A stretch of DNA of 64,000 nucleotides from assembly GCF_018614195.1 (NCBI RefSeq), contig NZ_JAGGOT010000070.1, positions 861 to 64,860 on the forward strand. Reading direction: 5' to 3'. This document shows, in pieces, positions 1 through 64,000 of the stretch. The position numbers and the translations under genes were made by a program. Under the pieces are notes generated by a model. That model worked only from the letters and a program-made list of their open reading frames with translations. It made no database searches and was not told the origin of the DNA. How positions within the stretch are numbered: position 1 is the stretch's first letter; the number at the start of each line of letters is the position of its first letter. The stretch comes from Streptomyces sp. ISL-43 (GTDB lineage: Bacteria > Actinomycetota > Actinomycetes > Streptomycetales > Streptomycetaceae).

Positions 1-253
1 CTTCACCGCCGCGACCGGCACCACCCCGCACAAATGGCTCCTTCGCCACCGTCTGGACGAAGCCCGCAAACTACTCGAACGCACCGACCATCCGGTCACC
101 GAGGTGGCCCGGCGGGCCGGATTCGCAAGTGAGGTCACCTTCCGCCAGCACTTCGCCTCGTACGTGGGCACGAGCCCCCGCGCCTACCGGGCGGCGGCTA
201 CCGCGCAGGAGCCTCCCCCAAACCCGGCGGACAGTGTTAGAAATGGCTCATGA
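1..253 (+). CDS. AraC-family transcriptional regulator, C-terminal fragment
   Basis: The gene enters from the left edge, so only about 83 C-terminal residues are visible. They form the second half of an AraC-type DNA-binding domain: a helix with RLDEARKLLE, a recognition-helix segment VTEVARRAGF and the family ending FRQHFASYVGTSPRAYR. This arrangement is typical of the GlxA-like subfamily, which carries an N-terminal DJ-1/PfpI domain, but that part lies outside the window. The stop codon overlaps the start of the next gene as ATGA, so the two may be translationally coupled. Confidence 0.85.
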   Translation, partial: FTAATGTTPHKWLLRHRLDEARKLLERTDHPVTEVARRAGFASEVTFRQHFASYVGTSPRAYRAAATAQEPPPNPADSVRNGS

Positions 254-3150
254 GCGGACGTTTTGGCCTGCCCAGGGGCTCTGATGGGGCGCCCGAGGAC
301 GGGTCCCCGTCCGGGCCGGGCCGGGCACGGGCCGCGGACGGGCCCGGTGAGCCCGGTGAGCCCGGGCCCGGTGGGCCCGGCAGTCCCGTAGGCCGGTTCG
401 CGCGCCGCTTGAGGCGCTCGCTCTCCCGGTCGCTCGGCCGGCTCTCGCTCGGCGTGCGCAGCGTGGCCGGCCAGGTTTTCGCCCTCCAGGCCGTCATCGT
501 GCTGGTGCTGATCACCGCCGCCACCGCCGCCCTGTTCTTCCAGGCCCGCTACGACGGCCGGCGCGACGCCCGCAACCGCTCCCTCGCGGCCGCCGAGTCC
601 TTCGCCCACGCCCCCGGCCTGCCGGCGGCCCTGAGGTCCGCCGACCCCACCGCCGGGCTCCAGCCCCTGGCGGAGGCCGCCCGCCGGGCCTCGGGCGTCG
701 ACTTCATCGCCGTCATGACCACCGACGGGATCCGGTACACCGACTCCCGGCCCGAGCTGATCGGGCAGCGCGCCACCGGCGACCTCTCCCGGGCCGTGGC
801 CGGGCAGGCCTTCACCGAGACCTTCAAGGGCAAGCCGAGCGACGTGGTCCGCGCCGTGGTCCCCGTACGGGACTCCGCGGGCACGGTCGTCGGCCTGGTC
901 GCCACCGGCATCGAGGTCGCCAACGTCGGCGACGTGGTGGAGGGCCAGCTGCCCCTCCTCTTCGGCGCGGCGGCCGGCGCCCTGCTGCTGGGCACCGGCG
1001 GCGCCGCCCTGGTCAGCCGCCGGCTGCGGCGCCAGACCCGGGGGCTGGGCGAGGCCGAGATGACCCGGATGAACGAACACCACGAGGCGGTTCTGCACGC
1101 CGTCCGCGAGGGCGTCCTGATCATCGACACCGAGGGCCGCCTCCTCCTCGCCAACGACGAGGCGCGGCGCCTGCTCGACCTGCCGCCCGACGCCGAGCAG
1201 CGGCACGTCGGCGAACTCGGCCTCGATCCGCGCACGGCCGCCCTGCTCGCCTCGGGGCGGATCGCCACCGACGAGGTGCACCGGTCGGGCGACCGGCTGC
1301 TCGCCGTCAACGTACGCCCGACCAAGCCCTACGGGGGCCGCCCGTCGGGCAGCGTCATGACCCTGCGCGACTCCACCGAGCTCGCCGCGCTCTCCGGCCG
1401 GGCGGCGGTGGCGCGCGAGCGCCTCCAGCTGCTCTACGACGCCGGCGTGCGCATCGGGACCACCCTCGACGTGGTGCGCACCGCCGAGGAGCTGTCCGAG
1501 GTCGCGGTCCCGCGCTTCGCCGACTTCGTCACCGTCGAGCTGCTGGAGCCGGTACTGCGCGGCGAGGAGCCCAGCAGCGCCGCGCACACCGAGATGCGCC
1601 GGGCCGCCATGAGCGGGGTGCGCGCCGATTCGCCGCTGCAGCCCGTCGGCGACATCATCCGCTTCGTGGTGCCGACCGCGCCGATGGCCGCGGCCCTGGA
1701 CGCCGGGCGGGCGGTCCTCGCGGCGGACCTGAGCGCCGCCTTCGGCTGGCGGGCCCAGGACCAGGACGGCACCCGGGTGGCCCTGGACTACGGCCTCCAC
1801 TCGCTGATCTCCGTACCGCTCCAGGCCCGTGGTGTGGTCCTCGGCATGGCCAACTTCTGGCGGGCCGACACCCCCGAGGCCTTCACCGAGGAGGACCTGT
1901 CCTTCGCGGAGGAGCTGGCGGCGCGGGCCGCCGTGTCCATCGACAACGCCCGCCGCTTCACGCGCGAGCACGCGGTGGCCGTGACCCTCCAGCGCAGCCT
2001 GCTGCCCCGGGTGCTGCCGGAACTGAGCGCCGTGGACGTGGCGTTCCGGTACCTGCCCGCGAAGGCGGGGGTGGGCGGGGACTGGTTCGACGTGATCCCG
2101 CTCGCCGGGGCCCGGGTGGCGCTGGTCGTCGGCGACGTGGTCGGGCACGGGGTGCACGCCGCCGCCACGATGGGCCGGCTGCGGACCGCCGTGCACAACT
2201 TCTCCACCCTCGACATGTCGCCCGACGAGCTGCTGGGGCACCTGGACGAGCTGATCGACAGGATCGACCAGGACGAGTCGGCGGGCGCCGGCGGCTCGGG
2301 CGAGGGCGAACCGTCCGGCGTCACCGGCGCCACCTGCCTCTACGCCGTCTACGACCCGGTGTCCGGCCACTGCACCATGGCCAGCGCCGGCCACCCCGGA
2401 CCGGCGCTGGTCCGCCCCGACGGCCGGGTCGGGTACCCCGAGCTGCCGATCGGGCTGCCGCTGGGCGTCGGCGGGATGCCCTTCGAGGCCATCAGGCTCG
2501 ACCTGCCCGAGGCGAGCCGGCTCGTCCTGTTCACCGACGGCCTGCTGGAGGACCGCGACCGGGACTTCGACACCGGCCTCGGCATGCTGACGGAGAGCCT
2601 GTCGCGGCCGGACCGCAGTCCCGACCAGGCCTGCTCCGACGTACTGGCCGCGCTGCTGTTCCCGGCGCCGAGCGACGACATCGCCCTGCTCATCGCCGAC
2701 ACCCGGCGGCTGCCGGCCGACCGGATCGCGGAGTGGGACGTGCTCCCCGACCCCGCCGACGTCTCCCGGGTCCGACGGGCGGGCGCCGCGCAGCTGGCCG
2801 CGTGGGGCCTGGAGGACATCTCCTTCACCGCGGAGCTGATCCTCAGCGAGCTGATCACCAACGCCATCCGCTACGGGACCGCCCCCATCAGGGTCCGGCT
2901 GCTCCGCGACCGCGCCCTGATCTGCGAGGTCTCCGACGGCAGCAGCACCTCGCCGCACCTGCGCTACGCGGCAACGACGGACGAGGGCGGCCGCGGCCTG
3001 TTCCTCGTCGCGCAGTACGCGGAGCGCTGGGGCACCCGCTACACGGACCGCGGCAAGGTCATCTGGGCCGAACTCCCCCTGACGGGCGCGGCGGAGCCGG
3101 CGCCCCCGGGCGTCCTGGACCTGGATGCCCTGGAGGACCTCGCCTGGTAG
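250..3150 (+). CDS. Membrane PAS/GAF/PP2C (SpoIIE-type) phosphatase with anti-sigma-like ATPase domain
   Basis: 966 residues. A Pro/Gly-rich collagen-like stretch (about 30-48) precedes a first membrane helix (about 76-97), an extracytoplasmic sensor region of the single-Cache type, a second helix (about 234-256), a PAS domain (about 275-385), a GAF domain (about 395-565), a PP2C/SpoIIE phosphatase domain (with GGDWFDV and GDVVGHG metal-site motifs) and a C-terminal HATPase_c domain of the RsbW type (with ELITNAIRYG). Such proteins control sigma-factor partner switching by dephosphorylating anti-anti-sigma factors; the substrate here is unknown. The ATG overlaps the stop of the upstream AraC gene and no strong ribosome site is visible. 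A paralogue follows at 3818-5878. Confidence 0.9.
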   Translation: MSGRFGLPRGSDGAPEDGSPSGPGRARAADGPGEPGEPGPGGPGSPVGRFARRLRRSLSRSLGRLSLGVRSVAGQVFALQAVIVLVLITAATAALFFQARYDGRRDARNRSLAAAESFAHAPGLPAALRSADPTAGLQPLAEAARRASGVDFIAVMTTDGIRYTDSRPELIGQRATGDLSRAVAGQAFTETFKGKPSDVVRAVVPVRDSAGTVVGLVATGIEVANVGDVVEGQLPLLFGAAAGALLLGTGGAALVSRRLRRQTRGLGEAEMTRMNEHHEAVLHAVREGVLIIDTEGRLLLANDEARRLLDLPPDAEQRHVGELGLDPRTAALLASGRIATDEVHRSGDRLLAVNVRPTKPYGGRPSGSVMTLRDSTELAALSGRAAVARERLQLLYDAGVRIGTTLDVVRTAEELSEVAVPRFADFVTVELLEPVLRGEEPSSAAHTEMRRAAMSGVRADSPLQPVGDIIRFVVPTAPMAAALDAGRAVLAADLSAAFGWRAQDQDGTRVALDYGLHSLISVPLQARGVVLGMANFWRADTPEAFTEEDLSFAEELAARAAVSIDNARRFTREHAVAVTLQRSLLPRVLPELSAVDVAFRYLPAKAGVGGDWFDVIPLAGARVALVVGDVVGHGVHAAATMGRLRTAVHNFSTLDMSPDELLGHLDELIDRIDQDESAGAGGSGEGEPSGVTGATCLYAVYDPVSGHCTMASAGHPGPALVRPDGRVGYPELPIGLPLGVGGMPFEAIRLDLPEASRLVLFTDGLLEDRDRDFDTGLGMLTESLSRPDRSPDQACSDVLAALLFPAPSDDIALLIADTRRLPADRIAEWDVLPDPADVSRVRRAGAAQLAAWGLEDISFTAELILSELITNAIRYGTAPIRVRLLRDRALICEVSDGSSTSPHLRYAATTDEGGRGLFLVAQYAERWGTRYTDRGKVIWAELPLTGAAEPAPPGVLDLDALEDLAW

Positions 3151-3176
3151 CCGCGCGGCCTCAGAGCCGGGCGGTC

Positions 3177-3770
3177 TCAGAGCCGGGCGGCCAGCCGCGC
3201 CTTCGCCTCGGGCCATTCGTCGGCGAGCAGGGAGAAGTAGACGCTGTCGCGCCAGGTGCCGTCCGGGCGGCGGCGGTGGCGGCGCAGCACGCCTTCGCGC
3301 TGGGCGCCGAGGCGGGCGATGGCCGCCTGGGAGCGGGTGTTGAGGTGGTCGGTCTTGAACTGGACGCGGCCCATGCCGAGGTCCTCGAAGGCGTGGGTGA
3401 GCAGGAGCAGCTTCGTCTCGGAGTTGACCGCGCTGCGCCAGTACGCGCGCCCGTACCAGGTCCAGCCGATCTCCAGCCGCTCGTCGGCCGCGCTGACGTC
3501 CATGTAGGTGGTCCAGCCGATGGCCCGGCCGCTTTCGAGGTGGATGACGGCGAAGGGAACGTACTGGCCCCGCCCGGCGGCCTCCAGGACCGCGTCGAGC
3601 TTGGCGCCGAGCTCCTCTTCCGTGTGCGGCGCGGGGCCGCCCTGCCAGCGCCAGACCTCTTCGTCGCGGCCGCCGGCCACGTAGAGGTCGGGGAGGTGAC
3701 TCCTGGTCAGGGGCTCCAGACGGACGTGGCGGCCGGTGAGCACGGTGGGGCGGGGCAGCTTCGCAGACAT
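3177..3770 (-). CDS. GNAT-family N-acetyltransferase
   Basis: About 197 residues of the RimJ/RimL-like GNAT type: an N-terminal HVRLEPLTRSHLPDLY segment, the central IGWTTYMDV and LEIGWTWYGRAYWRSAVNSE core that forms the acetyl-CoA site, and a C-terminal NTRSQAAIARLGAQREG helix. The family acetylates protein N-termini or small amines; the substrate cannot be told here. The frame is open to an ATG at 3791, but the ATG at 3770 fits family length better. It is tail-to-tail with the upstream phosphatase and lies behind a 16-bp perfect palindrome at 3812-3827. Confidence 0.8.
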   Translation of the reverse strand: MSAKLPRPTVLTGRHVRLEPLTRSHLPDLYVAGGRDEEVWRWQGGPAPHTEEELGAKLDAVLEAAGRGQYVPFAVIHLESGRAIGWTTYMDVSAADERLEIGWTWYGRAYWRSAVNSETKLLLLTHAFEDLGMGRVQFKTDHLNTRSQAAIARLGAQREGVLRRHRRRPDGTWRDSVYFSLLADEWPEAKARLAARL

Positions 3771-3811
3771 GGCCGAAAGATAACTCGTCATTGCGCTAGA
3801 TACAACATCCT

Positions 3812-3827
3812 ATTGAACTAGTTCAAT
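3812..3827. promoter_or_regulatory. 16-bp perfect palindrome upstream of the GNAT gene
   Basis: ATTGAACTAGTTCAAT is a perfect dyad. It is strikingly AT-rich against its surroundings and overlaps the last codon and stop of the phosphatase gene at 3818. On the minus strand it is followed by TAGGAT, a plausible -10, and then by the GNAT start. The shape suits a dimeric repressor of MarR size, but no MarR gene lies in the window. Confidence 0.5.
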
Positions 3828-5878
3828 CTGGTGGTCCGGGCCAGCAGGACGGCCACGTCGTCCTGCGGGGCCGCCGGCAACAGCCGGGCCAGGATGCTGT
3901 CGCACAGGGCCTCCAGCGGCTCGTCCGCGCCCCTCAGCGCGCCCGCCAGCTCCGCCAGCCCCTCGTCCAGGTCCCGGTCCCGCGCCTCGATCAGGCCGTC
4001 CGTGTACAGCACCAGCAGGCTCCCCGGGGGCAGCCGCACCTCCTCGGTAAGGAAATCCTGCCCGCCCGTGCCCAGCGGCGTCCCCGACGAGCCGCCCAGG
4101 AAGGTCACGGCCCCGGCCGCCGTGACGACGGCCGGCGGCGGGTGGCCCGCGCGGGCGATGACGCACGCGCCCGTCGCCGGGTCGTGGACGGCGTAGACGC
4201 AGGTGGCCATCTCGTCCTCGCCCAGGTCGGCCACCACCGCGTCCAGCGACCGGAGCATCTGCTCCGGCGGAACGTCGTGCCGCGCGAGCGTCCGTACCGC
4301 CGTGCGCAGCTGGCCCATCACGGCGGCCGCGTGGATGCCGTGGCCCATCACGTCGCCGATCACCAGACCGGTCCGGCCGCCCGGCAGCTCGATCACGTCG
4401 AACCAGTCGCCGCCGACGTCGTGGTCACTGGCAGGCAGGTAGCGGCCGGTCAGCTCCAGGCCCGCGACCTCGGGCAGCGCGTTGTTGGTGAGGCTGCGCT
4501 GCAGGGTCAGGGCCGCCGCGCGCTGGGTCGTGTACATCCGGGCGTTGTCGATGTTGAGGGCCGCCCGGGCGACCACTTCGTCGATCAGCACGCAGTCCTG
4601 CTCGTCGAAGGGATCGCGTCCGCGCAGCCGGGTCACCGCGACCGCCCCGAGCACCTGCCCGCGGGCGACGAGGGGGACCATCCGGGCCGAGCCGAGGGTG
4701 GCCAGGTACCCGCGCAGCGCTTCCGCCCGAGGGTCGCTGACCAGGGCCGGGATGTCGGACACGTACAGGTTCATGGGCAGGCCCTCGGTGATGACCTGCT
4801 CGTAGACGCTGCCCTCCGGGATCTGGAAGGTCTGCCCGGCGACCAGCTTGGCGGTCGGCGCCTGCGGATCCGGGAAGACGGCGGCCAGCCGCCGCAGCAC
4901 CCCCCGGGTCGAGGCCGCCGCCTCGTCGGACTCCAGTACCGCTTCCAGCAGCTGTACGTCGGCCGAGTCAGCGAGCTGCGGTACCAGCAGGTCCGCGATC
5001 TCCTGGGCGGTCTGCCGCAGGTCGAGCGTGGTGCCGATGCGGGTACCGGCCTCGGCGAGCAGCGCGAACCGGCGCCGGGCCTGCTCCGCCTCCGCCTGGG
5101 CCCGCTGCCCCTCGGTGATGTCGATGAGGGAGGCGATCAGGCCGAGCTGGCGCCCCGAGCCGTCCAGCAGCGGGGCGTACGAACAGGACCAGGTCCGGTC
5201 GTGGTCGGGGTCGGCGGGGGTGCGGCCGGTGCGGCGGACGTCGACGACGGCGGATCCGCACTCCAGCACCTTGCGCATGAGGCCTTCCAGTGCGGCGGCG
5301 TTGACCCCGGGCACGACCTCGGTGAGCCGTTTGCCGAGGTGGTCGGCGGCCGGCACCCCGTTCATCCGGGCGAGGGCGTCGTTGACGCGCAGGAAGCGCA
5401 GGTCCGTGCCGAGGGTGCCGAGGCCGATGGGCGACTGGGTGAACAGGCTCTGGAGCGCGGCGAGGGAATCGCGCATCCGCAGGACCTCGGTGGTCTCCAC
5501 CGCGATGAGCATGGCTCCCGTACGCCCTTGCGGGTCGGCGGCGGGCACGATCCACATCTCCATCGGGACGCGGTGGCCGTCGCGGTGGCGCACGGGCAGG
5601 GTGCCGACGACGGTCTCCCCGGCCTGGACCCGGCGGGTCAGGTCGGCCGCGAGCTCGCGGTTGGCGTCGGGGACGAGCACGGAGGTGCCGAACCGGCCGA
5701 GGATCTCCTCGGGACGGTGGCCCAGGAGGTCCTGGGCGGCCAGCGACCACTCGACGACGCGCCCGTCGGCGTCCTCCCGCCACAGGGCGATCGGAAGCAG
5801 CTCGCGCAGGACGCCCGCGTACCCCACAGCTCCCACCGGCTGGTCCGGCACCTCGCTCGTCTGCTGGTACGTGTCCAA
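3818..5878 (-). CDS. Cytoplasmic PAS-PAS-GAF-PP2C (SpoIIE-type) phosphatase
   Basis: 686 residues with two PAS domains (about 20-140 and 145-265), a GAF domain (about 285-450) and a C-terminal PP2C/SpoIIE phosphatase domain (about 470-685, with GGDWFDVIELPGG, GDVMGHG and LYTDGLIEARD). There is no membrane helix and no ATPase domain, unlike the paralogue at 250-3150. The predicted role is serine phosphatase output of a PAS/GAF sensor acting on an anti-anti-sigma factor. The start is a TTG with an AGG-type ribosome site about eight bases upstream; no in-frame ATG or GTG lies further upstream. Confidence 0.88.
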   Translation of the reverse strand: MDTYQQTSEVPDQPVGAVGYAGVLRELLPIALWREDADGRVVEWSLAAQDLLGHRPEEILGRFGTSVLVPDANRELAADLTRRVQAGETVVGTLPVRHRDGHRVPMEMWIVPAADPQGRTGAMLIAVETTEVLRMRDSLAALQSLFTQSPIGLGTLGTDLRFLRVNDALARMNGVPAADHLGKRLTEVVPGVNAAALEGLMRKVLECGSAVVDVRRTGRTPADPDHDRTWSCSYAPLLDGSGRQLGLIASLIDITEGQRAQAEAEQARRRFALLAEAGTRIGTTLDLRQTAQEIADLLVPQLADSADVQLLEAVLESDEAAASTRGVLRRLAAVFPDPQAPTAKLVAGQTFQIPEGSVYEQVITEGLPMNLYVSDIPALVSDPRAEALRGYLATLGSARMVPLVARGQVLGAVAVTRLRGRDPFDEQDCVLIDEVVARAALNIDNARMYTTQRAAALTLQRSLTNNALPEVAGLELTGRYLPASDHDVGGDWFDVIELPGGRTGLVIGDVMGHGIHAAAVMGQLRTAVRTLARHDVPPEQMLRSLDAVVADLGEDEMATCVYAVHDPATGACVIARAGHPPPAVVTAAGAVTFLGGSSGTPLGTGGQDFLTEEVRLPPGSLLVLYTDGLIEARDRDLDEGLAELAGALRGADEPLEALCDSILARLLPAAPQDDVAVLLARTTRLN

Positions 5879-6046
5879 TGCGCCGACCTCACCCCGGGGG
5901 GCCCGATTCCTACCGATTCACCCTATCCGAGGCATCGTGGACCGGCGCTGCGTCGGGGTCCGAGCGGGGGCCCCTGACGGCCTCGCCGCCCGGGGCCCGT
6001 GGGGCCCGCGCTCGCCCGCGGCCCGGAGGGGACCCGGGCGGCCCGG

Positions 6047-8104
6047 CTACTCCCAGTCGTCCCAGGGCGGGTCCATCTCCTCGTCCTCCGGGCCGAAGAG
6101 CGACTCCTCCTCCCGGGGGGCCGGCTTCCTGCCCGCCGCGACCGCCACCGCGGCCGGCTGGGCCACGGCCACGGCCACGGGCACAGACACCGCCGCGGCC
6201 GCGGCCTGCGCGGGCACGGGGCTCACCGCGGCCACCGGGGCGGCGTCCGTCCCGGACAGGGTCTTCAGGATGCCCTCGGCGTACTTCGCCAGCTTCGCCT
6301 CGCCGACACCGTTGATCGTGCCCAGCTCGGCGACCGTGCCGGGCACCTGGGTCGCGATCTCCCGCAGCGTCGCGTCGTGGAAGACGACGTACGCCGGCAC
6401 CCCCTGCTCCCGCGCGGTCTCGGCGCGCCACGCGCGCAAGGCCTCGAAGACCGGCACCGCCGCCGCCGGCAGGTCGACCGGCACCCGCGCGCCCTTCCCG
6501 GAGCGCGACCCGCCGGACTCCTTGCGGGACGCTCCGGCGGCCGGCGCCGCTTCCTTGCGCATCAGGACGCTCCGGCGGCCGCCGAGCACCTCGCCGCTGG
6601 CCTCCGTCAGCACCAGCGTCCCGTAGTCGCCCTCCACCGCCAGCAGCCCGAGCGCCAGCAGCTGCCGTACGACCCCGCGCCACTCCGCGGTGCCCAGGTC
6701 CGCTCCGATCCCGAACACGGAGAGCCCGTCGTGGTCGAACTGGATGACCTTGGCCGTCTTCTTGCCCTGGAGGATGTCGACGATCTGACCGGCACCGAAC
6801 TTCTGCCGCCGCTCCTTGGCCAGCCGCCACACCGTGGACAGCAGCTTCTGGGCCGCGACCGTCCCGTCCCAGGACTCGGCCGGCGTCAGGCAGGTGTCGC
6901 AGTTGCCGCAGTCCGGCGCGCCCGACTGCCCGAAGTACGCCAGCAGCCGCACCCGGCGGCAGCCGACCGTCTCGCACAGCGCGAGCATCGCCTCCAGGTG
7001 CCCGGACAGCGCGCGGCGGTGCGCGTCGTCGCCCTCGGAGCCCTCGATCATCTTGCGCTGCTGCACCACGTCCTGGAGGCCGTAGGCCAGCCACGCCGTG
7101 GCCGGCTCCCCGTCGCGCCCGGCCCTGCCGGTCTCCTGGTAGTAGCCCTCGACCGACTTGGGCAGGTCCAGGTGCGCCACGAAGCGCACGTCCGGCTTGT
7201 CGATGCCCATGCCGAACGCGATCGTGGCCACGACCACGACCCCGTCCTCCCGCAGGAACCGCGACTGGTTCGCCGCGCGCGTGCGGGCGTCCATCCCGGC
7301 GTGGTACGCCACGGCGTCGATACCCTGCTCCACCAGGGCGGCCGCCGTCTTCTCCACCGACGCCCGCGAGAGGCAGTAGACGACGCCCGCGTCCCCGGCG
7401 TGCTCGGTCCGGATCAGCTCCAGCAGCTGCTTGAGCGGATTGTTCTTCGAGACGATCCGGTACTGGATGTTCGGCCGGTCGAAGCCGGCCACGAAGTGGC
7501 GGGCCTCGTCCAGGCCGAGGCGCGCCGCGATCTCGGCGTGCGTCGCCTCGGTGGCCGTCGCGGTCAGCGCGATGCGCGGCACCTTCGGCCAGCGCTCGTG
7601 CAGCATGGACAGGGCGAGGTAGTCGGGCCGGAAGTCGTGACCCCACTGGGCCACGCAGTGCGCCTCGTCGATGGCGAAGAGCGAGACCGTACCCCGGTCG
7701 AGCAGCCGCTGCGTACCCTCGGTGCGCAGCCGCTCGGGCGCCAGGTAGAGCAGGTCCAGCTCGCCGCCGAGGAAGGCCTGCTCGACCGCGCGACGCTCGT
7801 CGACGCCCTGGGTCGAGTTGAGGAATCCGGCCCGCACCCCGAGCGCGTTGAGCGCGTCGACCTGGTCCTGCATCAGCGCGATCAGCGGTGAGATCACCAC
7901 TCCCGTGCCCGCTCTGACCAGCGCCGGGATCTGGTAGCAGAGCGATTTGCCGCCACCGGTCGGCATCAGCACGAGGGCGTCGCCGCCGCCGACGAGGTGC
8001 TCGATGATCTGCTGCTGCTCGCCGCGGAAGGAGTCGTACCCGAAGACGCGGTGGAGCACCTGCTGGGCATCGGGGATTTCGGCGGCTGCTTGCGAGGAGG
8101 TCAT
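6047..8104 (-). CDS. recQ: ATP-dependent DNA helicase RecQ
   Basis: 685 residues of a 3'-5' superfamily 2 helicase. The Walker A motif PTGGGKS lies at 48-54, the DEAH box follows ([19 protein letters not shown]), then the SAT-like TATAT motif, the RecQ-CT zinc site (CETVGC and CGNCDTC) and a winged helix. An HRDC domain sits near 555-630 ([11 protein letters not shown]). A disordered Ala/Val-rich tail ends in acidic residues. It unwinds recombination and replication intermediates. On the minus strand TAGGCT lies six bases before the ATG with no Shine-Dalgarno sequence, suggesting a leaderless transcript. Confidence 0.93.
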
Positions 8105-8232
8105 CCCAGAAGCCTAGCGACCCGCGCGGACACTCCACTCCGGATGGGGACGAACGGTCGGCGCGGGGAGCGCCCGGGGTCGGCTCCGCTACCCGGCGAG
8201 GTGCGGTGCCGGGCGGCGCGGGTCAGGCAAGA

Positions 8233-9468
8233 TCAGAAGGAGCCGGCCTGGGCCGGCAGGGTCGTCCGGGGCGCGTCTGCCGTGTCGAGTACCGCCGCGA
8301 TGCCCTGCGCGAGGCAGGGGATCCGGTGCGCCGGGATTCCCGCGATGTTGATCCGCCCCGAGGTGGTGCCGTAGACGGCGTACTGCCTGCGCAGCCGGAG
8401 CATCTGGTGCGACGTGAGCGGCAGCATCGAGAACATCCCCTTCTGCCGCGCCAGCGACCGCGCCTGCTCCGCACAGCCCAGCGCGCTCAAGTGGGCGGTC
8501 AGATCGGCCCGGTTGGCCATGATCCGGCGCCGCATGACGTCCAGTTCCGCCCGCCAGGCGGCCCGTAGCCCCTCGTCCTCCAGGATCGTGGTCACGACGG
8601 CCGCACCGTGCTCGGGCGGCATCGAGTACAGCGTCCGCGCGGCGTTCTGCAAGGCCGTCTCGGCATGCCGAACGGCCTGACCCGAGGCACCGAGGACGAT
8701 GGCGCAGCCGACGCGGTCGCTGTAGAGGCCGAAGTTCTTCGAGCAGCTGACGGCGATCAGCATTTCCGGCACGCGCTCCGCCAGCATCCGCGTGGGCAGC
8801 AGGTCGGCCTCCAGGCCGTCGCCGAGCCCGTGATAGGCGAGGTCGACGAAGGGCACCCAGCCGCCGCGGACGGCGGACTCGGCGAGCGCTTCCCAGTCGT
8901 CCGGCAGCGGGTCCACACCCGTGGGGTTGTGGCAGCACCCCTGGAGCAGGACGACGTCGTCCCGCCGCGCGTCCCGCAGTTCCCGCAGCACGCCGGCCGC
9001 GTCGAAGCCGCCCTCGGCGTCACGCCAGCCGTACGTGCGGACCTTCAGCCCGGCGGCCTCCAGGATGGGCCGGTGGTTGACGTAGGCCGGATCGCTGATC
9101 CACACCGTGGCGCCCGGGCGGGTCCGGCAGATCAGATCGGCCAGCAGCCGCAGTGCGCCGGAGCCCGCGACGGTCTGCACGGCCGCGGCCCGGTCGGCCG
9201 GTCCGCCCGGCCCGGGGCCCAGGACCAGGTCCAGCAGGGAGCGGTTGAAGGCGGCGTTGCCGGAGAGCCCGCGGTACTCCTTGGACTCGGAGCGCTCCGC
9301 CAGGCGTATCTCGGCCTGGCGTACGGCGGCCATGACGGGTGTGGTTCCCGTCTGGTCCCGGTACACGCCGAGGACGAGGTTCAGGCGTTCGGGCCGCTCG
9401 TCGGCACCGAACTCGTAGGTCAGGTCCCACAGCGGGTCGGTGGGCGGCGGAGGGAGGAGCTCAAGCAT
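8233..9468 (-). CDS. Class I aminotransferase of the AspC/TyrB (aspartate/aromatic) type
   Basis: 411 residues, a PLP-dependent fold-type I enzyme. Visible family marks are the substrate-side GVYRDQTGTTPV, the NPTGVDPLPDDW loop, the DLAYHGLGDGLEAD segment, the Schiff-base lysine in SCSKNFGLYSDRVG and the C-terminal SGRINIAG with the carboxylate-binding arginine. These place it in subgroup I-alpha (aspartate/tyrosine aminotransferase). The start overlaps the stop of the upstream exporter by eight bases (ATGCTTGA), which argues for coupling and against longer start choices. With the exporter and the Lrp regulator next door it probably handles an amino acid whose level Lrp senses. Confidence 0.88.
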   Translation of the reverse strand: MLELLPPPPTDPLWDLTYEFGADERPERLNLVLGVYRDQTGTTPVMAAVRQAEIRLAERSESKEYRGLSGNAAFNRSLLDLVLGPGPGGPADRAAAVQTVAGSGALRLLADLICRTRPGATVWISDPAYVNHRPILEAAGLKVRTYGWRDAEGGFDAAGVLRELRDARRDDVVLLQGCCHNPTGVDPLPDDWEALAESAVRGGWVPFVDLAYHGLGDGLEADLLPTRMLAERVPEMLIAVSCSKNFGLYSDRVGCAIVLGASGQAVRHAETALQNAARTLYSMPPEHGAAVVTTILEDEGLRAAWRAELDVMRRRIMANRADLTAHLSALGCAEQARSLARQKGMFSMLPLTSHQMLRLRRQYAVYGTTSGRINIAGIPAHRIPCLAQGIAAVLDTADAPRTTLPAQAGSF

Positions 9469-10438
9469 CTGCGGGAACCTTGGGTCGGGGGCGGCGGTTG
9501 GCGAGGACGACGCCGGCGGTGATGAGGGGTACGCCGATGAGCACGGCGGCGGTCGGTGATTCACCGAGCAGGGGGATGGCGAGCAGGACGACGGCGACGG
9601 GGCTGAGGCTTCCGACGACGGAGCTGCGCTCGGCGCCCAGCCTGCGGATGGCGAAGGCGTACAGCAGGCCCGCACACAAACCGACCCCGAGCCCCTGCAC
9701 CACCAGGAACAGCGCGATGTCGCTTCCCGCCGCGTGCGCGATGCCCGTCGGGAGCACCCCGGTCAGGACCAGGATCCCGATCACCGCGAACGAGGGCAGG
9801 CACAGCAGTCCGATCGATCCGACGGGATCGAGGTCCACCTCCCGCAGACCCACCGTGTAGAGGGCCCACAGGCCGCTGGCCACCAGGAGCGTGCCGGCGC
9901 CGACGAGCACGTCGGTGTCCACCGGAACGACGTAGCGCCAGACGAGGGCGGCCACACCGGCCGCGATCAGCGCGAGCCCGGCCGCCTGGGTCCCCCGGGG
10001 AAGGCCGTGCCCGCGGCGGACCATGATCGCGGAGACGAAGAGCGGGACCATCCCGGGGACGATCGAGCCGACGAAGGCCGCGGACGTCAGGGCGCCGCCG
10101 TGCATCGCCGCCAGGAAGAAGGGCACCCCCGCACCGCAGATGATCTTGACCGCGGCGCTCGGCCGCACCGCGGCGATGCGGCGACGGCGCCGCCACAAGG
10201 CGGGGAGCAGGACGAGGAGGGGGACGCCGAACCGCAGGAGTGCCGCGTCGGCGGGCAGCAGTGAGGAGGCGCTCAGGGCGCGGGCGCTGAGCGCGAAGGC
10301 CGCCCAGATCGCCACGGTCACCAGGAGCGCCAGCATGCCCTCGGCTTGCGGGGAGAGCCGGCGCGGGCCGGGGTGCCCGGCCCGCGGGCCCTCCGCGTCG
10401 GGAGGCACGGTCGCCCGGGTGGTGTTCGTCGCGACCAA
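9461..10438 (-). CDS. EamA/DMT-family transporter (probable amino-acid or metabolite exporter)
   Basis: 325 residues with about ten hydrophobic helices in two EamA repeats, from AEGMLALLVTVAIWAAFALSA near the N-terminus to VLIGVPLITAGVVLANRR at the end. The family exports amino acids and related metabolites across the cytoplasmic membrane. The start is TTG with a GGAG ribosome site about eight bases upstream. It is coupled to the aminotransferase gene and divergent from an Lrp/AsnC regulator, a common layout for Lrp-controlled exporters. The substrate is not deducible from sequence. Confidence 0.85.
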   Translation of the reverse strand: MVATNTTRATVPPDAEGPRAGHPGPRRLSPQAEGMLALLVTVAIWAAFALSARALSASSLLPADAALLRFGVPLLVLLPALWRRRRRIAAVRPSAAVKIICGAGVPFFLAAMHGGALTSAAFVGSIVPGMVPLFVSAIMVRRGHGLPRGTQAAGLALIAAGVAALVWRYVVPVDTDVLVGAGTLLVASGLWALYTVGLREVDLDPVGSIGLLCLPSFAVIGILVLTGVLPTGIAHAAGSDIALFLVVQGLGVGLCAGLLYAFAIRRLGAERSSVVGSLSPVAVVLLAIPLLGESPTAAVLIGVPLITAGVVLANRRPRPKVPADA

Positions 10439-10459
10439 GGAAATTGCTCCAGCCTCTGA

Positions 10460-10562
10460 GAGCGGACCGGTCTGGTCCGCTCCAGGGCAACGCTAGGGCC
10501 TCGGGCGGGGCAGCCGATTGCCAGTTCTGCCTCTCAGACATATGTTTGGGGCAGAATCTGCC
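10460..10562. promoter_or_regulatory. Divergent control region with two inverted repeats, probable Lrp operator
   Basis: Between the exporter and the Lrp-type gene lie a 9-bp inverted repeat (GAGCGGACC at 10460-10468, GGTCCGCTC at 10474-10482, 5-nt spacer) and a second one (GGCAGA at 10550-10555, TCTGCC at 10557-10562) that abuts the regulator's ribosome site. The first lies 22 bases upstream of the exporter start. The positions suit control of both genes by the adjacent regulator; that assignment is inference. Confidence 0.5.
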
Positions 10563-10573
10563 AAGGAGTGCCC

Positions 10574-11056
10574 ATGGACGCAGTCGATCTGCAGATCATC
10601 AGGGAATTGCAGGCCGACGGGCGCCTGTCCAACCAGGATCTCGCCGACCGCGTGCGGCTCTCCCCGTCACCCTGTCTGCGCCGGGTTCGACGCATGGAGG
10701 AAGCGGGCCTCATCCGCGGCTACACCGCCATGGTCGACCAGGTCGCCTTCGGACTCCCGGTCACCGTCTTCGTCCGGATCCGCCTCGAACGCCACACGGC
10801 GCAAGCGGTGAGGCTCTTCGAAGAGCACGTCGCGGTCATCGAGCACATCCAGGACTGCTACCTGATGGCCGGAAGCAGTGACTACCTGCTTCGTGTCGTC
10901 ATCGAAGACCTCGAAGCCTACGAGGCCCTGGTGCGCCACCGGATCCACGCCATTCCCGGTATCGCCTCGATCGAGTCGAGCTTCGCCTTCGGCAGCGTCA
11001 AGCAGTCCAGGACGTACCCGCGGCCCGCCCCGGGGGCGTCGAAACGATCGCCGTGA
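10574..11056 (+). CDS. Lrp/AsnC-family transcriptional regulator
   Basis: 160 residues. The N-terminal winged helix-turn-helix is canonical (DAVDLQIIRELQADGRLSNQ, then SPSPCLRRVRRMEEAGLIRGY) and is followed by a RAM/AsnC ligand-binding domain (about 65-145, with IEHIQDCYLMAGSSDYLLRV). The family senses amino acids and regulates their transport and breakdown. AAGGAG lies five bases before the ATG at 10574, which decides this start over the GTG at 10568. It is divergent from the exporter and aminotransferase pair, its likely targets. The stop overlaps a GTG of a low-complexity reading frame. Confidence 0.92.
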   Translation: MDAVDLQIIRELQADGRLSNQDLADRVRLSPSPCLRRVRRMEEAGLIRGYTAMVDQVAFGLPVTVFVRIRLERHTAQAVRLFEEHVAVIEHIQDCYLMAGSSDYLLRVVIEDLEAYEALVRHRIHAIPGIASIESSFAFGSVKQSRTYPRPAPGASKRSP

Positions 11057-11085
11057 CGGGTCCGCGTACGGCCGACCGGGAGGCC

Positions 11086-11169
11086 TCGACCGCCGTCACG
11101 ACCGCCGTCACGACCGCCGCCTCGACCGCCGCCGTCTCGACCGCCGTCTCGACCGCCGTCTCGAAGACC
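11086..11169. repeat. Degenerate 12-bp tandem repeat, intergenic
   Basis: A 12-bp unit close to TCGACCGCCGTC is repeated about six times between two convergent genes. It is open in several frames: a 52-codon frame on the plus strand (GTG at 11053, overlapping the Lrp stop, ending at 11211) would encode an Ala/Thr/Ser/Val-only peptide, and the minus strand gives an equally low-complexity frame. I regard it as a simple repeat rather than a gene. Confidence 0.6.
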
Positions 11170-11229
11170 GCGAAGGCGGCCGCGACGGAGAGGACGGACC
11201 GCACGTCCTGAACCTCGGTCCGGGCCCCG

Positions 11230-12915
11230 TCATCCGCCGATCGGAGCGCAGGCGGCGGCGAGGTGGCGGGCGACCTGGGAGGGGTGGGTCAGCTGGGGGT
11301 AGTGCCCGGCTCCGGCGATCTCGGCCACCGGGTGGTCGACGGACTCGGCCAGCGGGTCGGCCGAGCCCACGATGATCCGGACCGGGACGCTCACCCGGTC
11401 CAGCAGCGCCCGCGACTGCCGGCGCTCGGCGGCGTCCGCGCGCGAGGCCGCGACCACGCGGCGCGCCACCCCGCGACGGCGCAGGTCCGCTGCGGCGCTC
11501 TCCACCTCCGCCCCCTCGGGGACACCGAGCGTCCGGGCCAGCCGAGCGGCGGACATGCGGCGCATCATCGGCGCGGCCAGGCCCGAGCGGGCGAGCCGGG
11601 GGGCGGGTGCCTGCAGGAACGCCGGGGAAATGAGGACGAGACTGCTGATGCGGTCCGGATGGTCGACGGCGAAGCGCAGCGCGGGTCCGCAGGCCAGGGA
11701 GTGTGCGACCAGCGCGGGTCGGGTCCGCACCGGGCTCAGCAGGTCGGCCAGCCACGCGTCCACCGGCTGGGTCGTGGCGGCCGAGCGACCCAGGCCCGGC
11801 AGGTCGGGGGCCAGGATCCGGCCGGGGAGGCGGGCGGCGAGGGGTGCCCAGAGGTCGGCGTTCATCGGCAGTCCGTGCAGCAGGACGTGGTCGGGGCTGT
11901 GCCGCTCGCCGCTCACCCAGGTAGGGCTGCCCGCCACGGCGTGGAAGCCGTACGGGCTCAGCAAGGGCGATGCGGCACCGAAGCGAGCGGCCACCAGGTC
12001 GTCGGCCCACCCGCGCAGGGCGTCTGCGGCCGGAGGCATCTCCAAGCCGGCGCGCGCGGCGAAGGCGCGGGCGGAAGCCGTCGGGTAGCGGTCGGCCGAC
12101 AGGAACGCCAGCGTCTCGGGATCGGCGCCGGTCAGCCTGCGCGGCAGGCGCCGCAGCAGGCCGACGGGAACGGTCCGGCGAGGTGCCCGCACGCCCGTGT
12201 GGTCGGCGATCGTACCGATCAGCTCGGGCAGGAGCGGAGTGGTGTCGTCGAGCACCCAGTAGTGCTCACCCGCGGGAGATGCGGGGATCTCCGCGAGAAA
12301 CCGCACGAAGTAGTCGATCGAGGTGATCGGCAGGAAGGTGTCGGGGCCGCCGGGCAGCGCGGGAAGCCGGCCGTTCCACAGGTCCCCGACGAGGGCGGCC
12401 AGGCCGATGTACTGGCCCGGCCCGATCACGGTGCTGGGATTGGCAATGGTCAGCGGGACCTCCAATTCACGAGCCCGGGCGCGCACCGCGAGATCACCCT
12501 CGGACTTCGAAGCCTCGTACGCCCCCAGCCCGGCGTAGTCGGGGTGGCCCTCGGACCCGCTCACCCGGTACCCGCTGATGTGCACCAGCCGCCGCAGCCC
12601 GGGCAGCGCGGCCGCCCATTCGAGCACGTTGATCGCCCCGGTGACGTTGGTCGCCCGTGCCTCCTGGACGCCGAGGCCGAAGGCGAAGCGAGCGGCGGTG
12701 TTGTAGACGTCGCGCACCTCGGGCAGCCCCGACAGCGGTCGCGTGATGTCGGCGGCGACGATTTCCAGCCCGCCGGTGTCAACGCCCTGGGAGGTCAGCC
12801 AGGGGGTGAGGGTGTCGTTGCGTACGGCTGCCGCCACCCGTTGGCCCCGGGTGAGCAGCTCGGCGACGAGGGAACGGCCGATGAAGCCGGTCGCGCCGAA
12901 GACGATCGAGTCCAT
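11230..12915 (-). CDS. Fusion of an extended SDR (NAD-dependent epimerase-like) and an alpha/beta hydrolase
   Basis: 561 residues with two enzymes in one chain. Residues 1 to about 330 form an extended short-chain dehydrogenase: nucleotide-binding GATGFIGRSL at 7-16 and the catalytic YEASK motif. From about 345 to the end is an alpha/beta hydrolase: oxyanion LLHGLPMNADLW, nucleophile elbow VAHSLACG, acid in VGSADPL and histidine in GAGHYPQL. The elbow reads AHSLA instead of the usual GxSxG. AAGGAG precedes the ATG by five bases, and an 18-bp operator shared with the neighbouring TetR gene lies just upstream. A role in modifying or detoxifying a small aromatic or polyketide-like molecule is inference. 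Confidence 0.85.
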   Translation of the reverse strand: MDSIVFGATGFIGRSLVAELLTRGQRVAAAVRNDTLTPWLTSQGVDTGGLEIVAADITRPLSGLPEVRDVYNTAARFAFGLGVQEARATNVTGAINVLEWAAALPGLRRLVHISGYRVSGSEGHPDYAGLGAYEASKSEGDLAVRARARELEVPLTIANPSTVIGPGQYIGLAALVGDLWNGRLPALPGGPDTFLPITSIDYFVRFLAEIPASPAGEHYWVLDDTTPLLPELIGTIADHTGVRAPRRTVPVGLLRRLPRRLTGADPETLAFLSADRYPTASARAFAARAGLEMPPAADALRGWADDLVAARFGAASPLLSPYGFHAVAGSPTWVSGERHSPDHVLLHGLPMNADLWAPLAARLPGRILAPDLPGLGRSAATTQPVDAWLADLLSPVRTRPALVAHSLACGPALRFAVDHPDRISSLVLISPAFLQAPAPRLARSGLAAPMMRRMSAARLARTLGVPEGAEVESAAADLRRRGVARRVVAASRADAAERRQSRALLDRVSVPVRIIVGSADPLAESVDHPVAEIAGAGHYPQLTHPSQVARHLAAACAPIGG

Positions 12916-12928
12916 GAAAACTCCTTAA

Positions 12929-12946
12929 TAGATCGGTCTACATATT
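12929..12946. promoter_or_regulatory. LmrA/YxaF-like operator before the SDR-hydrolase gene
   Basis: Plus-strand TAGATCGGTCTACATATT lies 14 bases upstream of the SDR-hydrolase start. It matches the element before the TetR gene (13556-13573) at 16 of 18 positions, and in the same orientation relative to its gene. Read on the minus strand (AATATGTAGACCGATCTA) it closely resembles the Bacillus LmrA/YxaF box as I remember it. Confidence 0.7.
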
Positions 12947-12954
12947 TTTAGGGC

Positions 12955-12983
12955 CGAAAAGAAGCCCGCCGGTCACGGCGGGC
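12955..12983 (-). terminator. Intrinsic terminator after the TetR gene
   Basis: An 8-bp GC stem (GCCCGCCG at 12964-12971 and CGGCGGGC at 12976-12983) has a 4-nt loop. On the minus strand it is followed by TTCTTTTC. It starts four bases past the TetR stop. It separates TetR transcription from the SDR-hydrolase gene, consistent with each gene having its own operator. Confidence 0.7.
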
Positions 12984-12987
12984 CGTG

Positions 12988-13545
12988 TCAGCCCAGCAGG
13001 GCGCCGATCTGGCGGGAGACGCTGTCCAGCGGCCCCCTGCTGCGGTGCGCCCGGGCCAGCAGGAGCGCCCCCTCCACCAGGGCCAGGATCGTGACCGCGA
13101 GGTCGTCGGCGTCCGGACGGCCCGCCAGTTGCGCGCGCAGGGCCTCCTGCCACGAGGCGTAGACCTCCGAGCACACCTCCTGGAGCGGGTCGCTGGTGGC
13201 GGCCATCTCCAGCGCCACGGTGGCCACCGGGCATCCCTTGCGCCAGCCCGACTCCTCCAACCGGTCACCCAGGTGTCGCAGCACCCCGTCGACGAACTCC
13301 GCCACCGACGGACTGGAGCCGGCCAGGCCCCCCAGGGCATCACCGATCATCCGCCCGGCCCGCTGGACGGACTCGCCGACCAACTGGTCCTTGCCGCCCG
13401 GGAAATGGAAGTAGAGGGAGCCGCGGGGTGCGCCACTGGCCGCGATCACTTGATTGAGCCCGGCGCCGAAGTACCCCCCGCTCTCGATCAACTCCTGCGT
13501 TGCGTCCAGCAGCCGGTCCCGCGTCTCGGCGCCCTTCTGTCCCAT
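12988..13545 (-). CDS. TetR/AcrR-family repressor of the LmrA/YxaF type
   Basis: 185 residues. The N-terminal TetR helix-turn-helix is clear (TRDRLLDATQELIESGGY, GLNQVIAASGAPRGSLYFHF, then PGGKDQL). The C-terminal half carries the segment WRKGCPVATVALEMAATS, which marks the YxaF/LmrA/QacR-like C-terminal domain. In Bacillus these repressors respond to flavonoids and control detoxifying enzymes and pumps. An 18-bp element lies 11 bases before the start here and is repeated upstream of the SDR-hydrolase gene, so self-regulation plus control of that gene is likely. A T-rich intrinsic terminator follows the stop. Confidence 0.88.
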   Translation of the reverse strand: MGQKGAETRDRLLDATQELIESGGYFGAGLNQVIAASGAPRGSLYFHFPGGKDQLVGESVQRAGRMIGDALGGLAGSSPSVAEFVDGVLRHLGDRLEESGWRKGCPVATVALEMAATSDPLQEVCSEVYASWQEALRAQLAGRPDADDLAVTILALVEGALLLARAHRSRGPLDSVSRQIGALLG

Positions 13546-13555
13546 GGAGCCAAAC

Positions 13556-13573
13556 TAGACCGGTCTGCATATT
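13556..13573. promoter_or_regulatory. LmrA/YxaF-like operator before the TetR gene
   Basis: TAGACCGGTCTGCATATT, with the near-palindromic core TAGACCGGTCTG, lies 11 bases upstream of the TetR start. It is the sister copy of the 12929-12946 element and predicts autoregulation. The AATATG part on the minus strand could also serve as part of a -10 region, so bound repressor would block the polymerase. Confidence 0.7.
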
Positions 13574-13579
13574 CTTTCA

Positions 13580-13632
13580 AGTGCGCTCCGGTCCGCTCCC
13601 GGCCGGTCCGGTCCGGTCCGCTGCGGTCCGCT
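13580..13632. repeat. GGTCCG-rich short repeat between the TetR and macro-domain genes
   Basis: The interval between the TetR promoter and the end of the macro-domain gene consists largely of GGTCCG and GGTCCGCT repeats in the same orientation. No gene, hairpin with a T-run or tRNA is visible in it. It may be a replication-slippage product. Confidence 0.45.
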
Positions 13633-13640
13633 CCGCCGCC

Positions 13641-14153
13641 CTATCCGGCGACGGCCGCCGCGAAGGCCTCGTAGGCCCGCTCGTCGAACAGTACGAAGCG
13701 GACCTCCTCCACCTCGGTCCGGGCCGCCCGTACGGTCTCCACCGCGATCCGCGCCCCGTCGTCGATGGGCCAGCCGTAGATGCCGGTGGAGATCGCGGGG
13801 AAGGCGACGCTGCGGGCTCCCAGCTCGTCCGCGACCCGCAGCGACTCCCGGTAGCAGGAGGCCAGCAGCTCCGAGCGGTCCTCGTCCCGCGACCAGACCG
13901 GGCCGACCGTGTGGATCACGTGCCCGGCCGGGAGCCGGCCGGCCGTGGTGGCGACCGCCTTGCCCGTCGCGAGGCCTTTGCCGTAGTGCGAGCGGCGCAG
14001 GTCCTCGCAGGCGGCCAGGATCTCCGGGCCGCCGCGCCGGTGGATGGCTCCGTCGACCCCACCGCCGCCGAGCAGCGAGGAGTTCGCCGCGTTGACCACG
14101 GCGTCGGCCTTCTCGGCGGTGATGTCGCCGAGGACGAGCGTGACGCGCGGCAT
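13641..14153 (-). CDS. Macro-domain O-acetyl-ADP-ribose deacetylase-like protein
   Basis: 170 residues spanning one complete macro domain of the YmdB/MacroD type. Visible motifs are [34 protein letters not shown], given here in parts as the ADP-ribose loop [18 protein letters not shown], the [10 protein letters not shown] strand, and [13 protein letters not shown] in the diphosphate loop. The family removes acetyl or ADP-ribose groups from ADP-ribose derivatives or proteins. The start shares one base with the upstream flavoprotein stop (TGATG), so the pair is probably co-translated. Confidence 0.92.
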
Positions 14154-15574
14154 CAGGAATCCTTCTTTCGCAGGTGGCGCCAGACGGCCTTGGCCGCGTT
14201 GTGGCCCGACATGCCGTGCACGCCGGGGCCGGGCGGGGTGGCCGAGGAGCAGAGGAAGACGGCCGGGTGGGCGGTCGAGTACGGGGACAGGCTGAGCTTG
14301 GGGCGCAGCAGGAGCTGGAGCCCTGAGGCGGCGCCGCAGGCGATGTCACCGCCGACGTAGTTGGCGTTGCGGGCGGCGAGCTGCGGCGGACCGGCCGTGG
14401 CGCGGGCGAGCACGAGGTCGCGGAAGCCCGGGGCGAAGCGCTCCAGCTGGCGCTCGACGGCGTCGGTGAGGTCGCCGTCCCAGCCCGCCGGGACGTGTCC
14501 GTACGCCCAGAACACGTGCTTGCCCTCGGGCGCCCGGCCGGGGTCGACCAGGCTGGGCTGGGCGGTGATGAGGAAGGGGGTGCGCGGGGCCCGCCCGCCG
14601 GAGGCCAGCTGCAGGGCGGCGTCGATGTCCCGGGTGCGCGGGCCGATCTGGACCGTGCCGGCCCGGCGCGGCTCCTCGGCGGTCCAGGGGACGGGGCCGT
14701 CCAGGGCGTAGTCGATCTTGAACACGGAGGCGCCGTAGCGGTAGCCGTCGTACACGCGGCCCAGGCGCGCGATACGGGCCAGCGCGGTCGGCGAGGTGTC
14801 GAAGACGTACGCCCGGGCCGGCGGGAGGTCATCGAGCCGCTTGACCTCGAAGCCGGTGTGGACGGAGGCGCCGAGGTCGCGCAGGTACCCGGCGAGGGCG
14901 TCGGAGATGGACTGCGAGCCGCCGCGCGGCATCGGCCAGCCGTTCGCGTGCGCGGCGAGGGCGAAGACCAGGCCGACGGCGCCGGTCGCGATCCCGCCGA
15001 GCGGGGCGATGACGTGCGCGACGAGTCCGGCGAACAGCGCGCGGGCCCGCTCGTCCTCGAAGCGGCGCAGCAGCCAGGTGGACGGCGGCAGGCCGGCGAG
15101 CCCGAAGCGGGCGAGGGTGAGCGGGTCGCGGGGCAGCGCGGTGTTCGGCAGCGACATGAAGTCACGGGCCAGGGTGTCCCACTTGCCGAGGAAGGGACGC
15201 ACCAGCCGCCGGTACGTGCCCGCGTCGCGCGGCCCGAAGGAGGCTGCCGTCTCCGCCACGGAGCGGGAGAGCACGGCCGCCGAGCCGTCGTCGAAGGGGT
15301 GCGCCATGGGCAGCGGGGCGTGCAGCCACTCCAGCCCGTACCGCTTGAGCGGCATCGTGGCGAAGACCGGGGAGCCGGCGCCGAGCGGGTGCACCGCCGA
15401 GCAGGGGTCGTGGCGGAAGCCGGGGAGGGTCAGCTCCTCGGTCCGCGCCCCGCCGCCGACGGTGTCGGCGGCTTCGAAGACGGACACCGAGAAACCGCGC
15501 CGGGCCAGTTCGACCGCGGCCGTCAGCCCGTTGGGCCCCGCACCCACCACGACCGCATCGAGAATCGACGGCAC
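14153..15574 (-). CDS. Phytoene-desaturase-like FAD-dependent oxidoreductase (PYROXD2 type)
   Basis: 473 residues. The N-terminal dinucleotide-binding fold is clear ([20 protein letters not shown] at 9-28, ending in the acidic [13 protein letters not shown]), and the C-terminal flavin segment reads [18 protein letters not shown]. This is the phytoene dehydrogenase/PYROXD2 group, not a carotenoid-cluster enzyme judging by its neighbours. The substrate is unknown. It is the upstream partner in a two-gene unit with the macro-domain protein. An alternative description is a generic NAD(P)/FAD-dependent amine-oxidase-like protein. Confidence 0.88.
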
Positions 15575-15671
15575 TTGCGACTCCTTCGTCCGGTGGCGGC
15601 ACCGCCCCCAGGGTATTGCGCCTGTCCATAGGTGAAATCCGCGATACGCGCCAACTCCGTTCGCCGTGGGC

Positions 15672-16496
15672 TCACTCGCCCCGCAGCAGCTCCCGGATCC
15701 GTACCGCCGTGGCCTCGTCCCGGCCGACCGCGAACGGCAGCGCGTTGTCCCGGTCCACCCGGAAGGGGACCCGGTCGACGGTGCTCTGCGCGCCGCCGGC
15801 CTCGGCGACCAGCAGCAGCCCGGCCGCGTGGTCCCAGGCCGACGGCCAGGTGAAGGCCAGGCCGTCCATCTCGCCCCGGGCCACCCGCAGGTACTCCAGT
15901 CCCGCCGAACCGCACGGGCGGGCGGCCACCCCGGGTACGTCGAGGCGCGCCAGGGTCCGCCGGTCGTCCTCGGAGGTGTACAGCGGGTGGGCCGTGGCGA
16001 TCCGCAAGTCTGCGCCCGCCTCGGGCGAACCGCTGTGGATCCGCTCCCCGTTGACGTACGCGCCCTGCCCGCGCACGGCGGTGGACATCTCCTCCAGTGC
16101 CGGGGCGAAGGTCCAGGAGGCGAGTATCTCCCCGCGGTGCGCGAGCGCGACCAGCGTGCAGAACGCCGGGTCGCCGTTCACGAACTGCCGGGTCCCGTCG
16201 ACCGGGTCCACGATCCACACCGGGGCGTCGGCGCGCAGCGCCCCGTACACGTTCGGGTCGGCGTGCACCGCTTCCTCGCCGACCACGGCCGACCCGGGCA
16301 GCAGCCGCGTCAGGGCGGCCGTGAGGTACTCCTCGGCCTTGCGGTCGGCGTCGGTCACCAGGTCGTGCGGGCCGCTCTTCTCGTCCACCTCGTGGTCGGC
16401 GAGCCGGCGGAATCTCGGCATGATCTCGATCGCCGCCGCCTTGCGGACGGCCTCGTCGACGGCGGACAGGTCACGGGCGAGGAATTCATCGATCAT
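15672..16496 (-). CDS. Inositol-monophosphatase-family phosphatase (histidinol-phosphatase-like)
   Basis: About 274 residues of the metal-dependent, lithium-sensitive sugar phosphatase fold: [15 protein letters not shown], the acidic GEEAV motif, the metal-binding [20 protein letters not shown] and the late [16 protein letters not shown]. Relatives hydrolyse inositol phosphates, histidinol phosphate or PAP; the sequence does not separate these. The frame is open to a GTG at 16532. I prefer the ATG at 16496 on family alignment, although its GGAGG lies unusually close. Confidence 0.88.
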
Positions 16497-16723
16497 GCCT
16501 CCAGCAAAGCACGACCGGCTGACAATCCCCACCGACAGAACCGGCGGACCGCCGGACCCCGGGTGGACCGCGGGTGAACGGGCGCCGGGCCGGCGGCCCC
16601 GCCCCTCGGCCGGGTACGGACCGGAACGCTTCCACCTCCTGGTGGGCTCCGCCCGCCCGTGCTAGACCGGCCGAGCTGCCTCTGACCTCCCCTCCCCTCC
16701 CCCCTTCTTCTGGGAGCTCCCCC

Positions 16724-17860
16724 GTGCGCCGACCCTCCCGCTTCTCCCCGCTGCGCCGCGCGGCGGCCCTGCTCGCCACCGCCGCCGCGCTCGTGATCGC
16801 CGCGCCCGCCGCCCCCGTGTGCGCCGCGTCCGCGCTGCCCTCGCTGCCCGCGCCCAATGCCGCCGGGCTGACCCTGCAGACCTGGTCCGTCGCCCCGGGC
16901 CGGAGCGAGCGCATGGGCGACGCCTCCGTGACCACCTCCGCGATCTTCGCCGCGCACGGCGGGACCCCGTCGATCAATCCGGTCCGGGTGCCGGTGCGGG
17001 TACGGATCCTGCTGCCGGAGGACTACCAGCGCGACCCGGCGCACCCCTACCCCGTGCTGTACCTGCTGCACGGCGGCACCGGCGACGTCGAGCAGTGGTC
17101 GAAGACCGACGAGGGCGATGTCACGGCGAACCTGAAGGACTCTGCCTTCAAGGGCATCGTCGTGATGCCGGAGGGCGGCAAGGCCGGCTGGTACAGCGAC
17201 TGGCCCGGCCACACGGACGGCTTCTTCGCCCCGCAGTGGGAGACCTTCCACATCAAGCAGCTGGTCCCGTGGATCGACGCCAACTTCAACACGGTCAAGG
17301 CGGCCTCCGGACGGGCCGTCGCGGGCGTCTCGATGGGCGGCTACGGGGCCCTGCGCTACGCCGGCCGCTACCCCGAGCTGTTCTCCGCGGTCGGCGCCTT
17401 CTCGGGCGGTACCGACATCTACGACCCGGGCGCGCAGAGCATCATCGCGAACTCCACCTGGACGGTCGGGGCGTCGATCCTGTGGACGGGCCTGTTCGAC
17501 GGGAAGTTCCGGGTGACCGGTGACACCCCGTACCGGATGGCGACGGTCTTCGGGCCGCCGAGCGCCTGGCCGGGGCAGAACCCGGTCAATCTGGCGCTCG
17601 ACGGCAAGTACGCCTCGTACAGCGGGAAGGCGGCCCTCTACGCCGGCGGAGCGGGCGGCACCGGCGAGAAGGAGATCGGGGCCATGACCGCGGTCCTCCA
17701 CCAGGACCTGAAGGACCGGGCGGTCACCCACCGCTACTGCCAGGGCGCCGGCGAGCACGCGTGGCCCTACTGGGGCCCGGAGCTGCGGGACTTCGTCGCC
17801 TACGCCTACGGCACCACCCCGGCCGCCTGCCCCAACGGCTGGGGCCCGGAGACCCCGTAG
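16724..17860 (+). CDS. Secreted esterase of the esterase D/antigen-85-like family
   Basis: 378 residues from a GTG with GGGAG seven bases upstream. A Sec signal peptide (RR near residue 2, hydrophobic core, Ala-rich cleavage region near 30-37) leads into a PF00756-type esterase: HPYPVLYLLHGGTGD, nucleophile elbow AGVSMGGYGALRYA, and a late CQGAGEHAWPYW supplying the histidine. It is expected outside the cell, hydrolysing or transferring acyl esters. The upstream 16574-16723 is in frame but looks like leader sequence. It ends 12 bases from the convergent small-peptide gene. Confidence 0.88.
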   Translation: MRRPSRFSPLRRAAALLATAAALVIAAPAAPVCAASALPSLPAPNAAGLTLQTWSVAPGRSERMGDASVTTSAIFAAHGGTPSINPVRVPVRVRILLPEDYQRDPAHPYPVLYLLHGGTGDVEQWSKTDEGDVTANLKDSAFKGIVVMPEGGKAGWYSDWPGHTDGFFAPQWETFHIKQLVPWIDANFNTVKAASGRAVAGVSMGGYGALRYAGRYPELFSAVGAFSGGTDIYDPGAQSIIANSTWTVGASILWTGLFDGKFRVTGDTPYRMATVFGPPSAWPGQNPVNLALDGKYASYSGKAALYAGGAGGTGEKEIGAMTAVLHQDLKDRAVTHRYCQGAGEHAWPYWGPELRDFVAYAYGTTPAACPNGWGPETP

Positions 17861-17872
17861 TCCCCTCGCGCG

Positions 17873-18100
17873 CTAGTTGGTGGCGAGGTCGCCGACCACC
17901 AGGCTCTGGGGGGACAGGTGCTCGAAGGCGCCGTCCTGCATGTACTGCGGGCCCTGCTGCTGCGGGGACAGGTGCTCGAAGTTGCCGTCCTGGGCCTGCG
18001 GCGCGACGCCGGCGTGGTTGTCCGCGAAGGCCGGGCCCGCACCCAGCGCCCCCAGGGCGAAGGCGGCGGTGGCGGCTATGGCGGCGGTTCTGAAGTTCAT
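17873..18100 (-). CDS. Short secreted protein with an internal 11-residue repeat
   Basis: 75 residues. Residues 1-26 are a clean signal peptide ending AFA. The mature part of about 49 residues contains two near-identical copies of an 11-mer, QDGNFEHLSPQ and QDGAFEHLSPQ, separated by seven residues that include QQGPQYM. I do not recognise a family. A GGGGGG ribosome site lies just before the ATG. It is the last gene after the broken STAND regulator on the same strand, separated from it by 56 bases that include a hairpin. It could be a secreted signalling or structural peptide, but no function can be assigned. Confidence 0.75.
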   Translation of the reverse strand: MNFRTAAIAATAAFALGALGAGPAFADNHAGVAPQAQDGNFEHLSPQQQGPQYMQDGAFEHLSPQSLVVGDLATN

Positions 18101-18119
18101 GACGGTCCCCCCGGGTCCG

Positions 18120-18141
18120 GCCGGCCCTCGGGCGGGCCGGC
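18120..18141 (-). terminator. Hairpin between the STAND gene and the small peptide gene
   Basis: GCCGGCCC at 18120-18127 pairs with GGGCCGGC at 18134-18141 around a 6-nt loop, in the 56-base gap after the STAND stop. There is no T-run. It could be a terminator for the regulator or a 5' leader element of the peptide gene, which starts only 20 bases further on. Confidence 0.5.
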
Positions 18142-18156
18142 TCGGGGACCAGGCTG

Positions 18157-19842
18157 TCAGGAGCGGGCCGAGTCCTGCAACAAGGCGGCCTGCCCCGCCG
18201 CACGGTGCTCGGCGGCCGCGGTCGGATCGGTCCCGTCGAGCAGGACCGCGATCCCCTCGTGGGCCAGCGCCTCCTCGTGCCGGTATCCCAGCGTCGGAGC
18301 CAGCTCCAGTGCCTGCCGGTGCAGCCGCAGAGCCTCCTCGGGCAGGCCGGCGAGCCGGCAGGTCTCGCCGTAGCCGTTGAGGAAGCGGATCTTCCAATGC
18401 TCCTCGAACAGCGCGTCCAGCAGCGCGAACGCCTCCCGGTGACTGGCCAGCGCCTCCTCGTAGCGGCCCATCTGCCGCAGCGCGACGCCCCGGCAGTTGA
18501 GGCACCACGCCTCGTTGTTCATGTGCCCGTCCTCGCGGGCCAGCGCCAGCGCCCGGTTCAGGTGCTCCACCGCTTCCTCGGGCGCCTCGCCGGCGATGGC
18601 CACGCCGAGGGTGATCCGAGCCGTCAGCATGGGCGGCCACGCCGGGTCCGCGTGGGGAAGGTCCAGCACCTCCCGGGCCCGCCGCGCCGCCTGCTCGCGG
18701 TGTCCCAGCTGCAGCATCGCCCAGGCTTCCGACGCGGCCGCGTGGGCAGCGCCCGTCGGGGAACCGGCCTGCTCGTACAACTTCCCGGCGAGGCCGAAGA
18801 GTTCGAGGGGTTCCTCCGCGCTCCCCTCGTCCCACCGCAGATAGCCGCGACGCATGGCCAGTTCGGCTTCCGCGCGCGTGTCCCCCACCTGGGACGCCCG
18901 GATTCCGGCCGCCTCGTACGCTGCGCCGGCCTCCGCCATCCGGCCCGCGTTGTAGCGCGCGAAACCCAGATCGCTGTACGCCTCGGCGAGTTGAAGCGGG
19001 TCGCCCAGGCGCTGCGCGGCGGCAAGCGACCGCTCGAAGAGGTAGTTGAGGTGCGTCGTGCCGCAGCGCCGCGCGAAGTACGCCCGTAGGAAGCGCGGCA
19101 GCTCGCACACGTGCGCATCGGCCCCGACGGCGGCCGCCGTCTCGAAGACGGCGATCAGGTTCTCGTACTCCGAGACGAGCCAGGCGAGGGCCGCGTGCTT
19201 GTCCGTGAACCGCGGCAGAGCGGCCGGGGGCCGGCCCGCGGAGGGCGCCCGGCCGGGCGACAGGACCGGCATCGCGGCGTCGGCCGCGGCCGCCGCGTGC
19301 ACGTAGTAGTCGAGGAAGCGGCCCAGCGCCCGCTCCCGCTCGGCCTGCGGATCCTGCTGCGCGCAGGCCTGGCGGGCGTGCTGGTGCACCAGGTCGTGCA
19401 GCCGGTAGCGGCCGGCCGTCGGCTGCTGGACCAGGTGCGCGTCGACCAGGTCCTCCAGCATCTCCCGGGCGCCGCGCACCGGCACGTCCGTCAGCGCCGC
19501 CGCCAGGTACTCGTCGAAGGACCCGCCGGGCAGCAGGCCCAGCATCCGGAACAGCCGGGCGTGGGCCCGGTCCAGCTGCCGTACGGACATGGCGAACGCG
19601 GTGTCGAACTCGCTCGCGCCCTCCGCCATCCGCTCGACGAGGATGCCCACGGTCCAGCCCGGCCGGTGCCGCAGCCGGGCCGCGGCCAGCCGCAGCGCCA
19701 GCGGCAGATGGCCGCACAGCCGCAGCACCTCGGCGGCGGACTCCGGTTCGCGGGCGAGGCGGCCCTCGGGGCCGCCGGCGTCACCGCTGGCGCGGGCCAG
19801 CAGCTCCGCGCTCTCCCGCGGGCTCAGCACGCCCAGGGACAC
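18157..19842 (-). pseudogene. STAND regulator, C-terminal part (NB-ARC end plus TPR), separated by frameshift
   Basis: 561 codons open from a GTG at 19842. It begins inside an NB-ARC domain (SLGVLSPRESAELLARASGD, then LRLCGHLPLALRLAAARLR), passes a winged-helix segment (FRMLGLLPGGSF) and ends in a tetratricopeptide array (about 250-550). This is the second half of the AfsR-like protein started at 20641. Removing 31 bases (19841-19871) restores one frame of 817 codons. If no such correction exists in the cell, this fragment would lack its ATP-binding and DNA-binding parts. Confidence 0.8.
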
Positions 19843-19875
19843 CGGCGGCGGCCCTCGGGGCCGCCGGCGTCACCG
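19758..19875. repeat. 29-bp direct repeat whose second copy disrupts the STAND gene
   Basis: An identical 29-bp stretch occurs at 19758-19786 and again at 19847-19875, 89 bases apart. The second copy sits within a 31-bp insertion (19841-19871) flanked by the 8-base duplication ACCGGCGG at 19841-19848 and 19872-19879. Deleting the insertion rejoins the reading frame as ...DEVPPV-SLGVLS..., the normal continuation for this family. Confidence 0.8.
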
Positions 19876-20641
19876 GCGGAACCTCGTCCAGGCCCAGCAG
19901 CCGGTTTCGGCTCGTGATCAGGACGACGGAGGGACCCGCGCCGGGCAGCAGCGGACGGACCTGGTCGGCGTCGGCGGCGTTGTCGAGGACCACGACGGCC
20001 CGTCGGCCGGCCAGTTCCGACCGCCAGCAGGCGGCCAGCTGCTCGATGCCCTCCTGCGGGACCCTCTCGGACGGGACGTCGAGTGCGCCGAGCAGCATCC
20101 GCAGCGCGGAGTCCGGATCGAGCGGCTCCCGGCCCTCGGTGAATCCGTGCAGGTCGACGTAGAGCTGGGCGTCCGGATAGTCGGCGGCGAGCCCGTGCGC
20201 GGCGTGGACCGCCAGGCAGGTCTTGCCGACGCCCGCCATGCCGTCGACGGCGACCACCCGGTGGCCGTCCAGCGCGGCGAGCACGGCGGAGAGCTGGGTC
20301 TCGCGTCCGGTGAAGTCGGGCGCGTCGCGCGGCAGGTCGTTGCGGGGCCTGGGCTGGACCTGGCGGCTGGCCTTCGGGGGCGCCGGCAGCGGGTTCGAGG
20401 ACCGTTCCCACAGGGAGCGCAGCGGGCGGGGGTCGCGCTTGACGAGCCGGCAGAGGGCGACCACCGCGGGCCAGGGCGGCACGGTCTGGCCGCCGAGGTA
20501 GCGCGACAGCGACGAGGAGCTGAGGCCGGCGTCCCTCGCGAGGGCCCGTACGCCGAGCCCGGACAGTTCCTGGAGCAGCCGCAGCCGGGCCGCCAGCTCC
20601 TCCTGCGGGTCGGACTTCGCCGACCGCTGTTCCACGTCCAC
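19781..20641 (-). pseudogene. STAND regulator, N-terminal part (HTH plus NB-ARC start), ends in frameshift
   Basis: From a GTG at 20641, with GGGGGAAC upstream, runs an XRE-like helix-turn-helix (VRALARDAGLSSSSLSRYLG), a linker, and an NB-ARC ATPase with Walker A DGMAGVGKTCLAVHAAH and Walker B AVVVLDNAADADQV. After ITSRNRLLGLDEVPPV the frame enters an inserted segment and stops out of phase. The intact protein would be an AfsR-like signal-transducing ATPase without the SARP domain, probably a regulator of the adjacent secreted-peptide gene or of secondary metabolism. Confidence 0.8.
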
Positions 20642-20674
20642 CGTTCCCCCACTTCCCCGTCCCACTCCGGCAGG

Positions 20675-20704
20675 AGTATTCCGGCCCAAGTATCGGCTGG
20701 TCAA
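20675..20704 (-). promoter_or_regulatory. Sigma-70-like promoter of the STAND gene
   Basis: On the minus strand TTGACC (20699-20704) and AATACT (20675-20680) are 18 bases apart, giving a predicted start near 20668 and a leader of about 27 bases before the GTG at 20641. The region is divergent from the AhpD-like gene at 20822. Confidence 0.5.
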
Positions 20705-20821
20705 GGCTGGTTCGGCTGTCCCACGGTGTCCCATCACCATCGCCCGGGCGCGCCGGAACGGCTGTCATGGGGTCACACCCCGAGGGAACGGGGTGCTCAC
20801 GAAGAAGAGGAGCGGACCGAG

Positions 20822-21277
20822 ATGCAGTCCCGTATGCAGAACCCCGCCGTCGTACTGTCCGGCGCGATGCAGCCCATCCAGGAGATCTTCAAGGCCGTGC
20901 ACTCCGGCGGGGTGGAGGGCCAGACGCTGGAGCTGGTGCACCTTCGGGTCAGCCAGATCAACGGCTGCAGCGCCTGCGTCGACGGCGGCGCCAAGTCGGC
21001 CCGCAAGGCCGGTGTGAGCGACGAGCGGCTGGCCGCGGTCGCCGCCTGGCGCGAGGCCCCGTACTTCACCGACGAGGAGCGGGCCGCCCTGACGCTGGCC
21101 GAGGCCGCGACGCGGCTGGCCGACCGCCCCGACGCGGTGAGCGACGAGGTCTGGGACACGGCCGCCACCTACTTCGACGAGAAGCAGCTGGCCGCGATCG
21201 TCCTGATGATCGGCGTCACCAACATGTTCAACCGGCTCAACGCGACGACCCGCCAGATCGCCGGCGCCTGGGGCTGA
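20822..21277 (+). CDS. Carboxymuconolactone decarboxylase/AhpD-family protein
   Basis: 151 residues of the AhpD-like helical fold (alkylhydroperoxidase core). The redox motif is present as NGCSACVDGGAKSARKAG, with the CxxC pair intact. The histidine that normally follows four residues after the second cysteine is replaced by Gly. The C-terminal half (VSDEVWDTAATYFDEKQLAA) matches the family. Relatives reduce peroxides or peroxiredoxins through the CxxC pair. It heads a short plus-strand unit with the DUF1801 gene 72 bases downstream. Confidence 0.88.
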   Translation: MQSRMQNPAVVLSGAMQPIQEIFKAVHSGGVEGQTLELVHLRVSQINGCSACVDGGAKSARKAGVSDERLAAVAAWREAPYFTDEERAALTLAEAATRLADRPDAVSDEVWDTAATYFDEKQLAAIVLMIGVTNMFNRLNATTRQIAGAWG

Positions 21278-21349
21278 CGGGCGCCGAAGGCGCCCCGCTC
21301 CTGGCATGACGATCCATCCACCAAGCCGACTCCCCGAAGGACACCCGCG

Positions 21350-21841
21350 ATGACGACCACCCGCAAGACCGCCGAGACCGCCGCCGAGTCCGCCACCCCG
21401 ACCGAGAAGGCGGCCTATGGGTTCACGCAGGAGGAACGGGACGCGATGAAGGAGCGCGCCCGGGAGCTGAAGGCGTCCGCGCGTCGCGGTTCGCGCGCCG
21501 ACAAGGCGGCGGAGGAGGAAGCCGCCGTGGTCGCGAAGATCGCCGAGATGCAGGACGCGGACCGGGTCATGGCGGAGCGGCTGCACGCGGTCGTCAAGGA
21601 GAGTGCGCCGGAGCTCGCGCCGAAGCTCTGGTACGGGATGCCCGCGTACGCCAAGGAGGGCAAGGTCCTGTGCTTCTTCCAGAGCGCGGAGAAGTTCAAG
21701 GCGCGCTACGCGACGCTCGGCTTCAGCGACCAGGCGAACCTCGACGAAGGCGCGATGTGGGCGACGTCCTACGCCCTGACGGAGCTGACCGCCGCCGACG
21801 AGGCGAGGATCGGCGCGCTCGTCAAGCAGGCGGCGAACTGA
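21350..21841 (+). CDS. DUF1801-family protein
   Basis: 163 residues. A charged, Ala/Glu/Lys-rich N-terminal 55 residues, likely helical, precedes a compact DUF1801 domain: [20 protein letters not shown], then the hallmark [18 protein letters not shown] and the C-terminal [18 protein letters not shown]. Members resemble frataxin and have been proposed to bind iron; I cannot confirm a function from sequence. It follows the AhpD-like gene on the same strand and is followed by a strong GC hairpin. Confidence 0.82.
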
Positions 21842-21846
21842 GCGGC

Positions 21847-21867
21847 GGCCCGGCCCTGGGCCGGGCC
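21847..21867. terminator. Bidirectional GC hairpin between convergent genes
   Basis: GGCCCGGCCC, a single T and GGGCCGGGCC form a perfect 21-base dyad six bases after the DUF1801 stop and 40 bases from the end of the convergent LLM gene. It has no T-run, as is usual for Streptomyces hairpins. Confidence 0.7.
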
Positions 21868-21906
21868 ACGGGATCCGGGACCCGGCCCACGGACATCCGC
21901 GCGGCT

Positions 21907-22908
21907 TCAGCCGTTCAGCGCCGGGATGATCTGCGCGCCGTAGGCGTCGATGGTGGACTCCTTCGCGTCGTGCATGTCGTAGACGGCGAACTGGTCGACG
22001 CCGAGATCGCGCAGGGCCCGGAGTTTCGCGATGTGGGCCTCGGGCGGGCCCAGCAGGCAGAAGCGGTCGACGATCTCGTCGGGGACGAAATCGGCGGACG
22101 GGTTCCCGGCGCGGCCGTGGTGGCTGTAGTCGTAGCCCTGGCGGGACTTGACGTACTCGGTGAGCTCGTCCGGGACCATCTCGGAGTGCTCGCCGTAGCG
22201 GGAGACCAGGTCCGCGACGTGGTTGCCGACCATCCCGCCGAACCACCGGCACTGGTCGCGCGCGTGGGCCAGGTCCTCGCCCACGTACGCCGGGGCGGCG
22301 ACGCAGACGGTGATCGCCGAAGGGTCGCGGCCCGCCGCCACGGCGGCCTTCCGCACCGACTTGACCATCCACTCGGTCAGGTAGGGGTCGGCGAGCTGGA
22401 GGATGAACCCGTCCGCCTTCTCCCCGGCCAGGGCCAGCGCCTTCGGGCCGTACGCCGCCATCCAGACGGGCAGTTTCCCGTCCCGGATCCAGGGGATCCG
22501 CAGCGGCTTGCCGTCCACCTCCGCCTCCCGGCCCTCGGCGAGGTCGCGGATCACGTCGATGGCCTCGCCGAGCCGGGCCAGGGTGTTGGGCGCGCGGCCC
22601 GCGACCCGCATCGCGGAGTCCCCCCGCCCGATCCCGCACACGGTGCGGTTGCCGTACATGTCGTTGAGGGTGGCGAAGGTGGAGGCGGTCACCTCCCAGG
22701 TGCGGGTGCCCGGGTTGGTGACCATCGGCCCGACGTGCAGCTTCCGGGTGTTGGCCAGGATCTGGCTGTAGATGACGAACGGCTCCTGCCACAGCACGGC
22801 GGAGTCGAAGGTCCAGCCGTAGCGGAACCCGTTGCGCTCGGCGCGCTTCATGAGGCTGATCACCGCCGAGGCCGGCGGGTCGGTCTGCAGGACGAGGCCG
22901 AAGTCCAT
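21907..22908 (-). CDS. LLM-class F420-dependent oxidoreductase (dihydropyrimidinase-linked family)
   Basis: 333 residues, a luciferase-like TIM barrel. The N-terminus MDFGLVLQTDPPASAVISLM, the central GIGRGDSAMRVAGR and the VWMAAYGPKALALAGEKADG segment are typical of the bacterial LLM family that uses F420 or FMN. AAGGAG lies six bases before the ATG. It is the last gene of a four-gene run with dihydropyrimidinase, aminotransferase and ureidopropionase homologues, 23 bases after the dihydropyrimidinase stop. A reductive or ring-oxidising step in pyrimidine or hydantoin metabolism is therefore likely, but this is inferred from context. Confidence 0.85.
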   Translation of the reverse strand: MDFGLVLQTDPPASAVISLMKRAERNGFRYGWTFDSAVLWQEPFVIYSQILANTRKLHVGPMVTNPGTRTWEVTASTFATLNDMYGNRTVCGIGRGDSAMRVAGRAPNTLARLGEAIDVIRDLAEGREAEVDGKPLRIPWIRDGKLPVWMAAYGPKALALAGEKADGFILQLADPYLTEWMVKSVRKAAVAAGRDPSAITVCVAAPAYVGEDLAHARDQCRWFGGMVGNHVADLVSRYGEHSEMVPDELTEYVKSRQGYDYSHHGRAGNPSADFVPDEIVDRFCLLGPPEAHIAKLRALRDLGVDQFAVYDMHDAKESTIDAYGAQIIPALNG

Positions 22909-22931
22909 GGCTGCTCCTTGCTGCTGCGTGC

Positions 22932-24332
22932 TTACAGGTACTGGCAGGTGGAGCGGTGGACGAATGCCCCGTGGCCGGCCCGTCCGGTGAACTCCCGCCG
23001 GTCGACGACCAGTTCGCCGCGCGAGAGGACCGAGTCGACGCGTCCGGTGATCCGCTTGCCCTCGTACGCCGAGTAGTCCACGTTCATGTGGTGCGTCTCG
23101 GCGGAGATGACCTGCTCGGCGTGCGGATCGTAGAGGACGATGTCGGCGTCGGAGCCCGGCGCGATGGTGCCCTTCTGGGGGTAGAGGCCGAACATGCGGG
23201 CCGGGGTCGCGCACGCGATCTCGATCCAGCGCCGGCGGCTGATGTGCCCGTCCAGGACGGCCTGGTGGAGGAGGTCCATCCGGTTCTCCACCCCCGGCAG
23301 CCCGTTGGGGATCTTCGAGAAGTCCCCGCGGCCCAGCTCCTTCTGGCCGCGGAAGCAGAAGGGACAGTGGTCGGTCGAGACCACCTGGAGGTCGTTGGTC
23401 CGCAGCCCCCGCCACAGCGCCGCCTGGTGCTCGCGGGGCCGCAGCGGGGTGGAGCAGACGTACTTGGCACCCTGGAAGTCGGGCTCGGCCAGGTTGTCGG
23501 TGGACAGGAACAGGTACTGCGGACAGGTCTCCCCGAACACCGGCAGCCCCTTGTCCCGGGCGGCCGCCAGCTCCGCCAGCGCCTCCTCCGCCGAGACGTG
23601 GACGACGTAGAGCGGGGCGCCCGCCACCCGCGCGAGCTGGATCGCCCGATGGGTGGCCTCGGCCTCCAGGAGCACCTTGCGGACCTCGCCGTGGTGGCGG
23701 GGGTCGGTCTCCCCGCGCGCCAGGGCCTGCTCGACGAGCACGTCGATGGCAAGGCCGTTCTCCGCGTGCATCATGATGAGCCCGCCGTTGCCGGAAGCCC
23801 GCTGCATCGCGCGCAGGATCCGGCCGTCATCCGAGTAGAAGACCCCCGGATACGCCATGAACAGTTTGAACGAGCTCACGCCTTCTTCGACGAGAAGGTC
23901 CATCTCCTTGAGGGTGTGCTCGTTGACGTCCGACACGATCATGTGAAAGCCGTAGTCGATCGCGCAATTGCCGTCGGCCTTCGTGTACCAGGCGTCCAGG
24001 CCCGCCCGGAGCGACTGGCCCTGTGACTGCACCGCGAAATCGACGATCGTGGTCGTACCGCCCCACGCGGCGGCCCTCGTCCCGGTCTCGAAGGTGTCCG
24101 AGGCGAAGGTGCCGCCGAAGGGCAGCTCCATGTGGGTGTGCGCGTCGACCCCGCCGGGGATGACGTATTTCCCGCTCGCGTCGATCGTCCTGTCGGCCGT
24201 CCACGTCCCGGCGGCCGCCGTGCCGTGCGCCGCGAGCGCGGCGACGCGGCCGTCCTCGATCAGCACGTCGGCGTGGAGCTCGTCGGCGGCCGTGATGACG
24301 AGGCCGCCGCGGATCAGGGTGCGGGTGTTCAT
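22932..24332 (-). CDS. hydA: Dihydropyrimidinase/D-hydantoinase
   Basis: 466 residues of the cyclic amidohydrolase superfamily. Metal ligands are visible: VDAHTHMELPFGG (HxH), the lysine of SSFKLFMAYPG that is carboxylated in the family, the MMHAENG histidine, VHVSAEEAL, and the late STDHCPF aspartate. It hydrolyses dihydrouracil, dihydrothymine or hydantoins to N-carbamoyl amino acids, the substrate of the amidase encoded at the head of this operon. It lies 17 bases after the aminotransferase stop. Confidence 0.93.
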   Translation of the reverse strand: MNTRTLIRGGLVITAADELHADVLIEDGRVAALAAHGTAAAGTWTADRTIDASGKYVIPGGVDAHTHMELPFGGTFASDTFETGTRAAAWGGTTTIVDFAVQSQGQSLRAGLDAWYTKADGNCAIDYGFHMIVSDVNEHTLKEMDLLVEEGVSSFKLFMAYPGVFYSDDGRILRAMQRASGNGGLIMMHAENGLAIDVLVEQALARGETDPRHHGEVRKVLLEAEATHRAIQLARVAGAPLYVVHVSAEEALAELAAARDKGLPVFGETCPQYLFLSTDNLAEPDFQGAKYVCSTPLRPREHQAALWRGLRTNDLQVVSTDHCPFCFRGQKELGRGDFSKIPNGLPGVENRMDLLHQAVLDGHISRRRWIEIACATPARMFGLYPQKGTIAPGSDADIVLYDPHAEQVISAETHHMNVDYSAYEGKRITGRVDSVLSRGELVVDRREFTGRAGHGAFVHRSTCQYL

Positions 24333-24349
24333 GTACGTCTCCCCCGTGG

Positions 24350-25645
24350 TCAGTCGAGGCTGTGCAGGGCCTCGGCGAGGATGTCGGCGCCCTCTTCCGC
24401 CTCGGCGACGGTGAGGGAGAGCGGCGGCGCGATGCGCAGCACGCTGGTGTTGTGGCCGCCGCCCTTGCCGAGCAGCAGGCCGCCGGTGCGGGCGGCCTCC
24501 AGTACGGCGGCGGCCGCGTCCGGATCGGCCTGGTCGGTGCCGGGCTTCGTGAGCTCCAGCCCGGCCATCAGGCCCCGGCCGCGCACCTCCCGTACGGCGG
24601 GCACGGTCGCGGCGATCGCCCGCAGCCGCTCCAGCAGCAGGCCGCCCACGCGGCGGGCGTTGCCCTGCAGGTCGTGCTCCAGCAGGTAGCCGAGGTTCGC
24701 GACGCCGGCGGCCATGGTGACCGGCGAACCGCCGAAGGTGGAGATGGAGTTGGAGTCGAGGCAGTTCATCACTTCGGCGCGGGCCACGACTCCGCCGATG
24801 GACATGCCGTTGCCGATGCCCTTGGCGAAGGTGAGGATGTCCGGCGGGCCGTTCTGGGCGTGGGCCTGCCAGCCCCAGAAGTTGTCTCCGGTGCGGCCCC
24901 AGCCGGTCTGCACCTCGTCGCTGATCCAGAGGATGCCGTGCCGGTCGAGGACCTCGCGGAAGGCGCCGTAGAGCCCGTCGGGCGGGGAGGTGAAACCGCC
25001 GACGCCCTGGATCGGTTCGGCGATCAGCGCGGCGAGGCCGCCGCGGGCCTGGCCGAGGACGTCCTCGAGGTCGGCGACGGCGGCCGCCGTGAAGTCGGCG
25101 TCCTTCAGGTGCGCGAAGGGGCCGCGGGTACGGACCGCGCCGTGGACGTAGTACGTCTGGAGCGGCGAGAGGCTGGTCGGGGACCAGCCGCGGTTGCCGG
25201 TGATCGAGACGGTGGAGAAGGACCGGCCGTGGTAGCTGTTGCGCATCGCCAGGATCTGGTTGGAGCGGCGGTACGTCGTCGCGAGCAGCAGGGCGGTGTC
25301 GTTGGCCTCGGTGCCGGAGGTCGTGAAGAAGACCCGGGCTTCCGGGATGCCGGACAACGCGGCGATCCGTTCGGCCAGTTCGACCATGGGCCGGTTCAGG
25401 TACAGGGTGGACGAGTGGATGATCCGCCCGGCCTGTTCGGAGACGGCCTTGGTGACCTCGGGCAGGGCGTGGGCGGTCATCGTGGTGAGGATGCCGCCGA
25501 AGAAGTCGAGGTAGCGGTTGCCGTCGGCGTCCCAGACGTGGCGGCCCTCGCCGTGGGTGAGCTCGATGGGACGGTCGTAGTAGAGCGCGAGCCAGTCGGG
25601 CAGGACGCTGCGGTGCCGGTTGTGCAGGGGGATCGGGTTGGTCAC
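24350..25645 (-). CDS. Class III (omega) aminotransferase, AGXT2/beta-alanine type
   Basis: 431 residues of a PLP-dependent class III aminotransferase: GRHVWDADGNRYLDFFGGI, the GTEANDTALLLA phosphate-site motif, WISDEVQTGWGRTG, and the Schiff-base lysine in DILTFAKGIGNGMSIGG. In this operon it would convert beta-alanine or 3-aminoisobutyrate, the end products of pyrimidine reduction, to semialdehydes. The GTG start overlaps the amidase stop as GTGA, which fixes the start despite an open frame further upstream. Confidence 0.9.
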   Translation of the reverse strand: MTNPIPLHNRHRSVLPDWLALYYDRPIELTHGEGRHVWDADGNRYLDFFGGILTTMTAHALPEVTKAVSEQAGRIIHSSTLYLNRPMVELAERIAALSGIPEARVFFTTSGTEANDTALLLATTYRRSNQILAMRNSYHGRSFSTVSITGNRGWSPTSLSPLQTYYVHGAVRTRGPFAHLKDADFTAAAVADLEDVLGQARGGLAALIAEPIQGVGGFTSPPDGLYGAFREVLDRHGILWISDEVQTGWGRTGDNFWGWQAHAQNGPPDILTFAKGIGNGMSIGGVVARAEVMNCLDSNSISTFGGSPVTMAAGVANLGYLLEHDLQGNARRVGGLLLERLRAIAATVPAVREVRGRGLMAGLELTKPGTDQADPDAAAAVLEAARTGGLLLGKGGGHNTSVLRIAPPLSLTVAEAEEGADILAEALHSLD

Positions 25646-26484
25646 GGCTGTACGAGTCCTCCGTAGGCGTCGGGGCGGCGGTCGCGGTAGAAGGCCCACT
25701 GGTCGCGGACCTCCTTGATCAGGTCGAAGTCGAGGTCACGGACGAGGAGTTCCTCCTCCTTGTCGCTGGCGACCTCCCCGACGAACTGGCCTCGGGGGTC
25801 GACGAAGTAGCTGGTGCCGTAGAAGTCGTTGTCGCCGTACTCCTCCTGGCCGACGCGGTTGATCGCGGCGACGAAGTACTCGTTGGCGACGGCGGACGCG
25901 GGCTGCTCCAGCTGCCACAGGTACCCGGACAGGCCCCGGGAGGTGGCGGAGGGGTTGTATACCAACTGGGCTCCGGCTAGCCCGAGTTCACGCCAGCCCT
26001 CCGGGAAGTGCCGGTCGTAGCAGATGTACACGCCGACCTTGCCGACGGCCGTGTCGAAGACGGGCCAGCCGAGGTTGCCCGGGCGGAAGTAGTACTTCTC
26101 CCAGAAGCCCTTGACCTGGGGAATGTGGTGCTTGCGGTACTTGCCGAGGTAGCTGCCGTCCGCGTCGATGACGGCGGCGGTGTTGTAGTAGAAGCCCTCG
26201 GACTCCAGCTCGAAGACCGGTACGACGATCACCATGCCGGTCTCGCGGGCGAGTGCCTGCATGCGCTGGACGGTGGGGCCGTCGGGGACGGCCTCGGCCC
26301 AGCGGTAGTGCTCGGGCTCCTGGACCTGGCAGAAGTAGGGGGCGTTGAAGACTTCCTGGAAGCCGATGATCCGCGCGCCCTGGGCGGCGGCCCGGCGGGC
26401 GTGCTCCTCGTGTTTGGCGATCATCGACTCGGTGTCTCCGGTCCAGGTGGCCTGGACCAGTGCGGCGCGGACGACTTGGGCCAT
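25642..26484 (-). CDS. Carbon-nitrogen hydrolase, beta-ureidopropionase-like
   Basis: 280 residues of the nitrilase superfamily with a complete Glu-Lys-Cys triad: GFQEVF, YRKHHIPQVKGFWEKYYF and YICYDRHFPEGWRELG. The long YYFRPGN insert is typical of N-carbamoyl-beta-alanine or N-carbamoylputrescine amidases. With the dihydropyrimidinase downstream it is best read as the N-carbamoyl-beta-amino-acid amidase of reductive pyrimidine degradation. GGAG lies seven bases before the ATG. It is the first gene of the operon. Confidence 0.9.
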   Translation of the reverse strand: MAQVVRAALVQATWTGDTESMIAKHEEHARRAAAQGARIIGFQEVFNAPYFCQVQEPEHYRWAEAVPDGPTVQRMQALARETGMVIVVPVFELESEGFYYNTAAVIDADGSYLGKYRKHHIPQVKGFWEKYYFRPGNLGWPVFDTAVGKVGVYICYDRHFPEGWRELGLAGAQLVYNPSATSRGLSGYLWQLEQPASAVANEYFVAAINRVGQEEYGDNDFYGTSYFVDPRGQFVGEVASDKEEELLVRDLDFDLIKEVRDQWAFYRDRRPDAYGGLVQP

Positions 26485-26514
26485 GAGCTGCTCCTCGCGA
26501 CGGGTACGCCGGCT

Positions 26515-26560
26515 TCTACGCACGTAGAGGGTGTACGACGGCTGCGCGTAGGGAGTTGAA
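26515..26560 (-). promoter_or_regulatory. Probable promoter/operator of the pyrimidine-catabolism operon
   Basis: The inverted repeat TCTACG-CA-CGTAGA (26515-26528) lies 30 bases before the amidase start. On the minus strand TTCAAC (26555-26560) and TACACC (26530-26535) could act as a weak -35/-10 pair 19 bases apart, so the repeat would overlap the transcription start. No regulator gene lies adjacent. Confidence 0.35.
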
Positions 26561-26657
26561 GGTAGGCCTCGGCCAGGCGTGGGGCAAGACCGCCTTGCGC
26601 GGTTGGAGTAGTCGATCAGCAAATGCAGGAGTTACGTCGCCACGCGGTCGTTTCCGG

Positions 26658-28184
26658 TCAGGAGACGGGCAGATTCGCGACTCGAAGGGCATGCAACAGG
26701 TCCCGGTGGTGCGTCCCCGAGAGGGCTTCGGCCGCCCGCAGCAGCCGGGGCGCGAACCACCTCGGATCCCGGCGGGCCAGGCGGGCCGACTCCTCGGCGG
26801 TGCGGACCCGGACGAAGGCTTCGAGCAGGGCGTCGGCCTCGCGGGTGCGGCCGGCGGCGCCGAGTGCGAGGGCGGCCTCGGCGAGCTCCGCGGCGGGCCT
26901 GGCCGCGCCCTGGCGCAGCAGGGCGTCGCAGTCGGCCGGGCCCAGCGCGGCGGCGGCCGCGGCGAAGCGGGCGGGGGGCAGCGAGGCCGCCTCCCAGAGC
27001 AGGGTGGCCCAGTCGGCGGCCAGCCCGGCCCGCCCCAGCGCCTCCCCCAGCCCGGGCAGCCACTGCGCGGGCCAGGCCGCGGCCTCGCACAGCAGCGCGT
27101 GCGCCTCCCCGCTCAGGCCTCGCGCCCGCAGCCCGATGAGCGCGCCCACGAGCCCGCCCACGGGATCCCCCTGCCCGACCGGCGCGACCCCGTCCACGGG
27201 ATCCCCCTGCCCGACCGTCGCAGCCCCGTCCACGGGATCCCCCTGCCCGACCGGCGCAGCCCCGTCCACGGGATCCCCGCACGCCGGCCGGGTCCCGCGC
27301 GGAGCGGAGGTCTGGCGGGCTGGGCGGCCGAAGCGGGCGCCGCGCAGCGGGGTGTCCGCCGACGGGTGGCCCGGGGGCGGCGTGAATGCCTGGGCTTCGG
27401 GCACCGGCGCGCCCGCGTACCGCGCTCCGCCCGTCCGCCGCGCACCGCGCAGCCACCGCCCCTCGGCCCGCCCGACGGGCTCCCCCGCCCCTGCCGGCGC
27501 GGCGTCCTCGCCCCCGGCCTGAGATCCGGCCCGTACGCCCTCCTCCGCCCCGGCCCGCACCCCGGCCGACGTCCCGGCCTGTGTTCCCTCCTGGCTCCCA
27601 GACGGCGTCGCGCCCCGCGTCCCGGACCGAGGCCCGGCCGCGCGCCGCGCCGGAACCCCGGTCAAGGGCTCCGCCGGGGCGACCCGTACCAGCGCCGCCA
27701 GGCGGGCAGTCAGGTCCGACTGGCGGGCCGAGGCGCGGGAGGCGTCGTCCCGGGTCCAGGAGAGTTCGCGGGTCAGGGCGTCCGCCGTCGCCGGATCCGC
27801 GGTCTCCGCGAGTCGTGCCGACAGCGCGCGCAGCGCCCTCTGCGCCTGGGTCCACTGCGTCGCGGCCGCCGCCAGCAGGGTGCGCAGTTCCTCCTCACCG
27901 CCCGGCAGCCGGTCCCAGGCTTCGACGGCCGCTCCCCGCAGCGTGGCGGCGTACTGCGCCTCCCGGGCGAGCGCCACCGGGCCCACCGGACCCGCCAAGT
28001 CGCCGATCAGCGACTCCAGTACGTCCCACGGCGGCATCGCGGCTCCATCCAGGCAGGCCCGCATGCCTTCCGGGTCCCTCCGCAGGAACTCACCGCACCA
28101 GCCCGCCCCTGGATCCAGCCGCTGCATCAACCCCCGCATGTAGCCGGAGAGTTGACCGATCACCTGTGAAGTCGCGGTCTCCAT
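26658..28184 (-). CDS. Hypothetical protein with a Gly/Asp repeat linker
   Basis: About 508 residues, not recognised. The N-terminal part (about 1-180) is helical and Ala-rich, with conserved-looking LRRDPEGMRACLDGAAMPPW. The middle (about 185-350) is low-complexity Pro/Gly/Arg and contains a 12-residue unit GDPVDGAAPVGQ repeated about three and a half times. The C-terminal part (about 350-505) is again helical with leucine-rich HEAT-like spacing (LLCEAAAWPAQWLPGLGEAL). It resembles streptomycete proteins of unknown function with helical ends and a disordered centre. The ATG at 28184 is preferred over the GTG at 28202. Confidence 0.7.
   Translation of the reverse strand: METATSQVIGQLSGYMRGLMQRLDPGAGWCGEFLRRDPEGMRACLDGAAMPPWDVLESLIGDLAGPVGPVALAREAQYAATLRGAAVEAWDRLPGGEEELRTLLAAAATQWTQAQRALRALSARLAETADPATADALTRELSWTRDDASRASARQSDLTARLAALVRVAPAEPLTGVPARRAAGPRSGTRGATPSGSQEGTQAGTSAGVRAGAEEGVRAGSQAGGEDAAPAGAGEPVGRAEGRWLRGARRTGGARYAGAPVPEAQAFTPPPGHPSADTPLRGARFGRPARQTSAPRGTRPACGDPVDGAAPVGQGDPVDGAATVGQGDPVDGVAPVGQGDPVGGLVGALIGLRARGLSGEAHALLCEAAAWPAQWLPGLGEALGRAGLAADWATLLWEAASLPPARFAAAAAALGPADCDALLRQGAARPAAELAEAALALGAAGRTREADALLEAFVRVRTAEESARLARRDPRWFAPRLLRAAEALSGTHHRDLLHALRVANLPVS
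27156..27276. repeat. 36-bp in-frame tandem repeat, about 3.4 copies
   Basis: Units start at 27156, 27192, 27228 and 27264 (partial), each beginning CCACGGGATCCCCCTGCCCG. The period of 36 keeps the host frame open and encodes GDPVDG(A/V)A(P/T)VGQ. Near-identity of the copies implies recent expansion. Confidence 0.9.
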
Positions 28185-28229
28185 CCCCGCATTGGATCCC
28201 ACTCGTGTTACGGGCGGGCTACGGGAGTC

Positions 28230-28622
28230 TCAAGGCTTGACGGCGAGCGTGACACCGATCGCGGTGTGCGGCCGCTTGCCCCGCCGGGCCACGGCGGCCG
28301 GCACGTCCACCACCCAGAACTGCCACGTGTACTTGCGCGACATCAGCTTCCGCACGCGCTTGAGCCCCGCCTCGTCCATCAGCCGCGCCTCGCCCTCGGC
28401 CACCGGAGCCCCCTCGACCACGTGCCCCCGTACGTCACACGCCACGACCTCGACCCGGCCGTTGTTGCGTATCCGCTTGACCTTCCACGAATCGCTGCGC
28501 GTCCACACGTAGAGCTCACCACCGTCCGCCGCCGCCCACACCGGTGTGGCCACCGCCGTGCCGTCCTTGCGGAAGGTGGTGAGACTGACGTACCGCGCTC
28601 TGCCCAGCTCTTCAACCGTCAT
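28230..28622 (-). CDS. PPOX-class (pyridoxamine-oxidase-fold) F420-dependent protein
   Basis: 130 residues of the split-barrel flavin-binding fold: RARYVSLTTFRKDGTAVATPVW near the N-terminus, then LYVWTRSDSWKVKRIRNNGRVEVV, and a final QFWVVDV. Short PPOX proteins of this type in actinobacteria mostly bind F420 or FMN and reduce or protect small molecules. The substrate is unknown. A 17-bp tandem repeat lies immediately upstream of the start. Confidence 0.85.
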   Translation of the reverse strand: MTVEELGRARYVSLTTFRKDGTAVATPVWAAADGGELYVWTRSDSWKVKRIRNNGRVEVVACDVRGHVVEGAPVAEGEARLMDEAGLKRVRKLMSRKYTWQFWVVDVPAAVARRGKRPHTAIGVTLAVKP

Positions 28623-28640
28623 GCGCCGACCCTACGCGGA

Positions 28641-28720
28641 GGGCCCGGCTCCGCGCAGGGCCCGGCTCCACGCAGGGCCCGGCTCCACGCAGGGCCCGGC
28701 TCCACGCAGGGCCCGGCTCC
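28641..28720. repeat. 17-bp tandem repeat upstream of the PPOX gene
   Basis: Four full units plus a partial one, at 28641, 28658, 28675, 28692 and 28709, with consensus GGGCCCGGCTCCACGCA; the first unit has G for A at position 13. The array starts 19 bases before the PPOX start codon and fills most of the gap behind the truncated gene at 28751. Confidence 0.9.
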
Positions 28721-28750
28721 GCCGCCGCGGCCGTCGCCCCGCGGCCGAGG

Positions 28751-29041
28751 TCAGGGCACCACGCCGGCCGGGTGCGCCGTGTGGTCGAGGGAGGCGTAGC
28801 GGCTCTTCAGGAGCGCCTTGTAGGCGGAGGTCCACGACTCCTCGCCGGCCGCGGCCGTCTGCTTCGCGTGCTGGAGCCGGGTGTGGCTGACGACGGCGCC
28901 CGGGTGGCGGAAGACCACGTCGTCCGGGGCCCTGGACTGGGCCCGGCCCTCGGGTGCGGCGCGTGCCGCGAGCAGCAGGCCTGCCGCGAGGAGGACGCCG
29001 ATGATTCCGAGACCGAGTCGCATGGATGCGGATGCGTTCAT
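28751..29041 (-). pseudogene. Truncated secreted alginate-lyase-family protein (N-terminal remnant)
   Basis: 96 residues. A signal peptide or lipid-anchor-like hydrophobic segment (about 7-27, ending ARAAPEG) is followed by FRHPGAVVSHTRLQHAKQTA and SWTSAYKALLKSRYASLDHT. That motif series is the start of the alginate lyase/heparinase-like (PL5-type) secreted proteins, as I know them. Those continue for about 300 more residues, but here the frame stops directly after GVVP. No continuation is visible downstream, where a 17-bp tandem repeat begins. The likely reading is a gene remnant after deletion. A short functional protein cannot be excluded. Confidence 0.6.
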
Positions 29042-29213
29042 GTCTGACACGCCTTCACGCTTGCCCCGCGCTCCGCTCCTCCCACCGCCCATTGCGCCGT
29101 TCGGCCGCCGGGCCCGCCCTAACGGCGCGCCGGACGGCGGACCCGGCGGCCGAACGGCCGAGGCGCCGGACGGGCACCCGAGGGACGCCCGAGGGACAAC
29201 CGGCAGTCGCGCC

Positions 29214-29465
29214 TCAGACGGGCACGAGCGCGCAGCGCCGCATCACGTCGTCCAGGGAGAGCCCCAGGGCCCCGGCGAGGGCGGCCACGGTGAAGAAGGC
29301 CGGCGTCGGGGCCCGGCCGGTCTCGATCTTGCGGAGCGTTTCGGCGGAGAGCCCGGCGCTGGCCGCGACCTCGACCATGCTCCGGCCGCCGCGGGCCGTG
29401 CGCAACAGGGCGCCCAGGCGCTCGCCGCGCTCGCGCTCTTCGGGTGTGAGGGGGGTACGGACCAT
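29214..29465 (-). CDS. Small XRE-family transcriptional regulator
   Basis: 83 residues, almost entirely one Cro/C1-type helix-turn-helix: RGERLGALLRTARGGRSMVE, recognition-helix region SAGLSAETLRKIETGRAPTP, then TVAALAGALGLSLDDVM. It is divergent from a methionine aminopeptidase gene with 64 bases between starts, and the AT-rich dyad in that gap is its likely operator. It probably represses itself and the peptidase gene; this is inference. Confidence 0.85.
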   Translation of the reverse strand: MVRTPLTPEERERGERLGALLRTARGGRSMVEVAASAGLSAETLRKIETGRAPTPAFFTVAALAGALGLSLDDVMRRCALVPV

Positions 29466-29488
29466 GGCTCCATCCTACCCCGGACCCC

Positions 29489-29526
29489 AATAACTATCCC
29501 GTTACAGTTATACCGGTATAGTTATT
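29489..29526. promoter_or_regulatory. AT-rich dyad between XRE regulator and map; leaderless promoter
   Basis: AATAACTAT (29489-29497) and ATAGTTATT (29518-29526) are 9-bp inverted arms, and a perfect 12-bp palindrome TATACCGGTATA lies at 29509-29520. TATAGT (29517-29522) could be a -10 whose start point would be the ATG itself, and no Shine-Dalgarno sequence precedes map. A bound repressor would cover this promoter. Confidence 0.65.
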
Positions 29527-29529
29527 GGC

Positions 29530-30297
29530 ATGGTGGAACTGAAGTCAGACCGATCGATCGACGAGATGCGCGCCGCGGGCCGCGTCGTCGCGCACGCCCT
29601 CGCCGCCGTCCGGGACCGGGCGGGCGTCGGAGTGTCCCTGCTGGAGCTGGACCGGGTGGCCCGCGAGGTCCTCCGGGAAGCCGGCGCGGCCTCCCCCTTC
29701 CTGGGCTACCGGCCGCCGTTCGCGCCGGTGCCCTTCCCCGGGGTCGTCTGCGCATCCGTCAACGACGCGATCGTGCACGGCATCCCCGACGGCTACCTGC
29801 TGCGCGACGGCGACCTGGTCAGCATCGACTGCGGCGCGACGCTGGGCGGCTGGGTCGGCGACGCGGCCGTCAGCTTCACCGTGGGCCGGGCCCGCCCCGC
29901 CGACCTGCGGCTCATCGGGACCGCCGAGGCCGCCCTCGCGGCGGGCATCGCCGCCGCGCGGCCCGGCAACCGCGTCGGGGACATCGCCCACGCCATCGGC
30001 ACGGTCTGCCGCGCCGCCGGGTACGGCATCCCGGACGGCTTCGGCGGGCACGGCGTCGGACGCTCCATGCACGAGGAGCCGGGCGTGCCCAACGAGGGCC
30101 CGGCCGGGAAGGGTACGAAGCTGCGCGCCGGCATGGTGATCGCGATCGAGCCGATGCTGATCGCGGGCGGCACGGACGACTACACCTGCGACGCGGACGG
30201 CTGGACCCTGCGGACCGTCGACGGCAGCCGCGCCGCGCACGCCGAGCACACGGTCGCGATCACCGCGGACGGCCCGAGGATCCTCACCGCCCTGTAG
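29530..30297 (+). CDS. map: Type I methionine aminopeptidase
   Basis: 255 residues with all five metal ligands of the pita-bread fold: Asp100 (VSIDCGAT), Asp111 (GDAAVSF), the His in GGHGVGRSMHEEP, the Glu in VIAIEPML and the Glu in HAEHTVAI. His83 (AIVHGIP) is also present. It removes the initiator methionine from nascent proteins. Its coupling to a private XRE regulator, rather than to the translation-gene cluster that usually holds map, suggests an accessory copy under specific control. Confidence 0.93.
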   Translation: MVELKSDRSIDEMRAAGRVVAHALAAVRDRAGVGVSLLELDRVAREVLREAGAASPFLGYRPPFAPVPFPGVVCASVNDAIVHGIPDGYLLRDGDLVSIDCGATLGGWVGDAAVSFTVGRARPADLRLIGTAEAALAAGIAAARPGNRVGDIAHAIGTVCRAAGYGIPDGFGGHGVGRSMHEEPGVPNEGPAGKGTKLRAGMVIAIEPMLIAGGTDDYTCDADGWTLRTVDGSRAAHAEHTVAITADGPRILTAL

Positions 30298-30300
30298 CTC

Positions 30301-32109
30301 CTACGGCTTCCCGCGCGGGTGGACCACCATCGCCGAGCCCCCACCCCGCCGGGTGGTCTCGGCGGCGGCCAGCCACCGCCCGTCGGGCAGCCTCTGGACG
30401 CCGGTGGCCGCGCCGATCTCCGGGTTCTGCCGGAAGCCGTGGCCCAGGGCCTCCAGCTCTGCGCGGACCGGGCTGTTCCACAGGCCCGGCTCCAGTTCCG
30501 TGGTGGTCTGGTTGCGCTGGCTGGCGCGCGGCGCGGCGATGGCGGCCACCAGCGGCAGCCCCCGGTCCAGGTGGCCGGTCAGGGTCTGCAGGACGGTGGT
30601 GATGATGGTGGCGCCGCCGGGGGAGCCCACCGCGAGGACGGGACGCCCGTCCTCCAGCACGATGGTCGGGGACATGGACGAGCGCGGCCGCTTGCCGGGG
30701 CCGGGCAGGTTCGGGTCGGGGACGCCGGGGGCGGCCGGCGCGAAGGAGAAGTCGGTCAGCTCGTTGTTGAGCAGGAAGCCCCGGCCCGGCACGGTGATGG
30801 CGCTGCCGCCCGTCGACTCGATGGTCAGGGTGTAGGAGACCACGTTGCCCCAGCGGTCGGCGACGGTCAGGTGCGTGGTGTTCTCCCCCTCGTACGTGGT
30901 CGGGGCGGCCTGTCCGCCGGCGCCGCAGGCGACCGGGTGGCGCGGGTCGCCGGGGGCGAGCGGGCTGGTCAGCGCCTTGCCCGGGTCGATGAGGCAGCCG
31001 CGCGTGTCGGCGTACCGCTGCGAGAGCAGCTCCCGGGTGGGCACGTCCTCGGCGGCCGGGTCCCCGACCCAGCGGCCCCGGTCGGCGAAGGAGATCCGGG
31101 AGGCCTCGATGAAGCGGTGCAGGTACCGCGCCTCGGACAGCGAGCCGAGGTCGGAGCGCTCCAGTATGTTCAGCGCCTCGCCGACGGTGGTGCCGCCGGA
31201 GGAGGACGGGGCCATGCTGTAGACGTCCAGGCCGCGGTAGCCGACCCGGGTCGGGTCCTGCCGCTTGGTCGCGTACGCGCGCAGGTCGCCGGTGGTCAGG
31301 TCGCCGGGGCGGACCACGCGGGTGGCGGCCGGGTCCACCGGGGGCTTGCGGACGGCGCGGACGATGTCCTCGGCGAGCGGTCCCCGGTAGAGCGCGCCCG
31401 CGCCCTTGCGGCCGAGCTCGGCGTAAGTGGCGGCCAGATCGGGGTTCTTGAAGGTGGAGCCGACCACCGGGAGGGCTCCGCCGGGCAGGAAGAGCTTCCT
31501 CGTGTCGGGGAAGTCCCCGAAGCGGTCCTGGTTGAGCTCGGTCTGCGCCCGGAAGGTGGCGTCGACGGTGAAGCCGTCCCGCGCCAGCTTCTCGGCGGGT
31601 TTCAGGAGTTGGCCCAGCGGGCGGGTGCCCCAGGCGTCGAGCGCGCTCTGCCAGGTCGCGGGGGTGCCGGGGACTCCGACGCCGCGGCCGCTGGTCTGGC
31701 CCTCGGCGAAGGGGATGGCGACGCCGTTCTCCTGGAACAGTGTGGCGGTGGCGGTCGCCGGCGCGGTCTCGCGGCCGTCGATGGTCCGCACGCGGCCGGT
31801 CCGCGCGTCGTAGTGGACGAAGTAGCCGCCCCCGCCGATGCCGGCGGAGTACGGCTCGGTGACCCCGAGTGCGGCGGCCGTCGCGACGGCGGCGTCCACG
31901 GCGTTGCCCCCGGAGCGCAGGACCGCGATCCCGGCCGCGCTGGCATCGGCGTCGACGCTGGCGACGGCACCGCCGTAGCCGGTGGCGACCGGCACCTTCG
32001 CCGGGGCGCCGGCGGCGCCCGCCGGGGACGGCGGTGCGGCCGCGCCGGTGGAGACGAGCGCTCCGGCGAGAGCGACGAGGGCTAACTGACGTGCGGCGGA
32101 ACGACGCAT
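30301..32109 (-). CDS. ggt: Secreted gamma-glutamyltranspeptidase
   Basis: 602 residues. A signal peptide (MRRSAARQLALVALAGALVS) leads to a full Ntn-hydrolase: GNAVDAAVATAAALGVTEP, GGGYFVHYDA and the autocleavage/nucleophile threonine in YEGENTTHLTVADRWGN, followed by the SMSPTIVLEDGRP and GSPGGATIITTVLQ segments of the small subunit. It hydrolyses glutathione and gamma-glutamyl peptides outside the cell. GGAGG lies five bases before the ATG at 32109, which decides the start. It is convergent with map, three bases apart. Confidence 0.92.
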   Translation of the reverse strand: MRRSAARQLALVALAGALVSTGAAAPPSPAGAAGAPAKVPVATGYGGAVASVDADASAAGIAVLRSGGNAVDAAVATAAALGVTEPYSAGIGGGGYFVHYDARTGRVRTIDGRETAPATATATLFQENGVAIPFAEGQTSGRGVGVPGTPATWQSALDAWGTRPLGQLLKPAEKLARDGFTVDATFRAQTELNQDRFGDFPDTRKLFLPGGALPVVGSTFKNPDLAATYAELGRKGAGALYRGPLAEDIVRAVRKPPVDPAATRVVRPGDLTTGDLRAYATKRQDPTRVGYRGLDVYSMAPSSSGGTTVGEALNILERSDLGSLSEARYLHRFIEASRISFADRGRWVGDPAAEDVPTRELLSQRYADTRGCLIDPGKALTSPLAPGDPRHPVACGAGGQAAPTTYEGENTTHLTVADRWGNVVSYTLTIESTGGSAITVPGRGFLLNNELTDFSFAPAAPGVPDPNLPGPGKRPRSSMSPTIVLEDGRPVLAVGSPGGATIITTVLQTLTGHLDRGLPLVAAIAAPRASQRNQTTTELEPGLWNSPVRAELEALGHGFRQNPEIGAATGVQRLPDGRWLAAAETTRRGGGSAMVVHPRGKP

Positions 32110-32224
32110 CCGTACCTCCGGTAGACGGCCTGTCAGACCCCCCTGGACCGGGCCTGGATCCGGCACTGTAACTTCACCGCACCCCCCGCGTCAGGACGGC
32201 CTCGTGACGGCTACCATCCGCCGC

Positions 32225-32950
32225 ATGAACGACGACGTGCGCAACATCGTGCTGGGGGTGGCGGCCACCGCCATCAGCGGCGGCTTCGGCTGGTTCGCCC
32301 GGACCTACCTGTGGCGCCGCGCGCTCCGCCGCAAGCAGGCCTTCTTCGGGCTGCCGACCGGCTCCGACTGCCTGTTCGTGGTCAACCGGCAGATGGGCGG
32401 CACCGATCGGTCAGTGCACCGCAACGACGCGTTCGCGCTCCTGGAGATATCCGCGCTGATCAAGGACTGCGGGGCGAACCTGCAGATCCTCACCCACGAC
32501 GAGTCCCGCCAGGGCTTCGGCGAGCGCGCCGAGTTCTGTGTCGGCGGTCCCGTATCCAACGCGCGTACGGCGGCCCATCTGGCGTCCATGCTGCCGGGGG
32601 TCCGGGTGGACCTCTCCACCGAACCCGGTCCGGGCCGCGGGTCGATCACCGTCGGCGGGGAGTCCTACCTCTGGCAGCGGGGCCAGGCGGAGTACGTGGT
32701 GCTGGCCCGGCTGACCGCGGGGCCGGGGACCCGGCCGGTGTTCCTCATCTCGGGGCAGACCGCGATCAGCAACCAGGCGGGCGCCCGCTTCCTGGCCCGC
32801 AACCACGTGGAGCTGGCCCGCCGGCACGGCGGGAGCTCCTTCTGCCTATTGCTGAAGGTGGTCAACTCGGATGCCTACGGGCCGGACGTGACCGAGCTGC
32901 TGGCGGACGTCACCGGCGCGGCCCTGACACCCGTAGCGGCAGCCGTGTGA
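32225..32950 (+). CDS. Membrane-anchored hypothetical protein
   Basis: 241 residues, no recognised family. One N-terminal helix (about 5-24, IVLGVAATAISGGFGWFART) followed by a WRRALRRK basic stop-transfer points to a cytoplasmic soluble domain. It contains FFGLPTGSDCLFVVNRQMGG, an EYVVLARLT strand and a C-terminal NSDAYGPDVTELLADVTG. The ATG at 32225 follows TACCAT by seven bases without a ribosome site, so the message is probably leaderless; a GTG at 32204 is the alternative. Its 3' end overlaps the convergent P450 gene by 41 bases. Confidence 0.75.
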   Translation: MNDDVRNIVLGVAATAISGGFGWFARTYLWRRALRRKQAFFGLPTGSDCLFVVNRQMGGTDRSVHRNDAFALLEISALIKDCGANLQILTHDESRQGFGERAEFCVGGPVSNARTAAHLASMLPGVRVDLSTEPGPGRGSITVGGESYLWQRGQAEYVVLARLTAGPGTRPVFLISGQTAISNQAGARFLARNHVELARRHGGSSFCLLLKVVNSDAYGPDVTELLADVTGAALTPVAAAV

Positions 32951-34199
32951 TGCCGTTGATGAAGTTGGAGACCAACCGGCGTGGCTCCCCCGCGAGTTCG
33001 GGCGGCGGCATCAGGGCGCGCCACTCCTCGTAGAGGACGCGCAGCTGGAGCCGGGCGAAGTGGGCGCCGAGGCAGACGTGCGGGCCGTCCCCGAAGGAGA
33101 CGTGCGGGTTGGGCTCGCGGCCGAGGTCGAGGCGCCCCGGATCGGCGAAGACCCGCTCGTCGTGGTTGGCGGAGGCGTGGAAGACCACCACCTTGTCCCC
33201 GGCCCGGACCGGCTGCCCCGCGAGTTCGGTGTCGGCGGCGGCCGTGCGGCGAAAACTCAGCACCGGCGGGTGGACGCGCAGGAGTTCCTCGACGGCCTTG
33301 TCCACCGGGACCCGCCCGTCGGCGAGTTCGGCGTACGCGCGCGGGTCGCGGGCCAGGGCGAGCAGGCCGCCGGGCGCGGCGGAGCGCACGGTGTCGTTGC
33401 CCGCGACGGTGAGCAGGAAGAAGAACATCTCCAGCTCCGCGTCCGCCAGTTCGGCGAACGCGAGGGCGGTCATCACGTCGTCGCCGGGGTGGGCGCGCTT
33501 GTACGCGGCCAGTTCGCGGGCGTACCCGAACATCTCCCCCAGCAGCGCCGGCGAGCGCGGGTTCAGCGGCTTCCCGTCCGGGCCGCGCGGCGGCTCGGGG
33601 GCGTCCTCGGGGTCCTGGTAGCCGATGACGCGCACCGTCCACTCCAGCAGCAGCCCCCGGTCGGCGGCCGGGACGCCCAGCAGGTCGGTGAGGTTCAGCA
33701 GCGCGTACTCGTCGGTGACGGCGCGCACCAGGTCCGCGGCCTGGCCCTCGGCGCCGTCCCGGGCGGCGCCGAGCAGCGTACGGGCCCGCTCGCGGACCCG
33801 GACGGCGAAGGCGTCGACGCGGGCCGGGGTGAAGGCGCGGGCGACGGTACGGCGCAGCTTGCCGTGCTCGGGGGGATCCTGGTTGAGCATGGTGCGCCGC
33901 AGGAAGGGCAGGTCGGCCGGGTCGGGGTCGCGGATCTGGGTGGCGCCCAGGTGGGAGGAGTACGTCTGGTGGTCGCGCAGGACCCGGACCACGTCGGCGT
34001 GCCGGGTGACGGCCCAGAAGCCGGGGCCGGCGGGCCAGCCGAGTACCTCCGGCTCGCTCTGCCAGGCCACCGGGCGGTGGTCGCGCAGCAGCCGGTAGCG
34101 CTCGTGCGGGACGCCTTCGGCGTAGACGCGCGGGTCGAAGACGTCGGGGGTGTCCACCGCTTGCTCCCGGGTGGCGGGGCGCGGGCCTGGATGATCCAT
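32910..34199 (-). CDS. Cytochrome P450 (CYP125/142-like)
   Basis: 429 residues. The I-helix oxygen-activating motif is LTVAGNDTVRSAA, the K-helix ExxR is EELLRVHPPV, and the heme-ligand loop is SFGDGPHVCLGAHFARLQLR. N-terminal FDPRVYAEGVPHERYRLLRD and NQDPPEHGKLRRTVARAFTP match the actinobacterial group that oxidises sterol side chains or similar hydrophobic substrates. No ferredoxin or reductase gene is adjacent. An in-frame extension to 34355 lacks family similarity, so the ATG at 34199 is chosen. Confidence 0.92.
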   Translation of the reverse strand: MDHPGPRPATREQAVDTPDVFDPRVYAEGVPHERYRLLRDHRPVAWQSEPEVLGWPAGPGFWAVTRHADVVRVLRDHQTYSSHLGATQIRDPDPADLPFLRRTMLNQDPPEHGKLRRTVARAFTPARVDAFAVRVRERARTLLGAARDGAEGQAADLVRAVTDEYALLNLTDLLGVPAADRGLLLEWTVRVIGYQDPEDAPEPPRGPDGKPLNPRSPALLGEMFGYARELAAYKRAHPGDDVMTALAFAELADAELEMFFFLLTVAGNDTVRSAAPGGLLALARDPRAYAELADGRVPVDKAVEELLRVHPPVLSFRRTAAADTELAGQPVRAGDKVVVFHASANHDERVFADPGRLDLGREPNPHVSFGDGPHVCLGAHFARLQLRVLYEEWRALMPPPELAGEPRRLVSNFINGITRLPLRVSGPRR

Positions 34200-34249
34200 G
34201 GGCCACACGGTGGCGGGGCGCGGGCCCGGCCCGCAAGGGGGCCGCGCGG

Positions 34250-34774
34250 TCAGCCGGCGGGGACCGCGCAGTCCGCACGCTCCTCCTTGCCCTCGGCGTC
34301 GGTGAGGGTGACCTCCGGAGTCGGGGTGATGCGCACCCCCGCGAGGGCCGTGCACGCCACCTGGCGGCGGGCCGTCGCGGACAGCGGCCCGACCGGGAAC
34401 GGCAGCTTGATCTGGACGCTCGTCCCGTCGTCGCTGATCGTGAGCCAGGTCGCCACGACCCGCTTGGTCTCCACTGCCGGGAGCGCGCTGGTCAGGCCCA
34501 CCTCCTGGGCGGCGCTGTCCGGACCGGCCAGCAGCCGCGTGATCAGGTAGTTGGGCGAGGGGTGCGAGGGCCCGTCGAGGAGCGCCACCGGAACGAGCCC
34601 GCCCTCGGGCGGGACGAAGTACACGATGCCCGTCTCCGGCCCGGTGGCCAGTTTCACGGTGCCGGCGCGGCCGCTCTCGACGACCCCGGTGGTGGCGATG
34701 GAGCCGCAGCCGGTGGCGAGCAGGAGCGGACCGATCAGCGCGGCCGCGGCCGCAGCCGTCCGTACCGGTCTCAT
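34250..34774 (-). CDS. GerMN-domain lipoprotein of a two-component operon
   Basis: 174 residues. A lipobox (LLLATGC, with Cys at 23) follows a hydrophobic signal. The mature part is one GerMN domain: GIVYFVPPEGGLVPVALLDG, LITRLLAGPDSAAQEVGLTSALP and KRVVATWLTISDDGTSVQI. GerMN modules occur in sporulation and envelope lipoproteins and probably bind other surface partners. The ATG overlaps the kinase stop (ATGA), so this is the third gene of a regulator, kinase, lipoprotein operon. Confidence 0.88.
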   Translation of the reverse strand: MRPVRTAAAAAALIGPLLLATGCGSIATTGVVESGRAGTVKLATGPETGIVYFVPPEGGLVPVALLDGPSHPSPNYLITRLLAGPDSAAQEVGLTSALPAVETKRVVATWLTISDDGTSVQIKLPFPVGPLSATARRQVACTALAGVRITPTPEVTLTDAEGKEERADCAVPAG

Positions 34775-36216
34775 ACGCGGGCCTCCAGCGGCATGTCGAG
34801 GGTGAAGAGGGCCCCGCCGGCGGGGCCGTTGGCCGCGTGCAGGGTGCCGCCGTGCAGACGGACGTTCTCCAGGGTGATGGCCAGGCCCAGGCCGCTGCCC
34901 GTGGAGCGGGTGCGGGCGGCGTCCGCCTTGAAGAAGCGGTCGAATATGTGCGGCAGCACCTCGGGGGCGATGCCGGGCCCGCTGTCGGCGACCTCGATCA
35001 GCAGCCGCTCGCCCTCGGGCCGGGACGCGGTGCGGACGCTGACGCTGACCGGGGCGCCGCCGTGCTTGAGGGCGTTGCCCACCAGGTTGGCGAGGACCAC
35101 GTCGAAGCGGCGCGGGTCGAGCCGGGCGCGGATGTCCGGCGGCAGCTCGGTGCGGATCCGGCCGTCGGTCCAGTGGCGGCGTTCCAGCGTCTTGGTGACG
35201 GCCTCGGCCACGTCGACGTCGTCGAGGTTGAGCTCGGCGGCGCGGGCGTCGAAGCGGGAGATCTCCATCAGGTCCTCGACGAGCACGGCGAGCTTGCCGG
35301 TCTCGGCGCTGATGAGGCGCAGCGCCTTGGCGGTGTCCGCGTCGAGGTCCTCGGCACCCTCGTCGAGGACCTCGGTGACGGCGAGCATCCCGGCGAGCGG
35401 GGTGCGCAGTTCGTGGGAGACGTCGGCGGCGAAGCGGCGGGCGCGGACCTCCGCGTCCCGCAGCTCGCTCACCGACTGTTCGAGGGCGCGGGCCGTCTCG
35501 TTGAAGGTGCGGGCGAGCCCGGCGAGTTCGTCGGCGCCGCGGACCTCGATCCGGGTGTCGAGCCGGCCGCGCCCCAGCCGATGGGCGGCCTTGCGCATGT
35601 CCCGCACCGGCCGCAGGACGCTGCGCGCCGCGAGCAGGGCGGGGATGACGGCGATCGCCAGGCCCGGGACGGCGCCCTTCTTGGCGGCGTCGACCATGGC
35701 GTCCACGGTCGTCTGCTCGGTGTCCAGGGACATCACCGCGTAGAAGACGACGCCGGTGGCCTCGCGGATCCCGCCGCGCTGGAGGACGGCCGGCATGCCG
35801 ACGACGAGGTGGATGGTGCCGAGGCGGTCCTTCGTGCGCTGGAAGGCGCCGTGCGGGTTGGAGGTCACCTGGCGGCGCAGCTGTTCGCTGATGACGGTGG
35901 ACGTGGCGGCGCCCTGGTTCGAGGAGGCGCGCAGCTTTCCGTACTCCCCGTACACGGTCCAGGGGTGCGGCTGGCCGCGCTTGCCCAGCTCGCCGACGAG
36001 GTGCTGGAGTTCCTCCTGGCCCATGGGCAGCATGACGGTCTGGGCCTCGACCAGGTCGCGCAGGGTGCTGACGGCGGTGTCCTGGCTCTGCTTGAGGATC
36101 GCGTTGCGGGCCTGCTGGTAGGTGAGCGCGGCCGTGGTGACCGCGCAGATGGCGGCGACCAGCAGGAAGGCGGCGATCAGCCGGGTGCGCAGGCCGAGCG
36201 GTGCGAAACGTCTCAC
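34771..36216 (-). CDS. HAMP-domain sensor histidine kinase
   Basis: 481 residues. TM1 (about 11-31) and TM2 (about 190-210) enclose an extracytoplasmic sensor of about 160 residues. HAMP is followed by the H-box RRFAADVSHELRTPLAGM, then NLVGNALKHGG (N box), DSGPGIAPEVLPHIFDRFFK and GSGLGLAI. It phosphorylates the response regulator encoded just upstream. It is coupled to the lipoprotein gene downstream. The placement beside cell-wall genes suggests envelope sensing. Confidence 0.92.
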   Translation of the reverse strand: MRRFAPLGLRTRLIAAFLLVAAICAVTTAALTYQQARNAILKQSQDTAVSTLRDLVEAQTVMLPMGQEELQHLVGELGKRGQPHPWTVYGEYGKLRASSNQGAATSTVISEQLRRQVTSNPHGAFQRTKDRLGTIHLVVGMPAVLQRGGIREATGVVFYAVMSLDTEQTTVDAMVDAAKKGAVPGLAIAVIPALLAARSVLRPVRDMRKAAHRLGRGRLDTRIEVRGADELAGLARTFNETARALEQSVSELRDAEVRARRFAADVSHELRTPLAGMLAVTEVLDEGAEDLDADTAKALRLISAETGKLAVLVEDLMEISRFDARAAELNLDDVDVAEAVTKTLERRHWTDGRIRTELPPDIRARLDPRRFDVVLANLVGNALKHGGAPVSVSVRTASRPEGERLLIEVADSGPGIAPEVLPHIFDRFFKADAARTRSTGSGLGLAITLENVRLHGGTLHAANGPAGGALFTLDMPLEARV

Positions 36217-36225
36217 CGGGCGCGC

Positions 36226-36909
36226 CTAGAGCGGGCCGAAGCGGTAGCCGAAGCCGCGCACGGTCTGGATGTAGCGGGGGGCGGCGTCGGGGTCCTCGAC
36301 CTTGTTGCGCAGGCGGCGTACGCAGGCGTCCACCAGGCGGGCGTCGGCGTGGTAGCTGTGGTCCCACACGTATTCGAGGAGCTGCTGGCGGGAGAAGACC
36401 TGCTCGGGCGAGGCCGACAGGTGCAGCAGGAGCTTGAGCTCGCTGGGGGCGAGGGGGACGCGCTCGCCGTTCTTGGCGACGGTCAGGCCCGAGCGGTCGA
36501 TGGCCAGCCCGCCGTGGAACTCCACGTCCAGGCGGCCGCCGGAGGGCTCGCTGAGGCGGCGCAGCACGGCCTTGATGCGGGCTTCGATGACCTCGGTGCG
36601 GGCGGGTTTGACGATGTAGTCGTCGGCTCCGGCTTCCAGGCCGACGACTATGTCGAAGTCGTCTCCGCGCGCGGTGAGCATGATGATCGGGACCTGGCTG
36701 GTCTCGCGTATCCGGCGGCAGACCTGCACGCCGTTGATGCCGGGCAGCATGAGGTCGAGCAGGACGAGCTCGGGGTGGAAGCTCGCCATGAGGTCGAGTC
36801 CGGCCTCGCCGGTCTCGGCGGCGCTCACCTCGTGGCCTCTGCGGCGCAGGCCGAGGCCCACCCCCTCTCTGATGGAAGGGTCGTCCTCGATCAACAGTAC
36901 GCGTGGCAT
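36226..36909 (-). CDS. OmpR/PhoB-family response regulator
   Basis: 227 residues. The receiver domain has the acidic pocket IEDDPSIREG, the phosphoacceptor in LVLLDLMLPGINGVQVC, the TARGDDFD and AGADDYIVKPA switch residues. The C-terminal winged helix ends in RLVDACVRRLRNKVEDP and TVRGFGYRFGPL. It belongs to the group containing AfsQ1, but similarity is not enough to name it. It is the first gene of the operon with the kinase (9 bases apart). AATACT six bases before the ATG suggests a leaderless transcript. Confidence 0.93.
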   Translation of the reverse strand: MPRVLLIEDDPSIREGVGLGLRRRGHEVSAAETGEAGLDLMASFHPELVLLDLMLPGINGVQVCRRIRETSQVPIIMLTARGDDFDIVVGLEAGADDYIVKPARTEVIEARIKAVLRRLSEPSGGRLDVEFHGGLAIDRSGLTVAKNGERVPLAPSELKLLLHLSASPEQVFSRQQLLEYVWDHSYHADARLVDACVRRLRNKVEDPDAAPRYIQTVRGFGYRFGPL

Positions 36910-36983
36910 CGGGTCAGTATTCCAAGGTCGTCAAGCGTCTTCTTCCCGCTCCCGGCCGATGTGCGGCGGCCGGGGCGGCCGGA

Positions 36984-38681
36984 CTAGCGGCCGGCCTTGC
37001 GGCGCAGGGAGTCGAGCAGGTCGGTGATCTCCGTCAGCCTCAGCGGTCTGGCGAGGAGGACGACAACGAGAACGAGGGCCGTGGTTCCCGCCGCGACGCC
37101 GGCGAGGTTCCCGAACCGGTCGGCGGCGCGCGCGGCGGCGTACCCGGCGGCGGCAGCCGGGGCGCATGCGGCCAGGAGCCGCAGGTGCGTCCGTACCGCG
37201 GTGGTCCTGCGCTGCGTACGGGTCCCCGCGCGCGGGCCGAGCCGCCGGGACAGGACGTACGCGGTGACGGCCGCGCCCGCGGTGAAGGCGATCGAGCAGG
37301 CCGCGGCCATGCCCGTGACGGCCCAGCGGGGCGGCAGCAGGAGGTACGCGGCGGCCGAGAGCCCGGCGTTCAGGGCGGCGATGACCAGGTTGAGGAAGAA
37401 GGGGGTCCGGGTGTCGGACAGGGCGTAGAAGCCGCGGGAGAGCACGTACTGCGCGGAGTAGGCGATCAGGCCGGGCGCGAAGGCCGCGAGCATGCCGGCC
37501 ATGACCGCGACGTCGGCGGCGCCGGTGCGCCCGTACTCGAAGACGCTGCCGATCACCCAGGGCGCGAGGGCCGCGAAGAGCGCGGCGGCGGGGACGACGA
37601 GGGCGGCGCTGGAGCGCAGCGCGTAGGAGACGTCCGCGCGCACGCGGCCGAGGTCGCCGTCGGTGGCGGCGGCGCTCATCCGGGGCATGAGGGCGGTGAC
37701 GAGGGAGACGGTGACGATGCCCTGCGGGACCATCCACAGCAGGTAGGCGTTGCTGTAGGCGGTGTAGCCGGCGCCCCCCGCGAGGCCCGCGTCCACGGCG
37801 CGCTGCCCGGTGGCGGTGGAGAGCCGGGTCACCACCCAGTAGGCGAGCTGGTTGGTCAGGACGAGCAGGACCAGCCAGCCCGCGTTGCGCAGCGGGCGGG
37901 CGAGGCCGCTTCCGCGCCAGTCGAAGCGGGGGCGCCAGCGGAAGCGGGCGGCGCGCAGCGAGGGGATCAGGCCGAGGGCTTGTACGACGATGCCGACGGT
38001 GGTGCCTATGCCCAGCAGCCGGGTCTCGGAGGCCGTCAGGCCGTTCGCCGCGTCGTGGGAGACGTAGAGGAAGAGCCCGAAGACGGCGATGACGACGAGG
38101 TTGTTGAGGACCGGGGTCCACATCATCGCGCCGAACCGGCCGCGCGCGTTCAGGACCTGCCCGAGCAGGGTGAACAGCCCGTAGAACAGGATCTGCGGGA
38201 GGCAGTAGCGGGCCAGGGCCACGGTGGTGGACTCCTGGCCGCCGCTGTAGCCGGTGTACGCGGAGACGATCAGCGGGGCGGCCAGTACGGCGGCGGCGGT
38301 CAGGAAGAGCAGCGCGGCCGCGCAGACGGTGAGCAGCCGGTCGGTGTACGCGGCGCCGCCGTCCGCGTGCTCCTTGGCGGCGCGGACCAGCTCGGGGACG
38401 AAGACCGCGTTGAGGGCGCCGCCGATGAGCAGGATGTACAGGATGTTCGGGACGGTGTTGGCGACGGCGTAGCCGTCACCGAGCAGCTCGGTGCCGAGTG
38501 CGGCGACGATCACGGCGGAGCGGACGAAGCCGGTGGCGCGGGAGACGATCGAGCCGGCCGCCATGAGCGCGCCGCTGCGCAGCACCGAGGTCTTGCCCGG
38601 TGCCGCGCGGCCGGCGTCGGCGTTCGTCGGGGCTTGCGTACCGTTTTCCGTGTCGGCCGCTCTGGGGTCTGCGATGGTCAC
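36984..38681 (-). CDS. murJ: MurJ-type lipid II flippase (MVIN family)
   Basis: 565 residues with about 14 membrane helices. Family marks: SGALMAAGSIVSRATGFVRS at the start, PNILYILLIGGALNAVFVPEL, YCLPQILFYGLFTLLGQVLNARG and the late LLPPRWAVTGMAAACSIAFT. MurJ moves lipid II across the membrane for peptidoglycan synthesis. Streptomycetes usually hold their main murJ near the origin, so this may be a second copy. The GTG start overlaps the FemABX-like gene's stop (GTGA), giving coupling to a peptidoglycan-bridge-type enzyme. Confidence 0.9.
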   Translation of the reverse strand: MTIADPRAADTENGTQAPTNADAGRAAPGKTSVLRSGALMAAGSIVSRATGFVRSAVIVAALGTELLGDGYAVANTVPNILYILLIGGALNAVFVPELVRAAKEHADGGAAYTDRLLTVCAAALLFLTAAAVLAAPLIVSAYTGYSGGQESTTVALARYCLPQILFYGLFTLLGQVLNARGRFGAMMWTPVLNNLVVIAVFGLFLYVSHDAANGLTASETRLLGIGTTVGIVVQALGLIPSLRAARFRWRPRFDWRGSGLARPLRNAGWLVLLVLTNQLAYWVVTRLSTATGQRAVDAGLAGGAGYTAYSNAYLLWMVPQGIVTVSLVTALMPRMSAAATDGDLGRVRADVSYALRSSAALVVPAAALFAALAPWVIGSVFEYGRTGAADVAVMAGMLAAFAPGLIAYSAQYVLSRGFYALSDTRTPFFLNLVIAALNAGLSAAAYLLLPPRWAVTGMAAACSIAFTAGAAVTAYVLSRRLGPRAGTRTQRRTTAVRTHLRLLAACAPAAAAGYAAARAADRFGNLAGVAAGTTALVLVVVLLARPLRLTEITDLLDSLRRKAGR

Positions 38682-39895
38682 CGGCGGGCCATGTACGCCT
38701 GGAACGCCTTGTAGAGGGCCGTGTTGGCGCATCCGTCCATCGAGGTCTCCCACTCGCCGAGGGTTTCGACGACCTGCCCACCGGTGCCGAGCTTCCAGCG
38801 CAGCAGCCCGAAGGAACGTTCGTCGGGGTCGAGGGTGGAGGGTACCCCGCGCATGTCGTATTCGTCCGCTCCGAGTGCATGTGCGTCGGACATCATGCGC
38901 CACTGCAGGGCGTTGCTGGGCCGGACCTCGCGGCGGTGGTCGGCGGAGGCCCCGGTCTGGTACCAGACCCGGCTGCCGGCCACGATCATGGTGTGCGCTG
39001 CGAGGATCTCGCCCTGGTGGACGCCCAGGTAGAGCCGCATGCGGCCGGGTTCCTCGGCGTTGAGGACCTCGTACTGCTGCTGGTAGTACGAGAGCGAGCG
39101 GCCGAGCCTGAAACCGTCGCGCTCCTCGGTGATCCTCAGGAGCCGGTAGAACTCGGGCAGGTCGGCGGCGGTGCCCATGACCGTCTCGACCCCGGACTTC
39201 GTGGCCTTGCGCACATTGCGCCGCCACTCCTGGTTCAGGCCCGCCCACAGGTCCTCGACGGAGCGCCCGGCGAGCGGGACGCGGAAGACGTGGCGCGGCT
39301 GGGCGTCGCCGTCGTCCTCGCCGCCGCAGCGCTTCCAGCCGCGGGTGCGCAGCCGGTCGGCCAGGGCGGCGCCGACGGGGTCGACCTCGGTGGCGAGCAC
39401 GTCGGAGATCTGACGGCCGGGGCCCGCGGCGGACTTGACGGTGGCCGCGTCCCAGCGGCGGTAGGCGGGGGTGGGTCCGATGCGGACGGCGAAGGCGCCG
39501 GAGGACTTCAGGTGGTGCCTGAGGGGGGTCAGCCAGCGGTCGAGGTCCGGGTCGGCCCAGTCGACGACGGGCCCCTCGGGCAGGTAGGCGAAGTATTTTC
39601 GGGTGCCCGGGAATTGGCGGTAGAGGACCAGCGCGGCCCCCTCTATTTCACCGCCCGGATAGTGCCATCCGACCCTTTCGGAGCGCCAAAGGTCCTTTAC
39701 CCGCGCCCAGGACGGGTACTGGAGAAAGCTGGCCCGGCCGTGCCGGCAAAGGAATCCCTGATACTCCGCTTCGGACAGGGAGCGCACCGTGAGCGCCCGC
39801 CCCTCACGCGGGTACCGGTGCCGGTCCTGACGCTGCTCCTGAGGCTGACGCTGGGGCTGGGGCTGCTGGGTGGGGGTCACGAGCAGTGCGCACAC
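38678..39895 (-). CDS. FemABX/GNAT-fold peptidoglycan-bridge-type transferase
   Basis: 405 residues in two GNAT-like halves: ASFLQYPSWARVKDLWRSER, the KYFAYLPEGPVVDWADPDLD segment, and the second half with LNQEWRRNVRKATKSGVETV, ILAAHTMIVAGSRVWYQTGAS and YDMRGVPSTLDPDE. Fem transferases add amino acids from aminoacyl-tRNA to lipid II; GNAT-fold relatives act on other substrates. It is coupled to the MurJ-type gene, supporting a lipid II role. The GTG at 39895 is the first start; a GTG at 39787 would remove a Gln-rich leader. Confidence 0.85.
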   Translation of the reverse strand: MCALLVTPTQQPQPQRQPQEQRQDRHRYPREGRALTVRSLSEAEYQGFLCRHGRASFLQYPSWARVKDLWRSERVGWHYPGGEIEGAALVLYRQFPGTRKYFAYLPEGPVVDWADPDLDRWLTPLRHHLKSSGAFAVRIGPTPAYRRWDAATVKSAAGPGRQISDVLATEVDPVGAALADRLRTRGWKRCGGEDDGDAQPRHVFRVPLAGRSVEDLWAGLNQEWRRNVRKATKSGVETVMGTAADLPEFYRLLRITEERDGFRLGRSLSYYQQQYEVLNAEEPGRMRLYLGVHQGEILAAHTMIVAGSRVWYQTGASADHRREVRPSNALQWRMMSDAHALGADEYDMRGVPSTLDPDERSFGLLRWKLGTGGQVVETLGEWETSMDGCANTALYKAFQAYMARR

Positions 39896-40053
39896 GGCTG
39901 ATCGGCCTTCCTGTACGTCCGAATCGGCGGATGCACATGACTCTCACAGGCGTCCATGACCGCCGTGCGCGGCGATTGTGACCGGACGATGACCGTATGG
40001 CTGCGGTGTATGTCACAACCGGAATCCTGATCTTTTCCGCATCCCGTGCAACC

Positions 40054-40059
40054 TAGAGT
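40054..40059 (+). promoter_or_regulatory. Probable -10 element of the L,D-transpeptidase gene
   Basis: TAGAGT, a common Streptomyces housekeeping -10, lies 54 bases before the TTG start, in a 217-base gap between the divergent FemABX and transpeptidase genes. I see no convincing -35. The rest of the gap holds no gene. Confidence 0.4.
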
Positions 40060-40112
40060 CGTGTCGTTCGCATCTCCATTTGCGGACGATCATTACTTCG
40101 GAGGGGTTTTCG

Positions 40113-41327
40113 TTGAGCCGCACACGCCGGGTCTTTCGGGTACGCAGCCGCCACGCCGTGGTGGCGGGCACCGCACTGCTGGCCGCCGCGCTGACCGCCT
40201 GTGGCGGTGGCGGCGGCACCGCGGATGGCGGAGCCAAGTCGGAGATGAAGCAGAAGCCGGAGATGGCGGTCTCGGTGAACCTCACCGGCGACCAGGTCAA
40301 GGCCGGCGAGCCCGTCACCGTGACGATCGGAGACGGAAAGCTCGCCTCGGTGAAGGTGACGGACGCCAAGGGCGGGGAGCTGGCCGGGCAGATATCCGCC
40401 GACGGCAAGACCTGGAAGTCGGAGCGCAACGCCTCGGCGGGCGCCGACTACAAGGTCGAGGCACAGAACACCGACAGCCAGAGCGCCACGACGACGTTCA
40501 AGACCACGGCCGCCGACAAGGTGAACAAGGTCTCGATCAACATCTCCAAGGGCAGCACCGTGGGCGTGGGCATGCCGGTCTCGATCGTCTTCGACAACCC
40601 GGTGAAGAACAAGGCCGAGGTCGAGAAGCAGCTGAAGGTCACCACCTCGAACAGCACCGAGGGTTCCTGGGGCTGGATCAAGGACTACTCGGGCAAGGAC
40701 CGGGTCGACTGGCGGCCCAAGGAGTACTGGAAGTCCGGCACCGACGTGAAGGTCGACATGCACCTGAACGGTGTCGACTCCGGCGTCGGCGGCGGGTTGT
40801 TCGTCAAGGACTACACCACCGAATTCAAGATCGGCAAGGACCGCCGGATCGAGGTGAACCTCGACACGAAGAAGATGTCGGTCACCGAGGGCGGCCAGAC
40901 CGTCGACACCATCCCGGTCTCGGCCGGCACCCCGGGCGGCCAGAAGGCCTCCTGGAGCGGGAAGATGGTGCTGATGCTGAAGGAGGGCACGATCCGGATG
41001 AACTCCGAGACCGTGGGCCTCGGCGACGCCTACGACAAGGACGTCGACTCCTCCATCCGGTTGACCTGGTCGGGCATGTACGTGCACGCCGCGCCGTGGA
41101 ACAACGCCAGCTTCGGCCGCGCCAACACCAGCTCGGGCTGCGTGGGCATGAGCGACGCCAACGCCAAGTCCTTCTTCGCCCAGTCCCAGGTCGGCGACCC
41201 CTTCGAGGTCGTCGGTGACGGCTCGAAGGGCAATGCGGACATCGGCAACGGGTACGGCGAGTGGAACCTGTCCTGGGAGCAGTGGCAGGCCAAGAGCGCC
41301 CTGGCCGGCGGCGCGCAGAACGGCTGA
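40113..41327 (+). CDS. Lipoprotein L,D-transpeptidase (YkuD)
   Basis: 404 residues from a TTG with GGAGGGG six bases upstream. The lipobox is LLAAALTAC. Two Ig-like domains (about 50-250) precede the YkuD catalytic domain with its conserved His and Cys: SGMYVHAAPWNNASFGRANT, then SSGCVGMSDANAK. A C-terminal tail reads NGYGEWNLSWEQWQ. It forms 3-3 peptidoglycan cross-links outside the membrane, as in the mycobacterial LdtMt group. It is divergent from the FemABX and MurJ genes and belongs to the same envelope neighbourhood. Confidence 0.92.
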   Translation: MSRTRRVFRVRSRHAVVAGTALLAAALTACGGGGGTADGGAKSEMKQKPEMAVSVNLTGDQVKAGEPVTVTIGDGKLASVKVTDAKGGELAGQISADGKTWKSERNASAGADYKVEAQNTDSQSATTTFKTTAADKVNKVSINISKGSTVGVGMPVSIVFDNPVKNKAEVEKQLKVTTSNSTEGSWGWIKDYSGKDRVDWRPKEYWKSGTDVKVDMHLNGVDSGVGGGLFVKDYTTEFKIGKDRRIEVNLDTKKMSVTEGGQTVDTIPVSAGTPGGQKASWSGKMVLMLKEGTIRMNSETVGLGDAYDKDVDSSIRLTWSGMYVHAAPWNNASFGRANTSSGCVGMSDANAKSFFAQSQVGDPFEVVGDGSKGNADIGNGYGEWNLSWEQWQAKSALAGGAQNG

Positions 41328-41367
41328 CGGGACCTGTGGACCGCCCTCACTGACTATCGTTCAATCG

Positions 41368-41406
41368 TTACCGGCACGTAACTTACTCATGGGTTACTTC
41401 CGGTAA
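41368..41406. promoter_or_regulatory. Nested dyad before the secreted hydrolase
   Basis: Outer arms TTACCGG (41368-41374) and CCGGTAA (41400-41406) enclose inner arms GTAAC (41378-41382) and GTTAC (41393-41397). It could be a repressor site for the hydrolase at 41464 or a terminator after the L,D-transpeptidase at 41327. There is no T-run. Confidence 0.45.
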
Positions 41407-41463
41407 GCCCCTCCCGTTACCGTCGGGTCACTTTGACACCCCGGCACACGCGAGGAGCGAGAG

Positions 41464-43062
41464 ATGGTCCGCACCGTCCGCACCACCAGCACCGCGACTG
41501 CCATGGCAGTCGTACTGGCGGCAGCCGCCCTGGGCCTGGCCCCCCATCAGGCCCAGGCGGCGCCCACCGCCACGAACGCCGCCGTATCGGACGCTTCTCC
41601 GGAACTGCGCTTCCACGACATCCCCGGCTCCGGCGGCATCACCCTCAAGGGCAACGTCTTCACCCCGGCCGGCGCCGGCCCTGGCGCGAAGTACCCCCTG
41701 ATCGTGCTGCCCACCAGCTGGGGCATGCCCCAGATCGAATACATCGCGCAGGCCAAGAAACTCGCCGACTCCGGCTACGTGGTGGTCAGTTACACCTCCC
41801 GCGGCTTCTGGCTCTCGGGCGGCGAGATCGAGACCGCCGGCCCGGCGGACACCGCCGACGTCTCCGCCGTCATCGACTGGGCGCTCGCGAACACCCCCGC
41901 CGACCCGGAGCACATCGGCCTGGGCGGGGTCTCCTACGGCGCCGGCATCAGCCTGCTCGCCTCCGCGCGCGACGCCCGCGTCAAGGCGGTGGTCGCGCTC
42001 AGCGGCTGGGCCGACCTCATCGAGTCCATCTACTCCGGCCGCACCCAGCACCTCCAGGCCGCCGGGCTGCTCGGCGGCGCCGGCTACCTCACCGGCCGTC
42101 CCGGCCCCGAACTCCGGCAGATCCTCGGCGACTTCCTCGGCTCGAAGCTGGACAGAGAGCCGCAGATGATCGAGTGGGGCAAGAAGCGCTCCGCCGCCGA
42201 GCAGGTGGACCGGATCAACGCCAACGGCGCCGCGATCATGCTCGGCAACGCGTGGGGCGACACCATCTTCCCGCCCAACCAGTACGCCGCGTTCTTCGAG
42301 AAGCTCACCGGCCCCAAGCGCCTGGAGTTCCGGCCCGGCGACCACGCCACCGCCGAGGGCACCGGCCTGCTCGGCCTGCCCAACGACACCTGGACCAACG
42401 CGCACCGCTGGTTCGACCGCTACCTCAAGGGCGAGCGCAACGGCGTGGACGCCGAGGCCCCGGTGCAGATCAAATCGCGCAGCGACAGCGGGTACGAGGG
42501 CTACGCCGACTGGAAGTCGGTCGGCTCCGGCGGCACCGAGAAGCTGATGCTCGCCGACAGCGAGCACGTCTTCGCCAATGTCGACTCGGGCGCCAACGGC
42601 GGGATCGTCCTCCTGTCCAGCGTCCTCGACCAGTTCTTCCAGGCGCCCCCGATCGCCTCCATCCCGCTGCTCCCCCGCGCCTTCGCCGCCGTCTGGCAGT
42701 CGCCGCGCTACGACGAGGCCCGCCGCGTGCGCGGGACGGTCCGGCTGCACACCACCGTCACGCCCACGAAGTCCGACGGCACCTTCGTCGCGTACCTCTA
42801 CGACGTCGGCCCGCTCGGCATCGGCAAGCTGGTCAGCAACGCCCCGTACACCTTCCACGGCAAGCCGGCCGGCGAGGCCTTCGGTGTGGACCTGGAGCTC
42901 TTCTCCACCGCTTACGACGTCCCGGCCGGGCACCGCCTCGCCGTCGTCGTCGACACCGTCGACCCGCTGTACATCGAGCACAACCCGACCGGCGGGCAGC
43001 TGACCTTCTCCTCGCCGCGCACCGATCCCTCGTACGTCTCGGTGCCGCTGCGCGAGCAGTGA
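41464..43062 (+). CDS. Secreted CocE/X-Pro-dipeptidyl-peptidase-like hydrolase
   Basis: 532 residues. The signal peptide ends HQAQA near residue 32. The alpha/beta hydrolase core shows LIVLPTSWGMPQIEYIAQ, nucleophile elbow GLGGVSYGAGIS, the aspartate region LGNAWGDTIFPPNQ and the histidine region RPGDHATAEG. The C-terminal 150 residues form the jelly-roll domain of the X-Pro peptidase/CocE family (VRGTVRLHTTVTPTKSDGTF). It would cleave peptide or ester bonds outside the cell. GAGGAG lies seven bases before the ATG. Confidence 0.88.
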   Translation: MVRTVRTTSTATAMAVVLAAAALGLAPHQAQAAPTATNAAVSDASPELRFHDIPGSGGITLKGNVFTPAGAGPGAKYPLIVLPTSWGMPQIEYIAQAKKLADSGYVVVSYTSRGFWLSGGEIETAGPADTADVSAVIDWALANTPADPEHIGLGGVSYGAGISLLASARDARVKAVVALSGWADLIESIYSGRTQHLQAAGLLGGAGYLTGRPGPELRQILGDFLGSKLDREPQMIEWGKKRSAAEQVDRINANGAAIMLGNAWGDTIFPPNQYAAFFEKLTGPKRLEFRPGDHATAEGTGLLGLPNDTWTNAHRWFDRYLKGERNGVDAEAPVQIKSRSDSGYEGYADWKSVGSGGTEKLMLADSEHVFANVDSGANGGIVLLSSVLDQFFQAPPIASIPLLPRAFAAVWQSPRYDEARRVRGTVRLHTTVTPTKSDGTFVAYLYDVGPLGIGKLVSNAPYTFHGKPAGEAFGVDLELFSTAYDVPAGHRLAVVVDTVDPLYIEHNPTGGQLTFSSPRTDPSYVSVPLREQ

Positions 43063-43064
43063 TC

Positions 43065-43080
43065 CACGGCTGCCGCCGTG
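43065..43080 (+). terminator. Hairpin after the secreted hydrolase
   Basis: CACGGC, TGCC and GCCGTG form a 6-bp stem with a 4-nt loop three bases past the stop, between convergent genes. No T-run follows. Confidence 0.5.
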
Positions 43081-43115
43081 CCGGGTGTGGCTCTCGGGGG
43101 CTTGCGCCCTGCGGG

Positions 43116-43997
43116 TCAGATCCGGCCCGGCAGCACCGTTTCCGGCTCGGCCGGGCCGATCTCGACCGCCTTCGTCTTGGGGCTGCGCCGCTCACGCCTG
43201 GCCACCCAGGTGGCGAACCAGGACAGCAGCACGCACATCCCGATGTAGATCGGCGAGATGATCATCACGACGGGGATGAAGGGCAGGTCGTAGTCGAGGT
43301 TGGAGGCGATCAGCTTTCCCGCGTGCAGGAACTCCTCGTAGGTGATCAGGAAGCCGAGTGAGGTGTCCTTCAGGGCGACCACCAGCTGGCTGATGATCGT
43401 GGGCAGCATGGCCCGTACGGCCTGAGGGGCCAGTACGTACGTCATCACCTGGGTCTTGCGCATGCCCAGGGCGTACGCGGCCTCGCGCTGGCCCCTCTCC
43501 ACCGAGTTGATGCCCGTACGGAAGACCTCGGCCAGCACCGAGCCGTTGTACAGGGTCAGTCCGGCGACCAGCGCGGGCAGCGGCTGGACCTTCAGCGCGA
43601 CGAAGATGAAGAAGATCATCACCAGCACCGGCATGGCCCGGAAGAACTCCACGCACAGGGTGGACAGCCAGCGCACCGGCCGGTGGACGGAGAGCCTGCC
43701 GGTGGCGAGCACCGCGCCGAGCACGAGCGAGAGCACCGAGGCGTAGGCGAAGGCCTTGAGGGTGTTCCAGAGCCCTTTGAGCAGCAGCTCCTGGATGCCC
43801 TTGTACTCGAAGGGGGTCCACTTGGCGGCGGTGAACTGGTTCGTGGAGAAGAGCAGGTAGAGCAGCCAGCCGAGCAGCCCGAGGATGGCGGCCGTCGAGA
43901 CGATCCCGTAGAGGAAGTGACGGCGGCGGGCCTGGGGGCCCGGGATGTCGTAGAGCGCGGTGGACTCCGGGTCCCCGTGGAGCGCGTGCGCGGTCAT
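43116..43997 (-). CDS. gluD: Glutamate-type ABC transporter permease (GluD)
   Basis: 293 residues, the HisM/GlnP-type amino-acid ABC permease with about five helices. The EAA loop reads INSVERGQREAAYALGMRKT, followed by VLAPQAVRAMLPTIISQLVV. A long N-terminal cytoplasmic stretch precedes the first helix at about 30. It pairs with the permease encoded upstream (ATGA overlap with that gene's stop) in a polar amino-acid importer. Gene order ATPase, binding protein, permease, permease matches actinobacterial gluABCD. Confidence 0.9.
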   Translation of the reverse strand: MTAHALHGDPESTALYDIPGPQARRRHFLYGIVSTAAILGLLGWLLYLLFSTNQFTAAKWTPFEYKGIQELLLKGLWNTLKAFAYASVLSLVLGAVLATGRLSVHRPVRWLSTLCVEFFRAMPVLVMIFFIFVALKVQPLPALVAGLTLYNGSVLAEVFRTGINSVERGQREAAYALGMRKTQVMTYVLAPQAVRAMLPTIISQLVVALKDTSLGFLITYEEFLHAGKLIASNLDYDLPFIPVVMIISPIYIGMCVLLSWFATWVARRERRSPKTKAVEIGPAEPETVLPGRI

Positions 43998-44638
43998 CGG
44001 GCGACTCCGTAGCGCTTCTCGAGCACGTTGAACAGCGCGCTGATGGACAGGGTGATGATCAGATAGCCCACCGCGATCCAGATGAAGGTCCAGATGATGC
44101 TGTAGCCCAGCTCGTTGAGGGTCTTGTACGTGCCCAGCAGCTCGGTGACGCTGAAGGCCCCGGCGATCGCCGAGTTCTTGGCGAGCGCGATCAGCGTGGA
44201 GCCGATGGGCGGGATGACGGAGCGGAAGGCCTGCGGGAGCACGACGGTGCCCAGGGTCTGGCGGAAGGACATGCCCAGGCTGCGGGCAGCCTCCCCCTGC
44301 CCCTTGGGCACGGTGTTGATGCCGGAGCGCAGCGCCTCGCAGATGAAGGCGGAGGTGTAGCAGCCCAGCGCGAGGACGGCGAAGAGCTGGAAGGGCAGGA
44401 CCAGGCCGAAGCGCGGCAGGCCGAGCAGGACGGCGAAGAAGAGCAGGGTGAGCGGGGTGTTGCGCAGGATGGTCACCCAGACGGTGCCGAAGACCCGGAA
44501 GGAGCCGACGGGGGCGACCCGGAAGGAGGCCATCAGGAACCCGAGGACCAGGGCGACGAGCGAGGCGTAGACCGTGAGCTCGACGGTCCCGAGGAAGCCC
44601 TTCCCGTAGAGCGAGAAGTTGTCGGTGAGCACGTCCAT
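43994..44638 (-). CDS. gluC: Glutamate-type ABC transporter permease (GluC)
   Basis: 214 residues with about five membrane helices. The EAA loop reads INTVPKGQGEAARSLGMSFR, then VLPQAFRSVIPPIGSTLIAL. First permease of a heterodimeric amino-acid importer. It lies 17 bases after the binding-protein stop and is coupled to the second permease. Confidence 0.9.
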   Translation of the reverse strand: MDVLTDNFSLYGKGFLGTVELTVYASLVALVLGFLMASFRVAPVGSFRVFGTVWVTILRNTPLTLLFFAVLLGLPRFGLVLPFQLFAVLALGCYTSAFICEALRSGINTVPKGQGEAARSLGMSFRQTLGTVVLPQAFRSVIPPIGSTLIALAKNSAIAGAFSVTELLGTYKTLNELGYSIIWTFIWIAVGYLIITLSISALFNVLEKRYGVAR

Positions 44639-44655
44639 GGCGGTGCGCTCTCCCC

Positions 44656-45576
44656 TCAGCTCGCCGGGTAGCGGTCGATGGCCGGCGGCTTGGGCGCCGG
44701 CTCGCCGGACAGGCCGAGCGTGGCCTCGTAGGCCTTCTTCCAGTTGCCGTTCTTCTCGTTCTCCTCCAGGGCGTCGTCGAGGGCGAAGCGCAGTGCGTTG
44801 TCGGAGCGCGGGACGCCGATGCCGTAGGGCTCCTCGGAGAAGGGCTTGCCGACCACCTTGAGCTCCTCGGGGACCTTGGCCGCGTAGCCGAGGAGGATCG
44901 AGTCGTCGGTGGAGACGGCGTCGACCTGGTAGGTCAGCAGGTTGTCGACGCAGACCGAGTACGTGTCGTAGGCGACGAGGACGGCGCGGGGGAACTCCTT
45001 CTGGAGCCGCTGGTAGGGGGTGGAGCCCGCGGCCGAGCAGACCTTCTTGCCGGCGAGGTCCTCGGGGCCCTTGATCCGCGTCTCCCCCTTGCGTACGAGC
45101 AGCGACTGGCCGGCGAGGTAGTAGGGGCCGGCGAAGCCGACCTGCTTCTTGCGGTTGTCGTTGATCGTGTACGTGCCGACGTAGTAGTCGATCTGGCCGT
45201 TCTGCAGGGCGGTCTCGCGGTTGGCGGAGGCGATCGTCTTGAACTCCACGGTCTTGGGGTCGAAGCCGAGCGAGGCGGCCATCATCTTGGCGATCTCGAT
45301 GTCGAAGCCGGTGTAGCGGCCGCTCGCGGGGTCCTTCTCCCCCATGTACGGCTGGTCCTCCTTGGCCCCGACGACGAGGCGGCCGCGTTTCCTGGCCTTC
45401 TCCCAGGTGCGCGAGTCGGGCAGCCGGAAGCCCGTGGCGACCTGGTAGACGGGGAGGTCCTCGGGCTGGGGGCCCTTGACCGGGGGGCTGCCGGACTTGC
45501 CGCAGCCGGTGACGGCGCCCAGCAGCAGCAGGGCGAGGGCGCAGGCGGGCAGGAGCGGGGCGCGCAGGTTCTTCAT
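44656..45576 (-). CDS. gluB: Glutamate-type ABC transporter binding lipoprotein (GluB)
   Basis: 306 residues with a lipobox (LLGAVTGC) and a family 3 solute-binding fold: GRLVVGAKEDQPYMGEKDP, the signature GRYTGFDIEIAKMMAASLGF, and DYYVGTYTINDNRKKQVGFA. It captures the substrate at the outer membrane face and delivers it to the permeases. It starts 11 bases after the ATPase stop. Glutamate is the likely ligand by family; aspartate or glutamine remain possible. Confidence 0.9.
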   Translation of the reverse strand: MKNLRAPLLPACALALLLLGAVTGCGKSGSPPVKGPQPEDLPVYQVATGFRLPDSRTWEKARKRGRLVVGAKEDQPYMGEKDPASGRYTGFDIEIAKMMAASLGFDPKTVEFKTIASANRETALQNGQIDYYVGTYTINDNRKKQVGFAGPYYLAGQSLLVRKGETRIKGPEDLAGKKVCSAAGSTPYQRLQKEFPRAVLVAYDTYSVCVDNLLTYQVDAVSTDDSILLGYAAKVPEELKVVGKPFSEEPYGIGVPRSDNALRFALDDALEENEKNGNWKKAYEATLGLSGEPAPKPPAIDRYPAS

Positions 45577-45587
45577 CGGGCCGCCCC

Positions 45588-46331
<744 letters not shown>

Positions 46332-46438
46332 ACACTGCCCTGCCCATTTGTCGGTGTGTCGAGGTCAGCGCAAACTATCCAGCCGTGGAAGGGCACTTCA
46401 CCGCGACACGCCTAAAAGCCACATAAAGGCCGACGAGG

Positions 46439-46882
46439 TCAGCCTTCCGAGGCTTCGGCGTACGCCTGGCTGAGTTCGGGGGAGCCGGTCATCGCCCAGG
46501 ACACGCCCGACTCGACCACGTTCAGCTCGCGGCCCGAGGCCAGCCGGATCATCGGCTGGCCGTTGGGCCACACCTGCCAGCCGGCACCCGGGACGGACCG
46601 GATGATGACGGTCCCGAGGTAGAAGCCCGCGTCGTTGCCGAGCCACGGAGTGATCTCCGGATCCCGGCGCCAGCGCGGCATCAGCTGGTCGAGCTCCTCC
46701 AACGAGCGTGGGCTCTCGTCGAGTTCCAGTCCGGCCGACCGCGCGTGGGCGCGCAGCATCTCGCATTCCGCGAACAACTCGTTGACGCCCTCGGGATCGT
46801 CCGCGAGGGCGGCCGCGAGTCCTCTCGCGCCCTGATCCGTTTCGTGCCGATTGAGCCAGTTGGCCAGGAAAGGGATGTTCAT
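46439..46882 (-). CDS. Small hypothetical protein (DUF6278-like)
   Basis: 147 residues. Begins MNIPFLANWLNRHETDQGAR and contains a well-conserved-looking ITPWLGNDAGFYLGTVIIRS and AGWQVWPNGQPMIRLASGRE. I recall similar streptomycete proteins filed under DUF6278, often near exonuclease III, as here. No catalytic motif or membrane segment is visible. Function unknown. Confidence 0.75.
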   Translation of the reverse strand: MNIPFLANWLNRHETDQGARGLAAALADDPEGVNELFAECEMLRAHARSAGLELDESPRSLEELDQLMPRWRRDPEITPWLGNDAGFYLGTVIIRSVPGAGWQVWPNGQPMIRLASGRELNVVESGVSWAMTGSPELSQAYAEASEG

Positions 46883-46953
46883 AAGCCCAGACTGACACCC
46901 GGATCCCCGGCGGGCGACAGGGCGCGCCTGAACCGTGACAGATCGGGAGCCCG

Positions 46954-47733
46954 CTAAAGCTCCAGGTCGACGACGACCGGCGCGTGGTCGGAGGCGCCCT
47001 TGCCCTTGCGCTCCTCGCGGTCGACGTAGGAGTCGGTGACGGCCTTGGCGAAAGCCCCGTTCCCGTAGACCAGGTCGATGCGCATGCCCCTGTTCTTCGG
47101 GAAGGCGAGCATCCGGTAGTCCCAGAAGGTGTAGGGCCGGTCGTACTTGAGCGCGCGGGGCATGACGTCGGAGAGGCCCGCGGCCCGCAGCGCCTCCAGG
47201 GCGGCCCGCTCGGCGGGGGTGACGTGCGTGGCGCCCGCGAAGACCGCCGGGTCGTAGACGTCCTCGTCGGTCGGGGCCACATTGAAGTCGCCGAGCACCG
47301 CGAACGGGAGGTCCCCCGCCGCGTCTTCGGCGATGGCGGTGGTCAGGGCCCGGAACCAGTTCAGCTTGTAGCCGTAGTGGTCGTGCTCGACCTCGCGGCC
47401 GTTGGGCACGTACACCGACCAGACGCGCACCCCGCCGCAGGTGGCGGAGACCGCGCGGGGCTCCTGGGCGCCCTCGTAGTCGGGACCGTCGGTCAGGCCG
47501 ACGACCACGTCCTCCAGGCCCACCTTGGAGAGCAGGGCCACGCCGTTCCACCGGCCGGTGGCATTGACGGCCGCCTCGTAGCCCAGCTCGCGCAGCTCCT
47601 CGTAGGGGAACTGCTCCGCGGAGCACTTGGTCTCCTGGAGGCACAGGACATCGGTGCCGGAGCTCTCCAGCCAGGCCAGCAGGCGCGGCAGCCGGGCGGT
47701 GATCGAGTTGACGTTGTACGTGGCGATACGCAT
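46954..47733 (-). CDS. xth: Exodeoxyribonuclease III (AP endonuclease)
   Basis: 259 residues of the exonuclease III/EEP family: MRIATYNVNSITARLPRLL, the metal-binding CLQETKCS, VYVPNGREVEHDHYGYKLNW, VLGDFNVAPTDEDVYDP and the final GASDHAPVVVDLEL. It cleaves DNA at abasic sites and removes 3' blocks in base-excision repair. The ATG at 47733 matches the universal family start, so an in-frame extension to 47757 is ignored. Confidence 0.93.
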   Translation of the reverse strand: MRIATYNVNSITARLPRLLAWLESSGTDVLCLQETKCSAEQFPYEELRELGYEAAVNATGRWNGVALLSKVGLEDVVVGLTDGPDYEGAQEPRAVSATCGGVRVWSVYVPNGREVEHDHYGYKLNWFRALTTAIAEDAAGDLPFAVLGDFNVAPTDEDVYDPAVFAGATHVTPAERAALEALRAAGLSDVMPRALKYDRPYTFWDYRMLAFPKNRGMRIDLVYGNGAFAKAVTDSYVDREERKGKGASDHAPVVVDLEL

Positions 47734-47763
47734 ACCGCCCAACCTACCGCCCGGCACCGACAG

Positions 47764-48396
47764 TCACAGGTTGGTGCTGTCCCCGGGGGTGAGTCGGTCG
47801 TAGCCGGCCCCGCCGAGGTTGCCGATCTGGGTGGCGTAGATCGGCAGCGCCAGGTCGGTCAGACCCGCGTCGTGGATGGCGAGGGCCTGGCGCGGCTTGA
47901 CCTCGCGGACGTAGTCGATCACTTCGGCGATCTTGTTCCAGGGTGCGTGCACCGGAAGCATGAGGGTGTCGACGGGGGCCCCGGGCACGGTCAGCGCGTC
48001 CCCCGGGTGGAAGAGCGCACCGTCCACGAAGTAGCCGACATTGGTGATCCGCGGGATGTCCGGGTGGATCACGGCGTGCAGTTCGCCGTGCACCTGGACC
48101 TCGAAGCCGGCGGCGGTGAAGGTGTCCCCGTGGCCCACGGTGTGGACCCGGCCCGGATAGGCGGGGCCCAGCTTCTCCGCGACGCTGCGCAGGGTCCACA
48201 GCCGGGCCGCCGGATTCGCGTCGAGGGCGGCGCGCAGCCGGCCCTCCTCGAAGTGGTCGGCGTGTTCGTGCGTGACCAGCAGGGCGTCCGCCCCGAGGCC
48301 GGCGTCCGGTTCGCTGAAGGCGCCCGGGTCGATGACGAGCACGCGCCCGTCCTTCTCCAGCTGGACGCAGGAGTGCAGCCGCTTGGTGAGCTTCAT
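47764..48396 (-). CDS. MBL-fold metallohydrolase (UlaG-like)
   Basis: 210 residues of a compact metallo-beta-lactamase fold: CVQLEKDGRVLVIDPG, the zinc motif LLVTHEHADHFEEG, the second histidine in HVHGELH-type EVQVHGELHAVI, ALFHPGDALTVPG and the late ALAIHDAGLTD. It belongs to the UlaG-like group of hydrolases; the substrate is unknown. It shares its strand with exonuclease III, 30 bases apart. Confidence 0.88.
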   Translation of the reverse strand: MKLTKRLHSCVQLEKDGRVLVIDPGAFSEPDAGLGADALLVTHEHADHFEEGRLRAALDANPAARLWTLRSVAEKLGPAYPGRVHTVGHGDTFTAAGFEVQVHGELHAVIHPDIPRITNVGYFVDGALFHPGDALTVPGAPVDTLMLPVHAPWNKIAEVIDYVREVKPRQALAIHDAGLTDLALPIYATQIGNLGGAGYDRLTPGDSTNL

Positions 48397-48425
48397 GATC
48401 CAAGGCTAGCCCCCCGACCGGGCGG

Positions 48426-49013
48426 TCAGGGGGTGGTCGAGGAGACCACGTAGACCTTGAAGACCTTGGGGTCCGTGAGGTCGACCGTGATGTCCCGGGT
48501 GGGCCTCGGGTCGTCCTCTTCGAGGGTGGTCCCGAGCCACCCGGTCTTGGACTTCCAGTTCCATCCCGCGACCGAGGTGTCGTGCTCGGAGATCGACACC
48601 CCGGGAGTCAGCTCCTCCCGGCTGGTGCCGACGGAGGCCAGGAACGCGTCCAGCTCGGGCGGAGTGACCGCGAACTGCGTGTACAGCCGGCTGGTGCGCC
48701 AGTTGTTGGTCTCCAGGAACCCGACCCGCCAGGCCTTCGGCGGTACGGGTACCTCGTAGATGCTGCGCTGCACCTTGGACGGCCAGCCCGGCCGCACCTT
48801 GGACGCTCCGACCCTGGCGGCCTTGTCGCGGCCGCTCTCGCGGCTCTGCTGTGTGGAGATCGCCAGGTAGCCCGCGGGGACACCGACGAGCAGCAGGATG
48901 ATGATCGCGGTGATCCAGCGGCGCTTGACGACGTGCTTGCGGTCCTCGGCGGGGACCGGCGCCGACCCCTCGTCGGGGGAGGGTGCCTGGCGGGGCAGGG
49001 AGGGCGGTGTCAC
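48426..49013 (-). CDS. Single-pass membrane hypothetical protein coupled to the ROK kinase
   Basis: 195 residues. A Pro-rich cytoplasmic leader, one membrane helix (WITAIIILLLVGVPAGYLAI, about 35-54) and an exterior domain containing QRSIYEVPVPPKAWRVGFLE and FAVTPPELDAFLASVGTSRE. The exterior domain has the look of streptomycete sugar-binding or lipoprotein-like hypothetical proteins, but I do not recognise it. The GTG start overlaps the kinase stop (GTGA). Confidence 0.8.
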   Translation of the reverse strand: MTPPSLPRQAPSPDEGSAPVPAEDRKHVVKRRWITAIIILLLVGVPAGYLAISTQQSRESGRDKAARVGASKVRPGWPSKVQRSIYEVPVPPKAWRVGFLETNNWRTSRLYTQFAVTPPELDAFLASVGTSREELTPGVSISEHDTSVAGWNWKSKTGWLGTTLEEDDPRPTRDITVDLTDPKVFKVYVVSSTTP

Positions 49014-50170
49014 TGCTTTTCCTGGTCTTCGGGGCCGGTGGCGTCGCGCCGGCCGAACTGCGCGTAGCGCTCGTAGCGCTCGACGCGCCGGCGTGTGGCG
49101 CGGCGGAACCGCCGGGCGACGAGCCGGGCGAGGTCGGCGGCGCCGACCATGCCGGCCTCGGGGCCGAGCTGGGCCTTGGCGATGCGGGCCTCGGGGCGGT
49201 AGCCGCGGCCGGTGAGGTGGCGGCGGAAGGCGTCGCGGGCGGGGCCGATGAGCAGGTCGTCGGCGGCGCTGACGCCGCCGCCGATGACGAAGCAGGAGGG
49301 GTCGAGGGCGGCGGCGAGGTTGGCGATGCCGACGCCGAGCCACTGGCCAATGTCCTGGAGGAGCTCGACGCACATGGCGTCGCCCTCGCGGGCCAGCTCG
49401 GTGATGAGCGGCCCGGTGATCTCGTGGACGTTGCCGCCGACCCTGGCGATGAGGTTGTACGCGACCGGGGAGTCGGCGGCGGCCAGCTCGCGGGCCTCGC
49501 GGACCAGGGCGTTGCCGGAGCTGTACTGCTCCCAGCAGCCGCGGTTGCCGCAGGGGCAGCGGTGGCCGCCGGGGACGACCTGCATGTGGCCGAACTCGCC
49601 GGCGACCCCGTAGCGGCCCCGCTTGACCTGGCCGTCCTCGAGGATGGCGCCGCCGATGCCGGTGCCCAGGGTGATCATGACGAGGTGGTCCTCGCCGCGG
49701 CCGGCGCCGAAGCGCCATTCGGCCCAGGCCGCCGTGTTGGCATCGTTGTCGACCATGACCGGGACCGCGAGCCGGGACTGGAGCGCGTCGCGCAGCGGTT
49801 CGTCGCGCCAGGCCAGGTGCGGGGCGAACAGCACGCGGGAGCGGTCGGCGTCGACCCAGCCGGCGGCGCCGATGCCGACCGCGTGCACGTCGTGCCGGTC
49901 GGAGAGGTCCAGGACCAGCTCGACGATGGTGTCCTCGACGACCTTGGGGCTCTTGGACTTGTCCGGGGTCTCGGTCCGGATCTTCTCCAGGATGATCCCG
50001 TCGGCGTCCACGACGCCGGCCATCACCTTGGTACCGCCGATGTCGATGCCGACGGTCGGAACGCGCGGGGCGGTCAGGTGCGACCTGCGCTCACGGGTCC
50101 CGATGGTCCGCAGGACGGTGCCTCGCGCCGCCCCCCGGTGGGCGAGCGTGAAGTCCCGGTACGTGCTCAT
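49010..50170 (-). CDS. ROK-family sugar kinase (glucokinase-like)
   Basis: 386 residues. ATP-binding GIDIGGTKVMAGVVDADG, the catalytic MVDNDANTAAWAEWRFGAG, the phosphate motif ITLGTGIGGAILEDG, and the ROK zinc signature GEFGHMQVVPGGHRCPCGNR with GCWEQ following, so all zinc-binding cysteines are present. It phosphorylates a hexose. It has a short N-terminal extension but no DNA-binding domain, so it is an enzyme and not a ROK repressor. It follows the ABC ATPase gene 16 bases downstream in the sugar operon. Confidence 0.92.
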   Translation of the reverse strand: MSTYRDFTLAHRGAARGTVLRTIGTRERRSHLTAPRVPTVGIDIGGTKVMAGVVDADGIILEKIRTETPDKSKSPKVVEDTIVELVLDLSDRHDVHAVGIGAAGWVDADRSRVLFAPHLAWRDEPLRDALQSRLAVPVMVDNDANTAAWAEWRFGAGRGEDHLVMITLGTGIGGAILEDGQVKRGRYGVAGEFGHMQVVPGGHRCPCGNRGCWEQYSSGNALVREARELAAADSPVAYNLIARVGGNVHEITGPLITELAREGDAMCVELLQDIGQWLGVGIANLAAALDPSCFVIGGGVSAADDLLIGPARDAFRRHLTGRGYRPEARIAKAQLGPEAGMVGAADLARLVARRFRRATRRRVERYERYAQFGRRDATGPEDQEKQ

Positions 50171-50186
50171 CGACTCGTGTCGTCCC

Positions 50187-51052
<866 letters not shown>

Positions 51053-51053
<1 letters not shown>

Positions 51054-52114
51054 CACTTCGCCTCCGCCCGCTTGCGGACCCATGCGTTGAGCAGCGTCGC
51101 GAGCAGCAGCATCGCGCCGAGGAAGAACTTGAACCAGTCCGGGTTCCACTGGGCGTAGACGATGCCGTTGCTGGTCATGCCGAAGATGAAGGCGCCCACG
51201 GCGGAGCCGATCGCCGAGCCGTAGCCGCCGGTCATCAGACAGCCGCCGATGACGGCCGCGATGATGTAGAGGAACTCGTTGCCGACGCCTTCTCCCGACT
51301 GGACGACGTCGAACGAGAACAGGATGTGCTGTCCGGAGATCCAGGCGCACAGGGCCACGCCCATGTACAGGCCGATACGGGTCTTCACGACCGGGACGCC
51401 GGTCGCGCGGGCCGCGTCCGCCCCGCCGCCGACGGCGAAGATCCAGTTGCCGGCGCGCGTGCGCAGCAGGATCCAGGTGGCCACGGCGACCAGGACCAGC
51501 CACCACAGGATGGTCACCTTCAGGGTGACCGAACCGAAGGTCCACTGCGAGGCGAAGAGGGTGCGGGCGGAGGCGAAGCCCTCCATGTCCGCGATCGTCT
51601 TGGTGGAGACCGAGCCGCTGATCAGCTTGGTGAAGCCGAGGTTCAGGCCGGTCAGCATCAGGAAGGTGCCGAGCGTGATGATGAAGCTCGGCAGTTTCGT
51701 GCGGGTCAGCATGAACCCGTTGAAGAAGCCGATGGCCAGGGTGACCAGCAGGGACACCAGGACGCCGACCCAGACGTTGGCCGTCATCTGGTAGCTGAAC
51801 ATCGAGCTGAACAGCGCCGACGTGGTGACCATGACACCGGCGGACAGGTCGAACTCGCCGCCGATCATGAGCAGGGCCACCGGGACGGCCATGATGCCGA
51901 TGGTGGAGGCCGAGTACAGGATCGTGCTCAGGCTGGAGGCCCGCAGGAAGCTGTCGGCGGCGAAGGAGAAGAAGACGAAGACGGCGGCCGCGCCGACGAC
52001 CGCGCCCAGCTCGGGCCGGCCCAGCAGGCGGCGCAGCAGCGAGGTGGGGGCGAGCCGCTCGTCGGCGGCGGAGGCGGGGGCCGGGCCGGCCGGAGCGGGT
52101 GCGGGGGGCCTCAT
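51053..52114 (-). CDS. Sugar ABC transporter permease (ribose/xylose type)
   Basis: 353 residues with about eight to ten helices. Family marks: [57 protein letters not shown] and [20 protein letters not shown]. Forms the channel for the binding-protein-delivered sugar. The ATG overlaps the binding-protein stop as ATGA, which sets the start; an in-frame upstream extension to 52234 is rejected. Confidence 0.9.
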
Positions 52115-53121
52115 CGGCTGCCCCGCTTGATGAACTCCTCCAGCTTGGCCGCCTGGTCGGCGGTGACGATCTGCGGCCCGGTGAGGACCGGGCGGCCGCC
52201 GCCGAGCGCGTTGGCGTTGTAGCGGTAGAGCCACAGCAGGTCGACGGCCTCGTAGCCCTGGAGGTAGGGCTGCTGGTCGACGGCGAAACCGAGCGCACCG
52301 GACTTCAGGTCGCGGGCCACGGAGGCGTTCAGGTCGAAGGTGTCGACCTCCGCCTTGCTGCCCGCCGCCTCCTTGGCCTTGACGGCGGTGGGCGCGAAGG
52401 GCGCGCCCAGGGTGACGATCGCGTCGACGGACGGGTCGGCCTGGAGCTTGGCCTGGAGGGCGGCCTGGACGGACGGCATGTTGGTGCCCTCGACGTACAG
52501 GTTCTCCAGCGAGCCGCCGAAGGTCTTCTTCGCGCCGGCGCAGCGCTGCTCGTGGCCGACGTTGCCCTGCTCGTGCAGGACGCAGACGGCCTTCTTCCTT
52601 CCGCGCGCGGTCAGCTCGGTGCCGACCGCCTCGCCGGCGATCACCTCGTCCTGGCCGATGTGCGTGAGCGCCCCGTACTCGGCGGACTGGGCCGATCCGG
52701 AGTTGACCGTGATCACCGGGATGCCGGCCTTGACGGCCTTGGCCAGGACGTCCTTGAGGGCCTCGGGCTTGGCGAGGGAGACGATCAGCCCGTCGACCTT
52801 CTGGTCGATGGCGTTCTGGACGAACTGCGCCTGCTGCTGTGCCTGGTCGTCGTGGGCGTAGACGAAGTTGATGTTGTCCTTCGCCGCGGCCTCCTTGGCG
52901 CCCTTCTGCACGATGTCCCAGAAGGTGTCGCCATCGCCCGCGTGGGTGACCATCGCGAAGGTCCAGCGCGGAGTGGACACCGCGGGCCGACCCGCCGCCT
53001 CGGCCTTCGCCCGGTCCTCGGCGCGCTTGCCGCCCGTGCTGCTGCAGCCCACGAGGGAGGCGCCCAGCACCGCCGCGAGCACCGCGCCCACGACGCGTAC
53101 CCCTGTCCTGACCCTAGCCAC
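52111..53121 (-). CDS. Sugar-binding lipoprotein (periplasmic-binding-protein type I fold)
   Basis: 336 residues from a GTG at 53121. A lipobox (GASLVGC) near residue 27 anchors it. The mature part is a ribose-binding-type fold: [50 protein letters not shown] and [20 protein letters not shown]. It binds a sugar or polyol for import by the downstream permease and ATPase. It is the first gene of the operon, and its promoter shares the gap with the divergent dehydrogenase gene. Confidence 0.9.
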
Positions 53122-53315
53122 GTCTGCCGTGCCTTTCGCTCGTCCCACCACTGTCCCGGCGCCGTCCCGCGGCCGCCGCGGCTCGTCCGCGCCGCTCGCG
53201 CCGCGCCCGCCCGGGCTGTCGTGTGCCGGCGGCCGCAACCGCCCAGTATCCGTCACAGTGCACCATGCAAGGTCATCGGGGCCATCACGGACTCATCGGT
53301 ACGCAGCCGGGCAGA

Positions 53316-53321
53316 TTGACA
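53316..53321 (+). promoter_or_regulatory. Candidate -35 of the Gfo/Idh/MocA gene
   Basis: A perfect TTGACA lies 29 bases before the ATG at 53351. The only -10 at suitable spacing (CACGTT, 53339-53344) is poor, so an activator or a leaderless start is possible. It sits in the 229-base divergent gap with the sugar ABC operon; nothing else recognisable is in that gap. Confidence 0.35.
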
Positions 53322-53350
53322 GGTCCCCCGGACGGGGTCACGTTGAGTGC

Positions 53351-54355
53351 ATGCGCATCGGGCTCATAGGGACGGGCCGGATCGGGTCCTTCCACGCGGC
53401 GGCCCTGGCCCGCCAGGCGGACGCGGGCTCGCTCCTGCTCGCCGACGCCGACCCGGCCCGGGCGGCGCGCCTCGCCGACCGGCTCGGCGCCACGGCCGCG
53501 CCCACCGTCCAGCAGGTCTTCACCTGGGGCGTGGACGCGCTGGTGGTGTCCTGCGCCACCGAGGGGCACGCGGAGCTCGTCGTCCGGGCGGTCCGCGGCG
53601 GCCTGCCGGTGTTCTGCGAGAAGCCGATCGCCCCGGACCTGGACCGCACCCTGGCGGTGCTGCGCGAGGTGGCGGCGGTCGGCGGGGAGCTCCAGCTGGG
53701 CTTCATGCGCCGCTTCGACGCGGGATACGGCACGGCGCGCGAGCTGGTCCGCTCGGGCGCGCTGGGCCGGCTGCACACCGTACGGACCACGACCGCCGAT
53801 CCGGCGCCGCCCGCGGCCGCGTACCTGGCCACCTCGGGCGGGCTGTACCGGGACTGCCTGGTGCACGACTTCGACATGGTCCGCTGGGTGACCGGGCACG
53901 AGGTGGCCGCGGTGTACGCGACCGGGTCGGACGCGGGCCCCTCCCGGTTCCGGGAGACGGATGACATCGACACCGGCGCCGCCGTCCTCACCCTGGACGA
54001 CGGGACCCTGGTCTCCAGTACCGGTACGCGCTGCAACGGCGCCGGCTACGACGTGCGGATGGAGCTGGCCGGGGAGCTGGACCAGGTGTCCACCGGGCTG
54101 GACGACCGTACGCCGATCGCCTCGACCGAACCGCACGGCCCGCCCCCGGCGAGCAAGCCGTGGTCCGGTTTCCTGGAGCGCTTCGGCCCGGCGTACGAAG
54201 CCGAGCTGCTGGCCTTCGTACGCCTCGTGCGCGGCGAGGGCCCCAATCCGTGCAACGGGGCCGAGGCGCTCGCCGCGCTGCGCGTCGCGGAGGCCTGCGA
54301 GCTCTCGCGGCGCGAGCGGCGCGTGGTCCGGCTGGAGGAGCTGCCCGACCTGTGA
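53351..54355 (+). CDS. Gfo/Idh/MocA-family oxidoreductase (inositol-dehydrogenase-like)
   Basis: 334 residues. The N-terminal Rossmann fold has GLIGTGRIGSFHAAALARQA, and the catalytic CEKPIAPDLDRTLAVL (Lys of the EKP motif) follows. The substrate domain shows GFMRRFDAGYGTA and DCLVHDFDMVRWVTG with the conserved Asp-x-x-x-His-type residues. It oxidises a sugar or inositol with NAD. Divergence from the sugar importer and ROK kinase suggests it handles the imported compound. Confidence 0.9.
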   Translation: MRIGLIGTGRIGSFHAAALARQADAGSLLLADADPARAARLADRLGATAAPTVQQVFTWGVDALVVSCATEGHAELVVRAVRGGLPVFCEKPIAPDLDRTLAVLREVAAVGGELQLGFMRRFDAGYGTARELVRSGALGRLHTVRTTTADPAPPAAAYLATSGGLYRDCLVHDFDMVRWVTGHEVAAVYATGSDAGPSRFRETDDIDTGAAVLTLDDGTLVSSTGTRCNGAGYDVRMELAGELDQVSTGLDDRTPIASTEPHGPPPASKPWSGFLERFGPAYEAELLAFVRLVRGEGPNPCNGAEALAALRVAEACELSRRERRVVRLEELPDL

Positions 54356-54407
54356 GCCCCGCAGGCCTCCCGGCATCCCGTCCCCCATCTCCGCCCCGCC
54401 CCGCCCG

Positions 54408-55592
54408 CTACCAGCGCACCGGGTGCCGGGTCGTTCCCCGGACCAGGGTCCCGGGCGCCCATTCGAAGACCGCCGGTTCGTCCGCGAGGTCCGGGAAGCG
54501 TTCCAGCAGGGACCGGATCGCGATACGGCCCTCCAGCCGGCCCAGCGGGGCGGCGATGCAGTGGTGGATGCCGTGCCCGAAGGCGATGTGCCCGCCGCGG
54601 CCGGGGCGGCGGATGTCGAAGGCGTCGGGGTCCTCGAAGCGGGCGGGGTCCCGGTCCGCGCCGGCGAGGGAGACCAGGACGGGCGATCCGGCCTCGATGA
54701 AGGTGCCGCCGATCTCCAGGTCCGCGCTGGCGTAGCGGAACGTGGCCGTCTCCACCGGGCCGTCGTAGCGCAGGATCTCCTCCACGGCGCCGTCGATCAG
54801 TCCGGCCGGATCGGCGCGCAGGGCCGCGAGCTGGTCGGGATGGGCGAGGAGCGCCCGTATCCCGTTGGAGACCAGGTGCACGGTGGTCTCGTGCCCGCCC
54901 ACCATCAGCAGGAAGGCCATGGCGACCAGTTCCTGCCGGGAGAGCCGGTCCCCGTCGTCCCCCCGGCTCGTGACCCAGTCGCTGAGCAGGTCCTCACCCG
55001 GGTCGGCGATCTTGGAGTCGACGAGTTCGGCCATGTAGGCGGTCATGGCGCGCTGGGCCGCGTTCTCGGACTCGACCCCGGTGGGCGAGACGACCCCGGT
55101 GATCCAGTCGTGGAAGACGCCGCGGTCGGCCGCCGGAACCCCGAGGAGCTCGCAGATCACGGTCATGGGCAGCGGCTGGGCGAAGGCGTCGATCAGGTCC
55201 GCGCGGCGCTCGGGGAGGGCCTCCATGCCGTCGAGCAGCCCGTCGACGATCTCCTGGACGCGCGGGCGCAGGCTCTCGATCCGGCCGGGGGCGAAGGAGC
55301 GGGAGACCAGCCGGCGCAGCCGGGTGTGGTGGGGAGGGTCGGCGCGCAGCATGTTGGCGCTGGCCTCGGTCTGCTCCCGGTCGGTGTAGAGCCCCGACGT
55401 GAGCCAGTTCTTGGACACCCCGGGGTGGGTGAGGGCTTGGCGGGCCTCCTGGTGGCCGACGATCAGCCAGACTTCCTGGCCGTCCGCCGCCTTCACGCGG
55501 TGGACGGGTCCGTCCTCGCGCAGGCGCGCGTAGTGGGGGTACGGGTTTTCGTTGAAGTCTTCGGCGATCGTACTGAGGTCCAGGACTGGCAT
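54408..55592 (-). CDS. Cytochrome P450 (CYP107-like)
   Basis: 394 residues. I-helix FLLMVGGHETTVHLVSNGIR, ExxR as VEEILRYDGPVE, and the heme loop AFGHGIHHCIAAPLGRLEG, where Ala replaces the more common Gly two residues after the cysteine (still allowed by the family pattern). NMLRADPPHHTRLRRLVSRS and FAPGRIESLRPR match the CYP107 type, which often works on macrolides and other secondary metabolites. No redox partner gene is adjacent. Confidence 0.92.
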   Translation of the reverse strand: MPVLDLSTIAEDFNENPYPHYARLREDGPVHRVKAADGQEVWLIVGHQEARQALTHPGVSKNWLTSGLYTDREQTEASANMLRADPPHHTRLRRLVSRSFAPGRIESLRPRVQEIVDGLLDGMEALPERRADLIDAFAQPLPMTVICELLGVPAADRGVFHDWITGVVSPTGVESENAAQRAMTAYMAELVDSKIADPGEDLLSDWVTSRGDDGDRLSRQELVAMAFLLMVGGHETTVHLVSNGIRALLAHPDQLAALRADPAGLIDGAVEEILRYDGPVETATFRYASADLEIGGTFIEAGSPVLVSLAGADRDPARFEDPDAFDIRRPGRGGHIAFGHGIHHCIAAPLGRLEGRIAIRSLLERFPDLADEPAVFEWAPGTLVRGTTRHPVRW

Positions 55593-55647
55593 GCGGTCAC
55601 CCTAGACCGGGAGTCGAGCTCGACTTGAGCCGGTTTCGGCCAATCGT

Positions 55648-56568
55648 TCAGCCAGCCGCGCGCCGCCCCCAGGCGGTACCCGCGAGCACCAGCGCGGCTC
55701 CCGCGAACCCGGCCGCGCCGAGGTGCTCGCCGCCGATGGCGATGCCCGCGGCGGCCGCCCACAGGGGTTCGGTGCCGAGCAGGAGGCTGACCCGGGAGGG
55801 CGAGGTGCGGCGCACGGCCCACATCTGCACGAAGAACGCGAAGAGGGTGCAGAAGACGGACAGGAAGGCGAGCCCGGCCCACTCGGCGGCCCCGAAGTCC
55901 GCGGCGGCCGCCCAGGGGCTCGCGCCGGTGCCGGGCAGCGCGGCCAGTACGGCGAACACGGCGACCGCGCTGCCGAGCTGAACGGTGGTCAGGGAGAGCG
56001 AGTCCGCGTCCTGGACCGCCTTGATCCGGGCCATGAGCAGGACGTGCAGGGTCCGGGCGAGGGCCGCGCCGAGGATGAGCAGGTCGCCGAGGCTGGGGGC
56101 GGTGAAGCCGGCGCCCTGGGTGAGGAGCACGACCCCGGCGACGGAGACGGCGGCGGCGCCGAGGAAGGCCGTCGAGGGTGCGGTGCGGCGGACGGCGGAC
56201 TCGGCCAGCGGGGTGAAGATCATGGTCAGGCTGATGATCAGCCCGGCGTTGGTGGCGGAGGTGTGGACGACTCCGTAGGTCTCCAGCAGGAAGATCCCGC
56301 CGAGTACGAGTCCCAGCACCCCGGCGCCGCGCAGCTGGGCGGCACCGAGCGCGCGCAGCCGCGACCACCCGGCGACGACGAGCACGGGCAGGACCAGGGC
56401 GAACCGGAGCACGAGCACCGCGATCACGGTGTGCGTGGTGGTGATGCCCTTGGCGGCGAGGTAGCTGCCGCCCCAGACGACGGCGACGAGCAGGACCGGC
56501 AGATCGGCGAGCCAGGCCCGGCGGGGGGCGGGGGCCGTGACGGATGCGGGGGCGGCGAGGGTGGACAC
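55648..56568 (-). CDS. EamA/DMT-family transporter
   Basis: 306 residues with about ten helices in two EamA repeats: LPVLLVAVVWGGSYLAAKGI at the start and LLLGTEPLWAAAAGIAIGGE with GAALVLAGTAWGRR at the end. Probably exports a metabolite. It is co-directional with the P450 gene 55 bases downstream. Upstream (56623-56641) a short TCACGCT/AGCGTGA dyad may be regulatory. Confidence 0.88.
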   Translation of the reverse strand: MSTLAAPASVTAPAPRRAWLADLPVLLVAVVWGGSYLAAKGITTTHTVIAVLVLRFALVLPVLVVAGWSRLRALGAAQLRGAGVLGLVLGGIFLLETYGVVHTSATNAGLIISLTMIFTPLAESAVRRTAPSTAFLGAAAVSVAGVVLLTQGAGFTAPSLGDLLILGAALARTLHVLLMARIKAVQDADSLSLTTVQLGSAVAVFAVLAALPGTGASPWAAAADFGAAEWAGLAFLSVFCTLFAFFVQMWAVRRTSPSRVSLLLGTEPLWAAAAGIAIGGEHLGAAGFAGAALVLAGTAWGRRAAG

Positions 56569-56730
56569 CGGGACTCCAGCGGCAGGAGGAAGTGGAGGCG
56601 TCGCTGGCTCGCACGGGGGCGCTCACGCTACCGGAGCGTGATCGACCCGGTCGAGGGCTTATCCCGCGCCCTGGTCGACCCCGTGACCGGCCCGGCCGGC
56701 GTGCCCTCGCGCACACGCCCACCGCCCGGC

Positions 56731-57348
56731 TCAGAAGGTGCCGAAGGCGGCGCGGCCCGTGGGCCGGTAGGTGTGGATGGCGGTGCCGCTCGATGTGGTG
56801 CGGGAGCCGAGGACCTCGTACGACGTGGGCAGCGCGCCGACCGGGAACAGCCGGCGGCCCGCGCCCAGGAACACCGGGAAGACCAGCAGGTTCAGCTCGT
56901 CCACCAGGTCCCGGGCGAGCAGCCACTGCGCGAGCTGCCCGCTGCCGTGCACCTGGAGCTCCCGGTCCCCCTCCAGTGCGTCCTTGACCCGTACGACCTC
57001 GGCTTGGAGCTGTTCCCCGTCGATCACGGTGGCCGGGCCCCAGGCCGGCTCCTCGAGGGTGGTCGAGGCCACGTACTTCGGCAGCTTGTTCAGCCTGCTC
57101 GCGATCGGGTCCGCGGGGTCGTCGTGCTGCGGCCAGTACGACGCGAAGATCTCGTAGGTCCGCCGCCCGAGCAGGAACGCCCCGGTCCGGTCGAAGACCT
57201 CGGTCATGAACTCCCCCATCCCCTCGTCGGCGAACGGCACCAGCCAGCCGCCGTACTCGAACCCGCCGCTGGGGTCCTCGTCCGGCGCGCCGGGGGCCTG
57301 CATCACGCCGTCGAGGGTCAGGAAGGTGGTGAGGGTCAGCTTGCCCAT
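56731..57348 (-). CDS. Dihydrofolate-reductase-like (RibD C-terminal) protein
   Basis: 205 residues of the DHFR/RibD-C fold: KLTLTTFLTLDGVMQAPGAP, FLLGRRTYEIFASYWPQHDD, LQVHGSGQLAQWLLARDLVD and LNLLVFPVFLGAGRRLFP. It is a putative NADPH-dependent reductase of unknown substrate, common in actinobacteria as a stand-alone protein. The upstream 198 bases to the immunity-type gene hold no recognisable gene and may carry its promoter. Confidence 0.9.
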   Translation of the reverse strand: MGKLTLTTFLTLDGVMQAPGAPDEDPSGGFEYGGWLVPFADEGMGEFMTEVFDRTGAFLLGRRTYEIFASYWPQHDDPADPIASRLNKLPKYVASTTLEEPAWGPATVIDGEQLQAEVVRVKDALEGDRELQVHGSGQLAQWLLARDLVDELNLLVFPVFLGAGRRLFPVGALPTSYEVLGSRTTSSGTAIHTYRPTGRAAFGTF

Positions 57349-57546
57349 GGCTCCGCGCTCCTTGTTCGATGGTCACTACGCGGATTCAGACTCCCGGACC
57401 CCGCGAAACTCGTCGCGACGCCACGCGAGAGTCCACCATCGCTTCCGTGCCGGCGAGCGAGCGAGCGCGGTGTGGGTGGCGGCACGGTCGCTGCCGTTCT
57501 CTCCTCTGGGCACGGCCTCGTCGAACGGTGCGCCCGCCCGCACCGC

Positions 57547-58299
57547 CTATCGGCAATCAACCTCGACGTTGAATTCTTTCAGGACTTCGATCACCCGCGA
57601 TACGAACACGTCACCCAAGAATTCGCGCGATGCCGAGAAGTCTCGCCATTCAACGGAGAGCAGCGGCTTGATCGCCTGGTTCGCCGAGAGACAATGGGCA
57701 AGGGCATCGAGATTTGATCCGAAATATCCGCCAGCCCCATTCGCGGCTTCACCCAACTCGCAGTAGAAGCTGCTCTTGTCTAGCATCCTCCGCCCTTCAA
57801 GGGATACACCGCAGCCGTCCTCGCACCTCACAACGCCCCGGTGAGAGGTAAACCAGGCCGTCTGGGCTACATGAAGCCAACTCTTGTGATATTCGACCGT
57901 ACGGGCGGCCCATTCACCCAGACGAAGCGGCTCCGGTGAGGCCCATCGGCGCCAGACTTCACCGGCTCGCGGATATTCGCACGTATATCCCTGGAACGAA
58001 CACACGTCATTCGCCTTCTCGCCGCTGCCCGTACCGGCCTCGGAGTAGGCGAGGCGAGTGAGCCCAAGATCGTACACCCCGATCACCTCGTGACGAAAAT
58101 TCACAATATGCAGCTCTGCATTTTCGGACCTCCCTTTACCCCAGTCGACGCGGCGCGCCCCCTCAAGGGTCACCGTCCCCAACTCCGGATCATCCTGATC
58201 CACGAAAAATCCCAGAATACCCTCCGCCTCCACCAATACCTTTCGGGAACCTTTGTCAGCGATCCGATACATGGGAACCATCGTGTCGTCGGGATTCAT
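57547..58299 (-). CDS. Two-domain immunity protein with C-terminal barstar domain
   Basis: About 250 residues. The final 75 (57547-about 57778) form a barstar fold: SFYCELGEAANGAGGYFGSN, LDALAHCLS, and a final EVLKEFNVEVDCR strand. Barstar binds and blocks barnase-type ribonucleases. The preceding 170 residues (MYRIADKGSRKVLVEAEGIL, an LHIVNFRHEVIGVYDLGLTR strand set and CEDGCGVSLEGRR) are a second domain I do not recognise. Base composition is visibly less GC-rich than the neighbours. It lies 114 bases after the RHS toxin gene, on the same strand, and is the expected immunity partner. The start is uncertain: 58299 is chosen over in-frame codons up to 58395. Confidence 0.85.
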   Translation of the reverse strand: MNPDDTMVPMYRIADKGSRKVLVEAEGILGFFVDQDDPELGTVTLEGARRVDWGKGRSENAELHIVNFRHEVIGVYDLGLTRLAYSEAGTGSGEKANDVCSFQGYTCEYPRAGEVWRRWASPEPLRLGEWAARTVEYHKSWLHVAQTAWFTSHRGVVRCEDGCGVSLEGRRMLDKSSFYCELGEAANGAGGYFGSNLDALAHCLSANQAIKPLLSVEWRDFSASREFLGDVFVSRVIEVLKEFNVEVDCR

Positions 58300-58352
58300 T
58301 TCCGTCAATCCAATCGATGAGCGCGCCACCCAGCACAGTCTTGCCGGGAATG

Positions 58353-58391
58353 CGGTCGGCCAGTCTCCCCACAGAGGAGACTGGCCGACCG
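58353..58391 (-). terminator. 16-bp stem hairpin between RHS toxin and immunity genes
   Basis: CGGTCGGCCAGTCTCC (58353-58368) pairs perfectly with GGAGACTGGCCGACCG (58376-58391) around a 7-nt loop CCACAGA. It begins 22 bases after the toxin stop and has no T-run. It may end toxin transcription, protect its 3' end, or allow partial read-through to the immunity gene. Confidence 0.7.
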
Positions 58392-58413
58392 TCACACGAT
58401 TAACATCCAGCCG

Positions 58414-61400
58414 TCACTTCGGCGCCACCCATCCAGAGTCCGGGAAGTGCGGTGCCCCGAACTGCTGGATCTTCTCATAGTGGGTGGTCGTCCATCCCAT
58501 CTTCTTGACCCCGTTGCCGTAGTCGATGACCAGGATCCGCTGCTTATCGCCAGGATCCCCGGGAACCCTGTACTCCTTGGCGCCCGCCCACGACTGGTGC
58601 TCACGACCCGAATAGGTGTCGTGAGACGGGAGCTCTCCCCGCTTTACGGCATCATATGCGGCCGCAATGTTGTCGGGCATCTTGTCGGGGAGCTTCGAAG
58701 AGAGGTTCAGACCATTCTTCGGGCACGTCTTGGGGGTGTTGGCATTGTGGACCAGGACTGGGATATCGCCGGCCAGCACGTAGTACGTGTGAACTTCGGC
58801 GACAGTGAGGTTATAAGTACGCTGACGTGCCTCAAAGGCACGGCTGGCCGCGAGAGCGACCGAATCCCCCTCATCCGTTCGGAGCGTCATGCCGGGGCGG
58901 AGCTGAGCGGCATCGATCCAGGCCTGCTCGGACTCCGACCAGACGGGGTGGTGACCCGTAGTGACCACCGAGGCGGTGGCGCCATTCGCGGCCAGCGTCA
59001 GTTCGACGTAGTTCTTGTCCGTTTCGGTGGCGATGCCGGCGACGACAGGTTGGGCTGTGGTCTCCCCCGTCTCCGGGTCGGTGGCGAGGACCTCGTCCCC
59101 GTTCTCGAGATCCTCGATCGCCTTGACCGAACCGTCAGCGAGCTGGACGAGCGTTCCGGCCGGGAAACTGTTGGCCGCCATGTCCGTCAGACATTCGATG
59201 GGGATCGAGTCCCCCTTCTTCAGCCCCGCCTTGATCATCTTGAAGACGACCTTGCCGGCCTTCCCTACGCCCCAAGTGGCAGCCGCGATCGCCGCATCGA
59301 TCGCCAGACCTGTGGCCGCATCCTTACAAGCGCCACCCTCACCGCCGATGACGCAGTCGTACGGGTCTCGCAGACCTACGACCTCCAGCATGTCGACGTC
59401 CGCGGTGGTACCCATCCAGCCCATACTTCCCGCCACGTCACAGAAGGACGCTCTGTCTTCTGACATCGAGGTGGGCTGGCATTGCGAACGCGTCCATGTC
59501 TGGAGGTCCTGGGCATAGGTGTGCTTCGAGCTGGCCCACTTGTACTGCGCCACCAGCTCTTTGTGCGTGGGAATGTAAACACTGTTTACGACAACGGACT
59601 TCCCGCTCTTCTGTACGACCACGGTGGAGGTTCCACCGGAGTCGCCCTTCGGGGGCCGGGTGGTAGCCGGGTTGTCAGGAGTTACGTAGACCTTCCCCGG
59701 AATGGCTGCCGAGCAGCCGGACCCGTGCGGGTCACGACCCTGGCACAGGCCGGACGGGTCGGACCGGTTGACGGGGTCGGCGTTGGAGTAGGTGTACCCG
59801 TTCATCTGTAGCGGGTCGGTGATGTCGATGACGGGGTCGACGCTGATGAACCGGCCGGTCGACGCGTCGTACTCGCGGGCGCCTATGTGGGTCAGCCCGG
59901 TGTTGGTGTCCTCGACGCCGCTGCCGAGGAACCCGCGGCTGCCGGGCCAGTTGGACGCCGTGGCACCGCGCTGGTTGCCGTACGGATCGCTCTTGCGCCG
60001 GGTGACCTTCTGTCCGGCGCTCTGCTCGACCGTGACCGTGGCCGTGTTGTGGTGGTCGGTCAGCAGCACGTTGAGCTTGTGGCCGGTGGCCTTGCCCTCG
60101 GTGGTCCGGACGGTCGTCGGACCGCCCGGGCTGGTGTAGTAGCGGGCCGCGCTGACGGCCTGGCCCGCCTTGTCCACGGTGATCTCGGCTTCGCCGAGGG
60201 AGAGAGTGCGACTCGAACCCGTCTCCTCGATCAGCCGGTTGCCGGCGGCGTCGTAGAGGTAGGTGGTGTTGTCGGCGAACGTCCACTGCTGGGCGGCCGC
60301 GTTCGCGGCGCACGTGAAGATGTGCAGGTCGGTGCCGTCGGCGGAGTTGTCATTGGGAACGGTGACACAGCCGCCCGCCGCCGCGTTGTAGAGGGTCTTG
60401 TCGCCGGTGCGGTAGGTGAACTTCTGCTTGGCGCTCCCGTCACAAGTGGAGAGACGGGCGTACAGACCGTCCGCGGTCAGGCACTTGTCCAGCGCGCGAA
60501 CCGTGTCGCCGGTCAGGCGCCACTGCTGCGCACGGGTCTCGTTGCACGGCCACAGCTGCACGGCCGTGCCGTCCGCCGCGGAGCCCTCCGCGACATCGAG
60601 GCACTTGCCCGCGAGGCCGGTGACCGCCACCGCACCGACGCCGGGGCTCGAGGCGGAGGTGAGTTTGTTCTGCCGGTCCCAGGTGAGGTTCTGGGTGTCG
60701 CCGCCGATGGTGCGGCTCTTGGTGTTGCCGGCCGCGTCGTAGGTGTACGTGGAGAGCGAGTTGACCGTGGACCCCGGCTTGACGGTGGCCTTCTCGGTCT
60801 TGACCAGGGCGTGCGGCTGGATCGTGACGGGCGGCTGGGTGCCGTTGCCGGCGATGTTCACGCCGTAGGTGTAAGTCGTCGTGTCGTCCAGGGCCTCACT
60901 GGTGAGGTCCTTGTCGATGAGCTTGGTGCGGTTGCCGATCGAGTCGAACTGGTACTTCTGCCAGTAGCCGTCACCGTCCGGGCCCGGGGTGACGTCGGCC
61001 AGTGTGGGACCGCCGGGGCCGGCACAGGCCTCGGTCTTTCCGGTCCAGGCCTCGGTGAGCTGGCCCAGTGCGTCGTAGGCGAAGCACTGGCGGTCGACAC
61101 GGCCGCCTGGCTGGGTGTCGGTGATCGAGTTGACGTTTCCGACGGGGTCGTACTTGTACGAGACCTGGGAGAGGCGGTTGTAGTCGGCGGTCTCGCGGTC
61201 GCTGGTGGATTCGGTGACCCGGCCGGTGCTGGGGTTGTACCGGTTCGTCGCCCACACGCGGTTCGGGGCACTGCCCGAGGCGGTTCGCAGGACCTCGCCG
61301 AAGGGACTGTGGACGGTCTCGGCCGTGTACCAGGCCTTGCCCGACATGGTCTGGGGCATGCCGTCGGCGTCGTAGCGGGTGATCAGCTTCTCGGCGGCCA

Positions 61401-64000
61401 ATCCGCCCGGGGTGGCGGGGAGGTTGGTCGACTGGACCTTGCCCGTCGGGGTGTAGGTCGTGCTGTAGGCGTAGGTGCCCGCCAGGCCCTTGGTGGCGGG
61501 CACGTCCGGGATCGTGATCTTCGACCCCGTCGGCCGGTACTCCGAGTCGTAGCCGGTGACCTCGCTCTTGTACGCGGCCCCGCCCGAGTACCGGGTGGCG
61601 GCGACGGCCAGGCCCTTGGCACCGGGCAGGGTGTCATAGGTCCAGGAGGCGAGGAGCGTGCCGTCCGCGGTGTCCGAGCGCACCTCGGTCGTGCGACCGA
61701 GGGCGTCGTACACGGAGAACTGGGAAACGCCGGCCGAGTTCGTCGTGGAGGCCTGCTGGTCGAGGTTGTTGTAGGTGGAGCTCGACTTGCCCATGTCGGG
61801 GTCGTCGGAGGACGTCATCCGGCCGCGACTGTCGTAGGTGTACTTCCAGCTGTTCGACACCGGGTCGGTGACCTTGGTCAGCTTGCCCCGGACGTCGTAT
61901 TCGTACTTCGTGTCCCTCCAGGTCAGCGGGCTGGTGGTGGTCACGGCGTGCTGGACCAACGTCGTCCGGCCCAGGTCGTCCGTCGTGGTCTTGACGGCGC
62001 GGCTGCCCTGGAGCGGGCTCGGCACGGTGCCGGCCGACATGCCCGTACGGGTGAGGGTCCAGTCGCCGCCGTACTCGACCGTGGTGGAGTTCGGCGTCTC
62101 CGCCGCGTCGCTGTAGACGGTGGTGGAGCGGACGATGCGCCCCAGGCCGTCGTACGCGGTCTTGGTGGCGTGGGGGACGTGGAAGTCGGTCTCGGGAACG
62201 AAGATCTTCTTCTCGGGTTCGCCCTCCGCCCGGTAGTTGTCGTTGGTGCGGCTGACGGTGCCGTTGGAGCTGTAGAGCGTGTCCGTGATCAGACGGCCAC
62301 CGCCCAGGCCTTCCTTCTGGGTCTGGCGCGGCCGGAGCAATCCGTCGAAGATCGCGACAGAAGCCTCGTAGGTGCCGTTGTCCCGCAGCGTGCTGCTCGT
62401 GACGACGGGAGGCTCGTGCTCGGAGATCTGGTAGTCGAACTTGTACGCGGGCTTGTTGACGGACGGCGTCTGCGACGGGGTCCAGACCGAGGTGACGCGG
62501 CCGAGGTTGTCGTAAGCCGAGTTCACCTTCCGGCTGTTGGCATCGGTGATCTGCAGGACACTGCCGCGTCCCGGATCGACCTTGGTGGTCGCACTGTGAT
62601 TGAGCGGGTTGGTCGCCGTGGTGCTGAAGGCGGTGCCGACGGCCGGACTGAAGGAGGTCTTCGTGAAGTTGCCGGCGGCGTCGTAGACCTTGACCGCGCG
62701 GCCCAGCGCGTCGTACTCGGTGCGGCTGGACGTGATCCAGCCGGTGCCGGCTGCGTCGTTGGTGTCGACCTGGACCGGCAGACCCTTCACCGGGGCGGTG
62801 CCGAACGCGTCGAGTGCGTCGTACGAGGTACGTGTGTCGGAAAGGACGACGCCCGTCGCGGTCTTCGTGCAGTCGCCGGCGGTGGTGCGCACCTGCTGGG
62901 CCAACCCGATGAGGTTGCCGGCCGGGTTGTGGACGTAGGTCGTGGCGGTGCAGCTCGTCTCGGACGTGGTCCAGCCCGTGCCGTTCGACGTCATCGCGTC
63001 GATCTGGGTCTTCGCCAGCAGGCCGTAGCCCTCGTCGTACGTGTTCTGGGAACGGACGAGACGGGTCCGGCCTTCGCTGATGGACTCCAGGGAGTCGGTG
63101 CGCAGGGTGCCGGAGCGGAACGCCTCCAGTGGAGTGGTGCCGTCCCTGGAGCGCGTGGCCGTCTTCTGGCTCCACGGCCAGGTCAACTGCCGGGAAGCGA
63201 CGGTGCCGCCCGCCTTGGTGTACGTGATGGTTTCGGCGGCGAGGCCCTGCAACTGGGGCAGGTCTTCCCCGAGATCCTCTGTGCCGGTGGAGTCCTTGAA
63301 GGTGACCTTCGGCCGGCCGGCGTCGCCGGACATGCCGCGGAAGTAACGGGTGCGGGTCTGGGACTGCTCAGTGGCGTCATGCGCACCGCTGTTCGCGGTG
63401 TTCGGTGTACCCGACGAAGCCTTGCGGTCCTGTGCACAGGAGCGGTAGCGGCGCTCGATGAAGCCCGGCTCGTAGCCCCAGCCGTCACCGATCCACGACG
63501 CCTGACCGTTGGCCGCCGAGGTCCTGCCGTCCACGGCCTGCGAGGAGTACGAGAAAGCGATGCTCGGGGACGGGCCGGCCGGTGTGGGCGGAACGCTCAG
63601 AGGATAGGTCCAGGAGAACCCGCCACCGCTGCCACCGGCCGTCCAGCTGCCGGAAGAGGAGAGCGAGGTCGCGGTGTAGGTGCCGCCCGCGCCCGAACCG
63701 CCGTCGGTGGCGGCCAGAACCATCGGGCCGCCACCGCCACCGCTGAGCGCCATCGTGCGCAGGCCCTGGCCCGGCGATGTGGCCGGGTCCACGGTCGCGC
63801 GGACCGTACCGGTGGCCGGGTCGTTGGTGCTCGGGACGTCCTTGGAGACGGAGCACTCGGGGAGGTCCGGAGTCGTCAGGAAGCACTCCGGGAGCTGCTT
63901 GAGCTCCAGGCGGGTCGACCACTCGGTCCCGTAGAGGTCCTTGAACTGCTTGTAGTCCAGCTGGACGTCGACGGGAGTCGCGCCGTCGACCGGCGGCGTG
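58414..64000 (-). CDS. RHS-repeat polymorphic toxin with ricin-B, Hint and barnase-like C-terminal domains (5' end outside window)
   Basis: At least 1862 codons, open to the window edge, so the signal peptide and true start are missing. From the visible N-terminus: an SpvB/TcdB-like segment (FSWTYPLSVPPTPAGPSPSI), many YD/RHS repeats, a ricin-type lectin with QxW motifs (about 60275-60612, KCLDVAEGSAADGTAVQLWP), the RHS core end (SRGFLGSGVEDTNTGLTHIG, AREYDASTGRFISVDP), an intein-like Hint domain (about 58745-59175, NSFPAGTLVQLADGSVKAIE to PVLVHN), then a toxin of about 110 residues (58414-58744). The toxin shows WAGAKEYRVPG, KQRILVIDYGNG and GWTTTHYEKIQQF, placing Glu, Arg and His as in barnase. 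A barstar-domain gene follows. Contact-dependent RNase delivery is inferred. Confidence 0.88.
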   Translation of the reverse strand, partial: TPPVDGATPVDVQLDYKQFKDLYGTEWSTRLELKQLPECFLTTPDLPECSVSKDVPSTNDPATGTVRATVDPATSPGQGLRTMALSGGGGGPMVLAATDGGSGAGGTYTATSLSSSGSWTAGGSGGGFSWTYPLSVPPTPAGPSPSIAFSYSSQAVDGRTSAANGQASWIGDGWGYEPGFIERRYRSCAQDRKASSGTPNTANSGAHDATEQSQTRTRYFRGMSGDAGRPKVTFKDSTGTEDLGEDLPQLQGLAAETITYTKAGGTVASRQLTWPWSQKTATRSRDGTTPLEAFRSGTLRTDSLESISEGRTRLVRSQNTYDEGYGLLAKTQIDAMTSNGTGWTTSETSCTATTYVHNPAGNLIGLAQQVRTTAGDCTKTATGVVLSDTRTSYDALDAFGTAPVKGLPVQVDTNDAAGTGWITSSRTEYDALGRAVKVYDAAGNFTKTSFSPAVGTAFSTTATNPLNHSATTKVDPGRGSVLQITDANSRKVNSAYDNLGRVTSVWTPSQTPSVNKPAYKFDYQISEHEPPVVTSSTLRDNGTYEASVAIFDGLLRPRQTQKEGLGGGRLITDTLYSSNGTVSRTNDNYRAEGEPEKKIFVPETDFHVPHATKTAYDGLGRIVRSTTVYSDAAETPNSTTVEYGGDWTLTRTGMSAGTVPSPLQGSRAVKTTTDDLGRTTLVQHAVTTTSPLTWRDTKYEYDVRGKLTKVTDPVSNSWKYTYDSRGRMTSSDDPDMGKSSSTYNNLDQQASTTNSAGVSQFSVYDALGRTTEVRSDTADGTLLASWTYDTLPGAKGLAVAATRYSGGAAYKSEVTGYDSEYRPTGSKITIPDVPATKGLAGTYAYSTTYTPTGKVQSTNLPATPGGLAAEKLITRYDADGMPQTMSGKAWYTAETVHSPFGEVLRTASGSAPNRVWATNRYNPSTGRVTESTSDRETADYNRLSQVSYKYDPVGNVNSITDTQPGGRVDRQCFAYDALGQLTEAWTGKTEACAGPGGPTLADVTPGPDGDGYWQKYQFDSIGNRTKLIDKDLTSEALDDTTTYTYGVNIAGNGTQPPVTIQPHALVKTEKATVKPGSTVNSLSTYTYDAAGNTKSRTIGGDTQNLTWDRQNKLTSASSPGVGAVAVTGLAGKCLDVAEGSAADGTAVQLWPCNETRAQQWRLTGDTVRALDKCLTADGLYARLSTCDGSAKQKFTYRTGDKTLYNAAAGGCVTVPNDNSADGTDLHIFTCAANAAAQQWTFADNTTYLYDAAGNRLIEETGSSRTLSLGEAEITVDKAGQAVSAARYYTSPGGPTTVRTTEGKATGHKLNVLLTDHHNTATVTVEQSAGQKVTRRKSDPYGNQRGATASNWPGSRGFLGSGVEDTNTGLTHIGAREYDASTGRFISVDPVIDITDPLQMNGYTYSNADPVNRSDPSGLCQGRDPHGSGCSAAIPGKVYVTPDNPATTRPPKGDSGGTSTVVVQKSGKSVVVNSVYIPTHKELVAQYKWASSKHTYAQDLQTWTRSQCQPTSMSEDRASFCDVAGSMGWMGTTADVDMLEVVGLRDPYDCVIGGEGGACKDAATGLAIDAAIAAATWGVGKAGKVVFKMIKAGLKKGDSIPIECLTDMAANSFPAGTLVQLADGSVKAIEDLENGDEVLATDPETGETTAQPVVAGIATETDKNYVELTLAANGATASVVTTGHHPVWSESEQAWIDAAQLRPGMTLRTDEGDSVALAASRAFEARQRTYNLTVAEVHTYYVLAGDIPVLVHNANTPKTCPKNGLNLSSKLPDKMPDNIAAAYDAVKRGELPSHDTYSGREHQSWAGAKEYRVPGDPGDKQRILVIDYGNGVKKMGWTTTHYEKIQQFGAPHFPDSGWVAPK

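Follow-up and report, generated by a model that had tools for sequence, protein, structure and literature searches.

A putative self-repressing TetR switch with LmrA/YxaF-like boxes at an SDR-hydrolase gene of Streptomyces, and the spread of its repressor-operator module

Among the closest described relatives of the system considered here is LmrA/YxaF of Bacillus, whose operator box has the consensus AWTATAtagaNYGgTCTA and where residues Phe87 and Trp131 of YxaF matter for flavonoids. Another is the NemR-NemA-GloA system of Escherichia coli, in which Lys175 of NemR is the partner of Cys106. YxaF (QdoR) is described, in passages of one source, as repressing its own gene through one operator and qdoI through two (PMC8481877). 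NemR is described as responding to reactive electrophiles, and for its homolog AltR a conserved cysteine, Cys100, is given as essential for thiosulfinate sensing (passages of PMC13178969).

In the 64,000-nucleotide stretch of Streptomyces sp. ISL-43 DNA analysed here (the window, on contig C97 of a genome of 8,874,481 bases in 127 contigs), a TetR repressor gene and a gene for an SDR/alpha-beta hydrolase fusion are each preceded by an 18-bp box (Table 1). This arrangement very probably constitutes an autoregulated, detoxification-type switch, with tetR and the SDR-hydrolase gene each under a box of its own. We infer that a dimer of the repressor occupies two sites: box 1, in the spacer between the putative -35 and -10 elements of the tetR promoter, which is probably leaderless, and box 2, over the promoter region of the SDR-hydrolase gene and just 5' of the Shine-Dalgarno sequence. 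Neither gene would be expressed before the repressor is released by a small molecule or through oxidation of Cys105; enzyme and repressor would then be made together, and new repressor would close the system once the compound is gone. The inducer would be expected to carry a carbonyl, ester or lactone, or to be thiol-reactive.

Table 1. Features of the tetR and SDR-hydrolase locus, in window coordinates.
Feature	Position	Strand	Details
SDR/alpha-beta hydrolase fusion gene	11230..12915	-	561 aa; GATGFIG, Y133-K137, S406-D520-H538
Shine-Dalgarno-like AAGGAG of the SDR-hydrolase gene	12921..12926	-	by eye; two bases from box 2
Operator box 2 (putative)	12929..12946	-	AATATGTAGACCGATCTA; 13 nt 5' of the SDR-hydrolase ATG
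Intrinsic-terminator-like hairpin between tetR and the SDR-hydrolase gene	12963..12984	-	9 pairs; fold -19.1 kcal/mol
tetR, TetR repressor gene	12988..13545	-	185 aa; LmrA/YxaF-like C-terminal domain; Cys105 aligned to NemR Cys106
Putative -10 of tetR, TAGTTT	13552..13557	-	by eye; 17 nt past the -35, 6 nt before the ATG; shares two bases with the end of box 1
Operator box 1 (putative, autoregulatory)	13556..13573	-	AATATGCAGACCGGTCTA; 10 nt 5' of the tetR ATG; kept at the same place in orthologs
Putative -35 of tetR, TTGAAA	13575..13580	-	by eye; T and G of TTG conserved there

Sixteen of 18 bases are identical between the two boxes, which lie in the same orientation, as had been claimed in a preliminary description of this DNA; on the plus strand they read TAGATCGGTCTACATATT (box 2) and TAGACCGGTCTGCATATT (box 1), and the minus-strand readings given there, AATATGTAGACCGATCTA and AATATGCAGACCGGTCTA, are correct. 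Their place just upstream of the two gene starts (SDR-hydrolase at 12915, TetR at 13545) likewise stands, while the distances of 14 and 11 bases given with it are coordinate differences, the true gaps being 13 and 10. When the window was scanned at up to three mismatches, the two boxes were the sole matches (shuffle mean 0.05, with none of 100 shuffles reaching two). Across the whole genome at the same tolerance they were the only close pair, with one further site of three mismatches on contig C110 as against one match of the reversed control. The two boxes are not there by chance, and the local two-site regulon proposed in the preliminary description is upheld by the genome scan. When the 12-bp palindromic core TAGACCGGTCTA was searched alone, at up to one mismatch, four places were found in this genome as against five control matches per strand, which is not significant, so that specificity requires the full 18-mer; a palindrome-only view of the box was rejected because the core alone did no better than its control. 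Of the two further places of the core in this genome, one falls within a tRNA-Ser gene. The GGTC of box 1 is GATC in box 2, and the two affinities may therefore differ.

By eye, the region upstream of tetR has the layout TTGAAA-N17-TAGTTT-N6-ATG, with box 1 within the spacer. Among the 49 unique forward tetR boxes of relatives, T at -6 (43/49), G at -4 (37/49) and T at 22 (43/49) are conserved, a pattern that -35 and -10 elements would be expected to show, and the spacing from the -10 to the ATG suggests that the tetR mRNA is probably leaderless. A strict sigma-70 promoter scan returned no promoter at the locus, and no recognisable -35 was found for the SDR-hydrolase gene. GGA-rich stretches like AAGGAG follow the SDR box in many relatives. 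Between the two genes stands the terminator-like hairpin (one observed, shuffle mean 0.3), and termination at this point would explain why the enzyme needs an operator of its own.

The repressor matches TetR_C_13_2 (LmrA/YxaF-like, PF21993) at 98 bits against a cut-off of 27 and TetR_N at 33 against 24, and its closest solved relative is YxaF (1sgm), which bears out the YxaF/LmrA-type C-terminal region noted earlier. Its recognition region, GLNQ..SGAP[RK]GSLY, matches that of YxaF (TGLNQ...SGAPKGSLY). For comparison, one scan of named genomes gave 566 candidates, the best 80 of which were kept as named loci; the patterns used in fetching them include Y[FH]HFPxGK and CPVxxVxLE, so that conservation of these residues is partly a matter of selection. 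Streptomyces sp. TBY4 is the closest named relative of the repressor among these best 80 of 566. At the place of NemR Cys106, where YxaF has Ile, the window repressor has Cys105, which recurs in each of the nine genus relatives aligned (L009-L016, L019), found without a Cys-containing pattern; Cys stands at 105 in 80/80 named loci, partly by selection because the fetch patterns contained that residue. The position of NemR Lys175 is Arg165 in the window repressor. YxaF Trp131 is kept in 80/80 named loci, and YxaF Phe87 is Val in the window and Val, Leu, Met, Ala or Ile in the 48 SDR-linked relatives.

The 80 loci come from many actinomycete genera and from Ferrovum, Myxococcus, Mesorhizobium, an Acidimicrobiaceae MAG and a deltaproteobacterial MAG. 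The degenerate box AWTATRTAGAYYGGTCTA, at up to three mismatches, was found within 90 bp 5' of the repressor gene in 72 of them (reversed pattern 0/80, shuffles 1/1600), and outside the actinomycetes it occurs at the Ferrovum, Myxococcus and Mesorhizobium loci. The eight misses comprise three loci with a 4-bp-spaced form (L092, L100 and L112), one with a variant box read by eye (L086), two where the box stands before an MBL gene that precedes tetR (L103 and L114), and two where no box was found (L119 and L120).

Within the genus of the window, 76 of 150 genomes carried some TetR match at E 1e-20, and only six (own included) carried one of at least 54% identity, which makes the cassette sporadic. 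Thirty genus loci were fetched (L008-L037). The box precedes both tetR and the SDR gene in L008-L013 (with three mismatches at the SDR gene of L011); in L016 and L019 an SDR gene is present and the box stands before tetR only; in L015 the box is inverted and the flanks gave no SDR match, and L014 has the 4-bp-spaced form. Among the 21 lower-ranked TetRs of 35-41% identity (L017-L037), a box at up to four mismatches was found only for L037 and for L019, which bears the SDR gene too, the remaining ones having differing upstream sequences, and this near absence means that the box tracks the repressor subfamily. A gene for a Macro-domain protein (13641-14153 in the window), upstream of tetR on the same strand, adjoins the cassette in L008 and L009; it was unmatched in the fetched flanks of L010-L013.

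In 396 genomes across the phylum, the box at up to one mismatch was found only in the window's own genome, which shows rarity only, as the sample was an even draw over the phylum from which other repressor holders are possibly absent. The size of the regulon was estimated with AATATGTAGACCGGTCTA, at up to two mismatches, in 47 genomes, made up of those of 38 of the 48 SDR-linked named loci and nine genus genomes (L062 was left out): 44 of the 47 had one to three matches and two had none, the outlier being the Kitasatospora xanthocidica genome of L123, with 31 matches as against 0 in the control.

The tetR boxes of relatives are forward in 52 cases and inverted in 20, and in the 20 inverted copies the AT-rich end lies on the same side of the core; since this end stays with the core on inversion, it appears to be part of the operator. 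The half-sites TAGACY and RGTCTA, taken as exact matches, are adjacent (0 apart) in 12 of 90 upstream regions and separated by 4 in 8, one overlapping case being scored at 5. Spaced sites all have GAYY or its complement as their central tetranucleotide (10/10, those with one mismatch included). The 4-bp-spaced form TAGACY-N4-RGTCTA is seen in L092, L093, L094, L100, L118, L014, L127 and L133, and it stands beside the unspaced form in L093, L094, L118 and the Priestia qdoI promoter. Position 7 is the most variable of the box (information 0.43 forward, 0.36 inverted), in keeping with a 16-bp view (NemR-like TAKRNN-GAYY-GGTCTA). A 12-bp centre is favoured by positions 9, 10 and 12, whose conservation is similar to that of 13-18; in the forward set, position 8 shows roughly the conservation of 5 and 6. 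The dyad of the box may be either the 12-bp palindrome or the NemR-like 16-bp TAKRNN-GAYY-GGTCTA. On the Embleya plasmids of L130 and L132, two mirror-arranged boxes precede the TetR gene and form a near-perfect long inverted repeat.

The SDR partner is present in 48 of the 80 named relatives, 44 of which have a box upstream of the SDR gene; in the remaining four (L104, L106, L116 and L121) the SDR start overlaps the tetR stop by 4 nt and there is one box each, the overlap being such that a single box suffices. All 45 complete partners have intact SDR motifs (the other 3 of the 48 run off the end of the locus), and all 35 fusions keep the hydrolase triad. Ten of the 45 are shorter, nine being SDR alone by length and one (L067) split near the hydrolase part; this last gene, of Nonomuraea candida (L067:3150-4523), is apparently split by a frame change near the hydrolase start. 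In an AlphaFold model of the fusion (pLDDT 90.8), the top folds for the SDR half are cinnamyl-alcohol dehydrogenase 2 (first), Gox2253 and sugar epimerases, with cinnamoyl-CoA reductase at rank 17, and those for the hydrolase half are fluoroacetate dehalogenases; the top matches of both halves are near 20% identity. Of the 32 named loci that carry no SDR gene (within L085-L126), 28 have an MBL-fold hydrolase match beside tetR, partial in L085 and L111, the Pfam assignment resting on four proteins (HxDxDH or HxHxDH motif in all four), and no such match was found beside tetR in any of the 48 SDR-carrying loci. As judged from these sequences, the repressor-operator module is common to the loci, and the enzyme is swapped.

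A link to the Firmicutes is seen at a plasmid locus of Priestia megaterium (L127), where a relative of YxaF, at 65% identity to the query, is followed by a gene annotated as quercetin 2,3-dioxygenase (qdoI), itself preceded by TATATGTAGATTGGTCTA and TAGACTGACCAGTCTA. TATATGTAGATTGGTCTA is identical to each window box at 14 of 18 bases, and the yxaF-qdoI site is one mismatch from the degenerate box AWTATRTAGAYYGGTCTA. Each window box lies two mismatches from the LmrA/YxaF consensus given above. Five further plasmid-borne relatives were fetched: of two Paenibacillus loci, L128 has a box with two mismatches and L129 boxes with three; the Embleya loci L130 and L132 have pairs of boxes, and the cyanobacterial relative (L131) had no box at up to three mismatches. 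The conservation of repressor and operator between Firmicutes and Actinobacteria put forward in the preliminary description is strengthened by the Priestia locus, in that the repressor and operator type appear to be common to both.

Other readings of the boxes and of their inducer have to be set against the autoregulated switch. The boxes might be conserved promoter elements only and not an operator, given that the last two bases of box 1, TA, belong to a plausible -10 and that the AT-rich end of the inverted copies in L087 and L101 can be read by eye as a -10. Yet the 18-mer occurs in either orientation and at promoters of differing element spacing, it tracks the TetR subfamily and it is absent elsewhere in the genome; the promoter-only reading is highly improbable and was rejected, as was chance, on the scan controls, both orientations and subfamily tracking. 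A flavonoid-like inducer, as hinted at in the preliminary description, would make this a flavonoid-sensing LmrA/YxaF regulon common with the Firmicutes. The partner genes, however, encode SDR or MBL hydrolases and are not qdoI or lmrB; Phe87 is replaced by Val, Ile is found in YxaF at the place of Cys105, and the SDR fold matches to cinnamyl-alcohol dehydrogenase 2 (first) and cinnamoyl-CoA reductase (rank 17), which as phenylpropanoid enzymes would agree with flavonoids, are nearly tied with sugar epimerases. Even with the C-terminal Pfam domain of YxaF/LmrA, Trp131 kept in every named locus and the box at the Priestia yxaF-qdoI locus in its favour, this inducer is unlikely, and that part of the earlier claim was not sustained. 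NemR has the same half-sites and senses electrophiles, so the ligand cannot be predicted from conservation of the operator. The intact motifs and the modelled folds of the fusion suggest a substrate with a carbonyl, ester or lactone group and do not single out flavonoids.

The likeness to NemR also raises a thiol switch, where an electrophile or oxidant modifies Cys105 and the repressor is released; this would sit inside the autoregulated switch preferred here and not beside it. The alignment of Cys105 with NemR Cys106 in the window and nine genus relatives agrees with such a switch, as do the same half-sites upstream of the nemR gene itself and, by analogy, the cysteine of AltR (Cys100) described in passages of the literature. 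Against this, NemR Lys175 is Arg165 here, so that the NemR sulfenamide could not form in the same way, GC at the Cys105 place is also found in 3qbm and may be common in the fold, and the partner enzymes suggest a metabolisable ligand over a pure oxidant. A thiol switch is therefore possible but rather doubtful as the means of release.

The preliminary description had tied the motif to a TetR neighbour, and in the genome of the window no close copy is seen away from a TetR gene; in Kitasatospora such copies do occur. There, outside the window, boxes are multiplied into intergenic arrays that alternate with a hairpin repeat every roughly 100-120 bp. Array loci L164-L171 and L217-L226 belong to genomes G574, G590, G591, G594, G596, G601 and G612. 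The hairpin repeat, GAAGTCGR-N3-8-YCGACTTC, occurs in 38 of 61 Kitasatospora genomes in up to 110 copies, the reversed-pattern control being zero in 60 of the 61. In the same 61 genomes, 23 have at least one box (AATATGCAGACCGGTCTA, up to two mismatches) and 25 have the repressor at E 1e-35, and all 11 genomes with more than three boxes have the repressor. Among the 30 genomes with at least ten hairpins, more than two boxes are found in 10 of 11 with the repressor versus 0 of 19 without it; the exception with the repressor is G580 (two boxes), and the repressor-free G575 has a single box. This association has a Fisher p of 3.7e-7, the related genomes not being independent, and on an rpoB-region tree of 29 of the 30 genomes (G601 was dropped, its match being broken) there are only four independent contrasts, with a mean of 3.5 concordant, 0 discordant and 0.5 of no difference (p 0.125). 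The 14 repressor-bearing genomes with few or no hairpins have 0-4 boxes, so that arrays go with both repressor and hairpins.

At the level of single hairpins, 0 of 56 instances, some counted twice or more owing to overlap between loci, have a box within 150 bp (up to four mismatches) in 24 stretches of seven repressor-free genomes. In 19 stretches of repressor-bearing genomes the figure is 53 of 56 (up to three mismatches), 18 of these stretches having been chosen for their boxes and L216, chosen for hairpins alone, giving 0 of 3. Downstream of the same gene, the repressor-free G625 has hairpins without a box (L211) and G574 and G596 have box arrays (L164 and L217), where L164 and L217 share both flanks and L211 shares one only. 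On a rough gene call, three of eight fetched box regions of G574 are flanked by convergent genes, perhaps also a fourth, and the single box of L170 in this genome lies between divergent genes and could be a promoter site. We suggest, tentatively, that the repressor may have a second, chromosome-wide role in some lineages, the arrays acting as repressor sinks or chromosome-organising sites and not as promoters; on this view the near-24-bp palindromes in the arrays would also make the one-sided 18-bp promoter box one half of a double site whose parts overlap and which serves two dimers.

The repressor-operator pair, known chiefly for sensing flavonoids in Bacillus, forms a widespread module, found in actinomycetes, Firmicutes, proteobacteria and Myxococcus, and because it is fitted to different enzymes its operator identifies the repressor family and not the signal. 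The locus offers a setting in which to look for the inducer of uncharacterised systems with an SDR-hydrolase or MBL-hydrolase, and the arrays of Kitasatospora pose the testable question of why the operator of a local repressor would spread through the chromosome. In literature on the core motif, LmrA/YxaF and the Kitasatospora arrays, no title or abstract opening describes this system, most subscription journals lying outside the coverage. CssR, DitR and AltR were set aside as models, the operator sequences given in passages of their literature being different, and for RcrR no operator sequence was found in the RcrR literature passages. AcuR, the acrylate utilization regulator, is a weak match (NF051457, 44.6 bits), far under the family cut-off of 247.

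NemR-NemA-GloA of E. coli resembles the system of the window in having nemR directly before a reductase gene, in its half-sites TAGACC and GGTCTA (TAGACC-GACT-GGTCTA upstream of nemR in K-12) and in the cysteine at the Cys106 place. While the half-sites are 4 bp apart in NemR, they are 0 apart in the window, the N4 form being found in some relatives only, and Lys175 is not kept. NemR is also distant in sequence, being absent among the 12 matches of a single-sequence search at 1e-5 and reached by a profile at E 1.5e-17. To YxaF (QdoR)/LmrA of B. subtilis the system of the window is alike in its PF21993 domain, a near-identical recognition region and a predicted autoregulation by way of a box that stands before a detoxification gene as well. 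Unlike these, its target is an SDR-hydrolase and not a qdoI-type dioxygenase or an lmrB-type efflux pump, and its repressor has Cys105 for the Ile and Val for the Phe87 of YxaF. The kind of system, a repressor with a detoxification-type enzyme, is already known.
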